A stretch of DNA of 64,000 nt from Meiothermus sp. (GTDB lineage Bacteria > Deinococcota > Deinococci > Deinococcales > Thermaceae): positions 931,803 through 995,802 of the forward strand of contig NZ_BPIJ01000002.1 of assembly GCF_026004055.1 (NCBI RefSeq), written 5' to 3'. The notes beneath the pieces were generated by a model. It searched no databases. It saw only the letters and a list, made by a program, of their open reading frames with translations, and was not told the origin of the DNA. Shown here in pieces: positions 1 through 64,000 of this stretch (position 1 is the first letter of the stretch; each line of letters opens with the position of its first letter). The position numbers and the translations under genes are program-made.

Positions 1-391
1 CCAGCCCCACCCCTACCAGTGCGGCAAACCAACCTGGAATTGAGAAGCCCAGCCAGGCCGAAAAAATCCCCCGAAAGAGCCAGAAAGCCAGGCCAATCAG
101 GGCGCTCAGTACCAAGCCCACCCCCCCCGCCAGCACCAGCAAGCGGCGGGCCTCCGGCTCCTCTTTGGGGAGCTGGATGGCTTGCTCGTAGCGAAGGTTG
201 ATGACCACTGCGGCCATGGAAAGGATAGAGCCATACAAGGCCCACCAGCCGAAGTCTGCGGGCTGGTAAATGCGCGTAAGCAAAGGCTGCACCAGTAGTA
301 CCAGACCCTGCCCCAATACCGTGCTGCTGGCCAGCAAGGCCGCACTGCCCATAAAAGAGGTCTGGGCAAAAAAACCTTTGATCCGGGTCAT
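1..391 (-). CDS. Polysaccharide flippase (Wzx/MOP-like), N-terminal part
   Basis: The gene runs off the left edge, leaving about 130 N-terminal residues from the ATG at 391. The reading frame stays open through the run of eight C at 121-128, so there is no frameshift there. Visible features are a Gly/Ala/Ser-rich first helix, the segment LLTRIYQPADFGWWALY and an INLRYEQAIQLP stretch, typical of membrane proteins that flip lipid-linked O-antigen or exopolysaccharide units across the inner membrane. At least three hydrophobic helices can be seen. The Wzz-like gene at 1227 points the other way and supports a surface-polysaccharide locus extending to the left. The family is fairly sure; the sugar is unknown. 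Confidence 0.75.
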   Translation of the reverse strand, partial: MTRIKGFFAQTSFMGSAALLASSTVLGQGLVLLVQPLLTRIYQPADFGWWALYGSILSMAAVVINLRYEQAIQLPKEEPEARRLLVLAGGVGLVLSALIGLAFWLFRGIFSAWLGFSIPGWFAALVGVGL

Positions 392-693
392 AGGTAGTGC
401 GGGCCGGATGCTCTGGTAGCATCCGCTAACCCCACCCCCTATGGTACACAGCGCCGTCCGGGGGGCCGGGTATTCTGCGTAACTGTGGGCGTTAAGGCCA
501 TGTGGCCAGAGTTAACTAAATGCCCTCCATTTGATGGAACCTCTGTAAGCAGCGTGGATCTGCGCGCCGATGGGAAAACTGGGAAGGCGCCAAACCAACC
601 CCAGAGATGAAGCTTCTTGTAGGGGTACTTATTGCGTTTCCACAAACACTGCCCTCGCGGCGACCACTGTTCTGTCCAGGACAAAAGGTTCTT
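392..693. other. Gene-free stretch left of MITE copy 1
   Basis: No convincing coding potential was found. The right part (about 631-690) is an inverted, diverged copy of the repeat module seen at 12608-12686 and 57676-57752 (shared text includes TGTCC.GGACAGAAC.GTGG when read on the minus strand). The remainder, about 392-630, is not seen elsewhere in the window. The promoter of the leftward flippase gene should lie here, but no clear hexamers were recognised. Confidence 0.5.
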
Positions 694-1035
694 AGTGGTC
701 TGGTAACTAAATTTCCGAAGTTTTGTACCGCACACCGAATACATCGATGTAGAGATTCCATCCCACTTCGGCCCCCGAGATGGCCTAAAAACGCCCTCCC
801 TACCGCGTAGGGAGGGTGGGGGAGGGTATCAGGCAAGGCCCGCAATCCGCTGGGTGAAGGGCCAGGTCAGCCACCCCACCTGGCCTCCCCTACGCAGTAG
901 GGGAGGGAAGGGGCGAAGCGGGGTGGGGTGCTTTTTGCATGATCGTACAGGCAAGGCACCGAAGGCCCAGGTTTACGAGACACGGCGCGTTCTGAAGGCT
1001 AAACCCCATACTGCGTATTTTGTTACCAGACCACT
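694..1035 (+). mobile_element. MITE-like element family A, copy 1 (342 bp)
   Basis: It begins AGTGGTCTGGTAAC and ends GTTACCAGACCACT, a perfect 14-bp terminal inverted repeat. The outer bases read CTTAG on both sides, consistent with a short target duplication. Internally it carries two strong GC hairpins, CCTCCCTACCGCGTAGGGAGG-like at about 799-819 and CCTCCCCTACGCAGTAGGGGAGG-like at about 886-908. It has the same length as three other full copies in this window. No transposase is encoded, so it is probably mobilised in trans. The small ORFs on both strands are unlikely to be genes. Confidence 0.85.
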
Positions 1036-1122
1036 TAGTCCCCGATGGCTCGATATTTGTGAAGAGCGCTCTACAGCAAAAAACGCCGTAGGGACTATTC
1101 GTGGGAACCGCTCTAGTACCAA
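1036..1122 (-). repeat. Flanking repeat module (inverted)
   Basis: Read on the minus strand, 1035-1073 reads TAGAGCGCTCTTCACAAATA then TCGAGCCATCGGGGACTAA. The same module lies immediately left of MITE copies 3 and 5 on the plus strand, and a partial copy is at 20766-20800. The next bases, to about 1122, match 12846-12895 in inverted orientation (AGAGCGGTT.CCACG, AGTCCCTAC, TTTTTGCTGTAG). The remainder up to 1226 holds nothing recognised other than the expected promoter region of the gene at 1227. Confidence 0.65.
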
Positions 1123-1226
1123 CCGGGTTATTTTCCCTGGTGTTCTGGGGCCAATGCGGTTAGGCTGATGCTCTGTGAGGCCCCAAGCCCTGCCGGCCAA
1201 GGTAGGGCCTTGGAACCAGGGGAAAT

Positions 1227-2015
1227 ATGATGAAAAGCATGTCCAGCATGACCGATTTCGACCGCTTGCTACAAAGTTTTAGTCGCTATTTATGGGCTGT
1301 GCTAGGGCTTTCGGTGGTATTTGCGGTGGTTGTATATATCCTCACTACCCTTCAGCCCCGCGTCTACGAGGCTTCGGCCCGCCTGCTCTCGGCCCAACCG
1401 GTCGAGCTCGGTTCGGCCACCAGCTCCCCGCAGTTTAGGCCCTTGGCCGCTGCCGCCTACCGTGAAGCGGCCTACGGCACCCTGGTGCTCGAGCAGATGC
1501 AACGGCGCTTTCCTGGAGTGTTGCCCAAAGACGTGGCTAAGGTGAGGGAGCGATTGCGCATTCGTTCCATCGAGACGGTGGGCTCGAGCTCTACCGTTTT
1601 TGTGCTAAGCGCGCGCGACAACGATCCCCGCCGCGCGGCGGCGCTGGCCAATGCCTGGGCTGAGGCCCTGCGCCGCTGGGAAGAGGCCCTGATCCGAGAT
1701 AACTTCAAGCGCGCTGGGCTCTCCCTGGAAAGCCGGATTCGCTGGGTGGATGCCCAGATTGCCCAGGCCCCCAACCGTACCGACCAGGCCGTACTACGCG
1801 AACTGCGAGGCAACCTCGAGCGCGAACTGGGCATTATTCGTTCACTGGAAAATAGCGCAACGGGCCAGCTTTCCCTGCTGGCAGAAGCCGAGGTTCCCAG
1901 TGAGGCCATTCTGCCGCGACCTCTGCTCACGGCGGGTATCGCCGCCATCTCCACGCTTTTGCTGGGGTTTATCCTGCTGGCCATGCGGGAACGGCTCTTT
2001 GGCACGGTGGGGTAA
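1227..2015 (+). CDS. Wzz/YveK-like polysaccharide chain-length regulator
   Basis: A 262-residue inner-membrane protein with one hydrophobic helix near residues 19-41, a long, largely helical extracytoplasmic region with Arg/Glu-rich segments (about 100-215), and a second helix near 230-252 followed by a short basic tail. This two-helix topology and the AARDNDPRRAAALANAWAEAL-type segment after the first helix are characteristic of the Wzz superfamily, which sets chain length or couples polymerisation to export of surface polysaccharides. It lacks a fused tyrosine-kinase domain. A GGGGAAAT stretch precedes the start; a second Met directly follows the first. Its neighbours are the flippase at the left edge and repeat elements. 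Confidence 0.75.
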   Translation: MMKSMSSMTDFDRLLQSFSRYLWAVLGLSVVFAVVVYILTTLQPRVYEASARLLSAQPVELGSATSSPQFRPLAAAAYREAAYGTLVLEQMQRRFPGVLPKDVAKVRERLRIRSIETVGSSSTVFVLSARDNDPRRAAALANAWAEALRRWEEALIRDNFKRAGLSLESRIRWVDAQIAQAPNRTDQAVLRELRGNLERELGIIRSLENSATGQLSLLAEAEVPSEAILPRPLLTAGIAAISTLLLGFILLAMRERLFGTVG

Positions 2016-2134
2016 GCACAGAGGGCCGGCGCAAGGCTATCTGGATTGCTTCCCTAAGCCTGCAAAGACGAGGTGCAGGTTAAGAAAACGCCCTATCTGC
2101 ATAAAGCGGCGAAAATCGGCTTACCAGACCACTT
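2016..2134 (+). other. Gap holding a solo MITE-A right end
   Basis: Bases 2121-2134 read TTACCAGACCACTT, the right terminal repeat of family A, directly abutting full copy 2. Together 2121-2147 form a 27-nt palindrome with 13-nt arms. Nothing else was recognised in the 119 bases. Confidence 0.55.
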
Positions 2135-2476
2135 AGTGGTCTGGTAACTAAATTTCCGAAGTTTTGTACCGTACACCGAATACATCGTTGTAGAGATTCC
2201 ATCCCACTTCGGCCCTCGAGATGGCCTAAAAACGCCCTCCCTACCGCGTAGGGAGGGTGGGGGAGGGTATCAGGCAAGGCCCCCAATCCGCTGCGTGAAG
2301 GGCCAGGTCAGCCACCCCACCTGGCCTCCCCTACGCAGTAGGGGAGGAAAGGGGCGAAGCGGGGTGGGGTGCTTTTTGCATGACCGTACAGGCAAGGCAC
2401 CGAAGGCCCAGGTTTACGAGACACGGCGCGTTTTGAAGGCTAAACCCCATACTGCGTATTTTGTTACCAGACCACT
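2135..2476 (+). mobile_element. MITE-like element family A, copy 2 (342 bp)
   Basis: A full-length copy, nearly identical to copies 1, 4 and 5 and in the same orientation, with both terminal inverted repeats intact. The flanks are CTTAG on the left and CTAAG on the right, so the target duplication differs by one base or the copies follow a CTNAG target. The two internal GC hairpins are retained. Confidence 0.85.
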
Positions 2477-2524
2477 AAGGTAAGCTGGGGGCCTAAAGGC
2501 GGTCTCGAGTTGATAGGGAGCGCA

Positions 2525-3136
2525 ATGAACGAATGGAGTGGGCTTTGGCTGGGATGGGGTGGTTTGAGCCTGCTGGGGTTGCTCTGGGCCGAGTGGCGGC
2601 AGCGGCGTGCTTTGCGGGCTCTTTTCAAGGTGCTCTGCTCGCTGGGGTTCTTGTTCTTTGCCCTAAGCCAGGGCCTCGAGGGTTGGTTCGCACGGCTTGT
2701 CTTTACAGGCTTGCTGCTGTCGGCGGTGGGAGACGTGCTCTTGCTGTTCAGGTCGAACCGGGCTTTTCTGGCGGGTCTGGCGGCCTTTTTGCTGGCTCAT
2801 CTGGCCTACCTGGGGGCCTTTGTACAGGTGGGTTCACCGAGCCCGGGGAGCTTGCTGTTGGTGTTGCTGGGAGGATATTTCTGGCTGCGCTGGCTGTGGC
2901 CGCACCTGGCGGGCTGGCGGGGGCCGGTGCTGGCCTACGCGGTGGTCATCAGCCTGATGCTCTGGGCGGGCCTGGGGGTGCCCCAGTCCCAGGTTTGGCT
3001 GGGGGCGCTGCTTTTTTACCTCTCCGACCTGTTGGTGGCCCGGGAACGCTTTGTGGTGCAAGAATCCCTGAACCCCTTGCTGGGGCTGCCGCTGTACTAC
3101 GTGGCGCAGTATTTGTTGGCCGGGGCGGTGCGTTGA
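2525..3136 (+). CDS. YhhN/TMEM86-family membrane protein (lysoplasmalogenase-like)
   Basis: A very hydrophobic protein of about 203 residues with seven to eight predicted helices. The motifs SAVGDVLLLF after the second helix pair and FYLSDLLVARERF near the C-terminus carry the conserved Asp residues of the YhhN family. Eukaryotic TMEM86 members cleave the vinyl-ether bond of lysoplasmalogens; the bacterial role is less settled, and some bacterial members have reported lysoplasmalogenase activity. The start at 2525 is preferred over the upstream TTG at 2510 because AGGGAG lies seven bases before it. It converges with the GH13 gene, leaving about 15 bases between stops. Confidence 0.8.
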   Translation: MNEWSGLWLGWGGLSLLGLLWAEWRQRRALRALFKVLCSLGFLFFALSQGLEGWFARLVFTGLLLSAVGDVLLLFRSNRAFLAGLAAFLLAHLAYLGAFVQVGSPSPGSLLLVLLGGYFWLRWLWPHLAGWRGPVLAYAVVISLMLWAGLGVPQSQVWLGALLFYLSDLLVARERFVVQESLNPLLGLPLYYVAQYLLAGAVR

Positions 3137-3151
3137 AACCACCCTCTAGCT

Positions 3152-4819
3152 TCAAACCAGCCACAGCACGCCATACGGCGGAATCTGCCCGGCAAAATAT
3201 TTCCCGCTAATCAGATCGCGCCCTACGCGGTTGATGGGCTGGGGCTTGGGGGTCACGTTGATGTAGCAGCCTACCTGCCGGTCGCGGTAGCCGCGGATGA
3301 TGCGCAGCACTTCTCTGGACTCCATCACCACCTGCGGGGCGCCCGGGTGGAAAGCCGGGTGCGAGGCCCGCACCTCGAGGAGATGGCTTAGGCGACGCAG
3401 AACTTTGTGGGCCCGGGTCTGGGGATTACCCAACAGGCCCGTAAGCTCCGGCCCGCTGAACTTGTGCCGGTTGAGGCGGCGGTTGATCCCGCTTTCTTGC
3501 AGGGCCGCGTGGTCGGAGGGCGAACCCAGCAGGCTATGGAAATAAATGCCCGGCACCCCTTGCAGGCTCAGGAGGATGGCGTGGGCCGCTATAAAGCGCT
3601 CAATCCTAAGGTCTTCGCCCTCGTCGCCGTGGGGATGGTTCAGGGCATCGAACAGGGTCAGGCAGAGTTCGTAGGGCACCGGGCCCGCGGGCGTGTCTTT
3701 GTAGTTGACCCGGCCCCCATGATCCAGAGCCTGCTGCACCAGGGCCCCGATTTCCTCGGGCGCCAGGATGCCCTGGGCCGGCACCACCCCCAGCCCATCG
3801 TGGGAGGCCAGAAAGTTGAAGAAGGTGGTCTGTTCGCTGGGGGGCTCGAGCTCGGCTGCCCAGGCCGCCAGCTTGCCCGCGTCGCCGGTACGGAAGGTGT
3901 GCAGCACCAGCGGAGGCAGCGGGAACTGGTAGACCATCTGGGCCTCATCCTGCCCGTTGCCGAAGTAAGCGATGTTATCCTTATGCGGCACATTGGTCTC
4001 GGTGACCAGCACTACCTGCGGTGCCACTGCGTTCAGCACCAGCCGCATTAGCTTGACGATGCGGTGGGCCCCTTCCAGGTGCATGCAAGAGGTGCCGATC
4101 TCTTTCCAGATAAACCCCACCGCATCCAGCCGGATCAGCTCGGCGCCGTTTTTTACGTAGAACAACAGCGCGTCCAGCACCTCCAGCAGCACCGAGGGGT
4201 TGGCAAAGTTGAGGTCGATCTGGTCGGTGGAAAAGGTGGTCCAGACCAGCTTCTCGCCGCTTTTGGTCTGGAAAGGGGTCAGCAAAGGTAGGGCTCGAGG
4301 CCGGAAGACCTTGGAGAGGTCGGTGCCGGGCTCCACCACGATAAAAAAGTCTTTGTACTGCGGATCGTCTTGTAGGAAGGCCTGGAACCACGCCGACGAG
4401 GCCGAGATGTGGTTGCAGACCAGATCGGCCATCAGGCGGAAGTCCTGGGCAATGGCCTGGATGTCCTCCCAGGTGCCCCACTCCGGTTTGACCTGCTTGA
4501 AGTCCACCACGCTGAAGCCGTCGTCGGAGGTGTAGGGATAGAAGGGCAGGATATGCACCCCGGAGAACACCCCTTGTAAGTACTGGCGCAAAAAGCGGTG
4601 CAGGGTTTGCAGGGGGGCTTCCCCGGCCTGGGTGATCTGATCGGCGTAGGTGATCAAGATGGCGTCTTTTTCGCTCCAGGGGGGTTTTGGGGCAGGACGG
4701 GCAAGGCCGGGATAGCGCTTCAGCAGGGCTTGTAGTTGTTCGAGTACCTCCCTACCCCGGCCTGGGTAGAGGAACTCGAGGTGCTCCAGCATTTTTTCGA
4801 GGTCGGTGGTTGGGGTCAT
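3152..4819 (-). CDS. GH13_18 sucrose phosphorylase-like enzyme, probably glucosylglycerate phosphorylase
   Basis: A 555-residue (beta/alpha)8 glycosidase-family enzyme. Visible GH13 elements are ILPFYPYTSDDGFSV (region I side), MADLVCNHIS, the nucleophile segment LIRLDAVGF, the acid/base segment VLVTETNVP and FLASHDGLG. These are the hallmarks of subfamily 18, which uses phosphate to split sucrose or related glucosides. A Meiothermus member of this subfamily is known to be specific for glucosylglycerate. Here the gene is the last of a LacI-controlled operon with a GH63 glycosylglycerate hydrolase and an ABC importer, so glucosylglycerate is the favoured substrate. Sucrose or glucosylglycerol remain possible. 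It starts at 4819, 21 bases after the upstream gene, without a strong ribosome site. Confidence 0.82.
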   Translation of the reverse strand: MTPTTDLEKMLEHLEFLYPGRGREVLEQLQALLKRYPGLARPAPKPPWSEKDAILITYADQITQAGEAPLQTLHRFLRQYLQGVFSGVHILPFYPYTSDDGFSVVDFKQVKPEWGTWEDIQAIAQDFRLMADLVCNHISASSAWFQAFLQDDPQYKDFFIVVEPGTDLSKVFRPRALPLLTPFQTKSGEKLVWTTFSTDQIDLNFANPSVLLEVLDALLFYVKNGAELIRLDAVGFIWKEIGTSCMHLEGAHRIVKLMRLVLNAVAPQVVLVTETNVPHKDNIAYFGNGQDEAQMVYQFPLPPLVLHTFRTGDAGKLAAWAAELEPPSEQTTFFNFLASHDGLGVVPAQGILAPEEIGALVQQALDHGGRVNYKDTPAGPVPYELCLTLFDALNHPHGDEGEDLRIERFIAAHAILLSLQGVPGIYFHSLLGSPSDHAALQESGINRRLNRHKFSGPELTGLLGNPQTRAHKVLRRLSHLLEVRASHPAFHPGAPQVVMESREVLRIIRGYRDRQVGCYINVTPKPQPINRVGRDLISGKYFAGQIPPYGVLWLV

Positions 4820-4840
4820 GGTTGCACAAATAGGCTGTTG

Positions 4841-6106
4841 TTAGCGCCAGACCAAGTATATGGCTGCCGTCCAAGAGAACGCACCGCCCCCTAGTCCCTG
4901 TCCGCTCAAAGGATGGAAGTACTCGCTAAAACCCGCGACCTCGCACAGCTTCAGGGTATCTTGACGAATACGCTCGGCCATCTGGGGGTAGCCGTACTCG
5001 GCCAAACCCAGGGCAATCAGATAGTTCATCACTGCCCAGACCGGGCCGCGCCAGTAGCGTTGGGGTTCGAAGCGGGGGCTACGGGGGTCGGTGCTGGGCA
5101 CCAGGTAGTGCACCTGCTGGGCCCAATCCTCTAGGGTGCGTAGCAGGCGAAGGGCTCGGGCCGGGCTGGCCGTTCCGGCGTAGAGGGGCAGGAAGGAGGC
5201 TGAAACCCCTACCCGGATGGCCTCGCCAGTGCGGAGGTCGCGGTTGAAGTAAAGCCCCGCTTCCTCGTCCCAGAGGCTTTCGATGCCCTCCTGGCTGGCC
5301 CTTAGCCACCCAGCAATCTCGGCTTCGTGACCAAAACCCAACCGCTCCGAAAGCCACAAGAGGTCGCGGTTGGCCCGGTGCAGTACCGCGTCAATGAGCA
5401 GACTCGCCACCCGGAACGGGCTTTCGCGTAGCAGGCGAAGCTGGTCAAAGCCGGCCCGCTTGTAGACCTCGAGCAGGGTCAAAAAGCGGTCGTATTCGGC
5501 CTGATGGGGGCGCTGGCTGGGGTCTACGTGGGCGGTATCGCGCCGGGTATAGGGCGGCAGTGCCGGATCCACTTCGACCCGTGCCAGGGCCTCGTCCCAG
5601 GCCGGGCTGTTGTCGGCGCCGGTCTCCCAGGGGTGTAGCACCGTGACCAGGCCGGTATTCTCCGGGTCGCGTTCGCGCTTGAACCAACGGTGGTAGGCTA
5701 GGATTCTGGGATAGAGGCTCCGGGCCTTGGCCTCGGCTTGGGCCGGGTCTTGGGCCTGCTCGAGCATCCAGCGTACAAAACTCGCCACCACCGGCGGCTG
5801 GGTGATGGCCGAGGTGGGCGGGGTGCGGGTTACCCCCCAGCGCTCGGGGCCGGGGAAGTAGGTGGGTTCGGGCCGGTGGAAGACGATATGCGGCAACATT
5901 CCGTTCTCCCACTGCCCCAAAAAGAGGCTCTCGAGCTCTGCCCAAGCCCGCTGTTCATCAAACTGCATCCAGCCCAGGGCGGTAAAGCCTGCATCCCACA
6001 GCCACTGAAACGGATAGAGGCCGGCGGTGGGAATGGTGAAGCCCCCCCGGTCGTTGGCGCGCAGGATGCGCCGGGCTTCTTGCTCGAGGGATTCCTGGAT
6101 CTGCAT
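4841..6106 (-). CDS. GH63 mannosylglycerate/glucosylglycerate hydrolase
   Basis: A 421-residue (alpha/alpha)6-barrel-type enzyme. The N-terminal segment RANDRGGFTIPTAGLYPFQW followed by LWDAGF, and QWENGMLPHIVFH with its FPGPERWG neighbour, match the architecture known from the Thermus mannosylglycerate hydrolase family, which frees mannose or glucose from glycerate. The C-terminal half contains RYWRGPVWAVMNYLI and ends with GGGAFSWTAAIYL, also typical. No signal peptide is present, so it is cytoplasmic. A GAGGTAGGT ribosome site lies before the ATG, and the gene begins two bases after the ATPase gene ends. It should act on solute brought in by the adjoining transporter. Confidence 0.83.
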   Translation of the reverse strand: MQIQESLEQEARRILRANDRGGFTIPTAGLYPFQWLWDAGFTALGWMQFDEQRAWAELESLFLGQWENGMLPHIVFHRPEPTYFPGPERWGVTRTPPTSAITQPPVVASFVRWMLEQAQDPAQAEAKARSLYPRILAYHRWFKRERDPENTGLVTVLHPWETGADNSPAWDEALARVEVDPALPPYTRRDTAHVDPSQRPHQAEYDRFLTLLEVYKRAGFDQLRLLRESPFRVASLLIDAVLHRANRDLLWLSERLGFGHEAEIAGWLRASQEGIESLWDEEAGLYFNRDLRTGEAIRVGVSASFLPLYAGTASPARALRLLRTLEDWAQQVHYLVPSTDPRSPRFEPQRYWRGPVWAVMNYLIALGLAEYGYPQMAERIRQDTLKLCEVAGFSEYFHPLSGQGLGGGAFSWTAAIYLVWR

Positions 6107-6108
6107 AC

Positions 6109-7170
6109 CTACCTCGCGGCGAGGGCCTGACCACTGCCGGGATCCAGCCAGCGCAGTCGGCCCGGCAGGGGCTTGAGCCAGAGGGTCTGGCCAGCCTTGA
6201 CCTGGAAGTCGGGGGGTACGGTGGCCTTGAGGTGCTGTTTGCCAAAGTCCAGGGTCAGCAGGAGGTGGGGCCCCAGGGGTTCTACTACCAGTACCTCGGC
6301 GGGGAAGCTATGCGGTTGCGGCTCGAGGTAGGCTTCCAGGTCTTCAGGCCGCACCCCCAACAAGACTTCGGGGCCAGCTACCGAAGTGGGCAAGTCCAGG
6401 CTGAGCGACTGAATCCGGGCCTGCCGGCCCTCCACCGGGAGTTTCAAGAAATTCATGGGGGGACTGCCAATGAAGCCGCCCACAAAGGTATTGGCGGGCT
6501 CCTGATAGACCTTCATGGGTTCGTCGTACTGCACCACAACGCCAGCGTTCATCACCGCAATGCGGTCGGCCAGGCTCATGGCTTCCACCTGGTCGTGGGT
6601 GACGTACAGGGTGGTGGTGCGGCTCTCAGCCAGCAGGCGTTTGAGTTCGGCCCGCATCTCCAGGCGCAAGAGGGCATCCAGGTTGGAGAGGGGCTCGTCC
6701 ATGAGCAGTACCTCGGGCTCCACCGCCAAAGCCCGGGCCACTGCCACCCGCTGGCGCTGCCCACCCGAGAGCTGGGCGGGGTAGCGCCCCAGCAGGTTCT
6801 CGATGTGCATCAGGTTGGCGGCCCGCTCCACGTTGGCCCGCAGTTTTTCGGGTGGGGCTTTTTGCATCCGCAGGCCAAAGGCGATGTTCTCGAACACCGT
6901 GAGGTGCGGGAAAACCGCGTAGTTCTGGAAGACCATGGCGATCTTGCGCGCACGCGGGGGGAGTAAGGTTACATCCCGGTCGCCAATCCAGACCCGCCCC
7001 TTTTCGGCCTGCTCGAGGCCCGCAATGATGCGCAGCAGGGTGGTCTTGCCACAGCCCGAGGGCCCCAGCAACACCACAAATTCCTGGTCGCGCACCTCGA
7101 GCGAGACCCCGTTCAGGGCCTTGAACTTACCAAAGGTTTTCTCGATGTTCTCCACTCGAATGGAAGCCAT
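6109..7170 (-). CDS. Sugar ABC transporter ATP-binding protein (MalK/UgpC family)
   Basis: 353 residues. The Walker A motif is GPSGCGKTT near residue 37, the signature [15 protein letters not shown] is near 134, Walker B VLLMDEPLSNLDA near 155, and the switch H is in YVTHDQVEA. The C-terminal 115 residues form the TOBE/MalK-type regulatory domain (LLGVRPEDLEAYL). The length and domains are those of the carbohydrate-uptake CUT1 family. A perfect AGGAGG site precedes the ATG. It energises the permease pair encoded just upstream. Because the second sugar importer in this window (41565-44602) has no ATPase, this protein may also serve that one. Confidence 0.9.
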   Translation of the reverse strand: MASIRVENIEKTFGKFKALNGVSLEVRDQEFVVLLGPSGCGKTTLLRIIAGLEQAEKGRVWIGDRDVTLLPPRARKIAMVFQNYAVFPHLTVFENIAFGLRMQKAPPEKLRANVERAANLMHIENLLGRYPAQLSGGQRQRVAVARALAVEPEVLLMDEPLSNLDALLRLEMRAELKRLLAESRTTTLYVTHDQVEAMSLADRIAVMNAGVVVQYDEPMKVYQEPANTFVGGFIGSPPMNFLKLPVEGRQARIQSLSLDLPTSVAGPEVLLGVRPEDLEAYLEPQPHSFPAEVLVVEPLGPHLLLTLDFGKQHLKATVPPDFQVKAGQTLWLKPLPGRLRWLDPGSGQALAAR

Positions 7171-7246
7171 AAACCTCCTAGATAGCGGAAAGCTGAGGGC
7201 TTAGAGCCGAAAGCCTAGGCAGGACTGCCCGCACCCTCTTCCAGCC

Positions 7247-8047
7247 TTAGCGGTTGGCGATGCCCCACAGGGTAAACAAATAGCGCCGGATGATGAAGAT
7301 GAAGATCAGGGCCGGCACGATCAGGAAGAAGCCCCCGGCAAAGCGGAAGGGCAGGGGGGAGTCGTTGAGCGAGGTCAGCAAAAAAGCGGGCAGGGTGCGC
7401 TCGCGCAGGGTGAGCAGGGTGGCGGCAAAGACCTCGTTCCACGAGATCACAAAGGCAAAAATGGCCGTGGCCGCCAGTCCGGGCAGGGCCAGCGGCAGCA
7501 CCACCCGCAGGAAGGCCTGGATGCGGTTGCAGCCCAGGGTCCAGGCCGCCTCTTCCAGTTCTTTGGGGATGCCCAGAAACAGGCTGCTGGTCACCAGCAC
7601 CGCAAAAGGCAGGGCTAGCGCGGTGTGTACCAGCGCCACCCCGAAGGCGGTATCGTAGATGCCTACCTGGATGAACTGCACCGCCAGCGGGATGGCCAGA
7701 ATGGCCAGAGGAAAAGCCCGCGTTATCAGAATCAGCAGGCGGTAGGCATCGGCGCCCGCAAAACGGTAGCGGGCCAGGGCATAGCCTGCGGGGGCCCCCA
7801 ACAACACCGAGAAAACCAGGGTCATGGCGGCCACGGTCAAACTATTGCGGATGGCTTTCCAGACCCCCTCCACCCCAAAAAAGAAGGAGATGGTTTCCAG
7901 GGAAAACTGCTGAGGCAGGAGGCCCTTGGGCCAGGCAAACACCGAAGGGCGGTCGCTAAAGGCCAGGGTGGCGATCAGAAAGATGGGAATCAGCACCCAC
8001 AGCACCAGCACGATGGCCAAAAACAGATACAACCAGCGCAGGTTCAT
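7247..8047 (-). CDS. Sugar ABC transporter permease (MalG-like)
   Basis: 266 residues with six predicted membrane helices. The cytoplasmic coupling loop is seen as EEAAWTLGCNRIQAFLRVVL followed by PLALPG (EAA motif). The start at 8047 is set by a four-base ATGA overlap with the upstream permease, implying translational coupling; a longer open frame upstream is only read-through of the neighbour in another frame. It is the partner of the MalF-like permease and the binding protein in the glycosidic-solute operon. Confidence 0.88.
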   Translation of the reverse strand: MNLRWLYLFLAIVLVLWVLIPIFLIATLAFSDRPSVFAWPKGLLPQQFSLETISFFFGVEGVWKAIRNSLTVAAMTLVFSVLLGAPAGYALARYRFAGADAYRLLILITRAFPLAILAIPLAVQFIQVGIYDTAFGVALVHTALALPFAVLVTSSLFLGIPKELEEAAWTLGCNRIQAFLRVVLPLALPGLAATAIFAFVISWNEVFAATLLTLRERTLPAFLLTSLNDSPLPFRFAGGFFLIVPALIFIFIIRRYLFTLWGIANR

Positions 8048-8895
8048 GCCGCACCCTCCTGCTTGGAGCGTATCAGTCGCAAATAAAGCATGGTGGCGAC
8101 CACCGAGATGCCCAGGATGATGACCGCGTACGCAGCCGCCACCCCCGGATTTTGATAGGTGTTGTACCAGTAGTAGGCTTCCCCCGCCAGCACCGGCAGG
8201 TTGCGCCCGCCCAGGGCGACCACCACCGCAAACACCTCGAGGGCCAGAATGGTGCGCAGAATCAAGGCCACTTGCAGGCTGGGCATGAGCAGGGGCAGGG
8301 TAACCCTCCAAAAGCGTTGCCAGGGGGTGGCGCCAAACACCTCGGCGGCCTCGCTGTACTCCTTGGGAATGAGCTGCAAGCCCGCCACCAGAATCACAAA
8401 CACGATGGCCGTGGCCCGCCAAACTTCAGCAGCCACCACCGCCAGGAAAATCATCCAGGGGGTCTCGTAGCTCAGCCAGAGCTGCGGCTGCTGGATCACG
8501 CCGATGCCCTGCAAAAAGCTATTCAGATACCCCCGCTCGGTGAAAATGGCCAGCCACACGATACCGGCGGCCAGATCGGAAATACCCAGGGGGATGGTCC
8601 AGACATACAAGAACAGATCCCGGCCCTTGGAAATGCCCCCCAGCAGCATGGCCATTCCCAGGGCCATCCCTACCTGTAAGGGCACAATCACCACGGTCAG
8701 GAGCAGGGTGTACTTGAGGGCATCCTTGAAGTAGAGGTCGGCAGCCATCCGCTGGAAATTCTCGAGCGTCCACTGCCCCCCGCTGCCCCGCACCGACAAG
8801 AGTAGGGCCTCCAGGAGCGGCCAAGCGAACAAAAACAACAAAAACAGCACGCTTGGCAAAATGAGCACGTAGGGGATATACCGTTCACTACGCAT
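8044..8895 (-). CDS. Sugar ABC transporter permease (MalF-like)
   Basis: 283 residues starting MRSERYIPYVLILPSVLFLL, with six helices and the EAA loop EYSEAAEVFGATPWQRFWRV. The ATG at 8895 is preceded by GGAAGGGT at a suitable distance, so the longer open frame to 9132 is not used. It overlaps the next permease by four bases. It imports the operon's substrate together with the MalG-like subunit. Confidence 0.87.
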   Translation of the reverse strand: MRSERYIPYVLILPSVLFLLFLFAWPLLEALLLSVRGSGGQWTLENFQRMAADLYFKDALKYTLLLTVVIVPLQVGMALGMAMLLGGISKGRDLFLYVWTIPLGISDLAAGIVWLAIFTERGYLNSFLQGIGVIQQPQLWLSYETPWMIFLAVVAAEVWRATAIVFVILVAGLQLIPKEYSEAAEVFGATPWQRFWRVTLPLLMPSLQVALILRTILALEVFAVVVALGGRNLPVLAGEAYYWYNTYQNPGVAAAYAVIILGISVVATMLYLRLIRSKQEGAA

Positions 8896-9083
8896 CTGAC
8901 CCTTCCACTTTCGTCCCAAACTGGGCGAGTGCTCTTGGGAAAGGGGCCGGCGCCCCGAACACCGACCCCTTTGCTCAAGTCCAACCTGCGCCGATGACGG
9001 TTGCGGTTTGCCCGCACACCACCTGCATCGTTGCCCAACGTCAAAGGTGGGTGCTCTTGGCTTGCGGCTTTCGGCCTTTCGCG
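8896..9083 (-). other. Intra-operon spacer
   Basis: A 188-base gap between the binding-protein and permease genes, unusually long for this otherwise tight operon. Such spacers often hold a processing or attenuation hairpin that leaves more binding-protein message. A clear terminator was not recognised. Confidence 0.3.
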
Positions 9084-10373
9084 TTAGTTCACCGGGCAAG
9101 CCCCGCTGCTGGCCGGGTCGGGCGACCAGCAAGGAGCCCGGGTTTCGTTCATGATGCGGCGCAGATTGGCTGCTTCGCTATCGAGCACCCGGCGCACATC
9201 TTCGTTGCGCAGGATGATGCGGGCAAAGGTATCCTGGAAGACCTTGTTGTACTCGCCGCCTCTGGCGCCCAGGCCCACCGGCAACAGGCTGGGCAGGGCC
9301 ACGTTGCTCTGGGCCTGCCGTGCGATGGCATCGGCGCCCATGCGAATGCCCTGGGGTAGGTTGTCGGGCAGGCGCACCTGGATGACCGGGAAGAAGCCGT
9401 TTTGTACCAGGGTGGTAATTTGCACCTCGGGCCGGGTCAGGTATTCGATGGCCGCCACCGCTGCTGCCCGGTTGGGGCTGCCCTTGGGGATAGCCAGCCC
9501 GGCCAGCACCGGCATAAAGCCCCGGCCATAAGGCCCGATGGGGGCCGGGAAAGCCACAAAGTCGTTGGGTCGCTGGTTCAGCGCATCGCGCAAGCGGGCG
9601 ATGTGATCCCAGGCGATCCAGACCTCGCCCGCCAGCAAGGGCTCTTGCATAAAGTCGTAGCTAGTAGACTGGGGGTTCACGTGCTGCCAGAGGCTCTTGA
9701 ACTCGAGCCACATGCTCTCGGCCTCGTCGCTCCTGAACTTGGTGACCGCGCTCTTGGTATAGGAGGGGTACAGATAACCCTGGGTGAAGCGGTGCATCAG
9801 GCCCCTGGGGCCTGCCGGGAAGCCCAGCATGCGTCGCCCGGTGGCCCGCTGGATGTTGGCGGCCCACTCCTTGAGCTGGGTGTAGGTGAGGGTGTTGACG
9901 TTGGCGCCCGCCGGCAGATACTGCAAGGCCTGTCGGTTGGCGACCATGATGTAGGTAGCCTGCATCCAGGGAATGTAGTACTGGTTGCCTGTGCCCATCT
10001 TGCCCAGGTTCACAAAAGTTGGCGAGAAGCGGCGGTCTTTGAGCTGGGCCATCACGTCGTCTACCGTGTCCAGCGCCCCCGCGGCTAGCAGGGGTGGGAA
10101 GTCGCCGTGCAGACCCCCGGCCAGGCCCACATTCACCCGACCCGCCCGCACTTCGGAGAGAATCCGGTTGGTAAAGGGGGCGTTGTCCTCGGGGATGAAC
10201 TCCACCCGCCCCTGGAAGTCCTTCAGGATCACCTGCCGCATGCGCTGGGCTTCCTCGATGGGGGTGAACTGGGTGGAGACAAACAGCAGGGTGCCCGTCT
10301 GCTGCGCCAGCACCCCGGATAGCACCAGCAAGGTGCTCAAGAGACCCCACCACAACCACTTGCTCTTTTTCAT
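9084..10373 (-). CDS. Extracellular solute-binding protein of ABC importer
   Basis: 429 residues with a signal peptide (MKKSK, hydrophobic core to about residue 22, cleavage near VLAQQ). The body is a type-I sugar-binding protein (cluster B/D type) with LLFVSTQFTPIEEAQRMRQV near the mature start and GLAIPKGSPNRAAAVAAIEY in the second lobe. It should sit in the periplasm and deliver substrate to the adjoining permeases. An AAAAGGAGGAAGG site precedes the ATG, 12 bases after the LacI gene. The C-terminal end has two Cys residues (CWSPDPASSGAC) that may form a disulfide. Operon context suggests glucosylglycerate or mannosylglycerate as ligand; this is inference. Confidence 0.85.
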   Translation of the reverse strand: MKKSKWLWWGLLSTLLVLSGVLAQQTGTLLFVSTQFTPIEEAQRMRQVILKDFQGRVEFIPEDNAPFTNRILSEVRAGRVNVGLAGGLHGDFPPLLAAGALDTVDDVMAQLKDRRFSPTFVNLGKMGTGNQYYIPWMQATYIMVANRQALQYLPAGANVNTLTYTQLKEWAANIQRATGRRMLGFPAGPRGLMHRFTQGYLYPSYTKSAVTKFRSDEAESMWLEFKSLWQHVNPQSTSYDFMQEPLLAGEVWIAWDHIARLRDALNQRPNDFVAFPAPIGPYGRGFMPVLAGLAIPKGSPNRAAAVAAIEYLTRPEVQITTLVQNGFFPVIQVRLPDNLPQGIRMGADAIARQAQSNVALPSLLPVGLGARGGEYNKVFQDTFARIILRNEDVRRVLDSEAANLRRIMNETRAPCWSPDPASSGACPVN

Positions 10374-10385
10374 GCCTTCCTCCTT

Positions 10386-11432
10386 TTACGTCTGCGGGGG
10401 ACCATCCGACCCCCGCAGAACCAACTCGGGAACCCAGACCTCCTGCAACGCCGAAACCGGTGCCCCACCCAGCCGCGCCAGCAACATCTCCACCAACCGC
10501 TTGCCGGTCTCCCGGAAGGGCTGGTGTACGGTGGAAAGTGGGGGATCGCTAAACTGGGCCTGGGGGATGTCGTCGTAGCCAATCACCGAGACCTCCTGAC
10601 CCCCCTTGAGTCCGCGCTCGCGCAAGGCCCGCAGAACCCCCAGAGCCATCAGATCGTTGGCACATAGGATGGCAGTGGGAAATTCGGGTGGCTCCAGCAG
10701 AATTTGAGCTAACAGATAGCCACTTTTCTCGCTGAGGTCGCCCTCGAGCAGCCACTCGGGCCGGATGGGGGCCCTGGCTTCGGCCATGGCCTGCCGATAC
10801 CCTGCTAAGCGGTGAGTAGCAAAGTTGAGTTCGTGCGGAGCCCCAATAAAGGCGATGTCGCGGTGGCCCAGGTGTAGCAGATGCTGCGTAGCTATGTAAA
10901 AACCCTGCCGTCCATCCACATCCAGATAGGGGTAGGGCGTGCTGATGAGGTCGCTACGTCCGTGTGACACGAAAGGGATGTTTTGCTCGAGCAGATAGGC
11001 GATGCGTTCGTCGTAGCGGCGGGTGCGGGCTACCACCAGACCATCTACCCGTTTACCCTCCACCAGGCGCCGGTAACAGGCCAGCTCCTCTGCACCCGGC
11101 GGGCAGGTGGCGACCAGCAAGTCCAGACCGACATCTGAAAGCCCCTCGCCCAGTCCGGCCAGCAACTCCAGAAAAAAGGAATCGGCAAAACGTCCCTGCG
11201 GAGAGGGAATCACCAGGCCGATAGTCTCGGCGCGGCCCTTGCGCAAACGCTTACCGTTCGGATTGGGTCGGTAACCCAGGCGTTCGGCCACCGCCAGCAC
11301 CCGTGCGCGGGTCTGGGGGTTCACGCGTTCGGGGTTGTTGAGTACCCTCGAGACCGTAGCGATAGATACCTCAGCCTCCGCTGCTACGTGGCGGATATCG
11401 ACAACTAGGGAGGGGGATTTGTGGCCAGACAT
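10386..11432 (-). CDS. LacI/GalR-family transcriptional regulator of the solute operon
   Basis: 348 residues from the ATG at 11432 (the open frame continues upstream to 11516, but the helix-turn-helix should start close to the N-terminus). The DNA-binding segment DIRHVAAEAEVSIATVSRVL is followed by the NNPERVNPQTRARV hinge-side helix and a periplasmic-binding-protein-like effector domain (TIGLVIPSPQGRFADSFF, SVIGYDDIPQAQFSDPPLST). It is the first gene of the operon, 12 bases before the binding protein, so it would control its own synthesis and the whole uptake/degradation set through the operator at 11472-11486. Confidence 0.9.
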   Translation of the reverse strand: MSGHKSPSLVVDIRHVAAEAEVSIATVSRVLNNPERVNPQTRARVLAVAERLGYRPNPNGKRLRKGRAETIGLVIPSPQGRFADSFFLELLAGLGEGLSDVGLDLLVATCPPGAEELACYRRLVEGKRVDGLVVARTRRYDERIAYLLEQNIPFVSHGRSDLISTPYPYLDVDGRQGFYIATQHLLHLGHRDIAFIGAPHELNFATHRLAGYRQAMAEARAPIRPEWLLEGDLSEKSGYLLAQILLEPPEFPTAILCANDLMALGVLRALRERGLKGGQEVSVIGYDDIPQAQFSDPPLSTVHQPFRETGKRLVEMLLARLGGAPVSALQEVWVPELVLRGSDGPPQT

Positions 11433-11471
11433 CGAATAACTCGCCAAAAGGATAACTGCTCCAGTACTTGA

Positions 11472-11516
11472 TGTAAACGTTTTCCATACCTTATCATGAC
11501 ACCCCACATTCTGCAA
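11472..11516 (-). promoter_or_regulatory. LacI-type operator and promoter of the solute operon
   Basis: On the minus strand the order is TTGCAG (11511-11516), a 17-base spacer, then TAAGGT (11488-11493), followed at once by GGAAAACGTTTACA. The plus-strand text 11472-11486, TGTAAACGTTTTCCA, is a near-palindrome with the AAACGTTT core typical of LacI/GalR operators. It lies over the expected transcription start, a position for simple repression by the adjacent regulator. Confidence 0.75.
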
Positions 11517-11633
11517 GCTCCTCTTGGGTCATCACCAGGTCAACCCGGCATTCCCTCCGCAGGCAACGCTACAACACCTCTTGTGGCAGCGTAAAAGGAG
11601 CCTCAAGACGAAGAAGGGTTGTACCCTGGGGTC

Positions 11634-12539
11634 ATGCGGCAGTTACTGTGGCTGGTTCTCCTGTTAGCAGCCTGTATACCGGCCCCACCCCAGCGCAACC
11701 TGCGTCCGACAGGGAGCCCCGACGTGGTGGTGATCGGATTTGCGGGACGCTGTGCTTCGCTACCGGTAGTGGGGGATGGCTGCAACCCACCCTTCGACAA
11801 CTATGGCTACCTCGACGACGAGGTGTTTCCCCGCAGCAGCACGCCGCGCCAGACCGCCCAGGCTGTGGTTGGAGCCTTTCGTGATCGGGGTTATAGCACG
11901 GAATATTTTGATGTTTCGGCTTTTTTGTATGCCCACACCAGCGGCATCTCGAGGCAGCAGGAGAACGGCTACCTCGAGGCCGAAGGCTACCTTAGGCGGG
12001 TCTACGATTACTGGATCAAGGGATTCGAGAACCCTACCCGGGTGGTGCTGTTGGCCCACTCTCATGGCACCGTCTGGGCCAGCCTGCTGGCCTGGAACCA
12101 TCCCGAGGTGCGCTTCGACTACTTCATCTACCTGGACGCCATTTGCAGCTTCTGGGATGCCGACAACCTGCGCAACAACCGCATCATTCAGGATTACTAC
12201 GATGTCCGGGGCCTGCGCCGCCCCTTCCCCCTGGGCGAGGATGAGGGCGGCAACCCCTGTAAAGTCATTGCAGTGCCGGGCCAGCGTGCAAAACAAGACC
12301 TGAACGATGTGGTGCCGCCCAACGTGGGGGTAGGCCTCGAGGTCGTGAGCCGCAGCCCGCTCAACCTCCCCGCGGTCAACTTTATCTACGACGACGACCC
12401 CGATTACCGCCTCGATGGTTCACAAGCCAACCTTTTCCGCTTCCAGTCGCGCGAAGACCATAGCGGGGTCACCGCCCGCAGTAGCGATGCCATGCAGTGG
12501 GTGGTGGCCAAGATCCGTGAAATCGGCTTGCCGAAGTAG
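11634..12539 (+). CDS. Putative lipoprotein with alpha/beta-hydrolase-like fold
   Basis: 301 residues from the ATG at 11634. The N-terminus is a lipoprotein signal, LLWLVLLLAAC, with Cys at about residue 14. The nucleophile-elbow-like LLAHSHGTVWAS near residue 142 and the downstream Asp/His-containing segments (DAICSFWD; REDHSGVTA) suggest a serine hydrolase, perhaps an esterase or lipase of the outer cell surface. TACCCT lies six bases before this ATG, fitting a leaderless transcript, and is the reason for choosing it over the Met five codons upstream. No closer family was recognised. Confidence 0.6.
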   Translation: MRQLLWLVLLLAACIPAPPQRNLRPTGSPDVVVIGFAGRCASLPVVGDGCNPPFDNYGYLDDEVFPRSSTPRQTAQAVVGAFRDRGYSTEYFDVSAFLYAHTSGISRQQENGYLEAEGYLRRVYDYWIKGFENPTRVVLLAHSHGTVWASLLAWNHPEVRFDYFIYLDAICSFWDADNLRNNRIIQDYYDVRGLRRPFPLGEDEGGNPCKVIAVPGQRAKQDLNDVVPPNVGVGLEVVSRSPLNLPAVNFIYDDDPDYRLDGSQANLFRFQSREDHSGVTARSSDAMQWVVAKIREIGLPK

Positions 12540-12607
12540 CCCAGGACAAAACGCTCCCTACCGCCCTAGAGCGCCCTTTAGAAGTGCTATCTGCCTTTAG
12601 GAAAGCT

Positions 12608-12686
12608 TTGTCCTGGGCAGAACCGTGGCCGCCTAGAAACTCGAAACCCAAGCAGGGCCGAGCCCGGCCCACGCTTGGGGGCGTAA
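12608..12686 (+). repeat. Interspersed repeat module C
   Basis: Shared with 57676-57752 in the same orientation: TGTCCTGG-like start, then CAGAAC.GTGGCCGCC, GAAACTCGAAACCCAAGCA, and a GGGCC.GGCCCACGC GC-rich tail ending GCGTAA. An inverted diverged copy is at about 631-690. The function is unknown; it borders other repeat units at all three sites. Confidence 0.6.
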
Positions 12687-12814
12687 TACCGGATTCAAGA
12701 AGATAGTCTTCAAAACAAACAACCCTGGGGGCTATCTTTTTGAATCCTAGAGCACACCCTTTGGTCGGGTTAGTTCGTCACCATTCGGTGACGAACTAAC
12801 CGAATCTGGTATAA
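12684..12814 (+). mobile_element. MITE-like element family B, copy 1 (131 bp)
   Basis: It begins AATACCGGATTC and ends GAATCTGGTATAA, imperfect terminal inverted repeats. It contains two internal inverted repeats, one built on GATAGTCTTC/GGCTATCTTTTTGAATCC and one on GGTTAGTTCGTCACC with GGTGACGAACTAACC (a 15-bp stem). A second copy at 54709-54839 has the same length but the opposite orientation. No coding capacity. Confidence 0.75.
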
Positions 12815-12845
12815 CATGCGTCTGGAACCAGATGCATTCTCGTTT

Positions 12846-12895
12846 TAGAGCGGTTTCCACGTAGAGTCCCTACAGCGGTTTTTGCTGTAGGGACT
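12846..12895 (+). repeat. Hairpin repeat module
   Basis: AGTCCCTACAGC (12865-12876) and GCTGTAGGGACT (12884-12895) form a perfect 12-bp stem with a 7-base loop. The left part (AGAGCGG...CCACG) is also found inverted at about 1072-1120. No T-run follows on either strand, so it is not an ordinary intrinsic terminator, although it lies downstream of the converging genes at 11634 and 12942. Confidence 0.55.
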
Positions 12896-12941
12896 ACCAT
12901 ACGAGCCGCCGCGTGGGCCCTTTTGGTGGGAACCGCGATAG

Positions 12942-13217
12942 TTATCCGGCAAACTTACGCAACATGGCCGCAATTTGGGCGGGTTTTTGATTGTCGCCTT
13001 TGGCGATATCGACGGCGCAGAGGGTCAGGAATTCCTGCAGAATCAGGGTAGAGGCGGACTCCATGGCTTTCTTGGTGGCGGTCATCTGGTTGAGCACTTC
13101 CTCGCAGGGGCGGCCCTCCTCCACCATTTTCTGCAAACCCCGCACCTGCCCTTCGATGCGGCGCAGGCGCTTGAGGATGCTATCCAGGGTTTCCCCGTTG
13201 AGATCGGTGGTGTTCAT
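12942..13217 (-). CDS. CsoR/RcnR-superfamily repressor, CstR-like
   Basis: A 91-residue all-helical DUF156 protein: LKRLRRIEGQVRGLQKMVEEGRPCEEVLNQ in helices 1-2, then EFLTLCAVDIAKGD. The two conserved Cys are at 38 and 67 (29 apart, as in CsoR and CstR), but the position of the Cu-ligand His of CsoR, four residues before the second Cys, is Phe 63. Absence of this His with both Cys kept is the pattern of persulfide-sensing CstR rather than copper-sensing CsoR. TAGACT (minus strand, 13226-13231) lies eight bases before the ATG and suggests a leaderless transcript. No sulfur or copper genes adjoin it, so its targets are unknown. Confidence 0.8.
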   Translation of the reverse strand: MNTTDLNGETLDSILKRLRRIEGQVRGLQKMVEEGRPCEEVLNQMTATKKAMESASTLILQEFLTLCAVDIAKGDNQKPAQIAAMLRKFAG

Positions 13218-13271
13218 AGGCTTTCAGTCTAGCGCGATTTTGGATGAACTGTGGGCCATTGGGCGAGGCCC

Positions 13272-15140
13272 TCAGTCCGGCTCCCCCTCGAGGTCGGAAG
13301 AAGGGCTCTCGAGCGGCGTCTCCCGCACCGCATCGGGATAAAACTTGCGCAGCCTGCCGCCAAATAGCTGCACCAGCTTCCGAAAACGCGGGTCTTCCAG
13401 CAGGCCGGCCTCGACAGCGGGTTGGGCTTCGACTTCCTCCGAGGTCTCATCGGGTGGTGTTGGGTCGAACAGCGAGGCTTCGGGGTTCCAGGGTTCTGGT
13501 TCGGGGGGCCCGATCACCGGGGGGTGCAGTGAAGGATGGGGTTCTCCCCAGGGTGTGTCGGCTGGGGCCGGCTCGACAGGGGCGCTGCTTGGGGAAGGCG
13601 CTGGAGCTGGGGGAGGAGATGTCGCAGGCGCCACGGCATCGTGGGGGGCAGCTTTTTTGTGGGTGGGCTTGTCGGGCGGCGGGAAGGGTTGGCCCGAAGG
13701 CTCATCCACCGGTTTTTTTTTACCACCCAGCCGTAACTCGACCTGCTCGAGGCCCAGCACTTCCCGCACCGCTTTCCGGATCTCCTCCAGGTGCTTTTGC
13801 GCTCCCTGGTGGTGGAAGCTGGCCCGCTCGGAGAACAAAAGCACCAGCTTGTCCTCTTCAAAGCGGGGTTCGGCCTCGCGTACAAAGCCCCGGATGGTGA
13901 TCTTGAGGGCGTTCATGACCCGCCGCCACTCCGAAGCCAGGTCGGCCACGCTTGGCGCGGTAGAGCTTGGGGACGGGGGGTTCTCCTTGGGGCTCTCGAG
14001 GTTGGGGGCCCGTCTCTCGACCCTGCGGGGCCTGGGGTCGAAATCGGGGATGGCCGGGGTGGCGGCAGGCATAGCAGCACTAGCAGGGGCCGCATGGAGG
14101 GCCTGGTAGGCGCTCAGGAGGGCCAGCTCCAGCGACAGGGCATCGGAGCGCTTGAGGAGGCGCTCGAGGGCCTCATCCAGGGCGGTCATGGCGGCCACTA
14201 TGCGCTCCTCGGGCTGGTTCAGGTGGGGGCCGGTGCCCAGCCCCATACGTCCGTACAGTCCGGCCCTAAGCGCTTCCAAGAGCCCCTGGGCCAGGGTACG
14301 CGCGGCAAACCCCTGGGTGTAGAGGTGCTGGGCTTGCTCCAGCGCCGGGCGAAGCTGCCCCTTATCCAGGGCCTCGGCCAGCGCGAACAAAGTCTCCTGG
14401 GGGGGCAGGCCTAGTGCGTCTTCGGTTTGCTGGAGGGTGAGGGGGCCCTCGAGGGTCAGGAGCCTGTCCAGCAGGCTCTCGGCATCGCGCATGGCTCCGT
14501 CGGCCAGCCGCGCTACGAGTTGCAGGGCCTGGGGTTCCGCCTCGCGGCCCAGGCCCGCCAGGATGCGCTGGAGCTTCTCTACAATTTCGTCCTCGGAGAG
14601 CCGCCGGAAACGGAAATGCTGGGTGCGCGAGAGGATGGTGGGGGGCATTCGCTCGGGCTCGGTGGTGGCAAAAATAAAAATGACGTGCGGGGGCGGTTCT
14701 TCCAGCGTCTTCAAAAGCGCATTGAAGGCGCTTTTGGACATCATGTGGGCCTCGTCGAGGATCACCACCTTGTGCCGGCCCAGGATGGGGGCCAGCAGAA
14801 TCCGCTCGCGCAGGTCGCGCACGTCCTCTACCGAGTTATTCGAGGCGGCGTCAATTTCCAGCACATCCGGGTGCCGCCCCTCCCGTACCAGGCGGCAACC
14901 CTCGCAGACCCCACAGGGCTTGGGCTCCTGGCTACAGTTCACGGCCTGGGCAATCAGGCGGGCACTACTGGTTTTGCCTACTCCCCGCGGCCCGGAAAAG
15001 AGGTAAGCCTGGGCCAGCCTGCCCGAGCGCAGGGCGTTTAGCAACACATCCTTCACGTGTTCCTGGCCCACCATCTCGTCGAAGGTGGTGGGGCGGGCCT
15101 GGCGGTAGAGGGCACTCACGGGTTCTAGCTTAAGGCCCAT
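13272..15140 (-). CDS. dnaX: DNA polymerase III subunits tau/gamma
   Basis: 622 residues. An AAA+ clamp-loader ATPase occupies about 1-370: Walker A SGPRGVGKTS, a zinc module (CGVCEGC with the upstream Cys), Walker B VVILDEAHMM, the SRC-equivalent LSRTQHF. A Pro/Glu-rich C-terminal part follows, containing the tau-specific region. At codons 474-476 the message reads nine consecutive A (window 13713-13721, T on the plus strand). Adding one A or shifting by -1 here gives KKKTGG and a stop, a gamma form of about 479 residues. Thermus thermophilus is known to make gamma by transcriptional slippage at such an A9 run. Confidence 0.95.
   Translation of the reverse strand: MGLKLEPVSALYRQARPTTFDEMVGQEHVKDVLLNALRSGRLAQAYLFSGPRGVGKTSSARLIAQAVNCSQEPKPCGVCEGCRLVREGRHPDVLEIDAASNNSVEDVRDLRERILLAPILGRHKVVILDEAHMMSKSAFNALLKTLEEPPPHVIFIFATTEPERMPPTILSRTQHFRFRRLSEDEIVEKLQRILAGLGREAEPQALQLVARLADGAMRDAESLLDRLLTLEGPLTLQQTEDALGLPPQETLFALAEALDKGQLRPALEQAQHLYTQGFAARTLAQGLLEALRAGLYGRMGLGTGPHLNQPEERIVAAMTALDEALERLLKRSDALSLELALLSAYQALHAAPASAAMPAATPAIPDFDPRPRRVERRAPNLESPKENPPSPSSTAPSVADLASEWRRVMNALKITIRGFVREAEPRFEEDKLVLLFSERASFHHQGAQKHLEEIRKAVREVLGLEQVELRLGGKKKPVDEPSGQPFPPPDKPTHKKAAPHDAVAPATSPPPAPAPSPSSAPVEPAPADTPWGEPHPSLHPPVIGPPEPEPWNPEASLFDPTPPDETSEEVEAQPAVEAGLLEDPRFRKLVQLFGGRLRKFYPDAVRETPLESPSSDLEGEPD
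13713..13721 (-). promoter_or_regulatory. A9 slippage site in dnaX
   Basis: Nine A in the coding strand, in frame as GGT AAA AAA AAA CCG. One extra A leads to ACC GGT GGA TGA. One missing A leads into a frame open to about 13514. The location matches the tau/gamma boundary expected for a bacterial dnaX. Confidence 0.8.
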
Positions 15141-15203
15141 AGCCTAAAGCGCAAAGCCAGGGCTGTGCAGGTGTGGCTGTACAAGCATCCCTATGACAGC
15201 GCA

Positions 15204-16430
15204 CTAAATATCCGGCAAATCCAGGTCGGGAATGCGATTAAAGGCGATGCGGGTGACGGCGCTTTGCTCGGTGCGGTGCATGCCCAAAAAGTAGAGAGCC
15301 TGGGGGCCGTACTTGCCGTTGGCCTTGTCCATAGCCTGGGCCAGCCGCACCAGCTTCTGGTCGGACTCAAAGAGGGGCCAGCCCAGCTCCTGTTCGGGAA
15401 TCAGACTGCCCAGGGCAATGCCTACCTTGAAGGGGGTGCCCTCGAGCTTTTGTTCCCAAAGCCGCAAGGCTGCACGCAGGAGGGTCAGGGTGTCTTGGCT
15501 GGGCTGGATGTGCATAGAGCTGTTCCATGCACGCTTCTTGCCACCATCCAGAACGTGCACAAACAGGGTTAGGGAGCCGGCCCAGTAGCCCTCGTGGCGC
15601 AGACGGGCCGAGGCCCGATGTACCAGCCGGGAGAGCACAGCGCGGGCTCCGACCTCGTTTCTAAACACCGGCGGCAGCACGTGGGAGTGACTCAGGCTGC
15701 GCCGCCTTGTGGGGGCCTCGGGCAGGTCGGCCCCCCGCAGGCGGTGCCACCAGGCAAAGCCATGTACCCCGCTGCCCCAGACCTGCGAGAGTTGCAGAAC
15801 AGAAAGCTGGTAGAGCTGCTCCACTGTGGTCACGCCGTGCTTGAACAGGCGCTGTTCCATGCCGGGGCCAATGCCGGGCAGGTCGCGTAGCGCCAGCAGG
15901 TAGAGCCGGTGGGGCAGGTCGGACAACTGCAATAGGGTCAGGCCGTTGGGTTTGTGCATCTCGGCGGCTACCTTGGCCAAAAACCGATTGGGCCCCAGAC
16001 CCACCGAGCAGCGTAGCTCTTGGCCCACCCGTCGGTAGATGGCCTGTTTGACCTGCTCTCCCAGCCGCAGGGCCGCGGCGGGCTCTTTTTCCCGGCCCAT
16101 CAGTTTGCAGACCAGTTCGTCAATCGAGAGCACAGCTTCGACGGGCAACACGGTATCTACCGCCTGCAGAATCTGGTGGTGAACGCGGATGTACTCCTTG
16201 GGGCGGGCCTCGACGACCTCGAGCCCAGGGCACAAAAGCCGGGCATCCTGTACCAGCGTTCCGGTTTTGACCCCATAGCGCTTGGCCTCGTAGCTTGCGG
16301 CAATGCAGCAGGTGGTCTCGGCCAGCATGGGCACCACCGCCACCGGCTTGCCGCGTAGCTCGGGCCTGAGCTGTTGCTCTACCGAGGCAAAGTAGGCGTT
16401 CATGTCCAAGAACAGGTAGTTGATGCTCAT
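15204..16430 (-). CDS. Y-family DNA polymerase (DinB/UmuC type)
   Basis: 408 residues. The catalytic N-terminal motif LDMNAYFASVEQ (metal-binding Asp at residue 9) and the SIDEL motif near 101 identify the palm. GLGPNRFLAKVAAEMHKPNG, then LRDLPGIGPGMEQRLFKHGV, show the thumb helix-hairpin-helix. The C-terminal part (VHVLDGGKKR to the end) corresponds to the little-finger domain. Translesion synthesis is expected. It follows a GGAGG site and a promoter with an adjoining inverted repeat. Whether it is Pol IV or UmuC-like cannot be settled from motifs alone. Confidence 0.85.
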   Translation of the reverse strand: MSINYLFLDMNAYFASVEQQLRPELRGKPVAVVPMLAETTCCIAASYEAKRYGVKTGTLVQDARLLCPGLEVVEARPKEYIRVHHQILQAVDTVLPVEAVLSIDELVCKLMGREKEPAAALRLGEQVKQAIYRRVGQELRCSVGLGPNRFLAKVAAEMHKPNGLTLLQLSDLPHRLYLLALRDLPGIGPGMEQRLFKHGVTTVEQLYQLSVLQLSQVWGSGVHGFAWWHRLRGADLPEAPTRRRSLSHSHVLPPVFRNEVGARAVLSRLVHRASARLRHEGYWAGSLTLFVHVLDGGKKRAWNSSMHIQPSQDTLTLLRAALRLWEQKLEGTPFKVGIALGSLIPEQELGWPLFESDQKLVRLAQAMDKANGKYGPQALYFLGMHRTEQSAVTRIAFNRIPDLDLPDI

Positions 16431-16461
16431 GCGAACCTCCAGGATGAGGGGGGATTTGGCC

Positions 16462-16508
16462 CACTGAGTTCATCAGTGATTATGTATATTTCATAATACA
16501 GCTATCAA
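16462..16508 (-). promoter_or_regulatory. Promoter and inverted repeat of the Y-family polymerase gene
   Basis: On the minus strand TTGATA (16503-16508), an 18-base spacer and CATAAT (16479-16484) make a good sigma-70-type promoter. Directly adjoining the -10 is CACTGA-gttca-TCAGTG (16462-16478), an inverted repeat with 6-bp arms at the expected start site, which could be an operator. Confidence 0.6.
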
Positions 16509-16631
16509 GTTTTTGCAAGGACAAATAAACTGGCCCTCGGTGATGGAGGCCGATTCCGTTGTCACGCGGAAGCGTGCTCCGTATCAGCTTTTGGCTTTCG
16601 GCTATCATCCACCGGCTTTGCTCTTTTTGGT

Positions 16632-16668
16632 TTAAAAAGAAAGAGCCCTCGTTTTGAGGGCTCTTTGA
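16632..16668 (-). terminator. Intrinsic terminator after the SLH/OMP gene
   Basis: On the minus strand AAAGAGCCCTC, a CAAAAC-like loop and GAGGGCTCTTT are followed by CTTTTTAAA. Stem of about 11 bp with a T-rich tail, 13 bases after the stop codon. Confidence 0.85.
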
Positions 16669-16680
16669 GCAAGCGACCGC

Positions 16681-17949
16681 TCAGAAGTTGAACTTCAAAC
16701 CTGCCCGGGCGCCTAAGCCGAAGTTGAGACCGGGCTCGAGGCGGGGGTTGGCCTCCACAAACAGGCCCAGCGGGCCAAACAGGTTGAGATCGAGGCCCAC
16801 CGCGGCGGTGCCGTAAATGGGGTCGGTCAGAGCGGGCAGAAAGCGGGCGCCCACGCCCACGTAGGGGCTCAGGAGCCCGCTGCCAAAGTGACGCATCAGA
16901 TAGGCTTCGATGCCCAGGGCCTGGGTGCTTAGGTTGTAGTCCAGGCCGGCCCGCAGGCCAAAGCCCAGGAATGCCTCGCGCACGCCCACCACGCCGCTGA
17001 CGGCCAGGTTGTTGCTGCTGAAGATGCCGCCGGTGGGCTCGGGAATAATGCCCAGCGCAGCGCCGGCGCCAAAGTAGAGGTTGCGAGCCCTGGGGGCAGT
17101 GGGCGTAACCGGGGCTACGGGCCGTACTTCAGGCTGGGGCTGGGGTTGAGGCTGGGGCTGGGGTGCGGGGGCCGGTTGCTGGGCCTGCTGGCGCAGCTCG
17201 TTAACCTGGCCTTGCAGGGTAGTGACCTGATTGCTCAGGCCGCGTACCTGCTCTTCCAGGGCTGCTACGCGGGCTGCGTCGGGGCGGTTGCGCATCTGCT
17301 CTTCCAGGGTGGCGATGCGGCGCTCGAGGGCGACCGCATCCTGCGGCGCGGTGGGCGCCGCCGGGGCCTGGCTCAGGCGTTGAACCTGCTCTTCCAGGGC
17401 CGCGATGCGGGCCTGGAGTTCCGCCGGGGTGGGGCCGGCGGGCTGGGCCGGCTGGGCGGGTTGGGGAGCCTGGGCCAGCCGCTGAACCTGCTGCTCGAGG
17501 GCCGCCAGGCGCTGCTCGAGGGCCGCTGCCCGCTGGCTGGTCTCGATGGCCCGCTTGACCTCGGCCTCGAGCTCGGCCAGCTTGCCGGCCTGATCCTGGC
17601 TGGTGCGCTCGAGGGCAGCAAAACGCTGCTGAAGCTGCTGGAGCTCGGGCGCTACCTCCTGGGCCCCCCGCTCGACGGCCAGACGGCACTCGGGCCGGGC
17701 ATTCTCGAGGCGGTTGGTCTGGTAGAGGCGGAAGAAAATCAGGGCGGCCTGGTAGCGGGTCAGGTTCTGGTTGCCCCGGAAGGTGCCATCCGGGAAACCC
17801 TCAATCAGGCCGCACTGTACGGCAAACTCCACGGCCTGGCGGGCCCAGTGCCCGGCGGGGATGTCGCGGAACTGGGTCTGGGCTTGGGCGAATACACCAA
17901 AGAATGCGGTCAACACAAAGCTAACCACGGCTAGACGGCTTTTTAGCAT
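16681..17949 (-). CDS. SLH-domain, coiled-coil outer-membrane protein
   Basis: 422 residues. Signal peptide to about residue 23 (FAQAQT). One SLH module: FRDIPAGHWARQAVEFAVQC and GLIEGFPDGTFRGNQNLTRYQAA. A long coiled coil of Leu/Gln/Glu heptads follows (about 95-265, repeated ALEEQVQRLSQ-type units), then a Pro/Gln linker (QPQPQPQPQP) and a C-terminal domain of about 130 residues with alternating beta strands ending in GLKFNF, an aromatic-terminated beta-barrel signature. The design suggests a protein that links peptidoglycan or its secondary polymer to the outer membrane. GAGGAGGT precedes the ATG. Confidence 0.85.
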   Translation of the reverse strand: MLKSRLAVVSFVLTAFFGVFAQAQTQFRDIPAGHWARQAVEFAVQCGLIEGFPDGTFRGNQNLTRYQAALIFFRLYQTNRLENARPECRLAVERGAQEVAPELQQLQQRFAALERTSQDQAGKLAELEAEVKRAIETSQRAAALEQRLAALEQQVQRLAQAPQPAQPAQPAGPTPAELQARIAALEEQVQRLSQAPAAPTAPQDAVALERRIATLEEQMRNRPDAARVAALEEQVRGLSNQVTTLQGQVNELRQQAQQPAPAPQPQPQPQPQPEVRPVAPVTPTAPRARNLYFGAGAALGIIPEPTGGIFSSNNLAVSGVVGVREAFLGFGLRAGLDYNLSTQALGIEAYLMRHFGSGLLSPYVGVGARFLPALTDPIYGTAAVGLDLNLFGPLGLFVEANPRLEPGLNFGLGARAGLKFNF

Positions 17950-18086
17950 ACAGACCTCCTCTTTGAAGCTTTTTTGAGGCCAAGCGTTCTTGGCTCCGTC
18001 TCCTACGCTAAACAGCCAAGGTGAGGGCTCTGCTAAGCCTGCCCATAAGCGAAATTGGGGACTTTATCACCCATTTCATGTTTGGG

Positions 18087-18092
18087 TACAAT
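18087..18092 (+). promoter_or_regulatory. Leaderless -10 box TACAAT
   Basis: It ends six bases before the ATG at 18099 and no ribosome site is present, so the message should start at or next to the start codon. Confidence 0.6.
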
Positions 18093-18098
18093 CGCTTC

Positions 18099-18554
18099 AT
18101 GCAGGTCAAAAATCTGATGGGGCTGCGCCCCTATACGGTGCACAAGAACGAAACCCTGTATGTGGCTGCCGAGCGCATGCTCGAGCACCGCCTGGGGGGT
18201 TTGCCGGTGGTGGGGGATGGGGGCGAGGTGGTGGGCTTGCTCGAGATCGACCAGATGCTCCCCGAGCCGCAAAAAGTGCCCTTTTCCGATGTAGAGGCCC
18301 TGCGCTTCCTGGACGAGTGGGTAGACCCCGGCTCATTTGATCGTTTGGTGGAGCGCTACAAGAACACCCCTGTTCACCGTTTGATGCGCACCGAGGTAGC
18401 CATGGTCGGCCCCGACGACCCCATCGAAAAAGCCCTGGGGCTGATGCTGCAAGACCGACAGTACCGGCGGGTGCTGGTGGTGGACGAGCATCGGCAACTG
18501 CTGGGCACCCTGACCCGCTCCGACTTCCTGCGTTTGTTCGTGCGGGGGCGTTGA
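18099..18554 (+). CDS. Tandem CBS-domain protein
   Basis: 151 residues from the ATG at 18099 (the open frame extends 26 codons upstream, but that part overlaps the -10 box). Two CBS motifs: MGLRPYTVHKNETLYVAAERML with LGGLPVVGDGGEVVGLLE, and MRTEVAMVGPDDPIEKALGLML with YRRVLVVDEHRQLLGTLTRSD. Such pairs bind adenine nucleotides. Its stop overlaps the start of the antiporter gene by one base (TGATG), so the two products are co-translated, and nucleotide-dependent control of the antiporter is plausible. Confidence 0.85.
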   Translation: MQVKNLMGLRPYTVHKNETLYVAAERMLEHRLGGLPVVGDGGEVVGLLEIDQMLPEPQKVPFSDVEALRFLDEWVDPGSFDRLVERYKNTPVHRLMRTEVAMVGPDDPIEKALGLMLQDRQYRRVLVVDEHRQLLGTLTRSDFLRLFVRGR

Positions 18555-19720
18555 TGCACGGCATCGGGCATCTGGTGGAGGTGTTTTTTCTCCTGCTGGC
18601 CGCGCAGCTGGTGGGCTGGCTCTTTGCCCGCTTTAAGCAGCCGGTGGTGATTGGCGAGGTGCTGGCGGGTTTGCTGGTGGGGCCGGCGCTGCTGGGCCTG
18701 GTACACGACGGAGAAATTCTGGAGTTTCTGGCCGAACTGGGAGCCATTTTCCTGCTCTTTATGGTGGGCCTCGAGACCCGCCTGCGCGACATTCTGGCCG
18801 TGGGCAAGGAGGCCTTTTTGGTGGCGCTGCTGGGGGTGTTGTTTCCCTTTGTGGGAGGGTATTTCTTTGGCCAGAGCATCGGCTTTGGCCAGCTCCCGGC
18901 GCTGTTTTTGGGTACGGCGCTGGTGGCGACCAGCGTGGGCATTACCGCCCGGGTGCTGCTGGAACTGGGCGTACTCTCGCGCAGCTATAGCCGCATTATT
19001 TTGGGTGCGGCGGTGATCGACGACGTGCTGGGCCTGATTGTGCTGGCGGTGGTGAACGGGGTGGCCCAGAGCGGCACCTTCGAGCTGGGGGTGGCGCTGC
19101 GCATCACCCTGCTCTCGGTGCTGTTTGTGGGGGGTGCCATGCTCCTGGTGCCCTGGCTGCGGCGGGCCTCGCTGCCCCGCTTCACCCTGGGCAACCCCTT
19201 CGGCTTTGCCCTGCTGGTGGGGGTGGGGCTGGCGGCGCTGGCGGCCACCATTGGCCTGGCCCCCATCGTGGGGGCCTTCCTGGCCGGGATGCTCCTGGCC
19301 GAGGTGCGCGAAGAGCTGGCCATCGAGGAACACGTCCGGGCGGTGGGGCAGTTTTTGACCCCCATCTTTTTTGCCATGGTAGGGGTGCGCCTGGAGCTGG
19401 CCGCGCTGCTGAGTGCAAAGGTCTGGCTGGTGGGCAGCGGGGTCTTGCTGATTGCCCTGCTGGGCAAGCTTTTGGGCGGATTTCTGGGGGCCCTGAGCCA
19501 GGGGCTGCACCGGGCGGTGGTGGTGGGCATCGGGATGGCTCCGAGGGGTGAAGTGGGTTTGATTGTGGCGGCGCTGGGCCTGGCTGCCGGGGCAGTGAAC
19601 GAAGAGGAGTATGCCCTGGTGCTCTTTATGGTGGTGGGTACTACCCTGCTGGCCCCGCTCTTTTTGCGCCCTGCCATTGCCTGGGCCGAACGCCGGCAGG
19701 TTTCGGAAGATGCTTCATGA
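18554..19720 (+). CDS. NapA-type Na+/H+ antiporter (CPA2)
   Basis: 388 residues with 12-13 predicted helices. The ion-binding motif VIDDVLGLIVLAVV near residue 155 contains the twin Asp of electrogenic CPA2 exchangers, and LAPIVGAFLAGMLLAEV and MAPRGEVGLIVAALGL match the second inverted repeat. The length and sequence style are very close to NapA of Thermus thermophilus. It exchanges sodium or lithium for protons in the inner membrane. Its start overlaps the CBS gene stop. Confidence 0.88.
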   Translation: MHGIGHLVEVFFLLLAAQLVGWLFARFKQPVVIGEVLAGLLVGPALLGLVHDGEILEFLAELGAIFLLFMVGLETRLRDILAVGKEAFLVALLGVLFPFVGGYFFGQSIGFGQLPALFLGTALVATSVGITARVLLELGVLSRSYSRIILGAAVIDDVLGLIVLAVVNGVAQSGTFELGVALRITLLSVLFVGGAMLLVPWLRRASLPRFTLGNPFGFALLVGVGLAALAATIGLAPIVGAFLAGMLLAEVREELAIEEHVRAVGQFLTPIFFAMVGVRLELAALLSAKVWLVGSGVLLIALLGKLLGGFLGALSQGLHRAVVVGIGMAPRGEVGLIVAALGLAAGAVNEEEYALVLFMVVGTTLLAPLFLRPAIAWAERRQVSEDAS

Positions 19721-19755
19721 AAGCCAGATAAACGCAAAACCACGGCGCTTGCGCG

Positions 19756-19761
19756 TATACT
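19756..19761 (+). promoter_or_regulatory. -10 box TATACT
   Basis: It lies ten bases before the ATG at 19772 with no ribosome site between; transcription would begin within a few bases of the start codon. Confidence 0.55.
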
Positions 19762-19771
19762 GACCTTTGGT

Positions 19772-20686
19772 ATGCGCCTAATTGCTGTGTGGCCCTGGCT
19801 TGTTGCGCTGGCGCTGGCCCAGAGCACCTATACCGTGCAGCGCGGCGACACCCTCTACTCGATTGCCAAACGCCACGATACCACCGTGGAAATCCTGATG
19901 CGGCTCAACAGCCTGAGCGAGGCCACCCTGAGCGTGGGGCAGGTGCTGCAACTGCCGCCCCGGGTGCTACAGCACACCGTGCAGCGCGGCGACACGCTTT
20001 TTTCCATAGCCCGGCGCTATGGCTCCACGGTGCAGGCTATCCAGCAAGAAAACAACCTCGAGGGCACCGCCCTGTCCCTTGGGCAGGTGCTTCGCATTCC
20101 CCAGGTGAGCGTGGCAGCCCCCACATCCCCCCCGGCCCCTGCACCCAACCCATCCCCCGCCAGCCCCAATCCCACCCCTCCCACCGGCTCCTCGGCCAAT
20201 CTGGTTAACCCCACCCCCCTGCCGAGCCCCACCCCACCCCACCCCGCACCCGAACCCACGCCCCCATCCCAGCCCAGCCAGCCCGCCGACACCGATTACG
20301 ACCCCACCCATCCCCTGATCCTGGTGGTACTCAAATACCTGGGGCTGCCCTACGTGTTCGGAGCCAACTCCGACCGGGCGGTGGACTGCTCGGCGTTTGT
20401 CCAGCAGGTCTATGCCGAGGTGGGCATCAAGGTGCCCCGCACCAGCCGCGAACAGTGGAACGCTTTCGGTACCGTGCAAGGGGCCATGCGCCAGGGCGAT
20501 CTGGTGTTTTTTAGCTTTGGGGGCCGCCAGATTGACCACGTGGGCATCTATCTGGGCCGGGGGGTGTTTGCCCATGCCAACAGCTACGGTAGTCGCGTGG
20601 TGATCGAAAGCCTGGATAGCCCCTACTACAAGCGGGTCTACCGCGGGGCCAAGCGGGTGGAGGCGCTGTCGGCGCAGCAGCCCTGA
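19772..20686 (+). CDS. LysM-LysM-NlpC/P60 cell-wall hydrolase
   Basis: 304 residues. Signal peptide to about residue 16 (LALAQS). Two LysM repeats follow (YTVQRGDTLYSIAKRHDTTV, about 19-62; HTVQRGDTLFSIARRYGSTV, about 68-111), then a Pro/Thr/Ser linker of about 60 residues and an NlpC/P60 domain. Catalytic Cys lies in DRAVDCSAFVQQ, His in QIDHVGIYLG, and a further His in AHANSYGS. It should bind peptidoglycan and cut peptide cross-links (gamma-D-glutamyl-diamino acid endopeptidase type) in the periplasm. Confidence 0.92.
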   Translation: MRLIAVWPWLVALALAQSTYTVQRGDTLYSIAKRHDTTVEILMRLNSLSEATLSVGQVLQLPPRVLQHTVQRGDTLFSIARRYGSTVQAIQQENNLEGTALSLGQVLRIPQVSVAAPTSPPAPAPNPSPASPNPTPPTGSSANLVNPTPLPSPTPPHPAPEPTPPSQPSQPADTDYDPTHPLILVVLKYLGLPYVFGANSDRAVDCSAFVQQVYAEVGIKVPRTSREQWNAFGTVQGAMRQGDLVFFSFGGRQIDHVGIYLGRGVFAHANSYGSRVVIESLDSPYYKRVYRGAKRVEALSAQQP

Positions 20687-20765
20687 AGCGGGGTGCCCGT
20701 GGCTAGCCAGGCGTACAGCGGAGTACAGAATCTCGTGCGCTTTTAGCGTTCTTTTGTGTGTGCAT

Positions 20766-20913
20766 TAGAGCGATCTTCACAAATATCGAGCGGGCTAAGA
20801 AACCTTTGGGTTCAGACACAACGCAGACAAGCATGCCTCACCGAGGTGAGGCACGTCTGCTTGTCCCTTCTCGTTTTCGTGGGCGGCTACGCCTGTCAAG
20901 AGCGCGATGGGCA
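20766..20913 (+). repeat. Mosaic intergenic repeat
   Basis: 20766-20790 is a partial copy of the TTAGAGCGCTCTTCACAAATAT module. 20813-20913 matches 57798-57894: ACGCAGACAAGC.TGCCTCACC, a GGTGAGGCA hairpin arm, TTCTCGTTTT.GTGGGCGGC, and AAGAGCGC. It explains most of the 333-base gap after the NlpC/P60 gene; the small ORF 20756-20944 lies inside it. Confidence 0.6.
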
Positions 20914-21019
20914 GCGCCGGAATGAATGCATTATTGTCAAATAATCTGAGTGTATCTTTTCCAAAAAGCTGAAATAGACGACTGCTGGACGGCCCCTTCT
21001 ATACTACTTTTTACACTTT

Positions 21020-21235
21020 ATGCGTTGGCTCCTGCGCCTCTATGAAAAGCCGCTCCCTTTGATGGAAGTTGAGCTCTTGATCCGTTCCGATGCGGCATAC
21101 CGCATCCTCGAGGGTGGTTACCCCAATGTGCGCATCACCAAAAGACGCCCGGACGGGAGCCTCGAGGCGTTGCTAACGGTGTACGCCCCCGGCGACGACT
21201 TTCCGATCGAGCTGCTCTCTTGGGTGCAGAGCTAG
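21020..21235 (+). CDS. Small conserved-type hypothetical protein
   Basis: 71 residues (MRWLLRLYEKPLPLMEVELL; then RILEGGYPNVRITKRRPDGS; ends LLSWVQS). No family recognised, no signal peptide or membrane helix; a mix of beta strand and charged helix is suggested. TATACT at 21000-21005 lies 14 bases before the ATG. CTCGAG-containing codons and GC at third positions resemble surrounding real genes. Lower certainty because of its size. Confidence 0.5.
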   Translation: MRWLLRLYEKPLPLMEVELLIRSDAAYRILEGGYPNVRITKRRPDGSLEALLTVYAPGDDFPIELLSWVQS

Positions 21236-21315
21236 GGGCCGTGGGTGGAGCTGGAGGGCTTGAGAAGAAGGTGGCTCGAGGAGGCGCAAGAAGTAGCGCT
21301 AAAAGGAGAATGAAC

Positions 21316-21630
21316 ATGGCAAACATACCTAAAGAAGTGTTGGTTCAAAAAGCCCTTAGCAACCTCAATCAGGAAGACCGGCTTATTTTTGAGCAGAGCT
21401 TCCAGCGAAAAGCCAAAAGCACCGGGGTGTCTTACTTGTTGTGGTTCTTTTTTGGACTACACTACGCCTATCTGGGACAGTGGGGAATGCAAATTCTCTA
21501 CTGGATAACTTTTGGCGGATTCCTGATCTGGGCATTGATCGATCTTTTTCGGATTCCGGGTTTGGTGGAAAGCGTCAACCGCGATATCGCAGTACAGACC
21601 CTACATGACCTCAAAGTGGCCCACGGCTAA
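21316..21630 (+). CDS. TM2-domain membrane protein
   Basis: 104 residues from the ATG at 21316, seven bases after GGAG. The C-terminal half has two helices joined by a short turn: SYLLWFFFGLHYAYLGQWGM, then ILYWITFGGFLIWALIDLFR, the TM2 fold. A charged N-terminal region (about 1-35) faces the cytoplasm, and a tail follows (IPGLVESVNRDIAVQ). TM2 proteins have no defined bacterial role. It directly precedes cas6 by 16 bases and could share its transcript. Confidence 0.75.
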   Translation: MANIPKEVLVQKALSNLNQEDRLIFEQSFQRKAKSTGVSYLLWFFFGLHYAYLGQWGMQILYWITFGGFLIWALIDLFRIPGLVESVNRDIAVQTLHDLKVAHG

Positions 21631-21646
21631 GGCTATTCTGGAGACC

Positions 21647-22615
21647 ATGCTCGAGTTTGACCTACCTATTGGCTACTTACGCGTGGGACTGAAAGCCATT
21701 CAGCCCATTCGTTTACCGGCTTTTGCCGGGAGCAAGCTCGAGGGGGCCTTTGGCCGAACGCTTTACCAGATTGCCTGCACCCGCCGAGACCTGCAAACCT
21801 GCGCCCCCTGCCCGCTGCGCTCGGTCTGCCCTTATGCGGCCCTGTATGCGCCTGCCCTGCCACCGCACCTCGAGGTGGACTCGCTGGAGAACCCACCCCG
21901 CCCGCTGGTGTTCGAGACCCATATGGGGCAAGAGCGCGAGATCGCCCCCGGCGAGGCGTTCGAGTTTGGGCTACGGATTGTGGGGAAGGCGGTGCAGCAC
22001 CTGCCCTACCTGGTGGCGGCCATCCAGCAGATGGGTGAAAACGGCATCGGCCTGACGCGGGGACGCTTCGAGCTGACCGAGGTGCGCAGCGTGCAGCCCT
22101 ACACCGGGGAAACCCGGCTGCTCGCCAGCGCCGACAGCCCGGTGGTGCGCCTCGAGGTCATCCCCCTGAACGCTGCCGACTTACCCTCCTTGCCCCAAGG
22201 CCCCCTGACCCTACACCTCGAGACCCTCACCCACCTCAAGAGCGGCGGCAAGATGGTGGAGACCTTGCAGTTCCCGGTGCTGGTGCGGGCCTTGCAGCGG
22301 CGGGTGAGCAACCTCGAGCAAATTTACGGTGGCGGGAAAAGCTTGGGTGCCAACTTTAGCGAGCTGCCCCTGTTGGCGCGGGGTGTAGAGCTGGTGGAGC
22401 AACAAACCCGCCATGCTGTGCAGGCCCGTAGTGGCAAAGGCAAGCATCCGGTGATCATGAACGGCCTGGTGGGCCGTGTGACCTACAGCGGAGATTTACG
22501 GCCTTTCTCGACCCTGCTCCGTTTCGGGGAGCTGGTGGGGATGGGCAAGTGGGCGCATTTTGGGGCGGGGAAGTATCGAATTGCATCGGCAACCCAGGTG
22601 GATGATGTACAATGA
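21647..22615 (+). CDS. cas6: CRISPR pre-crRNA endoribonuclease Cas6
   Basis: 322 residues from the ATG at 21647, three bases after GGAG. RAMP fold; the C-terminal region GLVGRVTYSGDLRPFSTLLR and LVGMGKWAHFGAGKY contains the Gly-rich loop of Cas6. An N-terminal four-Cys cluster (IACTRRDLQTCAPCPLRSVC) is typical of one Cas6 group (PF10040-like). It should cut within the repeat on the 3' side of the stem to leave an eight-base tag ACUGAAAG. It is separated from cas3 by a toxin-antitoxin pair. The subtype cannot be read from Cas6 alone. Confidence 0.88.
   Translation: MLEFDLPIGYLRVGLKAIQPIRLPAFAGSKLEGAFGRTLYQIACTRRDLQTCAPCPLRSVCPYAALYAPALPPHLEVDSLENPPRPLVFETHMGQEREIAPGEAFEFGLRIVGKAVQHLPYLVAAIQQMGENGIGLTRGRFELTEVRSVQPYTGETRLLASADSPVVRLEVIPLNAADLPSLPQGPLTLHLETLTHLKSGGKMVETLQFPVLVRALQRRVSNLEQIYGGGKSLGANFSELPLLARGVELVEQQTRHAVQARSGKGKHPVIMNGLVGRVTYSGDLRPFSTLLRFGELVGMGKWAHFGAGKYRIASATQVDDVQ
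22608..22613 (+). promoter_or_regulatory. TACAAT box for the antitoxin gene, inside the end of cas6
   Basis: It lies eight bases upstream of the ATG at 22622, spanning the last codons of cas6. It would let the vapBC-like pair be transcribed independently of cas6. Confidence 0.45.
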
Positions 22616-22621
22616 CGATGT

Positions 22622-22918
22622 ATGATGATTCGCAAGCAAATTTACATTGCCCCCGAGCAGGAGGCCAAACTCAAGCGTCTGGCCAAAACCACCGGGCGAA
22701 CCGAGGCGGAGATCATCCGCGAGGCCCTGGACGCCTTGCCCGAGACCAGCGACCCCGTGCTGGCTGCACTGCTCAGCCAGGGGCTGGTCGAGTTTGTTGG
22801 TTCTTCCGCGAACCCTACCCAAGCTCAAGCCGCCTACCAGCGCTATTTGAAACAGGTTGGACGGCGCACACTTGGTCTGAGCCAGGCCATATTGGAAGAG
22901 CGGCAAGCCCAGAGATAA
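22622..22918 (+). CDS. VapB-like ribbon-helix-helix antitoxin
   Basis: 98 residues. The N-terminal segment RKQIYIAPEQEAKLKRLAKT followed by GRTEAEIIREALDAL is a ribbon-helix-helix DNA-binding unit. The C-terminal part (AAYQRYLKQVGRRTLGLSQA) would bind and neutralise the toxin. It starts six bases after cas6. A second ATG is one codon later. The pair sits within the cas operon, and an antitoxin RHH protein normally autoregulates its own promoter. Confidence 0.75.
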   Translation: MMIRKQIYIAPEQEAKLKRLAKTTGRTEAEIIREALDALPETSDPVLAALLSQGLVEFVGSSANPTQAQAAYQRYLKQVGRRTLGLSQAILEERQAQR

Positions 22919-23020
22919 ACCCTGGTTTTGAGCAACCGGCCATTCTCCCACAGCTTTTTTACCCCTCATTGGAAGTGGTTTCCTGCCTCGGTCACGCCGT
23001 AAACCAGACAACCCCCCTCT

Positions 23021-23464
23021 ATGAGCGCCTACTTCGATACCTCCGCACTGGTCAAACGCTACGACCCCAACGAGGCGGGTGCATCCCAGGTCATGGCTTT
23101 TCTGGACAGTGGTTCAACCGTGTTTACCAGCACCCTTACGGCCCTCGAGGTGGTCTCGGCCTTTCGCATCAAAGAGCGCAGCGGGGTACTCACAACCCGC
23201 ACCCTGCAACTGGCCTTGACTGCGTTCGAGGCCCACGCGTTGGTAGCGTACAAACAGGTGGCTCCCCAACCCAGCACCTACCTCGAGGGCAAGCGGCTGC
23301 TGCTTTCCTACAAGCTGCGAGCCTACGATGCCCTGCACCTGGCCACCGCGCTTACCATCGTGCGGGTAGCGGGTATTCAACCAGGGCAGCTCGAGTTCTG
23401 GACAGCCGACCAGGAACAGGCTGCCGCGGCCAGGGTCGAGGGATTAGCAGTGATGCTGGTTTGA
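23021..23464 (+). CDS. VapC-like PIN-domain RNase toxin
   Basis: 147 residues. PIN acidic residues are visible: Asp 6 in YFDTSALVKRY, Glu in TALEVVSAFR near 43, Asp in YKLRAYDALHLATAL near 102, and Asp in FWTADQEQAAAA near 128. This quartet suggests an active Mg-dependent RNase. It is 102 bases from the antitoxin gene, a larger gap than the usual overlap, and that gap has no recognised feature. It ends 25 bases before cas3. Confidence 0.82.
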   Translation: MSAYFDTSALVKRYDPNEAGASQVMAFLDSGSTVFTSTLTALEVVSAFRIKERSGVLTTRTLQLALTAFEAHALVAYKQVAPQPSTYLEGKRLLLSYKLRAYDALHLATALTIVRVAGIQPGQLEFWTADQEQAAAARVEGLAVMLV

Positions 23465-23489
23465 GAAAGCTAAACCAAAGGGGGCGCAT

Positions 23490-25973
23490 ATGACCGAGGT
23501 TTTGGAAAAACACTTCGGCTTTAAACCCTACGCCTTCCAAGTAAGGGTAGCGGAGATGCTCCTAAAGGGCCGCAACGTAATACTCCGGGCGCCCACTGGC
23601 TCGGGCAAAACAGAAGCTGCGCTGGCACCTTTTATCGTGGCTCGAGCCACCGCTCATCCGAACTTTCCGCTCAAGGCCATGCTGGCCTCGCCCATGAAAA
23701 CTTTGGCCAAGGGTATTCACTCGAGGGCCCAAAAGCTCATGTCCAAGCTGGGGCTGGATGTGCGGCTGCATACCGGTGAAGACCAGGGCGCACCGCTGCT
23801 CGAGGGCGACATTGTGGTCACGACCATTGATCAGCTCATCAGCAACTACGCTCATATCCCTCTTTCGATGAGCAAAGGCCGGGCCAACATTGGAGCGGGC
23901 GCGGTGATCTCGAGTTACGTGGTGTTTGATGAATTCCACTTGCTTGATCCCAAAAGAGCCTTTCAAACCGCGCTCTTGATGATGGAACAGCTACAGGGCA
24001 TCACCCCCTTTTTGCTAATGACCGCCACGCTCTCGAGCGAGATGGTGCAGCGTTTGGCAGAGCAGTGCAAGGTTGAAATCATCGAACCTACCCCCGAAGA
24101 ACTGGCCGCCATGCCCAGCCAAAGAAAAACCCGCCATATTCAGCGGGTGAACAGTTTGCTGACTGCGGAAGCGGTTGCCCAAGCCCACCAAAGGCGCAGT
24201 CTGGCCATCTGCAATACCGTCTCGAGGGCTCAGGCGCTCTACGCTGCCCTTGTAGCCTTGAAGGTCAATGGACGCGAAAACCTGCGAGAAACCCGAATAG
24301 AGCTCATCCATTCGCAGTTCTTTCCCTCGGATCGAGCCAAAAAAGAAGAACAGCTCGAGCAGTGGATGGGGAAGGGTAGCACGGAAAACATCATCCTGGT
24401 GGCCACGCAGGCTGTTGAGGTTGGCATCAACATCTCGAGCGAGAACCTGCACACCGAGCTTTGCCCCGCCAACAGCCTGCTGCAGCGAGCGGGGCGCTGT
24501 GCGCGCTTTGAGGGCGAGACCGGAACCGTGCACGTCTACGATTTGCCGCTCAATGAACGGGGCGAGAAGCGCATTATGCCCTACCCCGCACTGAAGGCAG
24601 AGCTCGAGGCTACTTGGGAAGCGCTGGAAACCCTTGAGAATCCTGTTGGATTTGCCCAAGAAGCGGCCCTAATCAACAAGGTGCATGAGGCCCGTGACCT
24701 TCAATACTTACAAGCTGCAATGAGTAGTAAACAGTTGCACTTGGAGAAACTACAAAAAGCTCAGCTTGGAGACCGGGGCATGGCCTCGAGCCTGATTCGC
24801 CAGGTGATTAGCCAGAATGTGATTCTCCACCCCGATCCCCACCAGCTCTCTACCTGGCGTGGGGTCTCGTGGTGCGAGATGGTAAGCCTCTTCCCAGGCA
24901 AGCTCAACGCACTTCTGAAAACCCAGACCGATGACTGGGGCGAGACCGAGGAGTGGGTGGCGATGATTCCCTCAGAAGTCCAGAGCGACGAGGGTACACG
25001 TCTCGTCTGGCAGCCCTGTAACGATCTCCGACAGCTCGAGCTAGCCCCCTTGGTCGCCGTTAATCCCAAGCGAGTTTACTACAGCCCTGAGGAGGGCCTG
25101 CGCCCCGATCGGCTCGAGCCATCTCCCAATTTAGATCAGTTCCCACGCCGGAAGGAGGCCACCGATAGTGGGGAGCGCCAGGACTGGTGGTATACCTTTG
25201 AGACCTATCGCGAACACCTCAAGAACGTGATGAACGCTTTGGACAGAGTAGCTCCAGAGGTCTTAAGGGCCTGCTCAAAGGTGGATGCAAAATTCAATCT
25301 GCCGGAGGGCACACTCTTGAAGGCCATCAAGGTGGCCATTGCCGCTCACGACATCGGCAAGTGCTCTAGCGAGTGGCAAGGCTGGACGCGCCGGTGGCAG
25401 CAATTGCAGCTCGAGACCTACCCCGACCTGCTGTGGCATGGCCTCGAGGGCTGTTTCAAGGCAACCCCCCAACCTCCTGGGGTATTTTGCGCCCACACCG
25501 ACTACCACCCTGCTCTCGACAAAGCCCGCTCCGAAGCCCAGCCCAAGCGACCGGGCCATTCGGGGGAGTCGGCTGCGGTACTGGAAAAAACCTACTACGA
25601 GCGCTTTTTGGATTGGGTGAGGGACGACGGGTTGGGTGGCCAGGTTTTTTGCGCCATCTACGGCGCGATTGCCCGACACCACGGGGCCTACAGCAGCGGG
25701 GAAACGGCTGCTTGGAAACTGGATCTTGGCTCGAGCCAGGAGATCGGAGCCGTGTTTGCAGAGCTGGTGGGCGAGAAGCTCGATATGAAGCAACTAGAAG
25801 GGCTCGAGCGGACGGGTGTGCCCGCTTCGCAGCCAACCGACTTGATGCCCCAACCCACCGAACCCCTGGCCTGGATTGCCTACAGCCTGATTTCAAGGGC
25901 CTTGCGCCTGGCCGACAGCCAATCCTTTGTTCGTCATCCATCCTATCAGGAGAGGAGGTCGAGTGAGAACTGA
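23490..25973 (+). CDS. cas3: Cas3 helicase with C-terminal HD nuclease domain
   Basis: 827 residues. Superfamily-2 helicase first: Walker A RAPTGSGKTEAAL (about 34-45), DEFH box VVFDEFHLLD (about 147), MTATLSS (about 178), and QRAGRCARFEG (about 331). The HD domain follows at the C-terminal end: AAHDIGKCSSEWQGW (about 620), GHSGESA (about 690) and AIARHHGAYSSG (about 729). In most Cas3 proteins HD comes first, so this order is unusual. It should unwind and cut target DNA after Cascade binding. AAAGGGGG precedes the ATG. The cas8 gene overlaps its end by 11 bases. Confidence 0.92.
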   Translation: MTEVLEKHFGFKPYAFQVRVAEMLLKGRNVILRAPTGSGKTEAALAPFIVARATAHPNFPLKAMLASPMKTLAKGIHSRAQKLMSKLGLDVRLHTGEDQGAPLLEGDIVVTTIDQLISNYAHIPLSMSKGRANIGAGAVISSYVVFDEFHLLDPKRAFQTALLMMEQLQGITPFLLMTATLSSEMVQRLAEQCKVEIIEPTPEELAAMPSQRKTRHIQRVNSLLTAEAVAQAHQRRSLAICNTVSRAQALYAALVALKVNGRENLRETRIELIHSQFFPSDRAKKEEQLEQWMGKGSTENIILVATQAVEVGINISSENLHTELCPANSLLQRAGRCARFEGETGTVHVYDLPLNERGEKRIMPYPALKAELEATWEALETLENPVGFAQEAALINKVHEARDLQYLQAAMSSKQLHLEKLQKAQLGDRGMASSLIRQVISQNVILHPDPHQLSTWRGVSWCEMVSLFPGKLNALLKTQTDDWGETEEWVAMIPSEVQSDEGTRLVWQPCNDLRQLELAPLVAVNPKRVYYSPEEGLRPDRLEPSPNLDQFPRRKEATDSGERQDWWYTFETYREHLKNVMNALDRVAPEVLRACSKVDAKFNLPEGTLLKAIKVAIAAHDIGKCSSEWQGWTRRWQQLQLETYPDLLWHGLEGCFKATPQPPGVFCAHTDYHPALDKARSEAQPKRPGHSGESAAVLEKTYYERFLDWVRDDGLGGQVFCAIYGAIARHHGAYSSGETAAWKLDLGSSQEIGAVFAELVGEKLDMKQLEGLERTGVPASQPTDLMPQPTEPLAWIAYSLISRALRLADSQSFVRHPSYQERRSSEN

Positions 25974-27681
25974 ATTCCGCGTACCCTGCACCACTGGAAC
26001 CTATGCCGACACCCTGACTGCATTGGGTTTGGCCAAGCTGCTGACCGTGTTGGGCGCAACGGAGGTACGCATCCAGCGTCCACCCAATGCAAGTTACTAC
26101 CTCGTCTCGAGCAAAACTCCCATCCCCAACGCCACAAATGCCCCCTTCCAGTACCTGTTTCCCGGAATCGTGACTAAGGGTAAATCTATTACGAGTGCAG
26201 CCGATATTGACTACGAAGCTGAAAAAGCCAAGAGAACCAGATACTTTGAATGGAGAAAGGCCAATCCCAGAGTAAGGCCCGAAACCCTCGCGGAAGGTGT
26301 AGCCCCTGAACCCCCACGGCGTGATTACAGCCTCATCTCTAGCCTGGTGGATATGCTCAAACCCATTGAAAACAGCAGCTATACCAAGACTGCTGAGGTT
26401 TTGGCCCATCAGTTTGGCCTGTACGCGGAGGCAGCCCTAGAAGGATTTGCTACGCTTGATGGCGAGCCTGAGCGCATAGAGGCCAGGCTGAAGCAACTTG
26501 CAGGTAAGGCCAAGATCGAAGTTCGTACCTCTGCGGTGCAAATTTTCAATCCAATGGCGGGTAAGGGCATGAACGCGGGCAAGCCCAACAGCATTGGAAT
26601 GGGGGGACTTGAGGTTCCTATTCCGGTGGAGATGCTCAAATTCAGCGGCTGGTGGCATGGTGCAGTGGCGGCTACCCCGCGCAAGACCAAAGACCTGAAG
26701 GTGCTGGTAATTGCTCCTAAGGACATTGGCTATGCCCTGCTTGAATCGGTTGTTTCTGCGTTCAGAGAGGTTTTTTATGGTGGTGGCGCAATCCAGATTG
26801 ATGTCATGGCCGCATTGTGTTTGACCGAGGTACTTTTGCAAAATCACGAAGCTGTACCTAGTCGAAGAGGTCGGCCCCGACATGTGATTGCGGGGCTTAA
26901 CAGCGCTTACTTCCAAAGCCTGGGCAATGCCAAGGGGGTCTCCAACCTGTCCTTTATCTCCCTTCCAGAGTGGATAGAAGTTCAGGATGATTCAGACCGC
27001 CAGCTCTGGCTCGAGGTAATCGGTGAGCATCGCCGTATTCTTTCGAGGCTCGATGAGTCCCGCTCGGAAGCCCACAACTTGCTCCAGCTTTACCGTGATT
27101 TCTTGAGTCTGGGGCTGCTCGAGCATTTCCTCGAGTTCCTTGTAGATTACGGAGCTTACGCGCTCGGAGTTGCAGATCGCAACAAGCCGGTTCAATGGTT
27201 TACCACCAATCTTTTGAGGAGGGTTTTCATGGGATTAGACAACGAGACAGGCAGCTTGAGCGAAATTCTGGACAATCCGGGCTTTCAGAGTATTGCAGCG
27301 GCCATCCGGCGCTCAACCCGAGGGGCACTCTATGCCAAGAAGCTGAGCAACGACCGCACCTACGAGGTGCGCTATGGGTTGGCACAGGAACTCAAGCGTA
27401 AGGCGCTGTATAAGTCGGAGTTTGCCGCTGCACTGGCAAATTTCATCACCGAATACATGACCGAAAACCTCAGAGCGGCAGATCGGGGGAAGCGGCAACG
27501 CCCAGCCGTTACAACCACCGACCTCGAGCAGGTGATCGCCCTGATGGACAAGCACAACCCGGAAACCGTGGCCATGCTGCTGATCGCCTATGGCTATGCC
27601 AAGGAACCCCGCGATGCCGATGAACCTGTGGTTGACGACCTGTCCCTGGATGTTGCTTCCGAGTCCGAAGGAGAGGAATAA
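25963..27681 (+). CDS. Cas8-like large subunit of a type I effector
   Basis: 572 residues from the GTG at 25963, two bases after AGGAGAGGAGG, and overlapping cas3. It begins RTEFRVPCTTGTYADTLTAL, a TG-containing opening also seen in several Cas8 groups. There is no HD or GGDD motif, so it is not a Cas10d. No zinc-finger Cys cluster was seen. Its position between cas3 and cas7 and its size make it the large subunit that recognises the PAM. I cannot assign a known Cas8 subgroup. It is less GC-rich than its neighbours, as is common for fast-evolving cas genes. Confidence 0.7.
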   Translation: MRTEFRVPCTTGTYADTLTALGLAKLLTVLGATEVRIQRPPNASYYLVSSKTPIPNATNAPFQYLFPGIVTKGKSITSAADIDYEAEKAKRTRYFEWRKANPRVRPETLAEGVAPEPPRRDYSLISSLVDMLKPIENSSYTKTAEVLAHQFGLYAEAALEGFATLDGEPERIEARLKQLAGKAKIEVRTSAVQIFNPMAGKGMNAGKPNSIGMGGLEVPIPVEMLKFSGWWHGAVAATPRKTKDLKVLVIAPKDIGYALLESVVSAFREVFYGGGAIQIDVMAALCLTEVLLQNHEAVPSRRGRPRHVIAGLNSAYFQSLGNAKGVSNLSFISLPEWIEVQDDSDRQLWLEVIGEHRRILSRLDESRSEAHNLLQLYRDFLSLGLLEHFLEFLVDYGAYALGVADRNKPVQWFTTNLLRRVFMGLDNETGSLSEILDNPGFQSIAAAIRRSTRGALYAKKLSNDRTYEVRYGLAQELKRKALYKSEFAAALANFITEYMTENLRAADRGKRQRPAVTTTDLEQVIALMDKHNPETVAMLLIAYGYAKEPRDADEPVVDDLSLDVASESEGEE

Positions 27682-27683
27682 CC

Positions 27684-28640
27684 ATGAAAAAGCTCTTCAG
27701 CATTTCTATCAGCGGCCTAGCCACCATGAACCTGCACAGCCTCAACAACGAGGGCGGGGAGGGTAATCATATTCAGACCCGAATGGTGGACATCGTGGAC
27801 AAACATGGAAAACTTCACCCTGTCAACGCCGTTTCGGGGGACATGTTCAAGCATATTTTTGTCGAGCACTTTCAAGCTCTGGCGATGAAGCAGGGTCTCA
27901 AGCTATGCGCTGGCTGCCGCACGCTGAACGCCAACCGCCTAAATGCCGACAGCGGCTTTGAGGCAGCCATCAAGGATAAATCCAACGCCGAGATTGCGAA
28001 CCTGATTCCCCAGTGGTGTGCCCTCGACGATGTGGCCGGTATTCTTATCACCCAAGGGAACCGTAGCGTTGGGCGTAAAAGTGTGCTCGAGCTGGGCTGG
28101 GTCACGGGTGTACCCGAACGTGTGACCACCGACAGTTTTTTTCACGTCAAATATGACCCGCAAGGGCGCGGCAAAACCGGAAGTGACGATGGCAGCAACA
28201 CGGGGCAAGCCATTTTCCACCGCCCCGCCTCGAGCGGCCAGTACGCAGTAGTAGCTCATTTGGAGGCGTACCGCATTGGCCTCAACGACATCACCCAAAC
28301 CTACGCCATTGACGAGGCCGAGCGCGAGCAGCGCTTCAAAGCCGTGATGAAAGCCCTGGCCTTTACTTTCCTTGAGCCCAATGGCGCCATGCGAAACACC
28401 CAAAACCCCCACCTGACCGATTTCACGGGGGTGATCACTACCAGTACCTCAAGCGTTCCGGCCCCCACCGTCAGCCCGCTCAACCCCGAGTTCAGGGAAC
28501 AGGTCGAGGGCATCACCAATAACCTGAACCGATTGGCCGAGAACGCCCTTGAGCTGCACCACTTCGGTTCTCTTTCAGAATTTGCCGAGAAGATGACAGA
28601 CTTGACCCTTGATTCCACTTCAGGCAGTTTCGGGAGCTAG
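27684..28640 (+). CDS. cas7: Cas7 (DevR/Csa2-type) backbone subunit
   Basis: 318 residues starting MKKLFSISISGLATMNLHSL, followed by GGEGNHIQTRMVDIVD and HPVNAVSGDMFKHIFVEHF, the conserved N-terminal RAMP and RNA-binding elements of DevR-type Cas7. VITTSTSSVPAPTVSPLNP lies near the C-terminus. It forms the crRNA-coating filament of Cascade. GGAGAGG lies before the ATG, two bases after cas8. Confidence 0.88.
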   Translation: MKKLFSISISGLATMNLHSLNNEGGEGNHIQTRMVDIVDKHGKLHPVNAVSGDMFKHIFVEHFQALAMKQGLKLCAGCRTLNANRLNADSGFEAAIKDKSNAEIANLIPQWCALDDVAGILITQGNRSVGRKSVLELGWVTGVPERVTTDSFFHVKYDPQGRGKTGSDDGSNTGQAIFHRPASSGQYAVVAHLEAYRIGLNDITQTYAIDEAEREQRFKAVMKALAFTFLEPNGAMRNTQNPHLTDFTGVITTSTSSVPAPTVSPLNPEFREQVEGITNNLNRLAENALELHHFGSLSEFAEKMTDLTLDSTSGSFGS

Positions 28641-28642
28641 TT

Positions 28643-29371
28643 GTGGGACGTTATCTGGTGGCGCATTATCTGCCCACAACGCTTTTCAGCCTGAAAGACT
28701 CGCAGGCCACCAACGCGGCAGGTAAAACCCTGCTGGTTCCAAGCCCGTATGCGGTCAAGATGGCGCTGCTGGATGTGACGGCCCGGTCGCAAGGGGTTGG
28801 GGCTGCAAAGGCGGTATTTATTTGGTTGAAGTCGCTCGAGGTACGCCCCAGCCCGCCCCAGTATGCCTGTGTGTCCAATGCCTTTATCAAAATTCAGAAA
28901 CCCTGGCAGTCCAAAGAGTCAGGTGCAAAGGCGGAGGAGGCTAGAAAAAAGGCAATACTAGACGGCAAAGCACCGTTTCAACCCACCGTTGCTTTTAGAG
29001 AATATGCCCAGTTTCAGGGCGAACTGCGAATTGCCCTCGAGGTTTCCACACTCAAACCTGAAGAAGTGGAAATCCTCAAGTCCATGCTTCTGCGGATTAA
29101 CTACTTTGGCAAGCGAGGCTGCTTCATGCAATTCACCCAGTTTGGCGAACTCGAGGAACTTGACGAAACCTTTATCACCATGACGGGCGACCAGAAAACC
29201 TCCAGCGGCAGTGTTATGCACTACCTCGACGACTTCGGGGCCAAGATGACCTGGGAAAAAGTCAACGTTTACCTCAAGGACAAGCCCGACCGCGAGACTA
29301 AGGCTGCACTGTTGCCATACCAACTCAAGCGCTCGAGCAAACGCTCGAGCCTCTACACCCGTGTGGTATAG
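28643..29371 (+). CDS. cas5: Cas5 subunit
   Basis: 242 residues with a GTG start two bases after cas7. The N-terminal RYLVAHYLPTTLFSLKDSQA and PSPYAVKMALLDVT match the opening strand and helix of Cas5 RAMP proteins; INYFGKRGCFMQFTQF near residue 155 fits the family's second Gly-rich region. It should cap the 5' tag of the crRNA. Four to six residues overlap neither neighbour. The subtype assignment is open. Confidence 0.8.
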   Translation: MGRYLVAHYLPTTLFSLKDSQATNAAGKTLLVPSPYAVKMALLDVTARSQGVGAAKAVFIWLKSLEVRPSPPQYACVSNAFIKIQKPWQSKESGAKAEEARKKAILDGKAPFQPTVAFREYAQFQGELRIALEVSTLKPEEVEILKSMLLRINYFGKRGCFMQFTQFGELEELDETFITMTGDQKTSSGSVMHYLDDFGAKMTWEKVNVYLKDKPDRETKAALLPYQLKRSSKRSSLYTRVV

Positions 29372-29373
29372 CC

Positions 29374-30381
29374 ATGAACCTCATCATCGAGGAACGCGGT
29401 ACCTTCATCGGCCTCAAGTCGGAGCGCTTGCAGTTTCGGGTGGAGGGCCAGCCCCTGAAGGAGGTGGCCCTGCGCGACCTCGAGACCCTCTCCATCGTCA
29501 CCAGCGCAGCGAGCATCTCGGTAGAGGCCATCCGGGCCTGTGCACGGTTTGGAGTACAGATTGACCTGCTGGATGGCCTGGGTGACCCCTACGCCAAAAT
29601 TACCAGCCCCTACTTGGTGGGCACCGTCACCACCCGTCGGGCCCAGATGCTGGCCTACACCACCTCCAAGGGCCTCGAGGTAGCCAAACATGCGGTTCGA
29701 GCCCGGCTGAAAAACCAGGCCAACCTGCTGCGCTACTTCGGCAAGTACCGCCGCGAGGCCGACCCAGCGGCTTTTGCGTCAATTGAGGAAGCCCTGCCCC
29801 TGCTGCAAGCCCTCGAGGCCGAGCTCGACACCCTGCAGGCTCCCCACGTGGACGCCGCCCGAGACTTTTTGCTGAGCGTGGAAGGGCGCGGTGGGGTGGT
29901 GTACTGGGGTGCGATAGCGGCCTTGTTGCCGTCCGACCTGGGTTTTCCGGGCCGCTTGGGCCGGGGTGCCAACGACCCGGTAAATGCCTGCCTCAACTAC
30001 GGCTATGGGATTTTGTATTCCCAGGCTGCCGGCGCTCTCTCCACGGCGGGCCTCGAGCCCTTCGCGGGCTTCCTCCACACCGACCGCCCCGGCAAGCCCA
30101 GCCTGGTGTTGGACTTTGTGGAAGGGTTCCGGGCTGCGGTAGTAGATCGGGCCATCATCGCTACATTGGGGCGGGGCTGGCGGCCCGATTTCGAGAATGG
30201 AAAGCTGGTTCCAGCTTCCCGTAAGCGCTTGGCCGAGGCCGTGCTAAACCGTCTGGATGCCAGAGACACCCATAAGGGTAAACGCTTCCGCCTCAAGAGC
30301 ATCATGGTGGCCCAGGCCCGGAGTCTGGCTTTGTTCTTGCGTGACGAAGGAGAGTATCCCGTCTATGTGGCGAGTTGGTGA
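29374..30381 (+). CDS. cas1: Cas1 integrase
   Basis: 335 residues. The metal-binding residues are visible as Glu in VEGRGGVVYWGA (about 169), His in GFLHTDRPGKPSLVLD (about 234) and Glu in DFVEGFRAAVVDRAI (about 249). The N-terminal beta domain and the C-terminal helical domain are of normal length. Together with Cas2 it integrates new spacers at the leader end. The gene starts two bases after cas5 and is three bases before cas2. Confidence 0.95.
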   Translation: MNLIIEERGTFIGLKSERLQFRVEGQPLKEVALRDLETLSIVTSAASISVEAIRACARFGVQIDLLDGLGDPYAKITSPYLVGTVTTRRAQMLAYTTSKGLEVAKHAVRARLKNQANLLRYFGKYRREADPAAFASIEEALPLLQALEAELDTLQAPHVDAARDFLLSVEGRGGVVYWGAIAALLPSDLGFPGRLGRGANDPVNACLNYGYGILYSQAAGALSTAGLEPFAGFLHTDRPGKPSLVLDFVEGFRAAVVDRAIIATLGRGWRPDFENGKLVPASRKRLAEAVLNRLDARDTHKGKRFRLKSIMVAQARSLALFLRDEGEYPVYVASW

Positions 30382-30384
30382 GCC

Positions 30385-30660
30385 ATGCTGATCCAAGACC
30401 CCCGCAAACCCGGTAAGCCCGTACTGGTGCTCTACGACATCACCGACGACCGTATTCGTACCAAGGCCAGCGACGCCTGCAAGGACTATGGCTTGGATCG
30501 GATTCAGTTTAGCGCCTATAGCGGCAGGTTAACCAAGGCCGCACGAGAGGAACTCGAGATTCGGCTGGGCAAAATCCTGGGCGACCATAGCGGGGCCATT
30601 ACCGTAATCCAGCTCGAGCAGGCCCAGTTTGAGGGCGCTTGGAAGAAGGTGAACCCTTGA
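30385..30660 (+). CDS. cas2: Cas2
   Basis: 91 residues; ferredoxin-like fold with VLVLYDITDDRIRTKASDAC (the conserved Asp in strand 1) and LDRIQFSAYSGRLTKAARE. It forms the Cas1-Cas2 adaptation complex. Its TGA overlaps the TTG start of cas4. Confidence 0.95.
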   Translation: MLIQDPRKPGKPVLVLYDITDDRIRTKASDACKDYGLDRIQFSAYSGRLTKAAREELEIRLGKILGDHSGAITVIQLEQAQFEGAWKKVNP

Positions 30661-31226
30661 TCACCCCCGCCGAGCTACGCCAGTACCACTACTGCCCCCG
30701 CGTGGTGTTCTACGAGCGGTGCACCCCGGTGTACCGGCGCGAGACCCTGCGGATGCAATATGGGCGCGAGGCCCACGATGTAGAGGTGGCCCTCGAGAAG
30801 CAGCGTAGCCTTCAGCGCTATGGTTTACACCAGGGACAGCGGGAGTTTGGCGTGCATTTGCACTGCGATTCGCTCGAGCTAAGCGGCATTGCCGACTTGG
30901 TTGTGACGGTGGGAGCCGAGAGCTATCCGGTGGAATTCAAAGACTCCACCCGCGAACCCGATTTAGGGCACCGGATGCAGCTTTGTGCTTACGGCTTGCT
31001 ACTTGAAGCCACCCGCCCAACCCAAAGCCCCAAGGGCTTCTGGCACAGCACCCGTACCCGCGAGACCTATATGGTCGAGTTCGACGCCAAGCTGAGAAAG
31101 CGAACCTTGCAAGCCATCCGGGAGATCAATGCTTTCATCAAAGCCGAGCGTTGCCCAGACCCCACCCCCCAGGTAGCAAAGTGCTTTGAATGCGAGCTCA
31201 AGAACTTCTGTGGGGATGTATTCTAG
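30657..31226 (+). CDS. cas4: Cas4 Fe-S exonuclease
   Basis: 189 residues from the TTG at 30657 (the upstream frame from 30639 is possible; GAAGGT lies at a good distance from 30657). Cluster ligands are Cys in YHYCPRVVFYE and the C-terminal CFECELKNFC. RecB-nuclease residues are PVEFKDS and the QLCAY motif. It trims prespacers and selects the PAM during adaptation. The gene order cas1-cas2-cas4 is less common than cas4-cas1-cas2. It is the last gene before the leader. Confidence 0.92.
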   Translation: MITPAELRQYHYCPRVVFYERCTPVYRRETLRMQYGREAHDVEVALEKQRSLQRYGLHQGQREFGVHLHCDSLELSGIADLVVTVGAESYPVEFKDSTREPDLGHRMQLCAYGLLLEATRPTQSPKGFWHSTRTRETYMVEFDAKLRKRTLQAIREINAFIKAERCPDPTPQVAKCFECELKNFCGDVF

Positions 31227-31503
31227 CCGCAAACCACTTGGCCCTGCCAAGACACTGCTTATTTGCGAAAGCGTGTCCCACGAGAATACGATTCAGTTCT
31301 GGCTTGTCTAGAGGGTGCAACCCTCCAGTAAAAAAGCTCAGTGCCTTTCTAGACAGACTGTCTCGCTCGCAAATCAAAGCCGATTCGGCCAGAATTTTGA
31401 TTTGCGAAAACCGTTTGGCTGTACAATATATTAGCGTTCCAAACACGCAAGAGCTCTTTGACAAATAGTTATTAGAGGTGCCAAGTTGCTCGTTTTGAAC
31501 GCC
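31227..31503 (+). promoter_or_regulatory. CRISPR leader
   Basis: An A/T-richer 277-base stretch between cas4 and the first repeat. It contains TACAAT (31422-31427) followed by ATATTAG. It also has a perfect 12-base inverted repeat, TCGCAAATCAAA (31367-31378) and TTTGATTTGCGA (31396-31407), separated by 17 bases, and a further direct copy of ATTTGCGAAA at 31261-31270. These are candidate sites for leader transcription and for spacer-integration factors. The perfect repeats at this side and the degenerate last repeat show this is the leader end. Confidence 0.8.
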
Positions 31504-33891
31504 CTAGAAATGCTGTCCTCGAGCGATAGAGGACTGAAAGAGCCTGAGCCACAAGCCTTCCGCTAGGTCATCAGCTAGAAATGCTGTCCTCGAGCGATAG
31601 AGGACTGAAAGTACGGGAGCCCACCACCAGGCTGGTGGCAGTGAAGACTAGAAATGCTGTCCTCGAGCGATAGAGGACTGAAAGGGAAACAGGGTTGGCC
31701 GGGGAGCTGGCCCGAGATTGAACTAGAAATGCTGTCCTCGAGCGATAGAGGACTGAAAGTTCTCCTCCTCAGGCACGTCTATATCCTCGTCGCCCTCTAG
31801 AAATGCTGTCCTCGAGCGATAGAGGACTGAAAGGCGCACAACTCGTGCAAGCGCAATCGCCAGGGCTTTCTAGAAATGCTGTCCTCGAGCGATAGAGGAC
31901 TGAAAGTGTTACTGGCCGGTCTTATTGAGCGCTACTCCAAGCCTAGAAATGCTGTCCTCGAGCGATAGAGGACTGAAAGACTCCACGACTGCTCCAGAGT
32001 GTGCACCTTCTCGATCTAGAAATGCTGTCCTCGAGCGATAGAGGACTGAAAGTGCGGTATATCTGATCGAGCTGGAGACCCCTCTGCAACTAGAAATGCT
32101 GTCCTCGAGCGATAGAGGACTGAAAGGGGATTGGGTGTTTGTTGGCCTGGGTTAGGAACCGCTAGAAATGCTGTCCTCGAGCGATAGAGGACTGAAAGCG
32201 CCGTGACGGTTGCCGATTGGTTAGACGGACTTGCTCTAGAAATGCTGTCCTCGAGCGATAGAGGACTGAAAGTCACTCACCTTTTGCCAGCGGCGCTTGC
32301 GCGGGTCTAGAAATGCTGTCCTCGAGCGATAGAGGACTGAAAGACCCAACTACGAGACGTTGGAGCTGATCGATTATAGGCTAGAAATGCTGTCCTCGAG
32401 CGATAGAGGACTGAAAGGCACCTGCACATCGAGGGGCAACGCAACGGGGCCATACTAGAAATGCTGTCCTCGAGCGATAGAGGACTGAAAGGTGGTCGGG
32501 GGTTGCTGGCCACACCCCTATGGTTTATCGGCTAGAAATGCTGTCCTCGAGCGATAGAGGACTGAAAGGGCTACCGCCAATAGACCGGCGCAAATCGTCC
32601 AGAGCTAGAAATGCTGTCCTCGAGCGATAGAGGACTGAAAGGAGCAGCGGCCATCTCCAGCGTGGTGCGGGGGTCGGCTAGAAATGCTGTCCTCGAGCGA
32701 TAGAGGACTGAAAGGTGGAGCTAGAGACGTACTCCGTAGCCTGCCTGTGGACCTAGAAATGCTGTCCTCGAGCGATAGAGGACTGAAAGAGCGCAAACTG
32801 GAGCCTGCACGTCGCTTTGCAAGTAGCGAGCTAGAAATGCTGTCCTCGAGCGATAGAGGACTGAAAGAGGCAAAATCTTTCAGGTCTCGGTGCGGCAAGG
32901 GGGCCTAGAAATGCTGTCCTCGAGCGATAGAGGACTGAAAGTAGCCATCCACCGGCAGCGCATCGTAGTATGTCGGCTCTCTAACTAGAAATGCTGTCCT
33001 CGAGCGATAGAGGACTGAAAGATGCGGGCGTAGCCAATACCGGCGGGTACTGCATAGCTAGAAATGCTGTCCTCGAGCGATAGAGGACTGAAAGCACCGG
33101 TCAGCTTTAGGGCGATGGATTCAGCAGATTCTAGAAATGCTGTCCTCGAGCGATAGAGGACTGAAAGTTGACTATATAGTGCTATAAGGGATAGGCTACA
33201 TCTAGAAATGCTGTCCTCGAGCGATAGAGGACTGAAAGGCCGATGCCGGTGGCGATGACGCCACCGCCGGCTCTAGAAATGCTGTCCTCGAGCGATAGAG
33301 GACTGAAAGCTACGGTGCCCTGTAGGCCCCACAAGCCCTCACAAGCTAGAAATGCTGTCCTCGAGCGATAGAGGACTGAAAGCCGCAAGCGCCAAAGGCA
33401 TAACAAAGGCATCTGGTCTAGAAATGCTGTCCTCGAGCGATAGAGGACTGAAAGAGTCGAGGCGCAGGCCAGCGCGCTCAGCGCGAGCCTCTAGAAATGC
33501 TGTCCTCGAGCGATAGAGGACTGAAAGGATGGAATTGTCAGCGTCACAGCGCTGCTCGAGTCCTAGAAATGCTGTCCTCGAGCGATAGAGGACTGAAAGC
33601 GCCATCGGAGCCGCCGCTGAGAGAATAGGCGTTGCTAGAAATGCTGTCCTCGAGCGATAGAGGACTGAAAGGATCTGAGTAGTCTGTCCTATCCACAAGC
33701 GAGATTGCTAGAAATGCTGTCCTCGAGCGATAGAGGACTGAAAGTTGTATCCGTAGCGCACCAGGCTACGACATTGGTAGCTAGAAATGCTGTCCTCGAG
33801 CGATAGAGGACTGAAAGGGCGTGCGCCGCCAGGCCAGCCACCTGATTACCTTTCCTAGAAATGCTGTCCTCGAGCGATAGAGCACCGAAAG
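31504..33891 (+). CRISPR. CRISPR array, 33 repeats and 32 spacers
   Basis: The 37-base repeat starts CTAGAAATGCTGTCC, has the inverted arms GTCCTC and GAGGAC around GAGCGATA, and ends ACTGAAAG. Spacers are 34-43 bases, mostly 36. The first 32 repeats appear identical; the last (33855-33891) differs at two bases (GAGCACC instead of GAGGACT). Cleavage on the 3' side of the stem would give a tag ACUGAAAG, similar to archaeal type I tags ending GAAAG. Transcription from the leader side is expected. Each repeat contains the hexamer CTCGAG. No spacer was matched to a target by eye. Confidence 0.98.
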
Positions 33892-33913
33892 GCCGTAGCC
33901 TTGATGACCATGC

Positions 33914-34276
33914 TTACCTCAGATTCAAGGGCGGGCAGTTGTCGAGCTGCACTGCTGTAGCCGGGCCGGGGGTGCGCACCCGGTATTCTCCGGCGCTGCC
34001 GGCCTCGGTGGTAGAGGCGGTCACGGTGCCCAGATCGGTGTAGACCAGGATGGTGTTGGCCGAACCGGTTATGCGCAGCCGCACCTCGTAGGTGCCAATT
34101 CCAACCTGCTCGATTGTTCCAGGGCAGGCCGGGGCGATAGGTCTTGGGGGCGCTAGGGTGGTTTGGGATTGTTGCACCGGGGTTTCCTGAGTGGGTCGAA
34201 TGGCCAGCCAGCCAAAATACATCAGGATGCCCGCTGCAATGAGCAGCCGCAGGGGGTTCAGTTTTCTATCGTCCAT
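33914..34276 (-). CDS. Membrane-anchored hypothetical protein
   Basis: 120 residues. One N-terminal helix (LRLLIAAGILMYFGWLAI, about 9-26), a Pro/Gln/Thr linker, and a small beta-rich domain with two Cys (ACPGTIEQ and DNCPPLNLR) that could be linked. No family recognised. It converges on the distal end of the array, 22 bases away. Confidence 0.6.
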   Translation of the reverse strand: MDDRKLNPLRLLIAAGILMYFGWLAIRPTQETPVQQSQTTLAPPRPIAPACPGTIEQVGIGTYEVRLRITGSANTILVYTDLGTVTASTTEAGSAGEYRVRTPGPATAVQLDNCPPLNLR

Positions 34277-34409
34277 AGGCCCTCTTCAAGATAGCAAGCT
34301 CAATGGGCGAGGGGAGGTTGGATGCCGGCACCAACCCCCGCGCACTTCAACAAACATCTGTGGGAAGCCATAAAAGGCCCCACAGAACACATCGGATGCA
34401 TATTTTGCT

Positions 34410-34496
34410 TGGTGCCGGGAGCGGGACTTGAACCCGCACAGGCTTACGCCCGCTACCCCCTCAAGATAGTGTGTCTACCAGTTCCACCATCCCGGC
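34410..34496 (-). tRNA. tRNA-Leu(GAG)
   Basis: An 87-base tRNA with encoded CCA, seven-base acceptor stem GCCGGGA/TCCCGGC, D-loop GGTGGAACTGG, anticodon loop TTGAGGG (anticodon GAG), long variable arm typical of Leu, and T-loop GGTTCAAGTCC. Confidence 0.95.
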
Positions 34497-34507
34497 AGGC
34501 AAACATT

Positions 34508-34536
34508 AGGTTAGTCGGGCTTGGAACACTTGTCAA
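34508..34536 (-). promoter_or_regulatory. Promoter of tRNA-Leu
   Basis: On the minus strand TTGACA (34531-34536), a 17-base spacer, then TAACCT (34508-34513), 11 bases before the mature tRNA. Confidence 0.8.
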
Positions 34537-34764
34537 GAACAGCAGCCTTTGCGCTCCTGCCCAACCCCTTGTTAAGGCGTTTCGCGCCCTCGAGGCCCCC
34601 CCAAAAACTGCCGCCAACCCCCTTCGCTCCACAAAGCAAGCACCCGCCCTTTTCCGAGCTTGTGGAAGCCATCTCCAAAAATGGCCTAGCAAACTGCACC
34701 GGAACCAAAGAGGCTGCTTGCCCGGGCTTGCGTCCAGGTGGGTTGTGCGTATCCTGAGGGTAGG

Positions 34765-35232
34765 ATGTTGGGGATTGCCCTACTCGAGCTCATGCTCTTG
34801 CTGCTGGTGTTGGGGCTGGTGGCCTGGGCCTTGGGCGCGGCGCGCAACCTGCCCCAATCGCAGCGCGAACAGGCCCGGCGGTTGGAGCTGGCCCTGGCCG
34901 AAATCCGCCAGCACGAACCGCCCCACCTGCGCGAACCGCTGAAGCAGGTGCTGCAGTACGGGCGCAATTTGCATAAGCTGCTGCCGCAGATGGCCGAACT
35001 CGAGCGCTTTTTGCACAAGCCGGGCCTCGAGGGCGCTACCCGCGACCCCCTGTGGGTTCGCTACCATGAACTAGAGCGGGCTTTCGAGCGGGGGGTGGCC
35101 TACCTCGAGCGCCTGGGTGCCGAGCTGGTGCTGGTTTCTGGAGACCAAGAGCCCCCGGCCCTGGCCGACCTGCCGCTGTTCGTAATTGAATTGCGCGAGG
35201 TTTTACATCCAGCCAGCCCGACCCGAGGGTAA
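34765..35232 (+). CDS. Hypothetical membrane-anchored helical protein
   Basis: 155 residues from the ATG at 34765 (GAGGGTAGG just before it). One N-terminal helix (ALLELMLLLLVLGLVAWALG), followed by a charged helical part rich in Arg/Glu/Leu (about 30-120) that may form a coiled coil. The end is LVSGDQEPPALADLPLFVIE. No family recognised. It lies ten bases upstream of a lipoprotein gene. Confidence 0.65.
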   Translation: MLGIALLELMLLLLVLGLVAWALGAARNLPQSQREQARRLELALAEIRQHEPPHLREPLKQVLQYGRNLHKLLPQMAELERFLHKPGLEGATRDPLWVRYHELERAFERGVAYLERLGAELVLVSGDQEPPALADLPLFVIELREVLHPASPTRG

Positions 35233-35235
35233 ATT
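35230..35235 (+). promoter_or_regulatory. Leaderless -10 box TAAATT
   Basis: It overlaps the stop of the upstream gene and lies six bases before the ATG at 35242. Confidence 0.55.
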
Positions 35236-35241
35236 GGGGCG

Positions 35242-35922
35242 ATGCTACGAGTCCTTGTACCGCTCTTGCTGCTGTTGACCGCGTGCGCGCCGCGCGCCGG
35301 TGAGCCCCAGGCCAACACCGCCATTATCCAGGGCCCGGTGGGGTTCTACCCTTCCCAGCCGGGGCTCGACTGGGTCTATCTGCCGCCCCGCGCTTCCATT
35401 GGCGACCCGCCGGTGCGCCTCTCGGTGCTGGGCCCTACCACCTTTGAGGGCCAGCCGGCCATCCGCTACCGCCTGAGCGGGCGGGGATTGGAGCGCTCCT
35501 ATTACCGCCAGGTAGACGCCGGCGGGGTGCGGCTTTTGGGGATGGAAGATTTCGACCGGCTTCAAGTAGCCCGCTATACCCCCCCTATTCAAGAATATCC
35601 GCCCCAGGCCAGCCTGACCGTGGGGGCGCGCTGGGGTGGGCAGACCCGCGAAGTGATCGAGCTGCGCGCCAACAACCAGATCACCCGGGTGAGCGACCGG
35701 GTGCTCGAGTACACCTACACGGTGCTGGGAAAGTCCAACGTCACGGTACCGGCGGGCAGTTTTGAGGTTTTTCGCATCGGGGTGGAGTACCGCGACCCTA
35801 AGAACCCCAGTCTGCGGGAAAATTTCGAGGTGTGGTTCTACCCGGGGGTGGGTGAGATTTTCAGCTCGATCAATTTTAGCGACCAGGGGGGCCTCTCGCT
35901 GGTGGATCGCAACTTTAAGTAA
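35242..35922 (+). CDS. Putative lipoprotein
   Basis: 226 residues with a lipobox LLLLLTAC (Cys 15). The mature part is beta-rich and without a family match by eye, with repeated strands such as YRLSGRGLERSYYRQVDAGG and VLEYTYTVLGKSNVTVPAGS. The latter and FRIGVEYRDP...ENFEVWFYPGVGEI resemble outer-surface beta-sandwich lipoproteins. Function unknown. Confidence 0.7.
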   Translation: MLRVLVPLLLLLTACAPRAGEPQANTAIIQGPVGFYPSQPGLDWVYLPPRASIGDPPVRLSVLGPTTFEGQPAIRYRLSGRGLERSYYRQVDAGGVRLLGMEDFDRLQVARYTPPIQEYPPQASLTVGARWGGQTREVIELRANNQITRVSDRVLEYTYTVLGKSNVTVPAGSFEVFRIGVEYRDPKNPSLRENFEVWFYPGVGEIFSSINFSDQGGLSLVDRNFK

Positions 35923-36049
35923 ACTGTAGTGGGTTTCACAATGCGCCCTTCTTTGTTCTCTAGGGTACGGCAATAGGTGTGCAAACCTCTAAAGTTGAAC
36001 GCAAGATGCGTACTGCCCTGGAATCGCCGAGTCGTTTTGGGAGGCGTGT

Positions 36050-37909
36050 GTGATTTTGTCTAAAGTCAACCAACCGCAAGACCTTAAAGCTTTGTCGCCA
36101 GAAGAGCTGCTGCAACTCGCCGAGGAGCTGCGCAGCGAGATTATCCGGGTGTGCGCCCAGAATGGCGGGCACCTGGCCTCCTCGCTGGGGGCGGTGGAGC
36201 TGATTGTGGCCTTGCACCGGGTCTTCGACTCGCCTCGAGACCGGCTGCTCTTCGACGTGGGCCACCAGGCCTATGCCCACAAGATCCTTACCGGACGCAA
36301 GGAGGTCTTTCACACCATCCGCCAGGAGGGGGGCCTCTCGGGCTTTACCAAGGTCTCGGAGAGCGAACACGACGCCATTACCGTGGGCCATGCCTCCACC
36401 TCGCTGGCCAATGCGCTAGGTATGGCCATTGCCCGCGATACCCTGGGCCAGAACTATCACGTGGTGGGCGTTATTGGCGATGGGGCCCTGACCGGCGGTA
36501 TGGCCCTGGCGGCCCTCAACGTGATCGGAGAGCGCAAGCCCAGGCTCCTCATGATTCTGAACGACAACGAGATGAGCATCTCGGAAAACGTGGGGGCGCT
36601 GAACCGCTACTTCAAGGAATACCAGACCAAGAAGTGGGTACAGGACACCCAGAAGTGGGGCCGCCAGGTGTTGGAGGGCATCTCGCCCCGGCTGTTTAGT
36701 CTGGTAGATCGGGCCAAGGAGGCCGCCAAGCTGATGCTGCACCAGGAGAACCCCTTCTACGCCTGGGGCATCCGCTACGTGGGGCCGGTGGACGGCCACG
36801 ACCTGCCGGGCCTGATCCACATTCTGGAGCAGATCAAAGAACTCGACGGCCCCACCCTACTGCACATCGTGACCCAGAAGGGCAAGGGCTATGGGGTGGC
36901 CGAGGAAGACCCCATCTATTGGCACGGCCCCCCCGGCTTCAACCCCGAAAACCCGGTCAAGGTGAGCAAGGGCTACTCCTGGTCGGCGGCTTTTGGCGAT
37001 GCCGTGACCGAGCTGGCCTACCAGGAGCCCCGCCTTTTTGTGATTACCCCCGCTATGCGCGAGGGCTCGGGTCTGGTGCGCTACTCCCAGACCCACCCCG
37101 AGCGCTACTTGGACACCGGCATCTGCGAGGATGTGGCCGCCACCACCGCCGCCGGGATGGCCCTGCGGGGCCTCAAGCCGGTGCTGGCCATCTACTCCAC
37201 CTTTATGCAGCGGGCCTACGACCAGATCATCCACGACATCGCCATCGAGAACCTACCGGTGGTCTTCGCGGTGGATCGGGCCGGCATTGTGGGGGGCGAC
37301 GGGGCCACCCACAACGGGGTCTTCGACATCGCCTACTTGCGCACTGTGCCCAATGTGCAAATCGCGGCACCCAAGGATGCTTTGGAGCTACGGGCCATGC
37401 TCAAGAAGGCCCTCGAGCTGGGCGGGCCCATCGCCATCCGCTACCCTCGCGACAACGTGGAGAAGGCCCCCGAGGGAGCCTGGCCCGAGATTGAGTGGGG
37501 GCGCTGGGAAGTCCTTAAGGAGGGCCGCCGGGCCTACATCCTGGCCTTTGGTAAGACCCTCAAATATGCCCTCGAGGCCGCCGGGGACGACCCCGAAGTG
37601 GGGGTGATCAATGCCCGCTTCATCAAACCGCTGGACAAGGAGATGCTACAGCGACTGGCCCTGGAAGGGTACAAGCTGGTTACCACCGAGGATCACCAGA
37701 AAATGGGCGGCTTTGGCAGCGCGGTGCTGGAGGCCCTGAACGAGCTGGGCTTGAAGCCCGAGATTCGGGTGCTGGGCTTGCCGGACGTTTTCTACGACCA
37801 CGGCTCCATTCCCCGCATGCACCGCGAGGCGGGCATCGATGCCGAGGCCATCCGGGCGGCCCTGGCCGGGATGGGGATAGACGCTCCGGTAGCGACCCGG
37901 CTCTTTTGA
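36050..37909 (+). CDS. dxs: 1-deoxy-D-xylulose-5-phosphate synthase
   Basis: 619 residues, the usual length. The GTG start follows GGGAGG. Thiamine-diphosphate and Mg motif [15 protein letters not shown] with [12 protein letters not shown] (about 143-180); VDGHDLPGL near residue 245; [20 protein letters not shown] (about 407-427) in the transketolase-like middle domain; the C-terminal domain closes with [11 protein letters not shown]. It makes DXP from pyruvate and glyceraldehyde-3-phosphate, the first step of the MEP isoprenoid pathway. No other pathway genes adjoin. Confidence 0.97.
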
Positions 37910-38009
37910 GCGACCTATGGGGCCAAGGGTGGTTTTGTAGGTGGCCAACCTGAGGTAACGTCTGCCTGGGATAGAAGTCCCCTAGCCCAGCCGCAAAGGA
38001 ATACTGTAG

Positions 38010-39077
38010 ATGCTGCCCTACCTTTCACTCTCCGGTTCACCCTACGATCAGGGTTTCGCGCAGGGGAAGGCCCTGGCCGAGGCCATTGCGCACAACCTGG
38101 CGCTTTACTTTCGGCGCTTTGAGGTGGAGTGCAAGCTACCGTCCGCCGAGGCCCGTGAGCGGGGGGCGCGCTACCTGGAGGCCCTGCGCCGGCAGAGCCC
38201 GGCCTACACCGCGGGCCTCGAGGGCATCGCGGCGGGCTCGGGGCAGCCCCTGGTGGACATCGCCACCCTCAACGTGCGCTACGAAATCGTGTATCACCAG
38301 TTCGGCCACGAGGCCCCCAACGGCTGCACCGCCTTTGCCCTGATGCCTGCCCACAGCGCCGACGGCCACCTCTGGATGGGCCAGAACTGGGACTGGATGG
38401 AGGGAGTGCAGGGGGCCTTGCAGCACATCAGCGAGCCCGACGGTACGCGGGTGCTGGCCTTTACCGAGGCGGGCATTTTTGGAGGGAAAATCGGCCTCAA
38501 CTCGCACGGGCTGGGTCTGTGCATCAACGGGCTGGTCTCCAAGGGCGACCACTGGGCCGGGCTGGGCCAGCCTTTCCACCTGCGCACCTACCGGGCGCTG
38601 CGGCAGAAGACCTTGGAGGAGGCCCAAAGGGTTCTGCTCGAGCCTCCCCACACCAGCTCGGCCAACTTTTTGCTCGGACAAGGGGACAAGGCGGTGGATC
38701 TCGAGGTCTCGCCCATGGGCCTCGCCCGCTGGGAAGACCCCCGCCAGCTCGTGCATGCCAACCACTACATCGCCCCCGAGCGCTACGGCATCGAAGTGCC
38801 TCCCATCGAGTGGCTCGACCGCTCGCACCACCGGGCCGAACGGTTGGAACAGCGCCTGCGCGGGGTGGAAAAACCCGGCCTGGCCGACCTCCAGGCGGCC
38901 CTGGCCGATCGGGAGGGGGCCCCCTACGCGGTCTGCCGCACCCCCAGCCCCGAGGAGTACGCCCTGGGCGAGCCCTACCGCACCATCGTCTCGGTGATTA
39001 TGAACTTGGGCACCGGCGAGCTCTGGATTTCCGATGGCCCGCCTCACGAGAACCCTTACCTGCGCTACGTGGTCTAA
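38010..39077 (+). CDS. C45-family NTN hydrolase (acyl-CoA:6-APA acyltransferase-like)
   Basis: 355 residues without a signal peptide. The segment GHEAPNGCTAFALMP carries the Cys that becomes the nucleophile after self-cleavage (Cys at about 106). QNWDWMEG and IGLNSHGLGLCINGLVS are conserved in peptidase family C45. Bacterial members hydrolyse amides or peptides of unknown physiological identity. It ends nine bases before the macrodomain gene. Confidence 0.8.
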   Translation: MLPYLSLSGSPYDQGFAQGKALAEAIAHNLALYFRRFEVECKLPSAEARERGARYLEALRRQSPAYTAGLEGIAAGSGQPLVDIATLNVRYEIVYHQFGHEAPNGCTAFALMPAHSADGHLWMGQNWDWMEGVQGALQHISEPDGTRVLAFTEAGIFGGKIGLNSHGLGLCINGLVSKGDHWAGLGQPFHLRTYRALRQKTLEEAQRVLLEPPHTSSANFLLGQGDKAVDLEVSPMGLARWEDPRQLVHANHYIAPERYGIEVPPIEWLDRSHHRAERLEQRLRGVEKPGLADLQAALADREGAPYAVCRTPSPEEYALGEPYRTIVSVIMNLGTGELWISDGPPHENPYLRYVV

Positions 39078-39080
39078 AAT
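39075..39080 (+). promoter_or_regulatory. Leaderless -10 box TAAAAT
   Basis: It lies six bases before the ATG at 39087 and contains the stop of the previous gene. Confidence 0.6.
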
Positions 39081-39086
39081 GCCCCC

Positions 39087-39584
39087 ATGGCGCGCATCCA
39101 GGTAGCCCAAGGCGACATCACCGAGTTCGTGGGGGATGCCATCGTAAACGCAGCCAACAACCACCTGATTTTGGGCTCCGGCGTGGCCGGGGCCATCCGG
39201 CGCAAAGGCGGCCCCAGCATCCAGGAAGAGTGCAACCGGCACGGCCCCATTCAAGTTGGCGAGGCTGCCCTCACCGGGGCCGGGCAGTTACCGGTGCGCT
39301 ATGTGATCCATGCGGCGGCCATGGGTGATCAGCCCGCCAGCCTGGAAACCGTTCGCCGCGCGACCCAGGCAGCCTTGCGCCTGGCGCTGGAAAAAAACCT
39401 GCAAAAAGTGGCTTTTCCACTGTTGGGAACGGGCGTGGCCGGGTTGCCTGTAAAAGAGGTGGCCGAGGTAATGCTGGCCGAGCTGCTCGCAGCCCCCGAG
39501 GCGCTGGAAGTGACCCTCTATGGATTCACCGAGTCAGATGCGCAGGTTGTGCGGCAAGTTCTCGACCACTTCAACAGAACTTAG
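39087..39584 (+). CDS. Macrodomain protein (ADP-ribose/O-acetyl-ADP-ribose processing)
   Basis: 165 residues, a stand-alone macrodomain: [20 protein letters not shown], then GAIRRKGG, and [13 protein letters not shown] provide the two nucleotide-binding loops. The AIVNAANN motif is typical of MacroD/ALC1-like hydrolases. Cytoplasmic; acts on ADP-ribosylated or acetylated ADP-ribose substrates, not identified here. Confidence 0.9.
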
Positions 39585-39668
39585 CCCCCAGCCCATGCCG
39601 TGTCTCGGGTAAGCGTGGGGCTCGAGCCTGTGCTCCTTGCACCGATGGCTAAACCTTTCCAACTTGGC

Positions 39669-40892
39669 TCACGCATTCGCTTTGGTTTCAGGGATGGTGC
39701 GGAATAGCCGTGCGGTGTTGGTCACCGCCGTCAGATACAGCAAAGCCCCCACAAAGAAGGGCAGGCCCACCAGCCAGGGCGCAATTTCCGGCTTGGCGAC
39801 CAACGAGAACAGGAACCCTCCCAGTAAACCGCCCGCCGCTACCGTGAGGCTTTGTGCGCCGGCCAGGGCCCCCTGCAAGGTGCCTTGTTCTTGCGGGGAA
39901 ACTTCGCGGGTCAGGAGCGATTGAATGAGGGGCTGGCCCAAGTTGCTCAGCGCGGCCAGGGCAATGATGGCGTACATCATCCAGCCCTGGGTCGCCAGGC
40001 CATACAGGGTGAAGGAAAAAATGCCCATGCTCTGCGCCAAAATGAGTGCCCGGCGTTCGCCCAGCCGGGCCACAATGGGCCTGACCAGTCCGGCCTGCAC
40101 CACCACGCCCCCCAGCCCCACCAGAAACAGCGAAAAGCCCACCTCCAAGGGCCTCCAGCCAAACTTGTAGGCCGTATACAGTACCCACACGCTCTGCAAG
40201 ATTCCAAAGGCCAGGAAGATGAGGGAGAGGCTGAAGATCAGGCCGCGCAGAATGGGGGTCTTGCCTAGAATCGAGAGGGCCGTGAAGGGATTGAGCGATT
40301 TGGCTTTGGTGCTGCGGTTTTCCGGTTTGAGCGATTCGGGCAGCACAAAATAGCCATACAAAAAATTGAGAAAAGCCAGCCCTGCGGCAAAGTAGAAGGG
40401 CAGGCGCAGGTCGATGTTGCCTAGCACCCCACCCACCACCGGCCCCAGCACAAAGCCCATCCCGAACGTGGCCCCAATCAGGCCAAAGTTGCGGGCCCGC
40501 TCCTCGGGTTTGGAAATATCGGCGATGTAGGCGTTGGCCGTCGAAAGGCTGGCTCCCAGGGCGCCTGCGATGACTCGAGCCAAAAACAACACCCAGATGG
40601 ACGGCGTCAGGGCGGCAATCAAATAATCGATGCCGGTGCCTACCAGCGAAGCCAGCAACACCGGGCGACGCCCATAGCGGTCGGAGAGCATCCCCAGAAT
40701 GGGGCCAAAGGCAAACTGCATCACCGCATAGACCGCAAAAAAGAGGCCGTTGAGCCGCGCGCCGGCCTCCACACTGCCCGCCAGGGTCTCGATCAGCTTG
40801 GGTAACACTGGAATAACCAGCCCCAGGCCCATCACGTTGATCAGCACCGAAATCAGAATGAACGATATGGAGGCGGCTCGAGGGGAAGGCAT
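39669..40892 (-). CDS. MFS efflux transporter (TetA/TCR1-like)
   Basis: 407 residues from the ATG at 40892 (CATAAT lies nine bases before it on the minus strand; the longer ORF start at 40928 overlaps that promoter). Twelve helices. Between helices 2 and 3 is GMLSDRYGRRPVLL, the MFS motif A; motif C-like GPVVGGVLG is in helix 5. The closest type is the drug/H+ antiporter class including TetA; substrate unknown. It converges on the macrodomain gene. Confidence 0.82.
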   Translation of the reverse strand: MPSPRAASISFILISVLINVMGLGLVIPVLPKLIETLAGSVEAGARLNGLFFAVYAVMQFAFGPILGMLSDRYGRRPVLLASLVGTGIDYLIAALTPSIWVLFLARVIAGALGASLSTANAYIADISKPEERARNFGLIGATFGMGFVLGPVVGGVLGNIDLRLPFYFAAGLAFLNFLYGYFVLPESLKPENRSTKAKSLNPFTALSILGKTPILRGLIFSLSLIFLAFGILQSVWVLYTAYKFGWRPLEVGFSLFLVGLGGVVVQAGLVRPIVARLGERRALILAQSMGIFSFTLYGLATQGWMMYAIIALAALSNLGQPLIQSLLTREVSPQEQGTLQGALAGAQSLTVAAGGLLGGFLFSLVAKPEIAPWLVGLPFFVGALLYLTAVTNTARLFRTIPETKANA

Positions 40893-41051
40893 AACCGCGC
40901 CATTATGACACCTCAGCGCTCCCGTCACAGGAGGCCTGTACCTCCTTCGTCGGAATCAGCCACCTGTACAGGTTCCGTTTGAGCGCATTGGGTCTGACCT
41001 TGGCCCATTTGCCATCGGCCATGGATTATCGGCTATCGGCCATCGGCAGAG

Positions 41052-41057
41052 TAAGCT
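41052..41057 (+). promoter_or_regulatory. Leaderless -10 box TAAGCT
   Basis: It lies six bases before the GTG start at 41064; no ribosome site. Confidence 0.5.
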
Positions 41058-41063
41058 AAAAGC

Positions 41064-41492
41064 GTGCACCTGGAGAGCCTCGAGGATACCCGCACCCTTG
41101 CCCAAAAGCTCGCGCAGACCCTGCCCGAAGGCACCCTGGTGCTGCTGACGGGCCCCATGGGGGTAGGCAAGACCACCCTGGTCAAGTTCATTGCCGAGGC
41201 CCTGGGCTTTACGGGCGAGGTGACCAGCCCCACCTACACCCTGATTCACGAGTACCCCACGCCACAGGGCCTGGTCGTGCACATCGACGCCTACCGCATG
41301 GCCGACCAGGAGGCGCTCTACCACCTGGGCCTCGAGGACTACCTGCCCGAGGCCCGCCTGGTGCTCATCGAGTGGGGCCGGCCCGAGGTGTTTCCGGATA
41401 GCCTCGAGGTACGCCTGACCCCCAGCGAAAAGGGCCGCCGGGTGGAGCTGATCCCGCACGGGGCTGCAAGCCCGGTGCGGACTGAATTTTGA
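41064..41492 (+). CDS. tsaE: tRNA threonylcarbamoyladenosine biosynthesis ATPase TsaE
   Basis: 142 residues. Walker A TGPMGVGKTTLVKF, the family switch TSPTYTLIHEY, HIDAYRM and VLIEWGRPEVFP are all diagnostic of TsaE. It works with TsaB and TsaD to make t6A37 in ANN-decoding tRNAs. A GTG start is inferred. The strong promoter of the next operon overlaps its stop. Confidence 0.95.
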   Translation: MHLESLEDTRTLAQKLAQTLPEGTLVLLTGPMGVGKTTLVKFIAEALGFTGEVTSPTYTLIHEYPTPQGLVVHIDAYRMADQEALYHLGLEDYLPEARLVLIEWGRPEVFPDSLEVRLTPSEKGRRVELIPHGAASPVRTEF

Positions 41493-41516
41493 TACCAACC
41501 CACTTCGCCTTATAAT
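41489..41516 (+). promoter_or_regulatory. Promoter of the second sugar ABC operon
   Basis: TTGATA (41489-41494), a 16-base spacer and TATAAT (41511-41516); the start codon is at 41565 after a near-perfect AAAGGAGGT site, giving a leader of about 40 bases. Confidence 0.85.
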
Positions 41517-41564
41517 CGCTTACGAACCCTAGGGGTCAAAGGCGAAATCCAAAGGAGGTAGTTT

Positions 41565-42809
41565 ATGCGCAGAGCCTTGTTCAGCCTGATCGCCCTACTG
41601 GGGATGGCCCTGGCCCAAGGCCCGGTTACCATCACCTACTGGCAGTACGACTTCCGAAGCAAAGTAGAGGCAGTGGATGAACTGATCAAGCGCTTTGAGG
41701 CCGCCAACCCCGGCATCAAGGTACAACACCAGACCTTCCCCTTCGACGCCTACCAGCAAAAAGTGGCCTCCTCGATTCCGGCCGGCCAGGGGCCCGACGT
41801 GGTCAACCTGTTCTATGGCTGGCTCCCTACGTGGGTTAAGGCCGGGTATCTGGTGCCCCTCCCCGCCGAATACACCAAGCTGCTGGATAGTGAGTTCTCG
41901 AGCCTGGCCCAGGCCGCCAAGGTAGGGGGCAAGCTCTATGGCATGCCTACCGCGGTGCGCTCGCTGGCCCTTTTTTACAACCGCGACCTGCTGAACGCTG
42001 CGGGCTTCAAGACTCCCCCCAAAACCTGGGATGAGTTTTTGAACATCGCTGCCAAGCTTACCGTCAAGGACGGTAACAAGTTCACCCAACTGGGCTACGC
42101 CATGGCCCCCGACGGCCAGGATCACCACCTGGTGCGCGAGGTGCTGGTGCGCCAGTTTGGTGGGCGGCCCTACTCCGACGATGGGCGCAAGGTGCTCTAC
42201 GGCGATGCCGCCGGTCTTAGGGCCTTTACCTTTTATACCGACTGGCTCAAAAAGTACAACGTAGGCACCCTGGGCAACCAGTTCTTCCCCGGCAACAACG
42301 CCTACCGCGATGCTTTCATTGCCGGCAAGGTGGGCATGATTATCGATGGCTCCTTTGCCATCGGCACCATCCGCAACGGGGCCAAGTTCAACTGGGGCGT
42401 AGCCGAGCTGCCCCTGGAAAAAGCCGGGGGCCGCAAGGTGAACTATGGCTCGTTCTGGATGCACGGCCTGACCCCCCTGGCCACCGGGCCCAAGCAGGCG
42501 GCTTCGCTCAAGTTCTTAGAGTTTCTGGTTTCCGAGGAGACCCAGCGCTACTGGCTCGAAAAAGTAGGCGAACTCCCCGCCCGCAAGAGCCTGATCAAAG
42601 ACCCCAAGCTCACCTTGGACAAGGTGTATGGCCCCTTCGTCATCTCGCTGGCCTATGCCAAAGCCACCCCGTTCGTGGACGAGATCGGGCAGCGCAAGGT
42701 AATGACCGACGCCATCAACCGGGTGCTCCTGGAGAACAGAGACCCGGCGGAATCTTGGCGAATTGCGGTGGCCGAAGAGCAAAAGCTGCTGGACAACTTC
42801 TGGAAGTAA
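41565..42809 (+). CDS. Sugar ABC transporter substrate-binding protein
   Basis: 414 residues with a signal peptide (RRALFSLIALLGMALAQG, cleaved near residue 18). The mature protein begins PVTITYWQYDFRSKVEAVDE, typical of CUT1 binding proteins; GQGPDVVNLFYGW and GKLYGMPTAVRSLALFYNRD are conserved family segments. Periplasmic ligand capture. The gene is transcribed with two permeases, but no ATPase gene is attached. The ligand, probably a sugar or oligosaccharide, is not known. Confidence 0.9.
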   Translation: MRRALFSLIALLGMALAQGPVTITYWQYDFRSKVEAVDELIKRFEAANPGIKVQHQTFPFDAYQQKVASSIPAGQGPDVVNLFYGWLPTWVKAGYLVPLPAEYTKLLDSEFSSLAQAAKVGGKLYGMPTAVRSLALFYNRDLLNAAGFKTPPKTWDEFLNIAAKLTVKDGNKFTQLGYAMAPDGQDHHLVREVLVRQFGGRPYSDDGRKVLYGDAAGLRAFTFYTDWLKKYNVGTLGNQFFPGNNAYRDAFIAGKVGMIIDGSFAIGTIRNGAKFNWGVAELPLEKAGGRKVNYGSFWMHGLTPLATGPKQAASLKFLEFLVSEETQRYWLEKVGELPARKSLIKDPKLTLDKVYGPFVISLAYAKATPFVDEIGQRKVMTDAINRVLLENRDPAESWRIAVAEEQKLLDNFWK

Positions 42810-42871
42810 ACAGCGCGGCTTCCGGCTTGTGAACACCCCACAGGCCACAAGCAATAAGCCCCAGCCCATCT

Positions 42872-43789
42872 ATGCCTAAAGCCGCCCCTTCCGAAAAGCG
42901 TGGCATTTCCCTGGCCACCCGCGAGGCGCTATGGGCTTTGGCTTTTCTGGCCATCCCCCTGGCTTTCTTCCTGTTTATTCGCATCTGGCCGGCTTTCCAG
43001 GCCCTGTGGTTGTCGCTTTTTAGCTGGCACGCCGACCCCGCCCAGCGGGTTTTTGTGGGCCTCGAGCACTACCACAAGATGCTCGACGACCCCAACCTGC
43101 GCAAGGCCCTGCAGAACACCTTGATGTACACCTTGCTGGGGGTGCCCACCCAGATGGGACTGGGGCTTCTGATTGCCCTTATGCTCAACGCGGTGACCCG
43201 GTTTCGGGATGTCTTTCGGGCCATCTATTTTGCCCCCTATGTCACCCCGGCGGCGGCCATCGCCTGGGTTTTTAGCTGGATGCTCTCGCCCAACTTCGGC
43301 ATCGTCAACGAGATGCTGGGCTTGCTGGGCATCCCCCCGCAGCCCTTCCTCACCAAGCCCTCCCAGGCCCTGGCCACCGTGACCATGATTGTGGTGTGGC
43401 AAAACCTGGGCTTTCAGGTGGTGCTGTTTTTGGCCGGTCTGCAAAACATCCCGCGCGACTATTACGAGGCCGCCCGCATAGATGGGGCCAGCCCCTTTCA
43501 GCTTTTCCGCCACATCACCCTGCCCTTGCTAAACCCGGTGATGGTCTTCTCGGCGGTGATCGGCACCATCGGCTTTTTGCAGCTTTTTACCCAGGTGGTG
43601 AACCTGAACTTCACCGACCAGGGTGGGCCGCTTGGCTCCACCCTGACCCTGGCCCTCTACATCTACCAGGTGGCTTTTGGCCGTTTCGATTTAGGTTATG
43701 CGGCGGCCATTACGGTTTTGTTGTTTGTGATTATCCTGGCCATCACCTTAGTACAGCTCCGGCTTTTGTCGCGACGGGTGGAGTACTAG
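42872..43789 (+). CDS. Sugar ABC transporter permease (MalF-like)
   Basis: 305 residues with six helices. The cytoplasmic EAA loop is YYEAARIDGASPFQLFRHIT, giving LPLLNPV. A charged N-terminus precedes helix 1. It abuts the next permease directly (stop TAG, then ATG). Confidence 0.92.
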   Translation: MPKAAPSEKRGISLATREALWALAFLAIPLAFFLFIRIWPAFQALWLSLFSWHADPAQRVFVGLEHYHKMLDDPNLRKALQNTLMYTLLGVPTQMGLGLLIALMLNAVTRFRDVFRAIYFAPYVTPAAAIAWVFSWMLSPNFGIVNEMLGLLGIPPQPFLTKPSQALATVTMIVVWQNLGFQVVLFLAGLQNIPRDYYEAARIDGASPFQLFRHITLPLLNPVMVFSAVIGTIGFLQLFTQVVNLNFTDQGGPLGSTLTLALYIYQVAFGRFDLGYAAAITVLLFVIILAITLVQLRLLSRRVEY

Positions 43790-44602
43790 ATGAAGCGCCT
43801 GACCACCTACGCGATCTACCTCCTGCTGGTATTGGGCAGCGTGGTGATGTTCTTCCCGTTTGTGTGGATGTTCCTTACCTCGCTCAAGCCTTTTGCCGAA
43901 ATTTTCGAGCTCGAGCTTTTGCCCCAGGCTGCTACCCTGGACAACTACCGCGAGGTGCTGTTCAAAACCCAGTTTCCGCGCTGGTTCCTGAACAGCCTGG
44001 TGGTGGCTTGCATTACCACCCTCTCGGTCTTGTTTTTCGACGCCCTGGTGGGCTATACCCTGGCCAAGCTGCGGTTCCCTGGCAGGGCGCTGGTGTTTGT
44101 GTTGATCCTCTCTACCCTGATGGTGCCCACCGAGATGCTGATTATCCCCTGGTTTGTGATGAGCACCGAGTACGGCTGGGTCAACACTTACTGGGGGCTT
44201 TTGTTCCCGGGCCTGATCAGCGCGTTTGGGGTGTTTTTGCTGCGCCAGTTCTTTGAAACCCTGCCCACCGATCTGCTGGACGCCGGGCGCATAGATGGCT
44301 TGAGCGAGTTCGGGGTGTTCTGGCGCATCGCTTTCCCGCTGGTGCGCCCGGCCCTGGCCGCTTTGGGCATCTTTACTTTCCTGGGCAACTGGAACGCCTT
44401 TTTGTGGCCCCTGATTGTGGTGCAGACCGCCAATATGCGCACGGTACCGGTGGGGGTAGCGCTGTTCTCGAGCGAGGCCGGCACGGCCTGGAACCTGATC
44501 ATGGCCGCCAGCAGCCTGGCGGTGTTGCCGGTGTTGTTGGTGTTTTTGTTCTTCCAGCGCCAGATTATCGAGGGGGTGGTGCTGACGGGGGTTAAGGGCT
44601 AA
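43790..44602 (+). CDS. Sugar ABC transporter permease (MalG-like)
   Basis: 270 residues with six helices. EAA loop LLDAGRIDGLSEFGVFWRIA, then FPLVRPAL. It begins immediately after the MalF-like gene. The operon lacks an ATP-binding subunit, so it probably borrows one such as that encoded at 6109-7170. Confidence 0.92.
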   Translation: MKRLTTYAIYLLLVLGSVVMFFPFVWMFLTSLKPFAEIFELELLPQAATLDNYREVLFKTQFPRWFLNSLVVACITTLSVLFFDALVGYTLAKLRFPGRALVFVLILSTLMVPTEMLIIPWFVMSTEYGWVNTYWGLLFPGLISAFGVFLLRQFFETLPTDLLDAGRIDGLSEFGVFWRIAFPLVRPALAALGIFTFLGNWNAFLWPLIVVQTANMRTVPVGVALFSSEAGTAWNLIMAASSLAVLPVLLVFLFFQRQIIEGVVLTGVKG

Positions 44603-44680
44603 GCACTTTGCGTCTTCATCAAATCTTCGCATTCCGTACACCGAACTTTGGCTATGCTAGAGGAAAATCGAGGAATGAAC

Positions 44681-46021
44681 ATGACCCGTTCCCGCCCACG
44701 AAACCGCATTCTCTGGCTCTGGTTAATCGTGGCCCTGGCAGTAGGGCTGGGAGCGTATCTTTTGCTACGGCCCAAATCGGTTGCCACCAACGCCCCCACG
44801 GTGGAGACCGCCGCCGTGCAGCAGGAGATGTTTAGGGTTTCGGTCTCGGGGCCGGGCACCCTCGAGCCTGTCCAGTCCCTTGCGGTCAAGCCCGCCGTGA
44901 ACGGCACCGTGCTCAAGCTACCCAATGTGGGCGACCGGGTGCAGCGGGGGCAGCTCATTGTGCAACTCGACCCCACCAACTACACCCGCGCCCTAGAGAA
45001 TGCCCGGCTGGCCTTGCAGAAGGCCCAGGCCAACCTCGACAAACTGCGCTCCGACCAGGCCAGCGCCCTGGCCACGGCCCGGCAGAACCTGGCCAGCGCC
45101 GAAGTGGCGTATGCGAATGCGAGGCGCGACCTCGAGGCCGCCCGCACCAACCTCCAGGCCACCCAAAAGCTCTACGAGCTGGGCGGGGCCAGCGCCCAGA
45201 GCTTGCAAAACGCCCGCGACGCCTACGCCAAGGCCCAGGCGGCCCTCGAGGTGGCCCAGGTCAACCTCACCACCGCCCGGCAGGCCCTCTCGCTCCGGAG
45301 TAGCGCCAACGCCCAGGATCTGCGCAATGCGCAAATTGCCGTGGAGCAGGCCCGGCTCGAGGTCAAGAATGCCGAGGAAAACCTGGCCGACACAAAAATC
45401 TACGCCCCCTTCGATGGCGTGGTCTCGGAAGTGAACGCCCAGGTGGGCAGCATCGGGGTGGGGGCCACGGTCAGCAACAGCACCGCCCTGCTCACCCTGA
45501 TCGACGATTCCAGCGTGAACCTGCCGGTGCAGATTGACGAGAGCGAGATTGCCAGGGTCAAGGTGGGGCAAAAGGTCGAGGTGACGCTGGACGCCTTCAG
45601 CGGGGAAACCTTCGAGGGCAAGGTCACGGCCATTGCCCCCAAGGCCCAGATTCAGCAAAACATCGCCTTTTTCTACGTGACCGTAAACATCCCCAACCCC
45701 GAGCGCAAGCTGCGGCCCGGCATGAGCGCCGAGGGGGAGATCATCATTGAGGAAATTCCCCAGGCCCTCACCATCCCCAAGCGGGCCGTGCAGACCGTGC
45801 GCAACCGGGCCTATGTGGACGTGCTCCAGCCCGACGGCAGCAGAGAGACCGTGCGGGTGGTGCTGGGGCCGGACGACGGGGTGAAGCAGGTAGTTTTGGA
45901 GGGGCTCAAACCCGGTCAGCAGGTGGTGCTCCCCAGCCGGGTGCAGTCCACCTCGAATAGCCAAGGCAGCCAGGGCGGCCTGCGCCTGCCCTTAGGCGCC
46001 CCTACGGGAGGTGGGCGGTGA
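44681..46021 (+). CDS. MacA-like periplasmic adaptor (HlyD/RND-MFP family)
   Basis: 446 residues from the ATG at 44681, seven bases after GAGG. One N-terminal helix (RILWLWLIVALAVGLGAYLL). Lipoyl/biotinyl-like halves: FRVSVSGPGTLEPVQSLAVK and KIYAPFDGVVSEVNAQVGSI. In between are long coiled-coil helices (about 100-230) rich in Ala/Arg/Gln. A beta-barrel domain follows (VNLPVQIDESEIARVKVGQK). It links the ABC pump to an outer-membrane channel. It overlaps the ATPase gene by four bases. Confidence 0.9.
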   Translation: MTRSRPRNRILWLWLIVALAVGLGAYLLLRPKSVATNAPTVETAAVQQEMFRVSVSGPGTLEPVQSLAVKPAVNGTVLKLPNVGDRVQRGQLIVQLDPTNYTRALENARLALQKAQANLDKLRSDQASALATARQNLASAEVAYANARRDLEAARTNLQATQKLYELGGASAQSLQNARDAYAKAQAALEVAQVNLTTARQALSLRSSANAQDLRNAQIAVEQARLEVKNAEENLADTKIYAPFDGVVSEVNAQVGSIGVGATVSNSTALLTLIDDSSVNLPVQIDESEIARVKVGQKVEVTLDAFSGETFEGKVTAIAPKAQIQQNIAFFYVTVNIPNPERKLRPGMSAEGEIIIEEIPQALTIPKRAVQTVRNRAYVDVLQPDGSRETVRVVLGPDDGVKQVVLEGLKPGQQVVLPSRVQSTSNSQGSQGGLRLPLGAPTGGGR

Positions 46022-46731
46022 CGGTGGTCGCGCTCGAGCAGGTGCGCAAGGTGTACAAGAGCGGAGCAGTGGAGTTTGAAGCCCTCAAGGGGGTCTCGCT
46101 CCAGATTCGCCAAGGCGAGATGGTAGCCCTGATGGGGCCTTCGGGCTCGGGTAAAACCACCCTGATGCAAATTATTGGCCTGCTGGATCGGCCCACTGCA
46201 GGGCGCTATTTGCTGGCCGAACAAGACGTGACCACCCTCACCGAAAACGAGCGGGCCGAGGTGCGCAACCAGGAAATCGGCTTCGTTTTTCAGGCCTTTC
46301 ACCTGCTGCCACGCCTGAACGTGCTGGAAAACGTGGAGGTGCCGCTCATCTACGCGGGCTATGGCCCCGAAGAACGGCACGCGCGGGCGGTGGAGGTGCT
46401 GCAAAAGGTGGGGCTGGGGGACAAGCTCAAGAACCTACCCTCGCAGCTTTCGGGGGGCCAGAAGCAGCGGGTGGCGGTGGCCCGGGCCCTTACCATGCGC
46501 CCCTCCATCCTGCTGGCCGACGAGCCTACCGGCAACCTCGACTCCAAGACCGCCGCCGAGGTGATGCGGCTCTTTCAGGAGCTCAACGACGAGGGCACCT
46601 GCGTGATTGTGGTCACCCACGAACCCGACATCGCCGAGTACACCGGGCGCATCGTGCGCATCCGTGACGGACAGATCGAGTCGGACGGCCCCAACCCCCA
46701 CCGTAAGCGGGCTATAGGAGGGCTGGCATGA
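46018..46731 (+). CDS. MacB/LolD-type ABC ATPase
   Basis: 237 residues. Walker [11 protein letters not shown]-loop [20 protein letters not shown]; signature [15 protein letters not shown]; Walker [15 protein letters not shown]-switch [11 protein letters not shown]. The [10 protein letters not shown] variant is typical of the MacB/LolCDE family. Overlaps by four bases on both sides indicate coupled translation with the adaptor and permease. Confidence 0.93.
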
Positions 46732-48014
46732 GCGCAGCCATGGTTACACCCAAAAAAGTGCGCTCCCGCATGGCCGGGATGAATCCCTGGCAGGTGTTTC
46801 GTATTGCCTGGCGGGCCATCCTGGGGAACCCCCTGCGTTCCATTCTGACCACCCTGGGGGTGATTATTGGGGTGGCCGCGGTGGTGGCCCTGACCATGGT
46901 GGGCCAGGGTTCCACCGCCAACATCACCCGTTCGCTGCAAAGCCTGGGCACCAATCTGCTCACCATCGGCAGCGCCACAGGAGGCCGGGGGCCGGGGTTC
47001 GGCCTGGTACGCTTTGGCGGCCCCCAGACCATCACCCTAGCCGACGCCGAGGCGGTCAAGGCGGCGTTTGCAGGCCGCCTGGCCGGGGTGGCGCCCGCCC
47101 TGCAAAGCAACCAGCAGGTCAAGGTGGGGGCCAGCAACCTGAACGCCACCGTGATTGGCACCTGGCCCGACTATGCCAGCGTCCGCAACGCCCAGCCGGC
47201 ACAGGGTAGCTTCTTCAGCGAGGCCGACGTACAAAGCCGAAGGCGGGTGGCGGTGATTGGCTACGGCATCGCCCAGGATCTGTTTGGCGGCCAGGATCCC
47301 ATCGGCCAGCGCCTCCGCATTGCGGGCATCTCCTTTACGGTGGTGGGGGTGCTGCCCGACAAGGGCGACTCGGGTTTTGCCAGCCCCAACTACCAGGTAA
47401 TGGTACCGCTTTCCACCTACCTCCAGCGCCTCGCCCGCAGCAGCAGCGGCGAGCCCCGGGTAAACGCCATTTATGTGCAGGCTCCAGACAAGGACTCGCT
47501 CGCCCGCCTCCAGCAAGACCTGACCGACTTCATGGCCCAGCGCCGTAAAGTGACCGACCCCAGCGAGTACGACTTTAGCGTGCAGAACCAGGCCGATGCG
47601 CTGGCCTCGGTCAACCAGGTCACCCAGACCATGACCCTCTTTTTGGGTGGGGTGGCCGGAATTAGCCTTTTGGTGGGCGGGATTGGCATCATGAACATCA
47701 TGCTGGTCTCGGTCACCGAGCGTACCCGCGAGATCGGCATCCGCAAGGCCCTGGGGGCCAAACCCCGCGACATCCTGACCCAGTTTCTGGTGGAGTCGGT
47801 GGTGCTATCGGTGGGGGGCGGCATCCTGGGCATCTTTCTGGGGCTGGCCATGGCCCGCAGCGTGGGGCAACTGCTGCGGGTGACCCCCATCTTCGACCCC
47901 TTCAGCATGGTGCTGGCCTTTGTGTTCTCGGTGGCGGTGGGGGTCTTCTTTGGCTACTACCCGGCCTCGAGGGCCGCCCGGCTCGACCCGGTGGAGTCGC
48001 TTAGGTATGAGTAA
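46728..48014 (+). CDS. MacB-type ABC permease (FtsX-like)
   Basis: 428 residues. Helix 1 lies within NPLRSILTTLGVIIGVAAVV; a periplasmic MacB core domain spans about 70-290; then three helices beginning FLGGVAGISLLVGGIGIMNI. The loop TERTREIGIRKALGAKPRDI is the coupling motif. It couples ATP use to extrusion of a macrolide, peptide or lipoprotein across the envelope; the substrate is unknown. Confidence 0.92.
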   Translation: MSAAMVTPKKVRSRMAGMNPWQVFRIAWRAILGNPLRSILTTLGVIIGVAAVVALTMVGQGSTANITRSLQSLGTNLLTIGSATGGRGPGFGLVRFGGPQTITLADAEAVKAAFAGRLAGVAPALQSNQQVKVGASNLNATVIGTWPDYASVRNAQPAQGSFFSEADVQSRRRVAVIGYGIAQDLFGGQDPIGQRLRIAGISFTVVGVLPDKGDSGFASPNYQVMVPLSTYLQRLARSSSGEPRVNAIYVQAPDKDSLARLQQDLTDFMAQRRKVTDPSEYDFSVQNQADALASVNQVTQTMTLFLGGVAGISLLVGGIGIMNIMLVSVTERTREIGIRKALGAKPRDILTQFLVESVVLSVGGGILGIFLGLAMARSVGQLLRVTPIFDPFSMVLAFVFSVAVGVFFGYYPASRAARLDPVESLRYE

Positions 48015-48259
48015 CAAGCGCTCTAGCTATCCGCCATTGTTCAGCGGGGTGGCGGTTACGCTATCGCAAGCCGGAAACCCTGAGCTAAGGGTACGGGAGT
48101 TATCAACATATACAAAGATGCACAGGCCATTTCGAAGAGGCGCCAAAAGATGTTTGCAAGCCTAAAGTTTTGGCAATCCGCTATCGACCAGCGGCCTCCG
48201 CCTTTCTTTATCACTTCTACACAAAGCAAATGCAAACTATGGGCGTTTGAGGAGGGAGC

Positions 48260-48805
48260 ATGAAGAGATGGTTGAGCCTGCTGGCTACCCTGGCTTTAGG
48301 CGTGGCGCTGGCCCAGGGAGGGCCGCCCAACATCACCCCGGAGATGCGGCAGCGCTTTGAGGCCTACCGCCCGGTTTTCGACCTGGTAGCGACTATTGGC
48401 CTGCTGGACGAGCTCGAGAAACAGCGAGGACTGGCTCTAACCAAAGCCCAGGCTCAGAAGCTCTTGCCCATTCTGCGCGACCTGCAAAACCGCACCGACC
48501 TGAAGCCCGCCGATGCCGGCAAAATTCTCTCCAACATCGAGGACAACATCCTGACCCCGGCCCAGCTCAAGTGGATAGATGAGACCATCCTCAAGCAAAG
48601 GGAGGAAGCCCGCCAGCGCCGCGAGGCCGGTGGGCAGAACCCCCAGGCGGGTCAGGGCAATTTCCAGGGGCCACCGGGGGGGCCTGGAGGCCGGGGCGGG
48701 CTCTTCCAGGCCATCGCCCAGGGCAAGCCCTACAACCCCTTCAAGGAGCAGCCCCGCGCCGCCGATAACCTCAAGAACCTGATTGCATTACTGAGCAAAA
48801 AATAG
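48260..48805 (+). CDS. Secreted hypothetical protein linked to the MacAB-like set
   Basis: 181 residues with a signal peptide (KRWLSLLATLALGVALAQ). The mature part has helical segments with KAQAQKLLPILRDLQNRTDL and LTPAQLKWIDETILKQREEA, then a Gly/Pro/Gln-rich linker (about 125-150). A helical periplasmic protein with this LTPAQ element recalls metal- or stress-related Spy/CpxP-like or efflux-associated helpers; this is a weak resemblance. GAGGAGGGAGC precedes the ATG. The 245-base gap before it has no recognised feature. Confidence 0.65.
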   Translation: MKRWLSLLATLALGVALAQGGPPNITPEMRQRFEAYRPVFDLVATIGLLDELEKQRGLALTKAQAQKLLPILRDLQNRTDLKPADAGKILSNIEDNILTPAQLKWIDETILKQREEARQRREAGGQNPQAGQGNFQGPPGGPGGRGGLFQAIAQGKPYNPFKEQPRAADNLKNLIALLSKK

Positions 48806-49016
48806 AGCGCTCTTCACAAATATTGAGCCATGGGGGACTAATGGTCTGGTAACTAAATTTCCGAAGTTATGTACCGCACACCGAATACATCGATGTAGAG
48901 ATTCCATCCCACTTCGGCCCTCGAGATGGCCTAAAAACGCCCTACCTACCGCGTAGGGAGGGTGGGGGAGGGTATCAGGCAAGGCCCCCAATCCGCTGCC
49001 AGGTCAGCCACCCCAC
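48802..49016 (+). mobile_element. MITE-like element family A, copy 3 (truncated) with flanking module
   Basis: 48802-48840 is the TAGAGCGCTCTTCACAAATA module. From 48840 the element matches full copies for about 175 bases, including the first GC hairpin, with an internal deletion of about nine bases near 49000, and stops after CAGCCACCCCAC. The right half and right inverted repeat are missing. The left boundary is the same as in copy 5. The truncation point lies in the LOG gene coding sequence. Confidence 0.8.
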
Positions 49017-49427
49017 ATGCACCCCCAGAGGCTTCTGGGGTTTGCCGTGCATCAAAGCAATGTGGTTCAGGTTCCAGGCCGCCAGGATTTCGGCTAAAGT
49101 GCCCACCCCGCCCGGCAGGGCCAGGCAGGCCACCCCCACATCGATCAGCCGCTCGATGCGGGTGAGCAGCGACGAGGAGGGTAGCTCCAGATCCACGTGC
49201 AGGTTGGGCCCATTGCGGTGGGGGAACAGGACGGGCGCGGTGATGCCCACCACCAGCCCGCCGGCCTCCTTGGCCCCTTGTGATACACCTTCCATCGCCC
49301 CGTTGTACCCGCCCGTAGCCACGCCGAAACCGGCCTCGGCAATGGCCCGCCCCCAGGCGCGAGCCACGGCAAAAGCCGAGGTGCCGGGTTGCACCCTGGA
49401 CGAACCAAACACAGTTACGAGTCGCAT
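48975..49427 (-). pseudogene. LOG-family protein, 3' end replaced by a MITE fragment
   Basis: 150 residues as read: MRLVTVFGSSRVQPGTSAFA at the start, then GFGVATGGYNGAMEGVSQGA (a GGY.GxMEA-like motif), FPHRNG, and LPGGVGTLAEILAAWNL, the PGGxGTxxE motif of the lysine-decarboxylase-like/cytokinin phosphoribohydrolase superfamily. The last 11 codons (WLTWQRIGGLA) come from MITE copy 3, so the native C-terminal helix is lost. TAGGCT lies six bases before the ATG on the minus strand (leaderless). It may still fold, because the catalytic motifs are kept. Confidence 0.75.
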
Positions 49428-49646
49428 GGATATAGCCTACGCTGCTGCTTGGGCTTTGTGACAGCCTCGAGGCGAGGCTTCTTGGTTCCCCCAGTGGTAA
49501 AACCCACCGTTATTTGACCGTTAAGCTGTTACAAGCGCTGGGTTTGTACGATATCCTGGTGCCAATGGTTTACAATTCCACTCATACATACCATTGGTGA
49601 GCCCTTCTATATTTTGTGAACTAGAGATTTTTGAGAACTGAAGAGT

Positions 49647-51116
49647 ATGGCTCAGCCTGTCACCGCCTGGACGAATACCTCAACCGATGCGCTTTCAGTC
49701 GGTGTTTCTCGGGCCTGGCTGCCTTCAATTGCAATCGTGGTGATGCTATGGCTGACCGATGTGCTGGCCCTCGAGCTCTCGCTGGGGCTGGCACTGGGCC
49801 TGCGGAGCCTGTTGGGCTGGTGGCCGCACGAGGTGCCTATCGGCCACTATGGTTATGCGGCTTTAGCCCTGGCGGTGTTTCCGGTCGGCTATGCTTTTTG
49901 GGCCCTATACCCTGGCTACGGTATTCATCCGGTCGAGCGCATGCGCCGTACAGTGCACATTACCCTGATGCTCTTTATTTGCACTGGGGCGGTGCTGGGC
50001 ATCTTACCCACAACCCGGCCCTACCTGGCTGTGGTCGCCCTTACCGGGTTGCTGGCCGTGCCGTTGGTGCCCTTGCTCAATGCCCTAACGCGGGAGATTC
50101 TGGTTCGTAAGAACCGCTGGGGGTATCCGGTGGTGATCCTGGGGGCCGGCCTGATCGGGGCGATGGTGGCTCGAGCGCTCCAGAGCGAACGCTACTTGGG
50201 CATGGTTCCGGTAGCTTTTCTGGACGACGATCCGCAAAAGCAAAACCGCCGGGTCGAGGGGGTTCCGGTGATGGGGGGCCTGCACCTGGCCGAAGAGCTC
50301 AGCCGTCAAGGGGTACGCGAAGCCCTGGTGGCCATCTCGAGCATTGGGCGGGCCGAACTCAAGGCGTTGGTCAACCGCCTGCCGTTTTTGCACGTCACCG
50401 TGGTGCCCGACCTGGGCGAGCCCACCATCGAATGGTTCTCGGTTCGCAGCATAGGCCGGATTCATGGCCTGGCGGTGCGGAAAAACCTTTTGCTGCCGCG
50501 CAACCGGGTTATGAAGTGGTGGATGGATCGGCTTTTGGGCTGGCCGCTGTTTGTGCTGTGTTTGCCGCTGATAGGGCTGCTGGCCTTGTGGGTGCGCCTG
50601 GTGAGCCCTGGCTCGCCCTTCTTCACCCAAACCCGCGAGGGCCTGGGGGGCCAACCCATCCAAATCGTCAAACTACGCACCATGTACCCCGACGCCGAGC
50701 AGCGCCTACAGCGCTACCTGGCCGAGAACCCCCAGGCCAAGGCCGAATGGGAACGCTCTTTCAAGCTCAAGCGGGATCCCCGCATCCTGCCTGGAGTGGG
50801 CTACTTTTTGCGCAAAACCAGCTTAGACGAGCTGCCCCAGCTCTACAACGTGGTGCGGGGCGAGATGAGCCTGGTGGGGCCGCGCCCTTTTCCGCACTAC
50901 CACCTCGAGCGTTTCTCGCCCGAGTTCCGCAAGCTGCGCCACAGCGTGCTACCGGGTCTGACCGGTTTCTGGCAGGTGCTGGCCCGCTCCGACAGCGACC
51001 TCCAATTGCAAGAAGAGCTCGATACCTACTACATTCGCAACTGGTCACCCTGGCTCGACATCTATTTGTTGTTCCGCACCGTGATGGCGGTGCTGGGGGC
51101 TAAAGGAGCCTACTGA
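49647..51116 (+). CDS. WbaP-type polyprenyl-phosphate sugar-phosphate transferase
   Basis: 489 residues. Four to five N-terminal helices, a central Rossmann-like CoA-binding-type domain with VVILGAGLIGAMVARALQSE, one helix near 300 (WPLFVLCLPLIGLLALWVRL), and the catalytic C-terminal domain: VKLRTMYPDAEQRL, RKTSLDELPQLYNVVRGEMS and LVGPRPFPHYH. It loads the first sugar phosphate onto undecaprenyl phosphate, starting exopolysaccharide or capsule assembly. It is two bases before the WecG-like gene. Confidence 0.93.
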   Translation: MAQPVTAWTNTSTDALSVGVSRAWLPSIAIVVMLWLTDVLALELSLGLALGLRSLLGWWPHEVPIGHYGYAALALAVFPVGYAFWALYPGYGIHPVERMRRTVHITLMLFICTGAVLGILPTTRPYLAVVALTGLLAVPLVPLLNALTREILVRKNRWGYPVVILGAGLIGAMVARALQSERYLGMVPVAFLDDDPQKQNRRVEGVPVMGGLHLAEELSRQGVREALVAISSIGRAELKALVNRLPFLHVTVVPDLGEPTIEWFSVRSIGRIHGLAVRKNLLLPRNRVMKWWMDRLLGWPLFVLCLPLIGLLALWVRLVSPGSPFFTQTREGLGGQPIQIVKLRTMYPDAEQRLQRYLAENPQAKAEWERSFKLKRDPRILPGVGYFLRKTSLDELPQLYNVVRGEMSLVGPRPFPHYHLERFSPEFRKLRHSVLPGLTGFWQVLARSDSDLQLQEELDTYYIRNWSPWLDIYLLFRTVMAVLGAKGAY

Positions 51117-51117
51117 T

Positions 51118-51894
51118 ATGCAAGACCATATCAGGCGTACCAATGTACTGGGGGTGGGTATCAGTGCCATCAATATTCCAATGGCGCTCGAGATCCTGGA
51201 TGCCTGGATTAGGCAGCGCCACCACACCTACGTGTGCGTTACCGGGGTACATGGGGTGATGGAGAGCCAGGCCGACCCCGAACTGCGCAAAATACACAAC
51301 CAAGCCGGCCTGGTTACGCCCGACGGCATGCCGATGGTCTGGCTCAGCCGCCTGGCCGGACACAAGCACGTAGATCGGGTGTATGGCCCCGATCTAATGC
51401 TGGCCGTTTGTCAGGCTTCTTTACAAAAGGGATACCGCCATTTCTTCTATGGGGGCAACGAAGGGGTGCCTGAACTGTTGCGCGATAAGCTACAGGAGAA
51501 GTTTCCGGGCTTGCAGGTAGTGGGTACCTACTCCCCTCCTTTCCGTCCCCTCACCCCCGAAGAAGACGCGGCCATTGTGGCCCGGATTAATGCAGCACGC
51601 CCCGACATTGTGTGGGTGGGCCTCAGTACCCCCAAGCAAGAGCGCTGGATGGCCGCTCACCTGGGCAAGGTGCAGGCCCCGGTCATGGTCGGGGTGGGGG
51701 CGGCCTTCGACTTTCACGCGGGCCTCAAGCCGCAAGCCCCGCGCTGGATGCAGCAGAGCGGGATGGAGTGGTTTTTCCGTATGGTTACCGAGCCCAAGCG
51801 GCTGGCCCGGCGCTACTTGCACAACAACCCCAGGTTTGTGGTGGCAGTGCTGATGCAGCTGCTGGGCCTGCGCCGCTATCACCTGGATATCTGA
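51118..51894 (+). CDS. WecG/TagA/CpsF-family glycosyltransferase
   Basis: 258 residues. Conserved segments: YVCVTGVHGVMESQADPELR, AGLVTPDGMPMVWLSRLAG, GGNEGVPELLRDKLQEKFPG, VGLSTPKQERWMAAH and VGVGAAFDFHAG. The Thr-Pro-Asp-Gly and catalytic Asp near residue 65 are typical. It adds a second sugar (ManNAc-like in the known enzymes) to the lipid-linked intermediate. The polysaccharide made here is not known. Confidence 0.92.
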   Translation: MQDHIRRTNVLGVGISAINIPMALEILDAWIRQRHHTYVCVTGVHGVMESQADPELRKIHNQAGLVTPDGMPMVWLSRLAGHKHVDRVYGPDLMLAVCQASLQKGYRHFFYGGNEGVPELLRDKLQEKFPGLQVVGTYSPPFRPLTPEEDAAIVARINAARPDIVWVGLSTPKQERWMAAHLGKVQAPVMVGVGAAFDFHAGLKPQAPRWMQQSGMEWFFRMVTEPKRLARRYLHNNPRFVVAVLMQLLGLRRYHLDI

Positions 51895-51905
51895 GGAGGA
51901 AAAGT

Positions 51906-52895
51906 ATGAAGACAGCGCTTGTTTGTGGGGCAGGTGGATTTATCGGTGGGCATTTGGTCAAGAAGCTCAAGGCCCAGGGATACTGGGTGCGGGGGGTAGA
52001 CCTCAAGCACCACGAGTACGCCGAAAGCCCGGCCGATGAGTTTGTACTGGGTGACCTGCGCGACCCGCGCCTAGTAGCCCAGGTGATTGACCGCAGGTTC
52101 GACGAGGTCTATCAGTTGGCCGCCGATATGGGAGGGGCCGGCTTTGTCTTTACCGGTGAGAACGACGCGGCCATTATGCACAACTCGGCCATGATCAACC
52201 TGAACGTTCTGGAGGAACTAAGGCACAAGGGGGTGGGTAAGGTCTTTTACTCCTCTTCGGCTTGCATCTATCCAGAGTTTAACCAGCTCGACCCCTCCAA
52301 GCCCGTTACCGCCGAAGACTCGGCCTACCCGGCCATGCCCGACAGCGAGTACGGCTGGGAAAAGCTCTTTAGCGAGCGGCTTTACTTTGCCTACCACCGC
52401 AACTACGGTCTGGATGTGCGGGTGGCGCGTTTTCACAACATATTTGGTATCGAGGGCACCTGGGAAGGCGGTCGGGAGAAGGCTCCGGCGGCCATGTGCC
52501 GTAAGGTGGCCGAAGCCCCCGACGGGGGGGTGATCGAGGTGTGGGGTAGCGGCAACCAGACCCGCTCTTTTCTGTATGTAGACGAATGCCTCGAGGCCGT
52601 CGAGCGCTTTATGAACAGCGACTACATCGGCCCCCTCAACATCGGCTCGGAAGAGATGATCAGCATCAACGACCTGGCCCGTATGACCATCGAGATTTCC
52701 GGCAAAAACCTTAGTATTCGCAATGTGCCCGGCCCTACCGGCGTACAGGGCCGTAACTCCGACAACACCCGCATCCGCCAAATCCTGGGCTGGGCTCCCC
52801 ACCGCCCCCTGCGGGAGGGGATGGAGCGTACCTACGCCTGGGTTGCCGAGCAGGTTGCCAAGAAGCAAAAGGCCAGAGAGGCCTTGGCCCAGTAA
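51906..52895 (+). CDS. GDP-mannose 3,5-epimerase-like SDR enzyme
   Basis: 329 residues. Rossmann motif GAGGFIGGHLVKKL at the N-terminus; AADMGGAGFVFTGENDAAIM followed by HNSAMINLNVLEE; SSSACIYPEFNQL with the Cys known as catalytic in plant GME; catalytic YxxxK in SEYGWEKLFSERL. These blocks closely match the GDP-D-mannose 3',5'-epimerase family, which makes GDP-L-galactose or GDP-L-gulose. GAGGAGGAAAAG precedes the ATG. In this exopolysaccharide cluster it should supply an unusual L-sugar donor. A related nucleotide-sugar epimerase is the alternative. Confidence 0.85.
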   Translation: MKTALVCGAGGFIGGHLVKKLKAQGYWVRGVDLKHHEYAESPADEFVLGDLRDPRLVAQVIDRRFDEVYQLAADMGGAGFVFTGENDAAIMHNSAMINLNVLEELRHKGVGKVFYSSSACIYPEFNQLDPSKPVTAEDSAYPAMPDSEYGWEKLFSERLYFAYHRNYGLDVRVARFHNIFGIEGTWEGGREKAPAAMCRKVAEAPDGGVIEVWGSGNQTRSFLYVDECLEAVERFMNSDYIGPLNIGSEEMISINDLARMTIEISGKNLSIRNVPGPTGVQGRNSDNTRIRQILGWAPHRPLREGMERTYAWVAEQVAKKQKAREALAQ

Positions 52896-52910
52896 ACAGA
52901 CCTGGGTGTA

Positions 52911-52936
52911 GGCCCCGGCTGTGGTCGGGGTCTTTT
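52911..52936 (+). terminator. Intrinsic terminator after the epimerase gene
   Basis: GGCCCCG, loop GCTGTGGT, CGGGG, then TCTTTT; stem of about six bp with a short U-tract, 16 bases after the stop. Confidence 0.7.
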
Positions 52937-52958
52937 GCGCGGCTCTAACCCAATTTTT

Positions 52959-53648
52959 ATGACCATCCATCAAGCTACTAGGGTGCGCTGGGTTCTCTGC
53001 GGCATCTTCGTTATCGTGTTGTTTTCGCTGGCTTTTGCGCAAAAACTGCGCTACATCCCCACCCAGCCCTATCTGAGCGGGCCGGGTGCGTGTAACCCCG
53101 CGCCGGCTCCCCGCAACCCCAGTGAACAGTCCAAGTGGGAAGAGTGGCCGGGTTACCGCGAGCGCATGGTCAGGCTAAGCACCCATCTTTCGGGTGAGCC
53201 CGATGCCTTTTTGCTGATGCCCGTGCAGGGGGTTCGGGTGCGGCAGGTTTGGGATAGCTTTGGCGCTTTGCGCCCGGGGGGCCGTCTCCACGAAGGGCAG
53301 GACATCTTTGCCCGGCGGGGCACCCCGGTCTATTCGGCTACCGAAGGCTTCGTGTTGCGGATGGCTTATGGCCCGGTGGGGGGCCTGCAAATCTTTGTGC
53401 TGGGAGCAGGTCAGAAGCGCTACTACTACGCCCACCTCGAGCGCTTTGCAACGGGCCTGCGGGAGGGGGACTGGGTGACGCCCCAAACCCTGCTGGGCTA
53501 CGTGGGCAACACCGGCATCGCCCGGGGCACACCACCCCACCTGCACTTTGGCATCTACGAAGGCGGGCGCGAAACCTGCAACTACCGGGCCCTCGACCCC
53601 CTCCCACTGCTGCGTGACCGCAACTGGCAGACCCTGGCAGGGCAATAA
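52959..53648 (+). CDS. Secreted M23 (LytM) metallopeptidase
   Basis: 229 residues from the ATG at 52959. A signal-anchor helix (WVLCGIFVIVLFSLAFAQ), a Pro/Asn-rich segment, and an M23 domain: GGRLHEGQDIFARRGTPVYS (HxxGxD zinc motif), HLERFATGLREGDWVT, LGYVGNTGIARGTPPHLHFG (HxH). Zinc-dependent cutting of peptidoglycan cross-bridges. The terminator before it lies between this gene and the epimerase, so it may have its own promoter. The next gene is a paralog. Confidence 0.88.
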   Translation: MTIHQATRVRWVLCGIFVIVLFSLAFAQKLRYIPTQPYLSGPGACNPAPAPRNPSEQSKWEEWPGYRERMVRLSTHLSGEPDAFLLMPVQGVRVRQVWDSFGALRPGGRLHEGQDIFARRGTPVYSATEGFVLRMAYGPVGGLQIFVLGAGQKRYYYAHLERFATGLREGDWVTPQTLLGYVGNTGIARGTPPHLHFGIYEGGRETCNYRALDPLPLLRDRNWQTLAGQ

Positions 53649-53662
53649 GGAGCCCACCCTTC

Positions 53663-54286
53663 GTGAACAAAGCCCTGGTACTGTTGCTCCTACTTGCTCT
53701 GAGTGCCTGCGCATGGCCGCGCTCGAGCCCGCCCAATCCTGGGAGCGAAGCCCCTGACAAAAGCCCCGGAACCGGCTGGACGCGCTGGGATGACTACACC
53801 CGCCTGCTGACCCAGCCCCCCGATAGCGAGCTTCTGATGCCGGTGCGGGGGGTGCGGGTGCGCCAGGTGGCCGACACCTTTTTGGCGCCCCGCCCAGGTG
53901 GGCGCTTGCACGAAGGCCAGGACATCTTTGCCCCCCGGGGAACGCCCATCTACGCGGCCACCGAAGGCCTGGTCATTCGGATGGGTTATGGGCAGTTGGG
54001 TGGGCTTTACGTGATGGTTTTGGGGCCAGGGGGGCGGCGTTACTACTACGCTCATCTCGAGCGATATGCCGAGGGTCTGCAAGAAGGCGATGGGGTCACC
54101 TCCCAGACCCTGCTGGGGTATGTGGGCAACACCGGCAATGCCCGCACCACACCGCCGCATCTGCACTTTGGGGTATATGGGAGCTGGTGGCGACAGGAAG
54201 ATCGGGTGATTAATCCTTTGCCTCTCCTGGTAAACCGCAACTGGCAAACCCTGGAGGCCCTCGAGGAGAATGCAGGCAACCCGTAG
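53663..54286 (+). CDS. Lipoprotein M23 (LytM) metallopeptidase
   Basis: 207 residues with a lipobox LLLALSAC (Cys 16) and a GTG start. The M23 domain is very close to that of its neighbour: GGRLHEGQDIFAPRGTPIYA, YYYAHLERYAEGLQEGD, LGYVGNTGNARTTPPHLHFG. A tandem duplication of the gene at 52959 with a different membrane anchor: this copy should be lipid-anchored. Confidence 0.88.
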   Translation: MNKALVLLLLLALSACAWPRSSPPNPGSEAPDKSPGTGWTRWDDYTRLLTQPPDSELLMPVRGVRVRQVADTFLAPRPGGRLHEGQDIFAPRGTPIYAATEGLVIRMGYGQLGGLYVMVLGPGGRRYYYAHLERYAEGLQEGDGVTSQTLLGYVGNTGNARTTPPHLHFGVYGSWWRQEDRVINPLPLLVNRNWQTLEALEENAGNP

Positions 54287-54352
54287 AGAAAGGCCGAAAG
54301 CCCAAAGCCGAGGGCAGAAAGCCAATATTGGCATGACCGCAACTCAACTCTT

Positions 54353-54694
54353 AGTAGTCTGGTAACTAAATTTCCGAAGTTATGTACCGCACACCGAATA
54401 CATCGTTGTAGAGATTCCATCCCACTTCGGCCCCCGAGATGGCCTAAAAACGCCCTCCCTACCGCGTAGGGAGGGTGGGGGAGGGTATCAGGCAAGGCCC
54501 CCAATCCGCTGCGTGAAGGGCCAGGTCAGCCACCCCACCTGGCCTCCCCTACGCAGTAGGGGAGGGAAGGGGCGAAGCGGGGTGGGGTGCTTTTTGCATG
54601 ACCGTACAGGCAAGGCACCGAAGGCCCAGGTTTACGAGACACGGCGCGTTCTGAAGGCTAAACCCCATACTGCGTATTTTGTTACCAGACCACT
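54353..54694 (+). mobile_element. MITE-like element family A, copy 4 (342 bp)
   Basis: Full length, same orientation as the others. The left terminal repeat has one change (AGTAGTCTGG). The flanks read CTTAG on the left and CTTAG on the right, a matching target duplication. Family B copy 2 begins 15 bases to its right. Confidence 0.85.
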
Positions 54695-54708
54695 TAGCGC
54701 ACAACGCT

Positions 54709-54839
54709 AATACCGGATTCGGTCAGTTCGTCACCGAATGGTGACGAACTGACCCGACCGAAGGGAGTGCTCTGGGATTCAAAAAGATAGCCTCTAAAGG
54801 TCTTTGGTTTGGATGATTATCTTTTTGAATCCGGTATAA
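54709..54839 (-). mobile_element. MITE-like element family B, copy 2 (131 bp)
   Basis: Inverted relative to the copy at 12684-12814. The terminal repeats TACCGGATTC and GAATCCGGTATAA are nearly perfect here. The 15-bp stem GGTCAGTTCGTCACC with GGTGACGAACTGACC carries compensating changes relative to copy 1 (GTTAG and CTAAC there), suggesting the hairpin is conserved. Confidence 0.75.
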
Positions 54840-54858
54840 GATGCTGGGCTGTAACCTA

Positions 54859-56037
54859 TCACCGTTGGCCGACTTGACCAGTTCTAGGCTGCAGCAGCCC
54901 CGCCAGCAGGGTAATCACCACGGCCAGCCCCGCTACCAGGGCAAACGACACCCGCAGCGAGGTGGCGTGGGCAACCAGCCCGATAAGCGGGGGCCCGGCC
55001 AGAAAGCCCAGGTAGCCCAAGGTCGCTACCGAGGCCAGAGCAACGCCGGGTTGCACCCCCGGTACACGCCCGGCTGCGCTAAAAGCCAGCGGGAACAAAG
55101 TACAGTAGCCCAGCCCAATCATCACAAAGCCCAGCAGGGCGACCTCTGGGTGGGTAGCCAGCAGGGTAGCGATAAAGCCGGCAGCGGCCAATAAACCTCC
55201 TCCTCTGGCCAGGGCTACCGGGCCGAAGCGGTGGGTGAGGGCATCGCCGGTCAGACGCCCCACCACCATGGCTACCGAGAATGCCGAGAAGGCCAGCGCC
55301 GCCACCGCCTCGCTGCTGCCGATCACTTGCTTCATGAAGACCGCGCTCCAGTCGGCCACGGCACCCTCGCCCAGTCCGGTGCAGAACACGATCAAACCCA
55401 GGCCCAGAAGCACGCCTCTGGGCCAGACGAAGCGGGGCCCGCTCGAGACAGGCCGAACCTCAAACAAATGCCGAGAAGCCCAGAGCATCCCCAGCACCGA
55501 GACCCCCGCCATCCAGGTAAAAAAGGGGAGCGGCCCCATCCCCGCAGCGGCGGCTGCACCACCCAGGGCAGCCCCAATCAGGCCCCCCAGGCTAAAGAGC
55601 GCGTGGAAGCTGGACATGATGGGCCTTGCGTAACGCTTCTCGGCCTCCACCGCCTGGGCGTTCATCGAAATATCCATGGCTGCGTTGGTGAAGCCAAACA
55701 CGAACAGTGCCAGGGCCAGCGTCCAGCCGCTGGGAGCCAGGGCCAGGAGCGGCAGCGAAAAGCAGTTGCTCAGAGCTGCCAGCGTCACCACCGAGCGGCT
55801 GCCCCAGCGGGCAATCAGCCAGCCGGTGAGGGGCATGGCCAGCACCAGCCCCACCGGTGCGCCCAACAACACCAACCCCAGCTCGCCGGTATGGAGGCCC
55901 AGGTTTTGCTTGATGGCCGGGATGCGCGAAACCCAGGCGGCCAGAACGAAGCCGCAGATAAAGAAGGTCAGGTAGATGGCGATTCTGGCTAAGGGCAGCT
56001 TGTCTGGTCTGGAAGGCGTCGTATTCACCGCATTCAT
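54859..56037 (-). CDS. MFS transporter (YbjJ-like)
   Basis: 392 residues with 12 helices. Start region AIYLTFFICGFVLAAWVSRI, then motif A-like WLIARWGSRSVV. SMNAQAVEAEKRYARPIMSS and FHALFSLGGLIGAA resemble the YbjJ/fucose-permease group. Substrate unknown. AGGAAAGGA precedes the ATG. Confidence 0.8.
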   Translation of the reverse strand: MNAVNTTPSRPDKLPLARIAIYLTFFICGFVLAAWVSRIPAIKQNLGLHTGELGLVLLGAPVGLVLAMPLTGWLIARWGSRSVVTLAALSNCFSLPLLALAPSGWTLALALFVFGFTNAAMDISMNAQAVEAEKRYARPIMSSFHALFSLGGLIGAALGGAAAAAGMGPLPFFTWMAGVSVLGMLWASRHLFEVRPVSSGPRFVWPRGVLLGLGLIVFCTGLGEGAVADWSAVFMKQVIGSSEAVAALAFSAFSVAMVVGRLTGDALTHRFGPVALARGGGLLAAAGFIATLLATHPEVALLGFVMIGLGYCTLFPLAFSAAGRVPGVQPGVALASVATLGYLGFLAGPPLIGLVAHATSLRVSFALVAGLAVVITLLAGLLQPRTGQVGQR

Positions 56038-56122
56038 CCTTTCCTGACTGGCTCTGTTGGCTGGAAACCTCCACAGGGCCCTACTCCGGCAAACAACCGT
56101 TGGTGTCCATAGGCGGTAAAAC

Positions 56123-56623
56123 TCACCTGGTTAGCCTCTCGATCAGGTCACGGTGCTGGGGGAATTGCCGGATGAGCTCCGCTTGTTGGGCCAGCTCAAA
56201 ATCGGCAAAATCGAAGCCCGGGGCCATGGTGCAGCCTACCAGGGCAAAGGTCTGGGGTGCATCTAGGTTGGCCGCAAACCAGTAACCGGCAGGAACAACC
56301 CCCTGGAAACCGTGGCCCCGGCTGGGGTCTGGGCCTAGATTGATACAGGAGAGCTTCCCCAGTGGCGAGATGAGCCACAAGGAGAGTGAACTGCCGGTGT
56401 AGAAGTGCCATATCTCGTCGCTCTTGAGCCGATGAAAGGCCGAAAAATCCGGGTATTCCAATAGAAAGTAAATGGCAGTAGAAAAGGATCTGTGGCCCTT
56501 GTAGCGATGGGGCAGGTGAGGCTCGGCGATGGCCTCGCTAGCAATGTAGGTTTGACGGTAGAACCCCCCCTCTGGGTGCGGCTCTAGCCCCAAATGTTCT
56601 ATCCAGAATTGCGCACTGTGCAT
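56123..56623 (-). CDS. Cupin_5 (DUF985) protein
   Basis: 166 residues: LGLEPHPEGGFYRQTY at the start, IYFLLEYPDFSAFHRLKSDE with WHFYTGSSLSLWL (metal-binding cupin motif 1 with His), and GVVPAGYWFAANL, ALVGCTMAPGFDFADFEL. This is the DUF985 cupin family (yeast YML079w-like). Function unknown. A SD-like AGGTG precedes the ATG. Confidence 0.88.
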   Translation of the reverse strand: MHSAQFWIEHLGLEPHPEGGFYRQTYIASEAIAEPHLPHRYKGHRSFSTAIYFLLEYPDFSAFHRLKSDEIWHFYTGSSLSLWLISPLGKLSCINLGPDPSRGHGFQGVVPAGYWFAANLDAPQTFALVGCTMAPGFDFADFELAQQAELIRQFPQHRDLIERLTR

Positions 56624-56715
56624 AAAGAATCACCTGCCTTGCCGATGTGTGATACAGCTCAGTGTTTTGGAACCTGCGGGAAAAGTTTATAACCGACCCT
56701 CATACCGAGGGATGG

Positions 56716-57234
56716 CTAACGGCGGCGTTTGCTCGAGCGCAGCAAGCTGCCTGAATCCGGCCAGATGCCATCGGCGAGCAGGTGTAGCCACTGGGAGGCA
56801 TAATACCCCAGTCCCAGCGCCCACAAAATTTCCTGGGGCGGTGCTTTGAGCTGGGCTTGCCAATCGAGCTCGAGGCCCAGGTAGCCGGCAACCGCCGCCA
56901 TGATCCAGTACAAAACCACTCCCATTGCGCCCAGATACAACAAGCGCGTCAGCGGCCCCACCACCCAGGTATGCGAAAGACCCCGGTGAGCAAACATCCA
57001 GCCGTAGGGAACCCAGAACCAGCCCAGCCAGCCCCAGCGCCCTTTGGCCCGCACTTGCTGCTCGGCCAGATCCAGGTCGGGGGTGATCAGGAAGGTTCCA
57101 ACCAGGAAGCCCCCCACAAAAGCCACCGCAACCGGTTGGGAAACGTCCACTTCGTTTTGGTAGACCCAGTAAACAGCAGAGGCCAGTCCCAGCACACCGA
57201 TATTGATAACTTCGTGAACACGACCCGAAGGCAC
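56716..57234 (-). CDS. DUF2227 membrane metal-binding protein
   Basis: 172 residues with a GTG start. Four helices; metal-binding clusters MPSGRVHEVIN, LITPDLDLAEQQ, FAHRGLSHTWVVG and YASQWLHLLADGIW. This arrangement of His and Asp in a membrane protein is typical of DUF2227; related to YdjM-type hydrolases. TAAACT lies six bases before the GTG (minus strand, 57241-57246), indicating a leaderless message. Confidence 0.78.
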   Translation of the reverse strand: MPSGRVHEVINIGVLGLASAVYWVYQNEVDVSQPVAVAFVGGFLVGTFLITPDLDLAEQQVRAKGRWGWLGWFWVPYGWMFAHRGLSHTWVVGPLTRLLYLGAMGVVLYWIMAAVAGYLGLELDWQAQLKAPPQEILWALGLGYYASQWLHLLADGIWPDSGSLLRSSKRRR

Positions 57235-57284
57235 CTGTGTAGTTTACGGGTTTGAATAAAGGAGTAGGGTTGAAAGCAAACAAT

Positions 57285-57321
57285 TAGAGCGCTCTTCACA
57301 AATATTGAGCCATGGGGGACT
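57285..57321 (+). repeat. Flanking repeat module of MITE copy 5
   Basis: TTAGAGCGCTCTTCACAAAT, then ATTGAGCCATGGGGGACTA, as in 48802-48840, and inverted at 1036-1073. Confidence 0.7.
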
Positions 57322-57663
57322 AATGGTCTGGTAACTAAATTTCCGAAGTTTTGTACCGCACACTGAATACATCGATGTAGAGATTCCATCCCACTTCGGC
57401 CCCCGAGATGGCCTAAAAACGCCCTCCCTACCGCGTAGGGAGGGTGGAGGAGGGTATTAGGCAAGGCCCCCAATCCGCTGCGTGAAGGGCCAGGTCAGCC
57501 ACCCCACCTGGCCTCCCCTACGCAGTAGGGGAGGGAAGGGGCGAAGCGGGGTGGGGTGCTTTTTGCATGACCGTACAGGCAAGGCACCGAAGGCCCAGGT
57601 TTACGAGACACGGCGCGTTTTGAAGGCTAAACCCCATACTGCGTATTTTGTTACCAGACCACT
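57322..57663 (+). mobile_element. MITE-like element family A, copy 5 (342 bp)
   Basis: Full length. The left end is AATGGTCTGGTAAC and the right end is GTTACCAGACCACT. CTAA is present on both sides. Same orientation as the other copies, with the same left junction as copy 3. Confidence 0.85.
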
Positions 57664-57894
57664 AAGAATCTTTTTTTCTGGACAGAACAGTGGCCGCCGG
57701 GAAACTCGAAACCCAAGCACCCGTGGGCCGGGCCCGGCCCACGCCCCAGTGCGTAACATGCGTCTACCAGGTTAGCCACAACGTGGCTAACCTGGCCCAG
57801 ACGCAACGCAGACAAGCGTGCCTCACCTCGGTGAGGCACGCTTGTCCATTCTCGTTTTGGTGGGCGGCCACGTTTGTGAAGAGCGCTGTAGCGG
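57664..57894 (+). repeat. Mosaic of short repeat modules C and D
   Basis: 57676-57752 repeats 12608-12686. Then GGTTAGCCACaacGTGGCTAACC is a perfect local hairpin (57771-57793). 57798-57894 repeats 20813-20913, with a GTGCCTCACC/GGTGAGGCAC hairpin. Beyond 57894 to 58123 nothing was recognised except the tetR promoter. Confidence 0.6.
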
Positions 57895-58109
57895 AAGCAG
57901 GCTTTGTATAAATTTGCGAAACATTCCCAACAACTTTGTCTCTTGCAGAACCCATGAATATATACTGGTGTAGAAAGTAAATCTAAAATCCCCTGGAATG
58001 CGGTGGGGTTCCCCCAACCAATCTGTGGAAAATTTGTCTGGGACAGCGTTGGGCAATCAAACCAAAGATCGAGCGGGGCTGGTCTCATCTATACCCCTTA
58101 GGGTTCTGG

Positions 58110-58115
58110 TACACT
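58110..58115 (+). promoter_or_regulatory. TACACT -10 box of tetR
   Basis: It lies eight bases before the GTG at 58124. No ribosome site between. Confidence 0.45.
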
Positions 58116-58123
58116 TTATAGCC

Positions 58124-58687
58124 GTGACCGTGGAGGCTCGGACTGCCCCCAAACGCGAAGTAATCCTCGAGGCAACCATCCGAGTCCTAAGAGACCGGGG
58201 GTTGTCGGGCCTAAAAGTCGAGGAAGTAGCCCGGGAGGCCGAAGTCGGCAAAGGCACGGTTTATCTTTATTTCCAAGATAAACAAGACCTGTTGAAGGCG
58301 CTGGTGGAGCACCATACCTTTGCCTACTACCAGAAAGTAGAAGAGGTGGTGAACCGGAGTGCTTCCTTCCGTGACCGACTGGCCGAGGTGCTGCGGCTTC
58401 GGGTTGCCTGGGTGGAGGAGTGGCGGGGTTTGTGGGCAGCGGTTGCGCGGGAAGCCCATCCTGCGGATACCACCGGCTGGCTCAGGGGCATGCACGAGCA
58501 CTACCAGCGCCTGTTGGAAAAGCTTGTGCAGGACGGCAAAGCCAGGGGTGAGGTGCGCGCCGAACTGGATACCAGCCTGACCGCTGCCAGCATTGCAGCC
58601 TTGGCCTGCAACCCGCAGCTCGAGTTTCCACGGGAAGCCTACCTCGAGCACTTGCTTGGGGTGCTGTTGAAAGGAGTGGCGTTGTGA
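58124..58687 (+). CDS. TetR-family regulator
   Basis: 187 residues from a GTG. The helix-turn-helix is LSGLKVEEVAREAEVGKGTV followed by YLYFQDKQDLL. The C-terminal part (about 70-185) is a helical ligand domain without recognisable ligand. It overlaps the carD-like gene by four bases, so the two regulators are co-expressed. Target genes unknown. Confidence 0.88.
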   Translation: MTVEARTAPKREVILEATIRVLRDRGLSGLKVEEVAREAEVGKGTVYLYFQDKQDLLKALVEHHTFAYYQKVEEVVNRSASFRDRLAEVLRLRVAWVEEWRGLWAAVAREAHPADTTGWLRGMHEHYQRLLEKLVQDGKARGEVRAELDTSLTAASIAALACNPQLEFPREAYLEHLLGVLLKGVAL

Positions 58688-59178
58688 GCGAATACCGTCC
58701 AGGAGATAAGGTTGTGTTGCCGCCGTATGGCGTAGGTGTGGTGGCGGGGATCGCCCAGCGTTCGGTTGCTGGCTCGGACAAAAGCTACTATCAGGTCGAC
58801 TTTCCCGGAACCCGTTCCAAGGCCTATGTGCCGGTAGAAGCCCCACAAACCACCCGACTGCGTCGGGCCTTGTCGCCGGATCAGGTGAACGAAATTCTGG
58901 CCCTGCTGCGTGAAGGCCGCCTGCCCTTGCCCCGGCAGTGGGCAGCCCGCCACCGCAAGACCACCGAGATCCTGGCCGATGGCGACCCCTTCCGCATCGC
59001 CACCCTGGCCGGTCAGCTTAGGGCCTGGGAACTCGAGAAAGGCCTGCCTGACCTCGATCGCCAGGCCCTGCGCCGAGCCATGCATCTTCTGGCCGAGGAA
59101 ATTTCCCAGGTTATGGAAATTGGTCTCGACGAGGCCCGCAAGCTGTTCGAAGAAACCGTGGGTGAAAGCCTCAACTAA
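58684..59178 (+). CDS. carD: CarD/CdnL-family RNA polymerase-binding regulator
   Basis: 164 residues. The N-terminal Tudor-like RNAP-interacting domain: YRPGDKVVLPPYGVGVVAGI, then YYQVDFPGTRSKAYVPVE; the C-terminal helical DNA-binding domain includes LEKGLPDLDRQALRRAMHLL. It stabilises open promoter complexes. Thermus CarD is well studied and has the same length and layout. A terminator follows. Confidence 0.92.
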   Translation: MSEYRPGDKVVLPPYGVGVVAGIAQRSVAGSDKSYYQVDFPGTRSKAYVPVEAPQTTRLRRALSPDQVNEILALLREGRLPLPRQWAARHRKTTEILADGDPFRIATLAGQLRAWELEKGLPDLDRQALRRAMHLLAEEISQVMEIGLDEARKLFEETVGESLN

Positions 59179-59191
59179 CCCACTATTACGA

Positions 59192-59219
59192 CAAAAAGCC
59201 CCCACGGGGGCTTTTTTTA
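59192..59219 (+). terminator. Intrinsic terminator after carD
   Basis: AAAAAGCCCCCACGGGGGC followed by TTTTTTT; a strong, near-symmetrical hairpin, 13 bases after the stop. Confidence 0.9.
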
Positions 59220-59480
59220 CTACATTCACCATCCAAAGGCGCATCCAACACCTACAGGAGCCTCGTCCTTGTGAGCAGGCTGTTTGCCGATGAAGCAAAC
59301 GAGTAGGGGCTGGCCTCATCATTCTTGCGGTTGTAGGAGCTAGACGGCTTGACGTTCTGCAGATGCCCCCAATAACGGAAAACCGCCCGCATCCTACCGA
59401 TTATGGCGGTGAACCTGTCATCCGGGGCAGGCTTCGGCACCCTAGTCAACCGAAGAACGATGATCCAACACGGGTCGCTG
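59220..59480. other. Gene-free stretch with possible decayed coding remnant
   Basis: An open frame on the minus strand, 59252-59449 (65 codons), has a protein-like composition, including PAPDDRFTAIIGRMRAVFRY, but poor codon usage for this genome and no family match. It may be a relic. Nothing else was recognised. Confidence 0.3.
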
Positions 59481-59486
59481 TAAAGT
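59481..59486 (+). promoter_or_regulatory. Leaderless -10 box TAAAGT
   Basis: It lies seven bases before the ATG at 59494; no ribosome site. Confidence 0.55.
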
Positions 59487-59493
59487 AGCTACT

Positions 59494-60573
59494 ATGCGTG
59501 TTTTGGGCTTGATGTCGGGCACTTCGGTGGATGCGGTGGATTTGCTGCTTTGCGATTTGGAGGGGCGGCCTCCCAAGCTCACCTGGCGGGTGCTGCAACA
59601 CAAAGAAGCCCCCTTTCCAGCCCTGTTGCGGGCAGAGATTATCCGTACCCTCAAATCCCAGGCCTCTACCCGCGAGGTGGCCCGGTTGCATCATGCTATG
59701 GGCCGTTTTTATGCCGACGCTGCGGCTGAATATAAAGGTCAGGTGGATCTGGTCGCTTCTCACGGGCAGACCGTCTGGCACGAGCCGCCTCAGGCTACCT
59801 TGCAGCTTGGCGAGCCCGCCTATCTTGCCGAGGCGCTGGAAGTGCCGGTGGTGTCCGATTTTCGTCCTTCGGACATGGCCTTGGGTGGGGAGGCTGCTCC
59901 CCTTGTGCCCTACCCCGATCTACTGCTCTATGGCGAGGCAGGCGTGAATCGCGCTATTCACAACATCGGGGGTATCTCCAACCTAACCTACCTACCCGCC
60001 GACCTGAACCCTGAAAATGTCCGGGCTTTTGATACCGGCCCGGGCAATGCCTTGTTGGACGAAGCCGCAAGCCGGCTGGGTTTGAGACAGGATACCGGTG
60101 GAGCTATAGCGGCTTCAGGCAAGCCAGACCACTTGTTGCTCGAGCGCTGGCTCAGCCACCCCTACTTTGCGCGTAAGCCTCCCAAATCCACCGGCCGTGA
60201 GCTGTGGAACCTAGAAATGCTGGACGAGGACGCCTCCCTGCCCCCCGCCGACTTGCTTGCGACCCTGACCCTGTTCACGGCCCATTCCATTGCCCGGGCC
60301 TACCAGGAGTTTGTGCTCCCGTGGGGGCTGGACGAAATCTGGGTGGCGGGTGGGGGGGCCTACAACAGCACCCTTATGCAGCACCTCAAGGCACTGTTGC
60401 CGGTACCGGTGTATACCTTTGAGCAAAAAGGCCAGAACTCCAAGCACCGCGAAGCGCTTTGTTTTGCCGTACTGGGCTACCTTCGCTACCTCGAGCTGCC
60501 CAATGTCCTCAAACAGACTACCGGCGCGCGCAGGAATGCCATTGCCGGAAAAATCACGCTACCCTCGCAATGA
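59494..60573 (+). CDS. anmK: Anhydro-N-acetylmuramic acid kinase
   Basis: 359 residues. MRVLGLMSGTSVDAVDLLLC (phosphate-binding loop), VDLVASHGQTVWHEP, NIGGISNLTYLP, FDTGPGNALLDEA and IWVAGGGAYNSTLM identify AnmK. It converts 1,6-anhydroMurNAc plus ATP and water to MurNAc-6-phosphate for cell-wall recycling. Confidence 0.95.
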   Translation: MRVLGLMSGTSVDAVDLLLCDLEGRPPKLTWRVLQHKEAPFPALLRAEIIRTLKSQASTREVARLHHAMGRFYADAAAEYKGQVDLVASHGQTVWHEPPQATLQLGEPAYLAEALEVPVVSDFRPSDMALGGEAAPLVPYPDLLLYGEAGVNRAIHNIGGISNLTYLPADLNPENVRAFDTGPGNALLDEAASRLGLRQDTGGAIAASGKPDHLLLERWLSHPYFARKPPKSTGRELWNLEMLDEDASLPPADLLATLTLFTAHSIARAYQEFVLPWGLDEIWVAGGGAYNSTLMQHLKALLPVPVYTFEQKGQNSKHREALCFAVLGYLRYLELPNVLKQTTGARRNAIAGKITLPSQ

Positions 60574-60592
60574 CCCTGCTCTTGCAAAAAAC

Positions 60593-60669
60593 TGGTGGGC
60601 CGTGCAGGACTTGAACCCGCGACCTGGCGATTATGAGTCGCTTGCTCTGACCAACTGAGCTAACGGCCC
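60593..60669 (-). tRNA. tRNA with CAT anticodon, probably tRNA-Ile2
   Basis: 77 bases with encoded CCA. Acceptor stem GGGCCGT/ACGGCCC, anticodon loop CTCATAA (CAT). The anticodon stem and surroundings (GCGACTCATAATCGC, GGTCGC) resemble the lysidine-modified tRNA-Ile of E. coli more than elongator tRNA-Met. Assignment rests on that similarity. Confidence 0.85.
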
Positions 60670-60679
60670 CCAAGCAGGT

Positions 60680-60708
60680 AGTCTAGCGGTTTTATGGCTT
60701 TTGCTCAA
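60680..60708 (-). promoter_or_regulatory. Promoter of the CAT-anticodon tRNA
   Basis: On the minus strand TTGAGC (60703-60708), a 17-base spacer, TAGACT (60680-60685), ten bases before the tRNA. Confidence 0.8.
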
Positions 60709-61211
60709 CGTGGGGGAGGCGGGTGCTTGTCCTGGCCGGTGAGCTGATCCTCGAGCTCGCCAATATAAGCCGCTAGGGTGTTGCCGGCTTTTTCGATGTC
60801 CTCGCGTAGCTCGTGTTCTACCCGGTCAATCCGCTCGACTACCTGTTGTAGCTTGGCCTCGAGCCCCGCCGGGCTCTGGGCTTTGAGGCTCTCGAGTTCT
60901 CCCTCGAGCCACTTTTTGAGTTCGGAGAAGCGACTGGCCTCGGCCTCGTCGGCCAGTTTGCGGGTAGAAAGCAGCTCGCGGGCGTACTTCTTGACCTCGA
61001 GTAAAGCAGCGGTCTCGAGCCCCACCGTGTACAGAAAATAGATCACTACCAACACCGCCATGATGGCAAGCATCACGATGCCAAAAGGCGCATTTACCTG
61101 GGTAAATATCAACGAAAGCGGCTTCTCCTCACTAAAAACCGCCCAGTTGCGCCAGGCAAAAACCGCCATCAAGACGATTACGACCAGCAGAAAAACATTT
61201 CGACCCCGCAT
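60705..61211 (-). CDS. LapA-like two-helix membrane protein with coiled coil
   Basis: 168 residues. Two helices (VFLLVVIVLMAVFAWRNWAV and FGIVMLAIMAVLVVIYFLYTV) with a short connecting segment, the DUF1049/LapA arrangement, then a cytoplasmic Glu/Lys/Leu-rich coiled coil (about 75-150). E. coli LapA/LapB regulate LPS synthesis; the role here is unknown. Its stop overlaps the tRNA promoter. Confidence 0.65.
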   Translation of the reverse strand: MRGRNVFLLVVIVLMAVFAWRNWAVFSEEKPLSLIFTQVNAPFGIVMLAIMAVLVVIYFLYTVGLETAALLEVKKYARELLSTRKLADEAEASRFSELKKWLEGELESLKAQSPAGLEAKLQQVVERIDRVEHELREDIEKAGNTLAAYIGELEDQLTGQDKHPPPPR

Positions 61212-61409
61212 CTTTAGCCTCGAACGGGATTATATCCCTAACGATACGTTAAGTGTTCTCCATTTGATTGGAGTCAGGCCCATCCCAGACCCGAAACTTC
61301 TCGTGGGGTACTTGAGTATGGTTTGACCTACCTAAAAACTGCGCCTCCTACAATACAGCTTGCTCAAAAGTGATGACAAACACACGACAATCCTGAAAGC
61401 AAGGACACC

Positions 61410-62147
61410 CTAGGGCAGCATCGGCTCCGCGGTGTCCTCGGTAAGCCGCAAAAAGAACTCTTCCAGATCGAAAGAGCCGTGCTGGTGCAGGAGTTCTTGG
61501 GGAGAGCCCAAGGCTAGCAGACGGCCCCGGTGTACCAGGGCTACCCGGTCGGCGACCTGTTCGGCCAGATGGAGCTGGTGGGTGGCGTACAGCACCGCCC
61601 GCCCGTTCTTGGAGTAGTCTTGCAGAAGGTTTTTGACCAGCCGGGTGGCATGCGGGTCGAGCCCTACCATTGGCTCGTCCAGGATGAGCGCCGGGGGCGC
61701 GTGCAGCAGACTCAGGGCCAGCGAGAGCTTTTGCCGCATGCCGTGGGAGTAGGTTTCGATGAGGGAAGAAGCAAAGCGATCCAGACGAAACTGCACCAGG
61801 AGTTCCTCGATGCGGGCCTCGGCCCGATCCCTGGGGAGCCGGTAGACCCCGGCGGCAAAGCGCAGGAGCTCGAGGCCCGACAGCTTGCCGTACAGGTAGG
61901 GCCGGTCGGGTACATAGCCAAACTGGGCTTTGGCCCGCACCGGGTCTTTCCAGACATCCACCCCGTTTACCAGTGCCCGGCCCCGGCTGGGTCGCAGCAA
62001 CCCCACCAGGGCCTTGATGGTGGTGCTTTTGCCAGCCCCGTTGGGCCCTAGTAGGGCCAGGGTTTCGCCGGGGCGCACCTCGAGGTTCAGGCCCTCCAGG
62101 GCCACAAACGGGCCATACCGCTTGCTCAGGTCTTGCAGCAGGATCAT
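61410..62147 (-). CDS. Stand-alone ABC ATPase (CcmA/NatA-like)
   Basis: 245 residues from the ATG at 62147 (a GTG two codons earlier is possible). Walker A LGPNGAGKSTT; signature YSHGMRQKLSLALSL; Walker B LILDEPMVGLDP; H-switch YATHQLH. The SHGMRQKL signature is common in ATPases of ABC-2-type exporters. TTTAAT precedes the ATG by seven bases. No permease gene adjoins; the 198-base gap to the LapA-like gene is empty. Confidence 0.87.
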   Translation of the reverse strand: MILLQDLSKRYGPFVALEGLNLEVRPGETLALLGPNGAGKSTTIKALVGLLRPSRGRALVNGVDVWKDPVRAKAQFGYVPDRPYLYGKLSGLELLRFAAGVYRLPRDRAEARIEELLVQFRLDRFASSLIETYSHGMRQKLSLALSLLHAPPALILDEPMVGLDPHATRLVKNLLQDYSKNGRAVLYATHQLHLAEQVADRVALVHRGRLLALGSPQELLHQHGSFDLEEFFLRLTEDTAEPMLP

Positions 62148-62224
62148 CGCCACGATTAAAGCCTAAGGCCCAAAGCCCAAAGCCACGGTGCAAAAGCGGC
62201 GCTCGAGCCCTAGCTCAAGGGGGT

Positions 62225-63541
62225 TTACCTTAGTTCTTCTAAGGCCCGTCGCAGGATGGCATCTTTGTTCAGATCTACCTCGGCCTGGCCGCGCTCAGCG
62301 GGCAGGTTCACCGCAGGGCGGGGCTGGCTGAAGCTGAACTTGCCCTGGGCGTCGGCCTTGGTCGTAAAGCTCTGGCCGCCGATGGTGAGGGTTACGTTCT
62401 CGCCCGGCTTAGCTCCGGCGCCCTCGAAGGCCACCGGTACTTCAAAGCGGGTGTCCTTGACCTCGATATCGGGCTTGATGCCCTCCTTGTTGATGCCCCG
62501 GCGCTTAGGGGTGAGCCATTCGAAGGTGACCAGGGTCAGGTCGCCGCCGTTGGCTAGGTCAATTACGTTCTGCCCCACGCCCTTGCCGAAAGAGGTTTCG
62601 CCGATTACCTTGGCCCGTCCGGTGTCCTGTATGGCGCCCGCCACGATCTCCGAGGCCGAGGCCGAGTTGCCGTTGATCAGCACCACCATGGGGCCGCTCC
62701 AGGTGACCTGGCCGTTGGCCTCGCAGTAGAGCCGGGTCTCGGTGCGGGTGCGGGTATACACAATGGGTCCTTCACGGATGAAGGCCCGCGCTACCTGGCA
62801 GCCCTGATCCAGCAGGCCGCCCCCGTTGTCGCGCAGGTCGAAGACCAGCTTTTGTACCCCGCGCTGTTTCATCTCGTTCAGAGCGGCATTTAGTTGTTCA
62901 ATCACCCGCACATTGCCGAAGGTCTCGAGGGCCACATACCCCACATTGCCCGGCAGGATGGTCTTGGAAACCGAGATAATTTCCACCCGCTGCCGGATCA
63001 TCTCGAAGCGAAGGAGGGCGTTGGTACCGTCGCGGCGGACGCCGATGGTGACCTTGGTGTTCTGGGGCCCCCGGATCTGGGCCACAATTTCGTTCAGGTC
63101 GAGCTTGGTGACATCCTGACCGTTGACCTCGACGATGATATCGCCGGCCTTGATGCCCGCATTGAAGGCCGGCAGCCCCCGGATGACCCCTTGTACCCGC
63201 GCGCCGCCGCCATTCTCGTTGGGCGCAAGGGTGGCGCCAATGCCAAAAAATTCACCCTGCACGTCCTGGTTGCGTAGGCTGGCCCGCTGAGGGGGCGAGT
63301 AGCTGGTAAACTCATCGTCCAAAGCCCCCAGCATGCCCCGAATGCCGCCCTCCAGCACGCGATTGAGCTTATCGGCCTCGAGGCGGGTCAAATACTGGTT
63401 CTGGATGAGTTGGTAGGTTTGCACCAGGGCTTGTCCATAGGGGTTACGGTTAAAGGCCTCGACTGCCCCCCCCGCAAGCTGGGCATAGACCAGGGCGGCT
63501 AGAATGCCGCCCGCCACAATTAACCAGGCTCTACGCTTCAT
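62225..63541 (-). CDS. C-terminal processing protease (S41, CtpA-like)
   Basis: 438 residues from the ATG at 63541 (AGGTG nine bases before it). Signal-anchor helix (RAWLIVAGGILAALVYAQLA). PDZ domain with GVIRGLPAFNAGIKAGDIIV and EVNGQDVTKLDL (about 115-165). The catalytic Ser is in LINGNSASASEIVAGA and Lys in GETSFGKGVGQ, as in CtpA. Periplasmic protease for processing or quality control. Confidence 0.92.
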   Translation of the reverse strand: MKRRAWLIVAGGILAALVYAQLAGGAVEAFNRNPYGQALVQTYQLIQNQYLTRLEADKLNRVLEGGIRGMLGALDDEFTSYSPPQRASLRNQDVQGEFFGIGATLAPNENGGGARVQGVIRGLPAFNAGIKAGDIIVEVNGQDVTKLDLNEIVAQIRGPQNTKVTIGVRRDGTNALLRFEMIRQRVEIISVSKTILPGNVGYVALETFGNVRVIEQLNAALNEMKQRGVQKLVFDLRDNGGGLLDQGCQVARAFIREGPIVYTRTRTETRLYCEANGQVTWSGPMVVLINGNSASASEIVAGAIQDTGRAKVIGETSFGKGVGQNVIDLANGGDLTLVTFEWLTPKRRGINKEGIKPDIEVKDTRFEVPVAFEGAGAKPGENVTLTIGGQSFTTKADAQGKFSFSQPRPAVNLPAERGQAEVDLNKDAILRRALEELR

Positions 63542-63753
63542 ATTCTCGTTCACCTAAGTTCATAGTGTAGCGGCAATGAATGAGAGCGAAGTGTTCATCA
63601 GAGGACAAACCAAGTTGCATGACGCTGCAGGTCTGGGTTGGCATGGTGCCCAGGCTGCCCATGAGAGCCTTGGGTGCGGAAAGAGCATGGTGTAGCCAAT
63701 GAAAAAACCGTTTTTGCACAGTTTTTGAATCGATTTGGGCTTAAAGTGGGGGT

Positions 63754-64000
63754 ATGCGAGCCCTCGCCATAGCAGTTTTTCTTTGGATTTCCCTGGCTTT
63801 GGCCGGGCCAGATGGCATTTACTATGCCCTCGAGAACCGCATCGAAAAAGGCCAGATTGTTACGGTTGGCATCCCCCAACGCATCAAGATTGGCGGGGTA
63901 GGCCAGCTCGAGGCCCTGCTAACCAAAGCCGCCCGCCCTGCGCGGGAAGCCCGCTGGATTTTCGACGAGACCCTGAAGGACTGGGTGCTCTCCGACCAGA
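63754..64000 (+). CDS. VanW-like protein with N-terminal PG-binding domain, partial
   Basis: The gene leaves the window at 64000 after about 82 residues. Signal peptide MRALAIAVFLWISLALAG. GVGQLEALLTKAARPAREAR and WIFDETLKDWVLSDQ resemble the PG_binding_4 module found before VanW or L,D-transpeptidase domains. TAAAGT (63742-63747) lies six bases before the ATG. Confidence 0.6.
   Translation, partial: MRALAIAVFLWISLALAGPDGIYYALENRIEKGQIVTVGIPQRIKIGGVGQLEALLTKAARPAREARWIFDETLKDWVLSDQ

Follow-up and report, generated by a model that had tools for sequence, protein, structure and literature searches.

A LOG-like gene of Meiothermus whose C-terminus is read from a nested inverted-repeat element, probably after a deletion at a 12-nt word

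The window, that is, the whole 64,000-nucleotide stretch of Meiothermus DNA analysed here, comes from an assembly of 3.18 Mb in 3 contigs and carries on its minus strand, at 48975–49427, a LOG-like gene (SLOG, LDcluster4) whose product of 150 aa consists of 141 native residues followed by TWQRIGGLA, which is read from a repeated element, A. Very probably this end arose in several steps: a second repeat, B, inserted into the stop codon of p181, the neighbouring gene in convergent orientation, A became nested in B, a deletion at a 12-nt word joined A to the gene, and a likely impaired product was the result. The order of these events and their fixation are deduced from one strain of the species.

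First of all, the class of the gene should be made clear. The 150-aa protein exceeds the Pfam gathering scores of PF18306 (LDcluster4; 67.4 bits vs 26.3) and PF03641 (45 bits vs 27), and at this superfamily level the earlier, sequence-only reading was right to call the gene "LOG-family"; the name does not reach to the NCBIfam LOG equivalog NF058542 (cut-off 300), which is missed by the window protein (53.7 bits) and even by the intact ortholog of M. hypogaeus (50.7 bits). Therefore, "LOG-like" is the safe name, and LOG activity is putative. The closest solved structure is TT1887 of Thermus thermophilus (PDB 1WEH; query 1–142 against chain 1–139, E 1.6e-40), a protein of 171 aa with a C-terminal segment that the window protein does not have; Foldseek with the model of the M. 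hypogaeus ortholog also ranks 1WEH first and adds little beyond the sequence search. In named genomes close relatives of the gene lie at six loci, five in Meiothermus (e.g., M. hypogaeus and M. taiwanensis) and one in a Thermaceae bacterium. Orthologs were sought in 61 genomes including the own one, among them 17 of the same genus, and a match with E below 1e-70 was taken as a close ortholog. Such an ortholog is found in 13 of the 17; two of the remaining four contain a distant paralog only, and two give no match at E 0.001. The own genome gives a single match. Since four of 17 relatives are without a close ortholog, the gene appears dispensable in the genus.

When the C-termini were compared through the tblastn loci, the window protein was seen to track the 13 same-genus orthologs up to GWL (residue 141) and to diverge right after it into TWQRIGGLA and a stop, an ending found in none of the 13, while the orthologs all reach 174–182 aa. 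That is to say, 33–41 native residues are missing. The comparison with orthologs had been proposed as a check by the sequence-only reading, which held that the element had rewritten the end of the gene: all 13 are longer with a different C-terminus, a short ortholog without the element was not found among them, and the pieces of A and B give no blastn match in the 13 ortholog loci. The same reading placed the gene end inside the left half of an element whose right half is missing, and this is borne out, as 48842–49004 (+ strand) matches the left half of A. The part of the gene that certainly derives from the element is nine codons and the TGA stop (48975–49004); codons 138–141 are common to the gene and A, so that the count of 11 codons given earlier falls within a range of 9–13. 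To regard the 150-aa form as a short LOG variant of native origin, and its match to the element as a coincidence, is barely credible. L046, with WLEW at the position of divergence, shows that the family allows a W after WL, but every one of the 13 close orthologs runs on for its 33–41 residues; moreover, beyond the 12-nt word CAGCCACCCCAC the 30 nt of the nine codons and stop agree with A except for a 9-nt gap, and the agreement extends through A's left half.

Element A is about 338 bp long, and its intact copies carry terminal inverted repeats, with TGGTCTGGTAAC at one end and the reverse complement at the other. In the window, intact copies start near 696, 2137, 54355 and 57324, and with 40 of 238 candidates scored the own genome gives at least 46 matches, of which at least 40 come near full length. 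A is thus present as many near-identical, dispersed short copies, which is the form of a MITE or nonautonomous TIR element. Its target is a 4-bp YTAR-type site, and the duplication of this site is seen as CTAG on both sides in L021, L025 and L028 and as CTAA in L001. A sibling family of about 205 bp carries A's ends (TGGTCTGGTAA) and often stands in tandem with A at a distance of about 4–5 nt (L190, L193, L198, L203 and L208 among others). Among the longest ORFs of 20 loci, no transposase was recognised by eye. Among the matches listed for other genomes, a near full-length A occurs in one relative, G008, while several others show just the inner tract of about 113 bp; this tract is a common repeat in other genomes of the genus (G004, G006 and G015) at about 70–89% identity. 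Another repeated sequence of the window is a CRISPR-like array at 31480–33818, with at least 31 copies of a repeat of about 37 nt at a spacing of about 73 nt.

The fragment of A does not stand alone. Directly before it lies the left end of repeat B (48803–48841, + strand), which reads TA followed by GAGCGCTCTTCACAAATATTGAGCCATGGGGGACTAA and includes the CTAA target of A at 48838–48841. The pattern of this left end has 62 matches in the own genome, against 0 for a reversed control pattern, and 56 of the 62 read TAGA. In general, B begins as TA plus GAGCGCTCTTCACAAATAT and ends as TGTGAAGAGCGCTG plus TA; in L064 and L084 the inverted ends are flanked by TA, with TA and GAGCGCTCTTCACA on the left and TGTGAAGAGCGCTG and TA on the right, and on these two loci B is a MITE with a TA target. 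What follows the internal CTAA site of B in the 62 copies is A in either orientation in 38, a cassette C in 10, the continuation of B in 13 and another sequence in 1. One copy for comparison lies in the window itself, at 57287–57661 (+ strand), where a left end of B leads into an intact A (57324–57661). At the locus under study the order is p181, left end of B, left half of A, LOG-like gene, and the fragment described earlier is therefore the rest of a nested pair, from which the right part of B is absent. The sequence-only reading put the start at 48840, but the repeat tract as a whole already begins at 48803; repeat B, its place in the p181 stop codon and the missing YceI-like gene X had all been overlooked.

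The neighbour p181 (48260–48805, + strand) has its full native length of 181 aa. B starts exactly in its stop codon (48803–48805), which reads TAG and is made up of the TA target and the first G of B. The convergent arrangement of p181 and the LOG-like gene is shared by 12 of the 13 ortholog loci, with 0, 1 or 2 genes between them, and the p181 orthologs stop with TAG in 10 cases and TAA in 2. A YceI-like gene X (PF04264) lies between the two genes in eight of the 12, accompanied in one of the eight by a further gene; in the other four X is absent from this place. Two of those four (L032 and L035) have the start of X joined to its end at CCGCCTCGAG, and the intact X of L033 and L034 carries CCGCCTCGAG on either side of the part that was lost. 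Repeat-mediated deletion thus appears to recur at the p181/LOG locus. A close copy of X was not found in the own genome (best E 9.7e-4, 31% identity). X was probably lost in the deletion that produced the fused gene or before it; as four of 12 relatives are also without X, the loss may have come earlier.

The junction itself is marked by the 12-nt word CAGCCACCCCAC at 49005–49016, which is common to A and to codons 138–141 of the LOG-like gene. Read on the + strand, the word can be assigned to either of them, and from 49017 on the sequence belongs to the gene only. The whole word is present in three of the 13 orthologs (L032–L034), at codon 141, and there it is the longest word that A and the LOG coding sequence have in common in the same orientation; at the junction site L037 shares 11 nt with A and L036 shares 9 nt, while in the other eight orthologs the longest common word is 8–11 nt and lies elsewhere in the gene or in A. 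After codon shuffling of L032, 22 of 1000 sequences gave a word of at least 12 nt in common with A anywhere. Because a word common to A and the gene marks the junction, as a deletion between short direct repeats leaves it, such a deletion is the likely origin of the join. The earlier suggestion that a deletion removed both the right part of the element and the native end of the gene is supported in this way, as it fits a word shared by both at the junction. Events of this kind can be seen at other places too: two further copies of A, those in L071 and L085, carry internal deletions, and the BLAST pieces on the two sides overlap by about 12 and 8 nt. One detail is left unexplained by a single-step model, namely that the copy of A at the locus is without the 9 nt CGTGAAGGG just before CAGCCACCCCAC; 9 nt stand at this site in all 54 other readings from the fetched own-genome loci (overlapping loci counted twice) and in the 4 other copies of the window.

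Two other origins of the junction have to be weighed. A or A+B might have been inserted directly into codon 141 of the LOG-like gene and lost its other half later, with no repeat-mediated deletion; such elements do lose parts, and the end state would look similar. The observed junction, however, is internal in A, at about position 173–184 of 338, and not at an inverted-repeat end, and the left end of B lies in the p181 stop codon and not in the LOG-like gene, so that direct insertion is improbable. Still less probable is an assembly artefact, i.e., a collapse or chimeric join caused by the repeat. With at least 40 near-complete copies of A in the genome such an error is conceivable; but the assembly has only three contigs, the unique sequence on either side is that of p181 and LOG, the neighbours to be expected, and the word at the join, with its 12 nt, is much shorter than the repeat.

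With these alternatives set aside, the favoured course of deletion after nested insertion may be described as follows. The TA-target element B, with its inverted repeats, would first have landed in the p181 stop codon, where its position is directly visible, and the stop stayed TAG because B begins with G. Next, A would have settled in the CTAA site of B through its YTAR-type target, a structure that can be read at the locus and recurs in 38 of the 62 copies of B. A deletion running from CAGCCACCCCAC in A to the matching 12 nt at LOG codons 138–141 would then have removed the right half of A, the right part of B, the intervening DNA (probably with gene X) and the last 33–41 codons of the LOG-like gene. 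At present the gene runs through nine codons of A to a TGA stop, and its product keeps the catalytic motifs but is without the C-terminal end of the fold, which suggests impairment.

As for the product, the motifs GGYNGAMEG and PGGVGTLAE (105–113) are both found in the 150-aa protein, just as the sequence-only reading had noted. Arg90 and Glu113 are retained at a spacing of 23, and PGGVGTLAE matches the motif PGGXGTXXE, with Glu113 as its last Glu. For the Corynebacterium LOG Cg2612 (PMC4979012), the motif PGGXGTXXE and a catalytic pair Arg99/Glu122, likewise spaced 23, are given, and in these respects the window protein resembles it. The C-terminal part of the Rossmann fold is incomplete by the residues that the 13 orthologs possess beyond the junction, and a model of the M. 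hypogaeus ortholog, of low confidence, places two predicted helices in the lost segment. The AlphaFold2 models of the 150-aa protein and of this ortholog, built on 7 sequences with a mean pLDDT near 54, give rough secondary structure only. Pairwise dN/dS between the window gene and its five nearest relatives is 0.07–0.13, against 0.02–0.14 among those relatives; on the terminal branch there are 5 nonsynonymous and 8 synonymous changes vs 8 and 32 for the five others taken together (Fisher P = 0.27). Neither the pairwise values nor the branch counts give a significant signal of relaxed selection, and since a recent truncation would leave no such signal, dN/dS neither proves nor excludes function. 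E21V and A47G in the window protein are changes at positions invariant in the 13 other orthologs.

On this evidence the fused protein could be functional and kept with its new C-terminus, a reading which is compatible with the course of events above and differs from it in the last step only. The low dN/dS, the retained Arg90, Glu113 and PGGVGTLAE and a frame without internal stops speak in its favour; but the protein has lost the segment with the two predicted helices, members of the genus can do without the gene, and E21V and A47G touch invariant positions, so that this outcome is possible and yet doubtful. Because the C-terminal end of the fold is gone, though the catalytic motifs are kept, we lean towards a product that is impaired.

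The landing of B in the p181 stop is not a single case. In 11 of the 62 copies the left end of B lies exactly in the stop codon (TAG) of a convincing gene: p181 (48803–48805), L130, L133, L082, L083, L087, L077, L075, L069, L061 and L063. Nine of these genes have Pfam matches, p181 has orthologs, and L063 lies outside the Pfam scan; in four of the nine no more than 7 residues separate the end of the match from the stop. For PntB as for GlpD, the protein end falls on the same residue in 17 of 17 relatives, and one PntB relative (L162, G004) has a B-like sequence in the same stop codon. In two further relatives (L163 and L164) a cassette C-like sequence (TACCAGATTCGGTT or near) directly follows the pntB stop TAA. 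By eye, two more open frames that run in frame 0 up to B, L139 (216 codons) and L090 (116), were taken to be spurious and stand outside the 11, and the long frame-1/2 cases L088, L078 and L120 were judged in the same way.

If the frames are counted without such judgement, those open for at least 200 codons to the B end number 11, 0 and 0 of 62 (stop frame and the two others), and those open for at least 100 codons number 13, 8 and 6. When 3587 TA sites of the window are tested, genes included, the 200-codon share is 8.7 percent for the stop frame and 7 percent for each of the other two. For tolerated sites only, with 34 stop-codon TAs vs 323 intergenic ones that count in two orientations, the share is 5 percent, or about 3 of 62 expected, an expectation taken with a crude gene caller from one 64-kb window; against it, 11 of 62 has P 2e-4, and P 0.04 if the true fraction is 10 percent. 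A stop-frame reading of at least 150 codons leads into 2 of 43 right ends of B, which would destroy the stop, vs 12 of 62 left ends. Selection against landings elsewhere must account for some of this bias. Because the left end starts with G, a B that lands in the TA of TAA or TAG in the right orientation would rebuild TAG at no cost to the host. Whether B can be called a "stop-codon squatter", which accumulated in stop codons, carries A and C as passengers and puts recombination-prone DNA at gene ends, with the LOG fusion as one consequence, is in our view evenly balanced.

The LOG fusion belongs to a known kind of event, the change of gene ends by small elements. In Coxiella burnetii, according to PMC5896051, the small inverted-repeat elements QMITE1 and QMITE2 lie at the 3′ ends of functional genes, as A does here, and the C-terminal 33 aa of enhC in strain Dugway presumably come from QMITE2. 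In those cases the end was changed by insertion or indel, whereas in the window a deletion between 12-nt words in element and gene would be responsible, and A is nested in a second element. The short repeats Correia/NEMIS, RUP, ERIC and RPE, as outlined in the review PMC2229807, mostly have inverted ends and TA termini, and some are fused into reading frames; the likeness is one of description, A having a YTAR-type and B a TA target. The open-licence literature yielded no description of the Meiothermus elements A and B, and in the available part of a Thermus insertion-sequence paper (PMC6352166) MITE occurs only in a program name and "stop codon" is absent.

In summary, the locus offers a base-resolved case of the rewriting of a bacterial gene end, through a tolerated landing in the stop codon of a neighbour, nesting, and probably a deletion at a 12-nt repeat. 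If the bias of B is genome-wide, it would follow a simple rule, in which the end base of the element and its TA target together make a stop, and this would suggest how compact genomes may be filled by small elements without damage. The same rule could be tested in any TA-target family.
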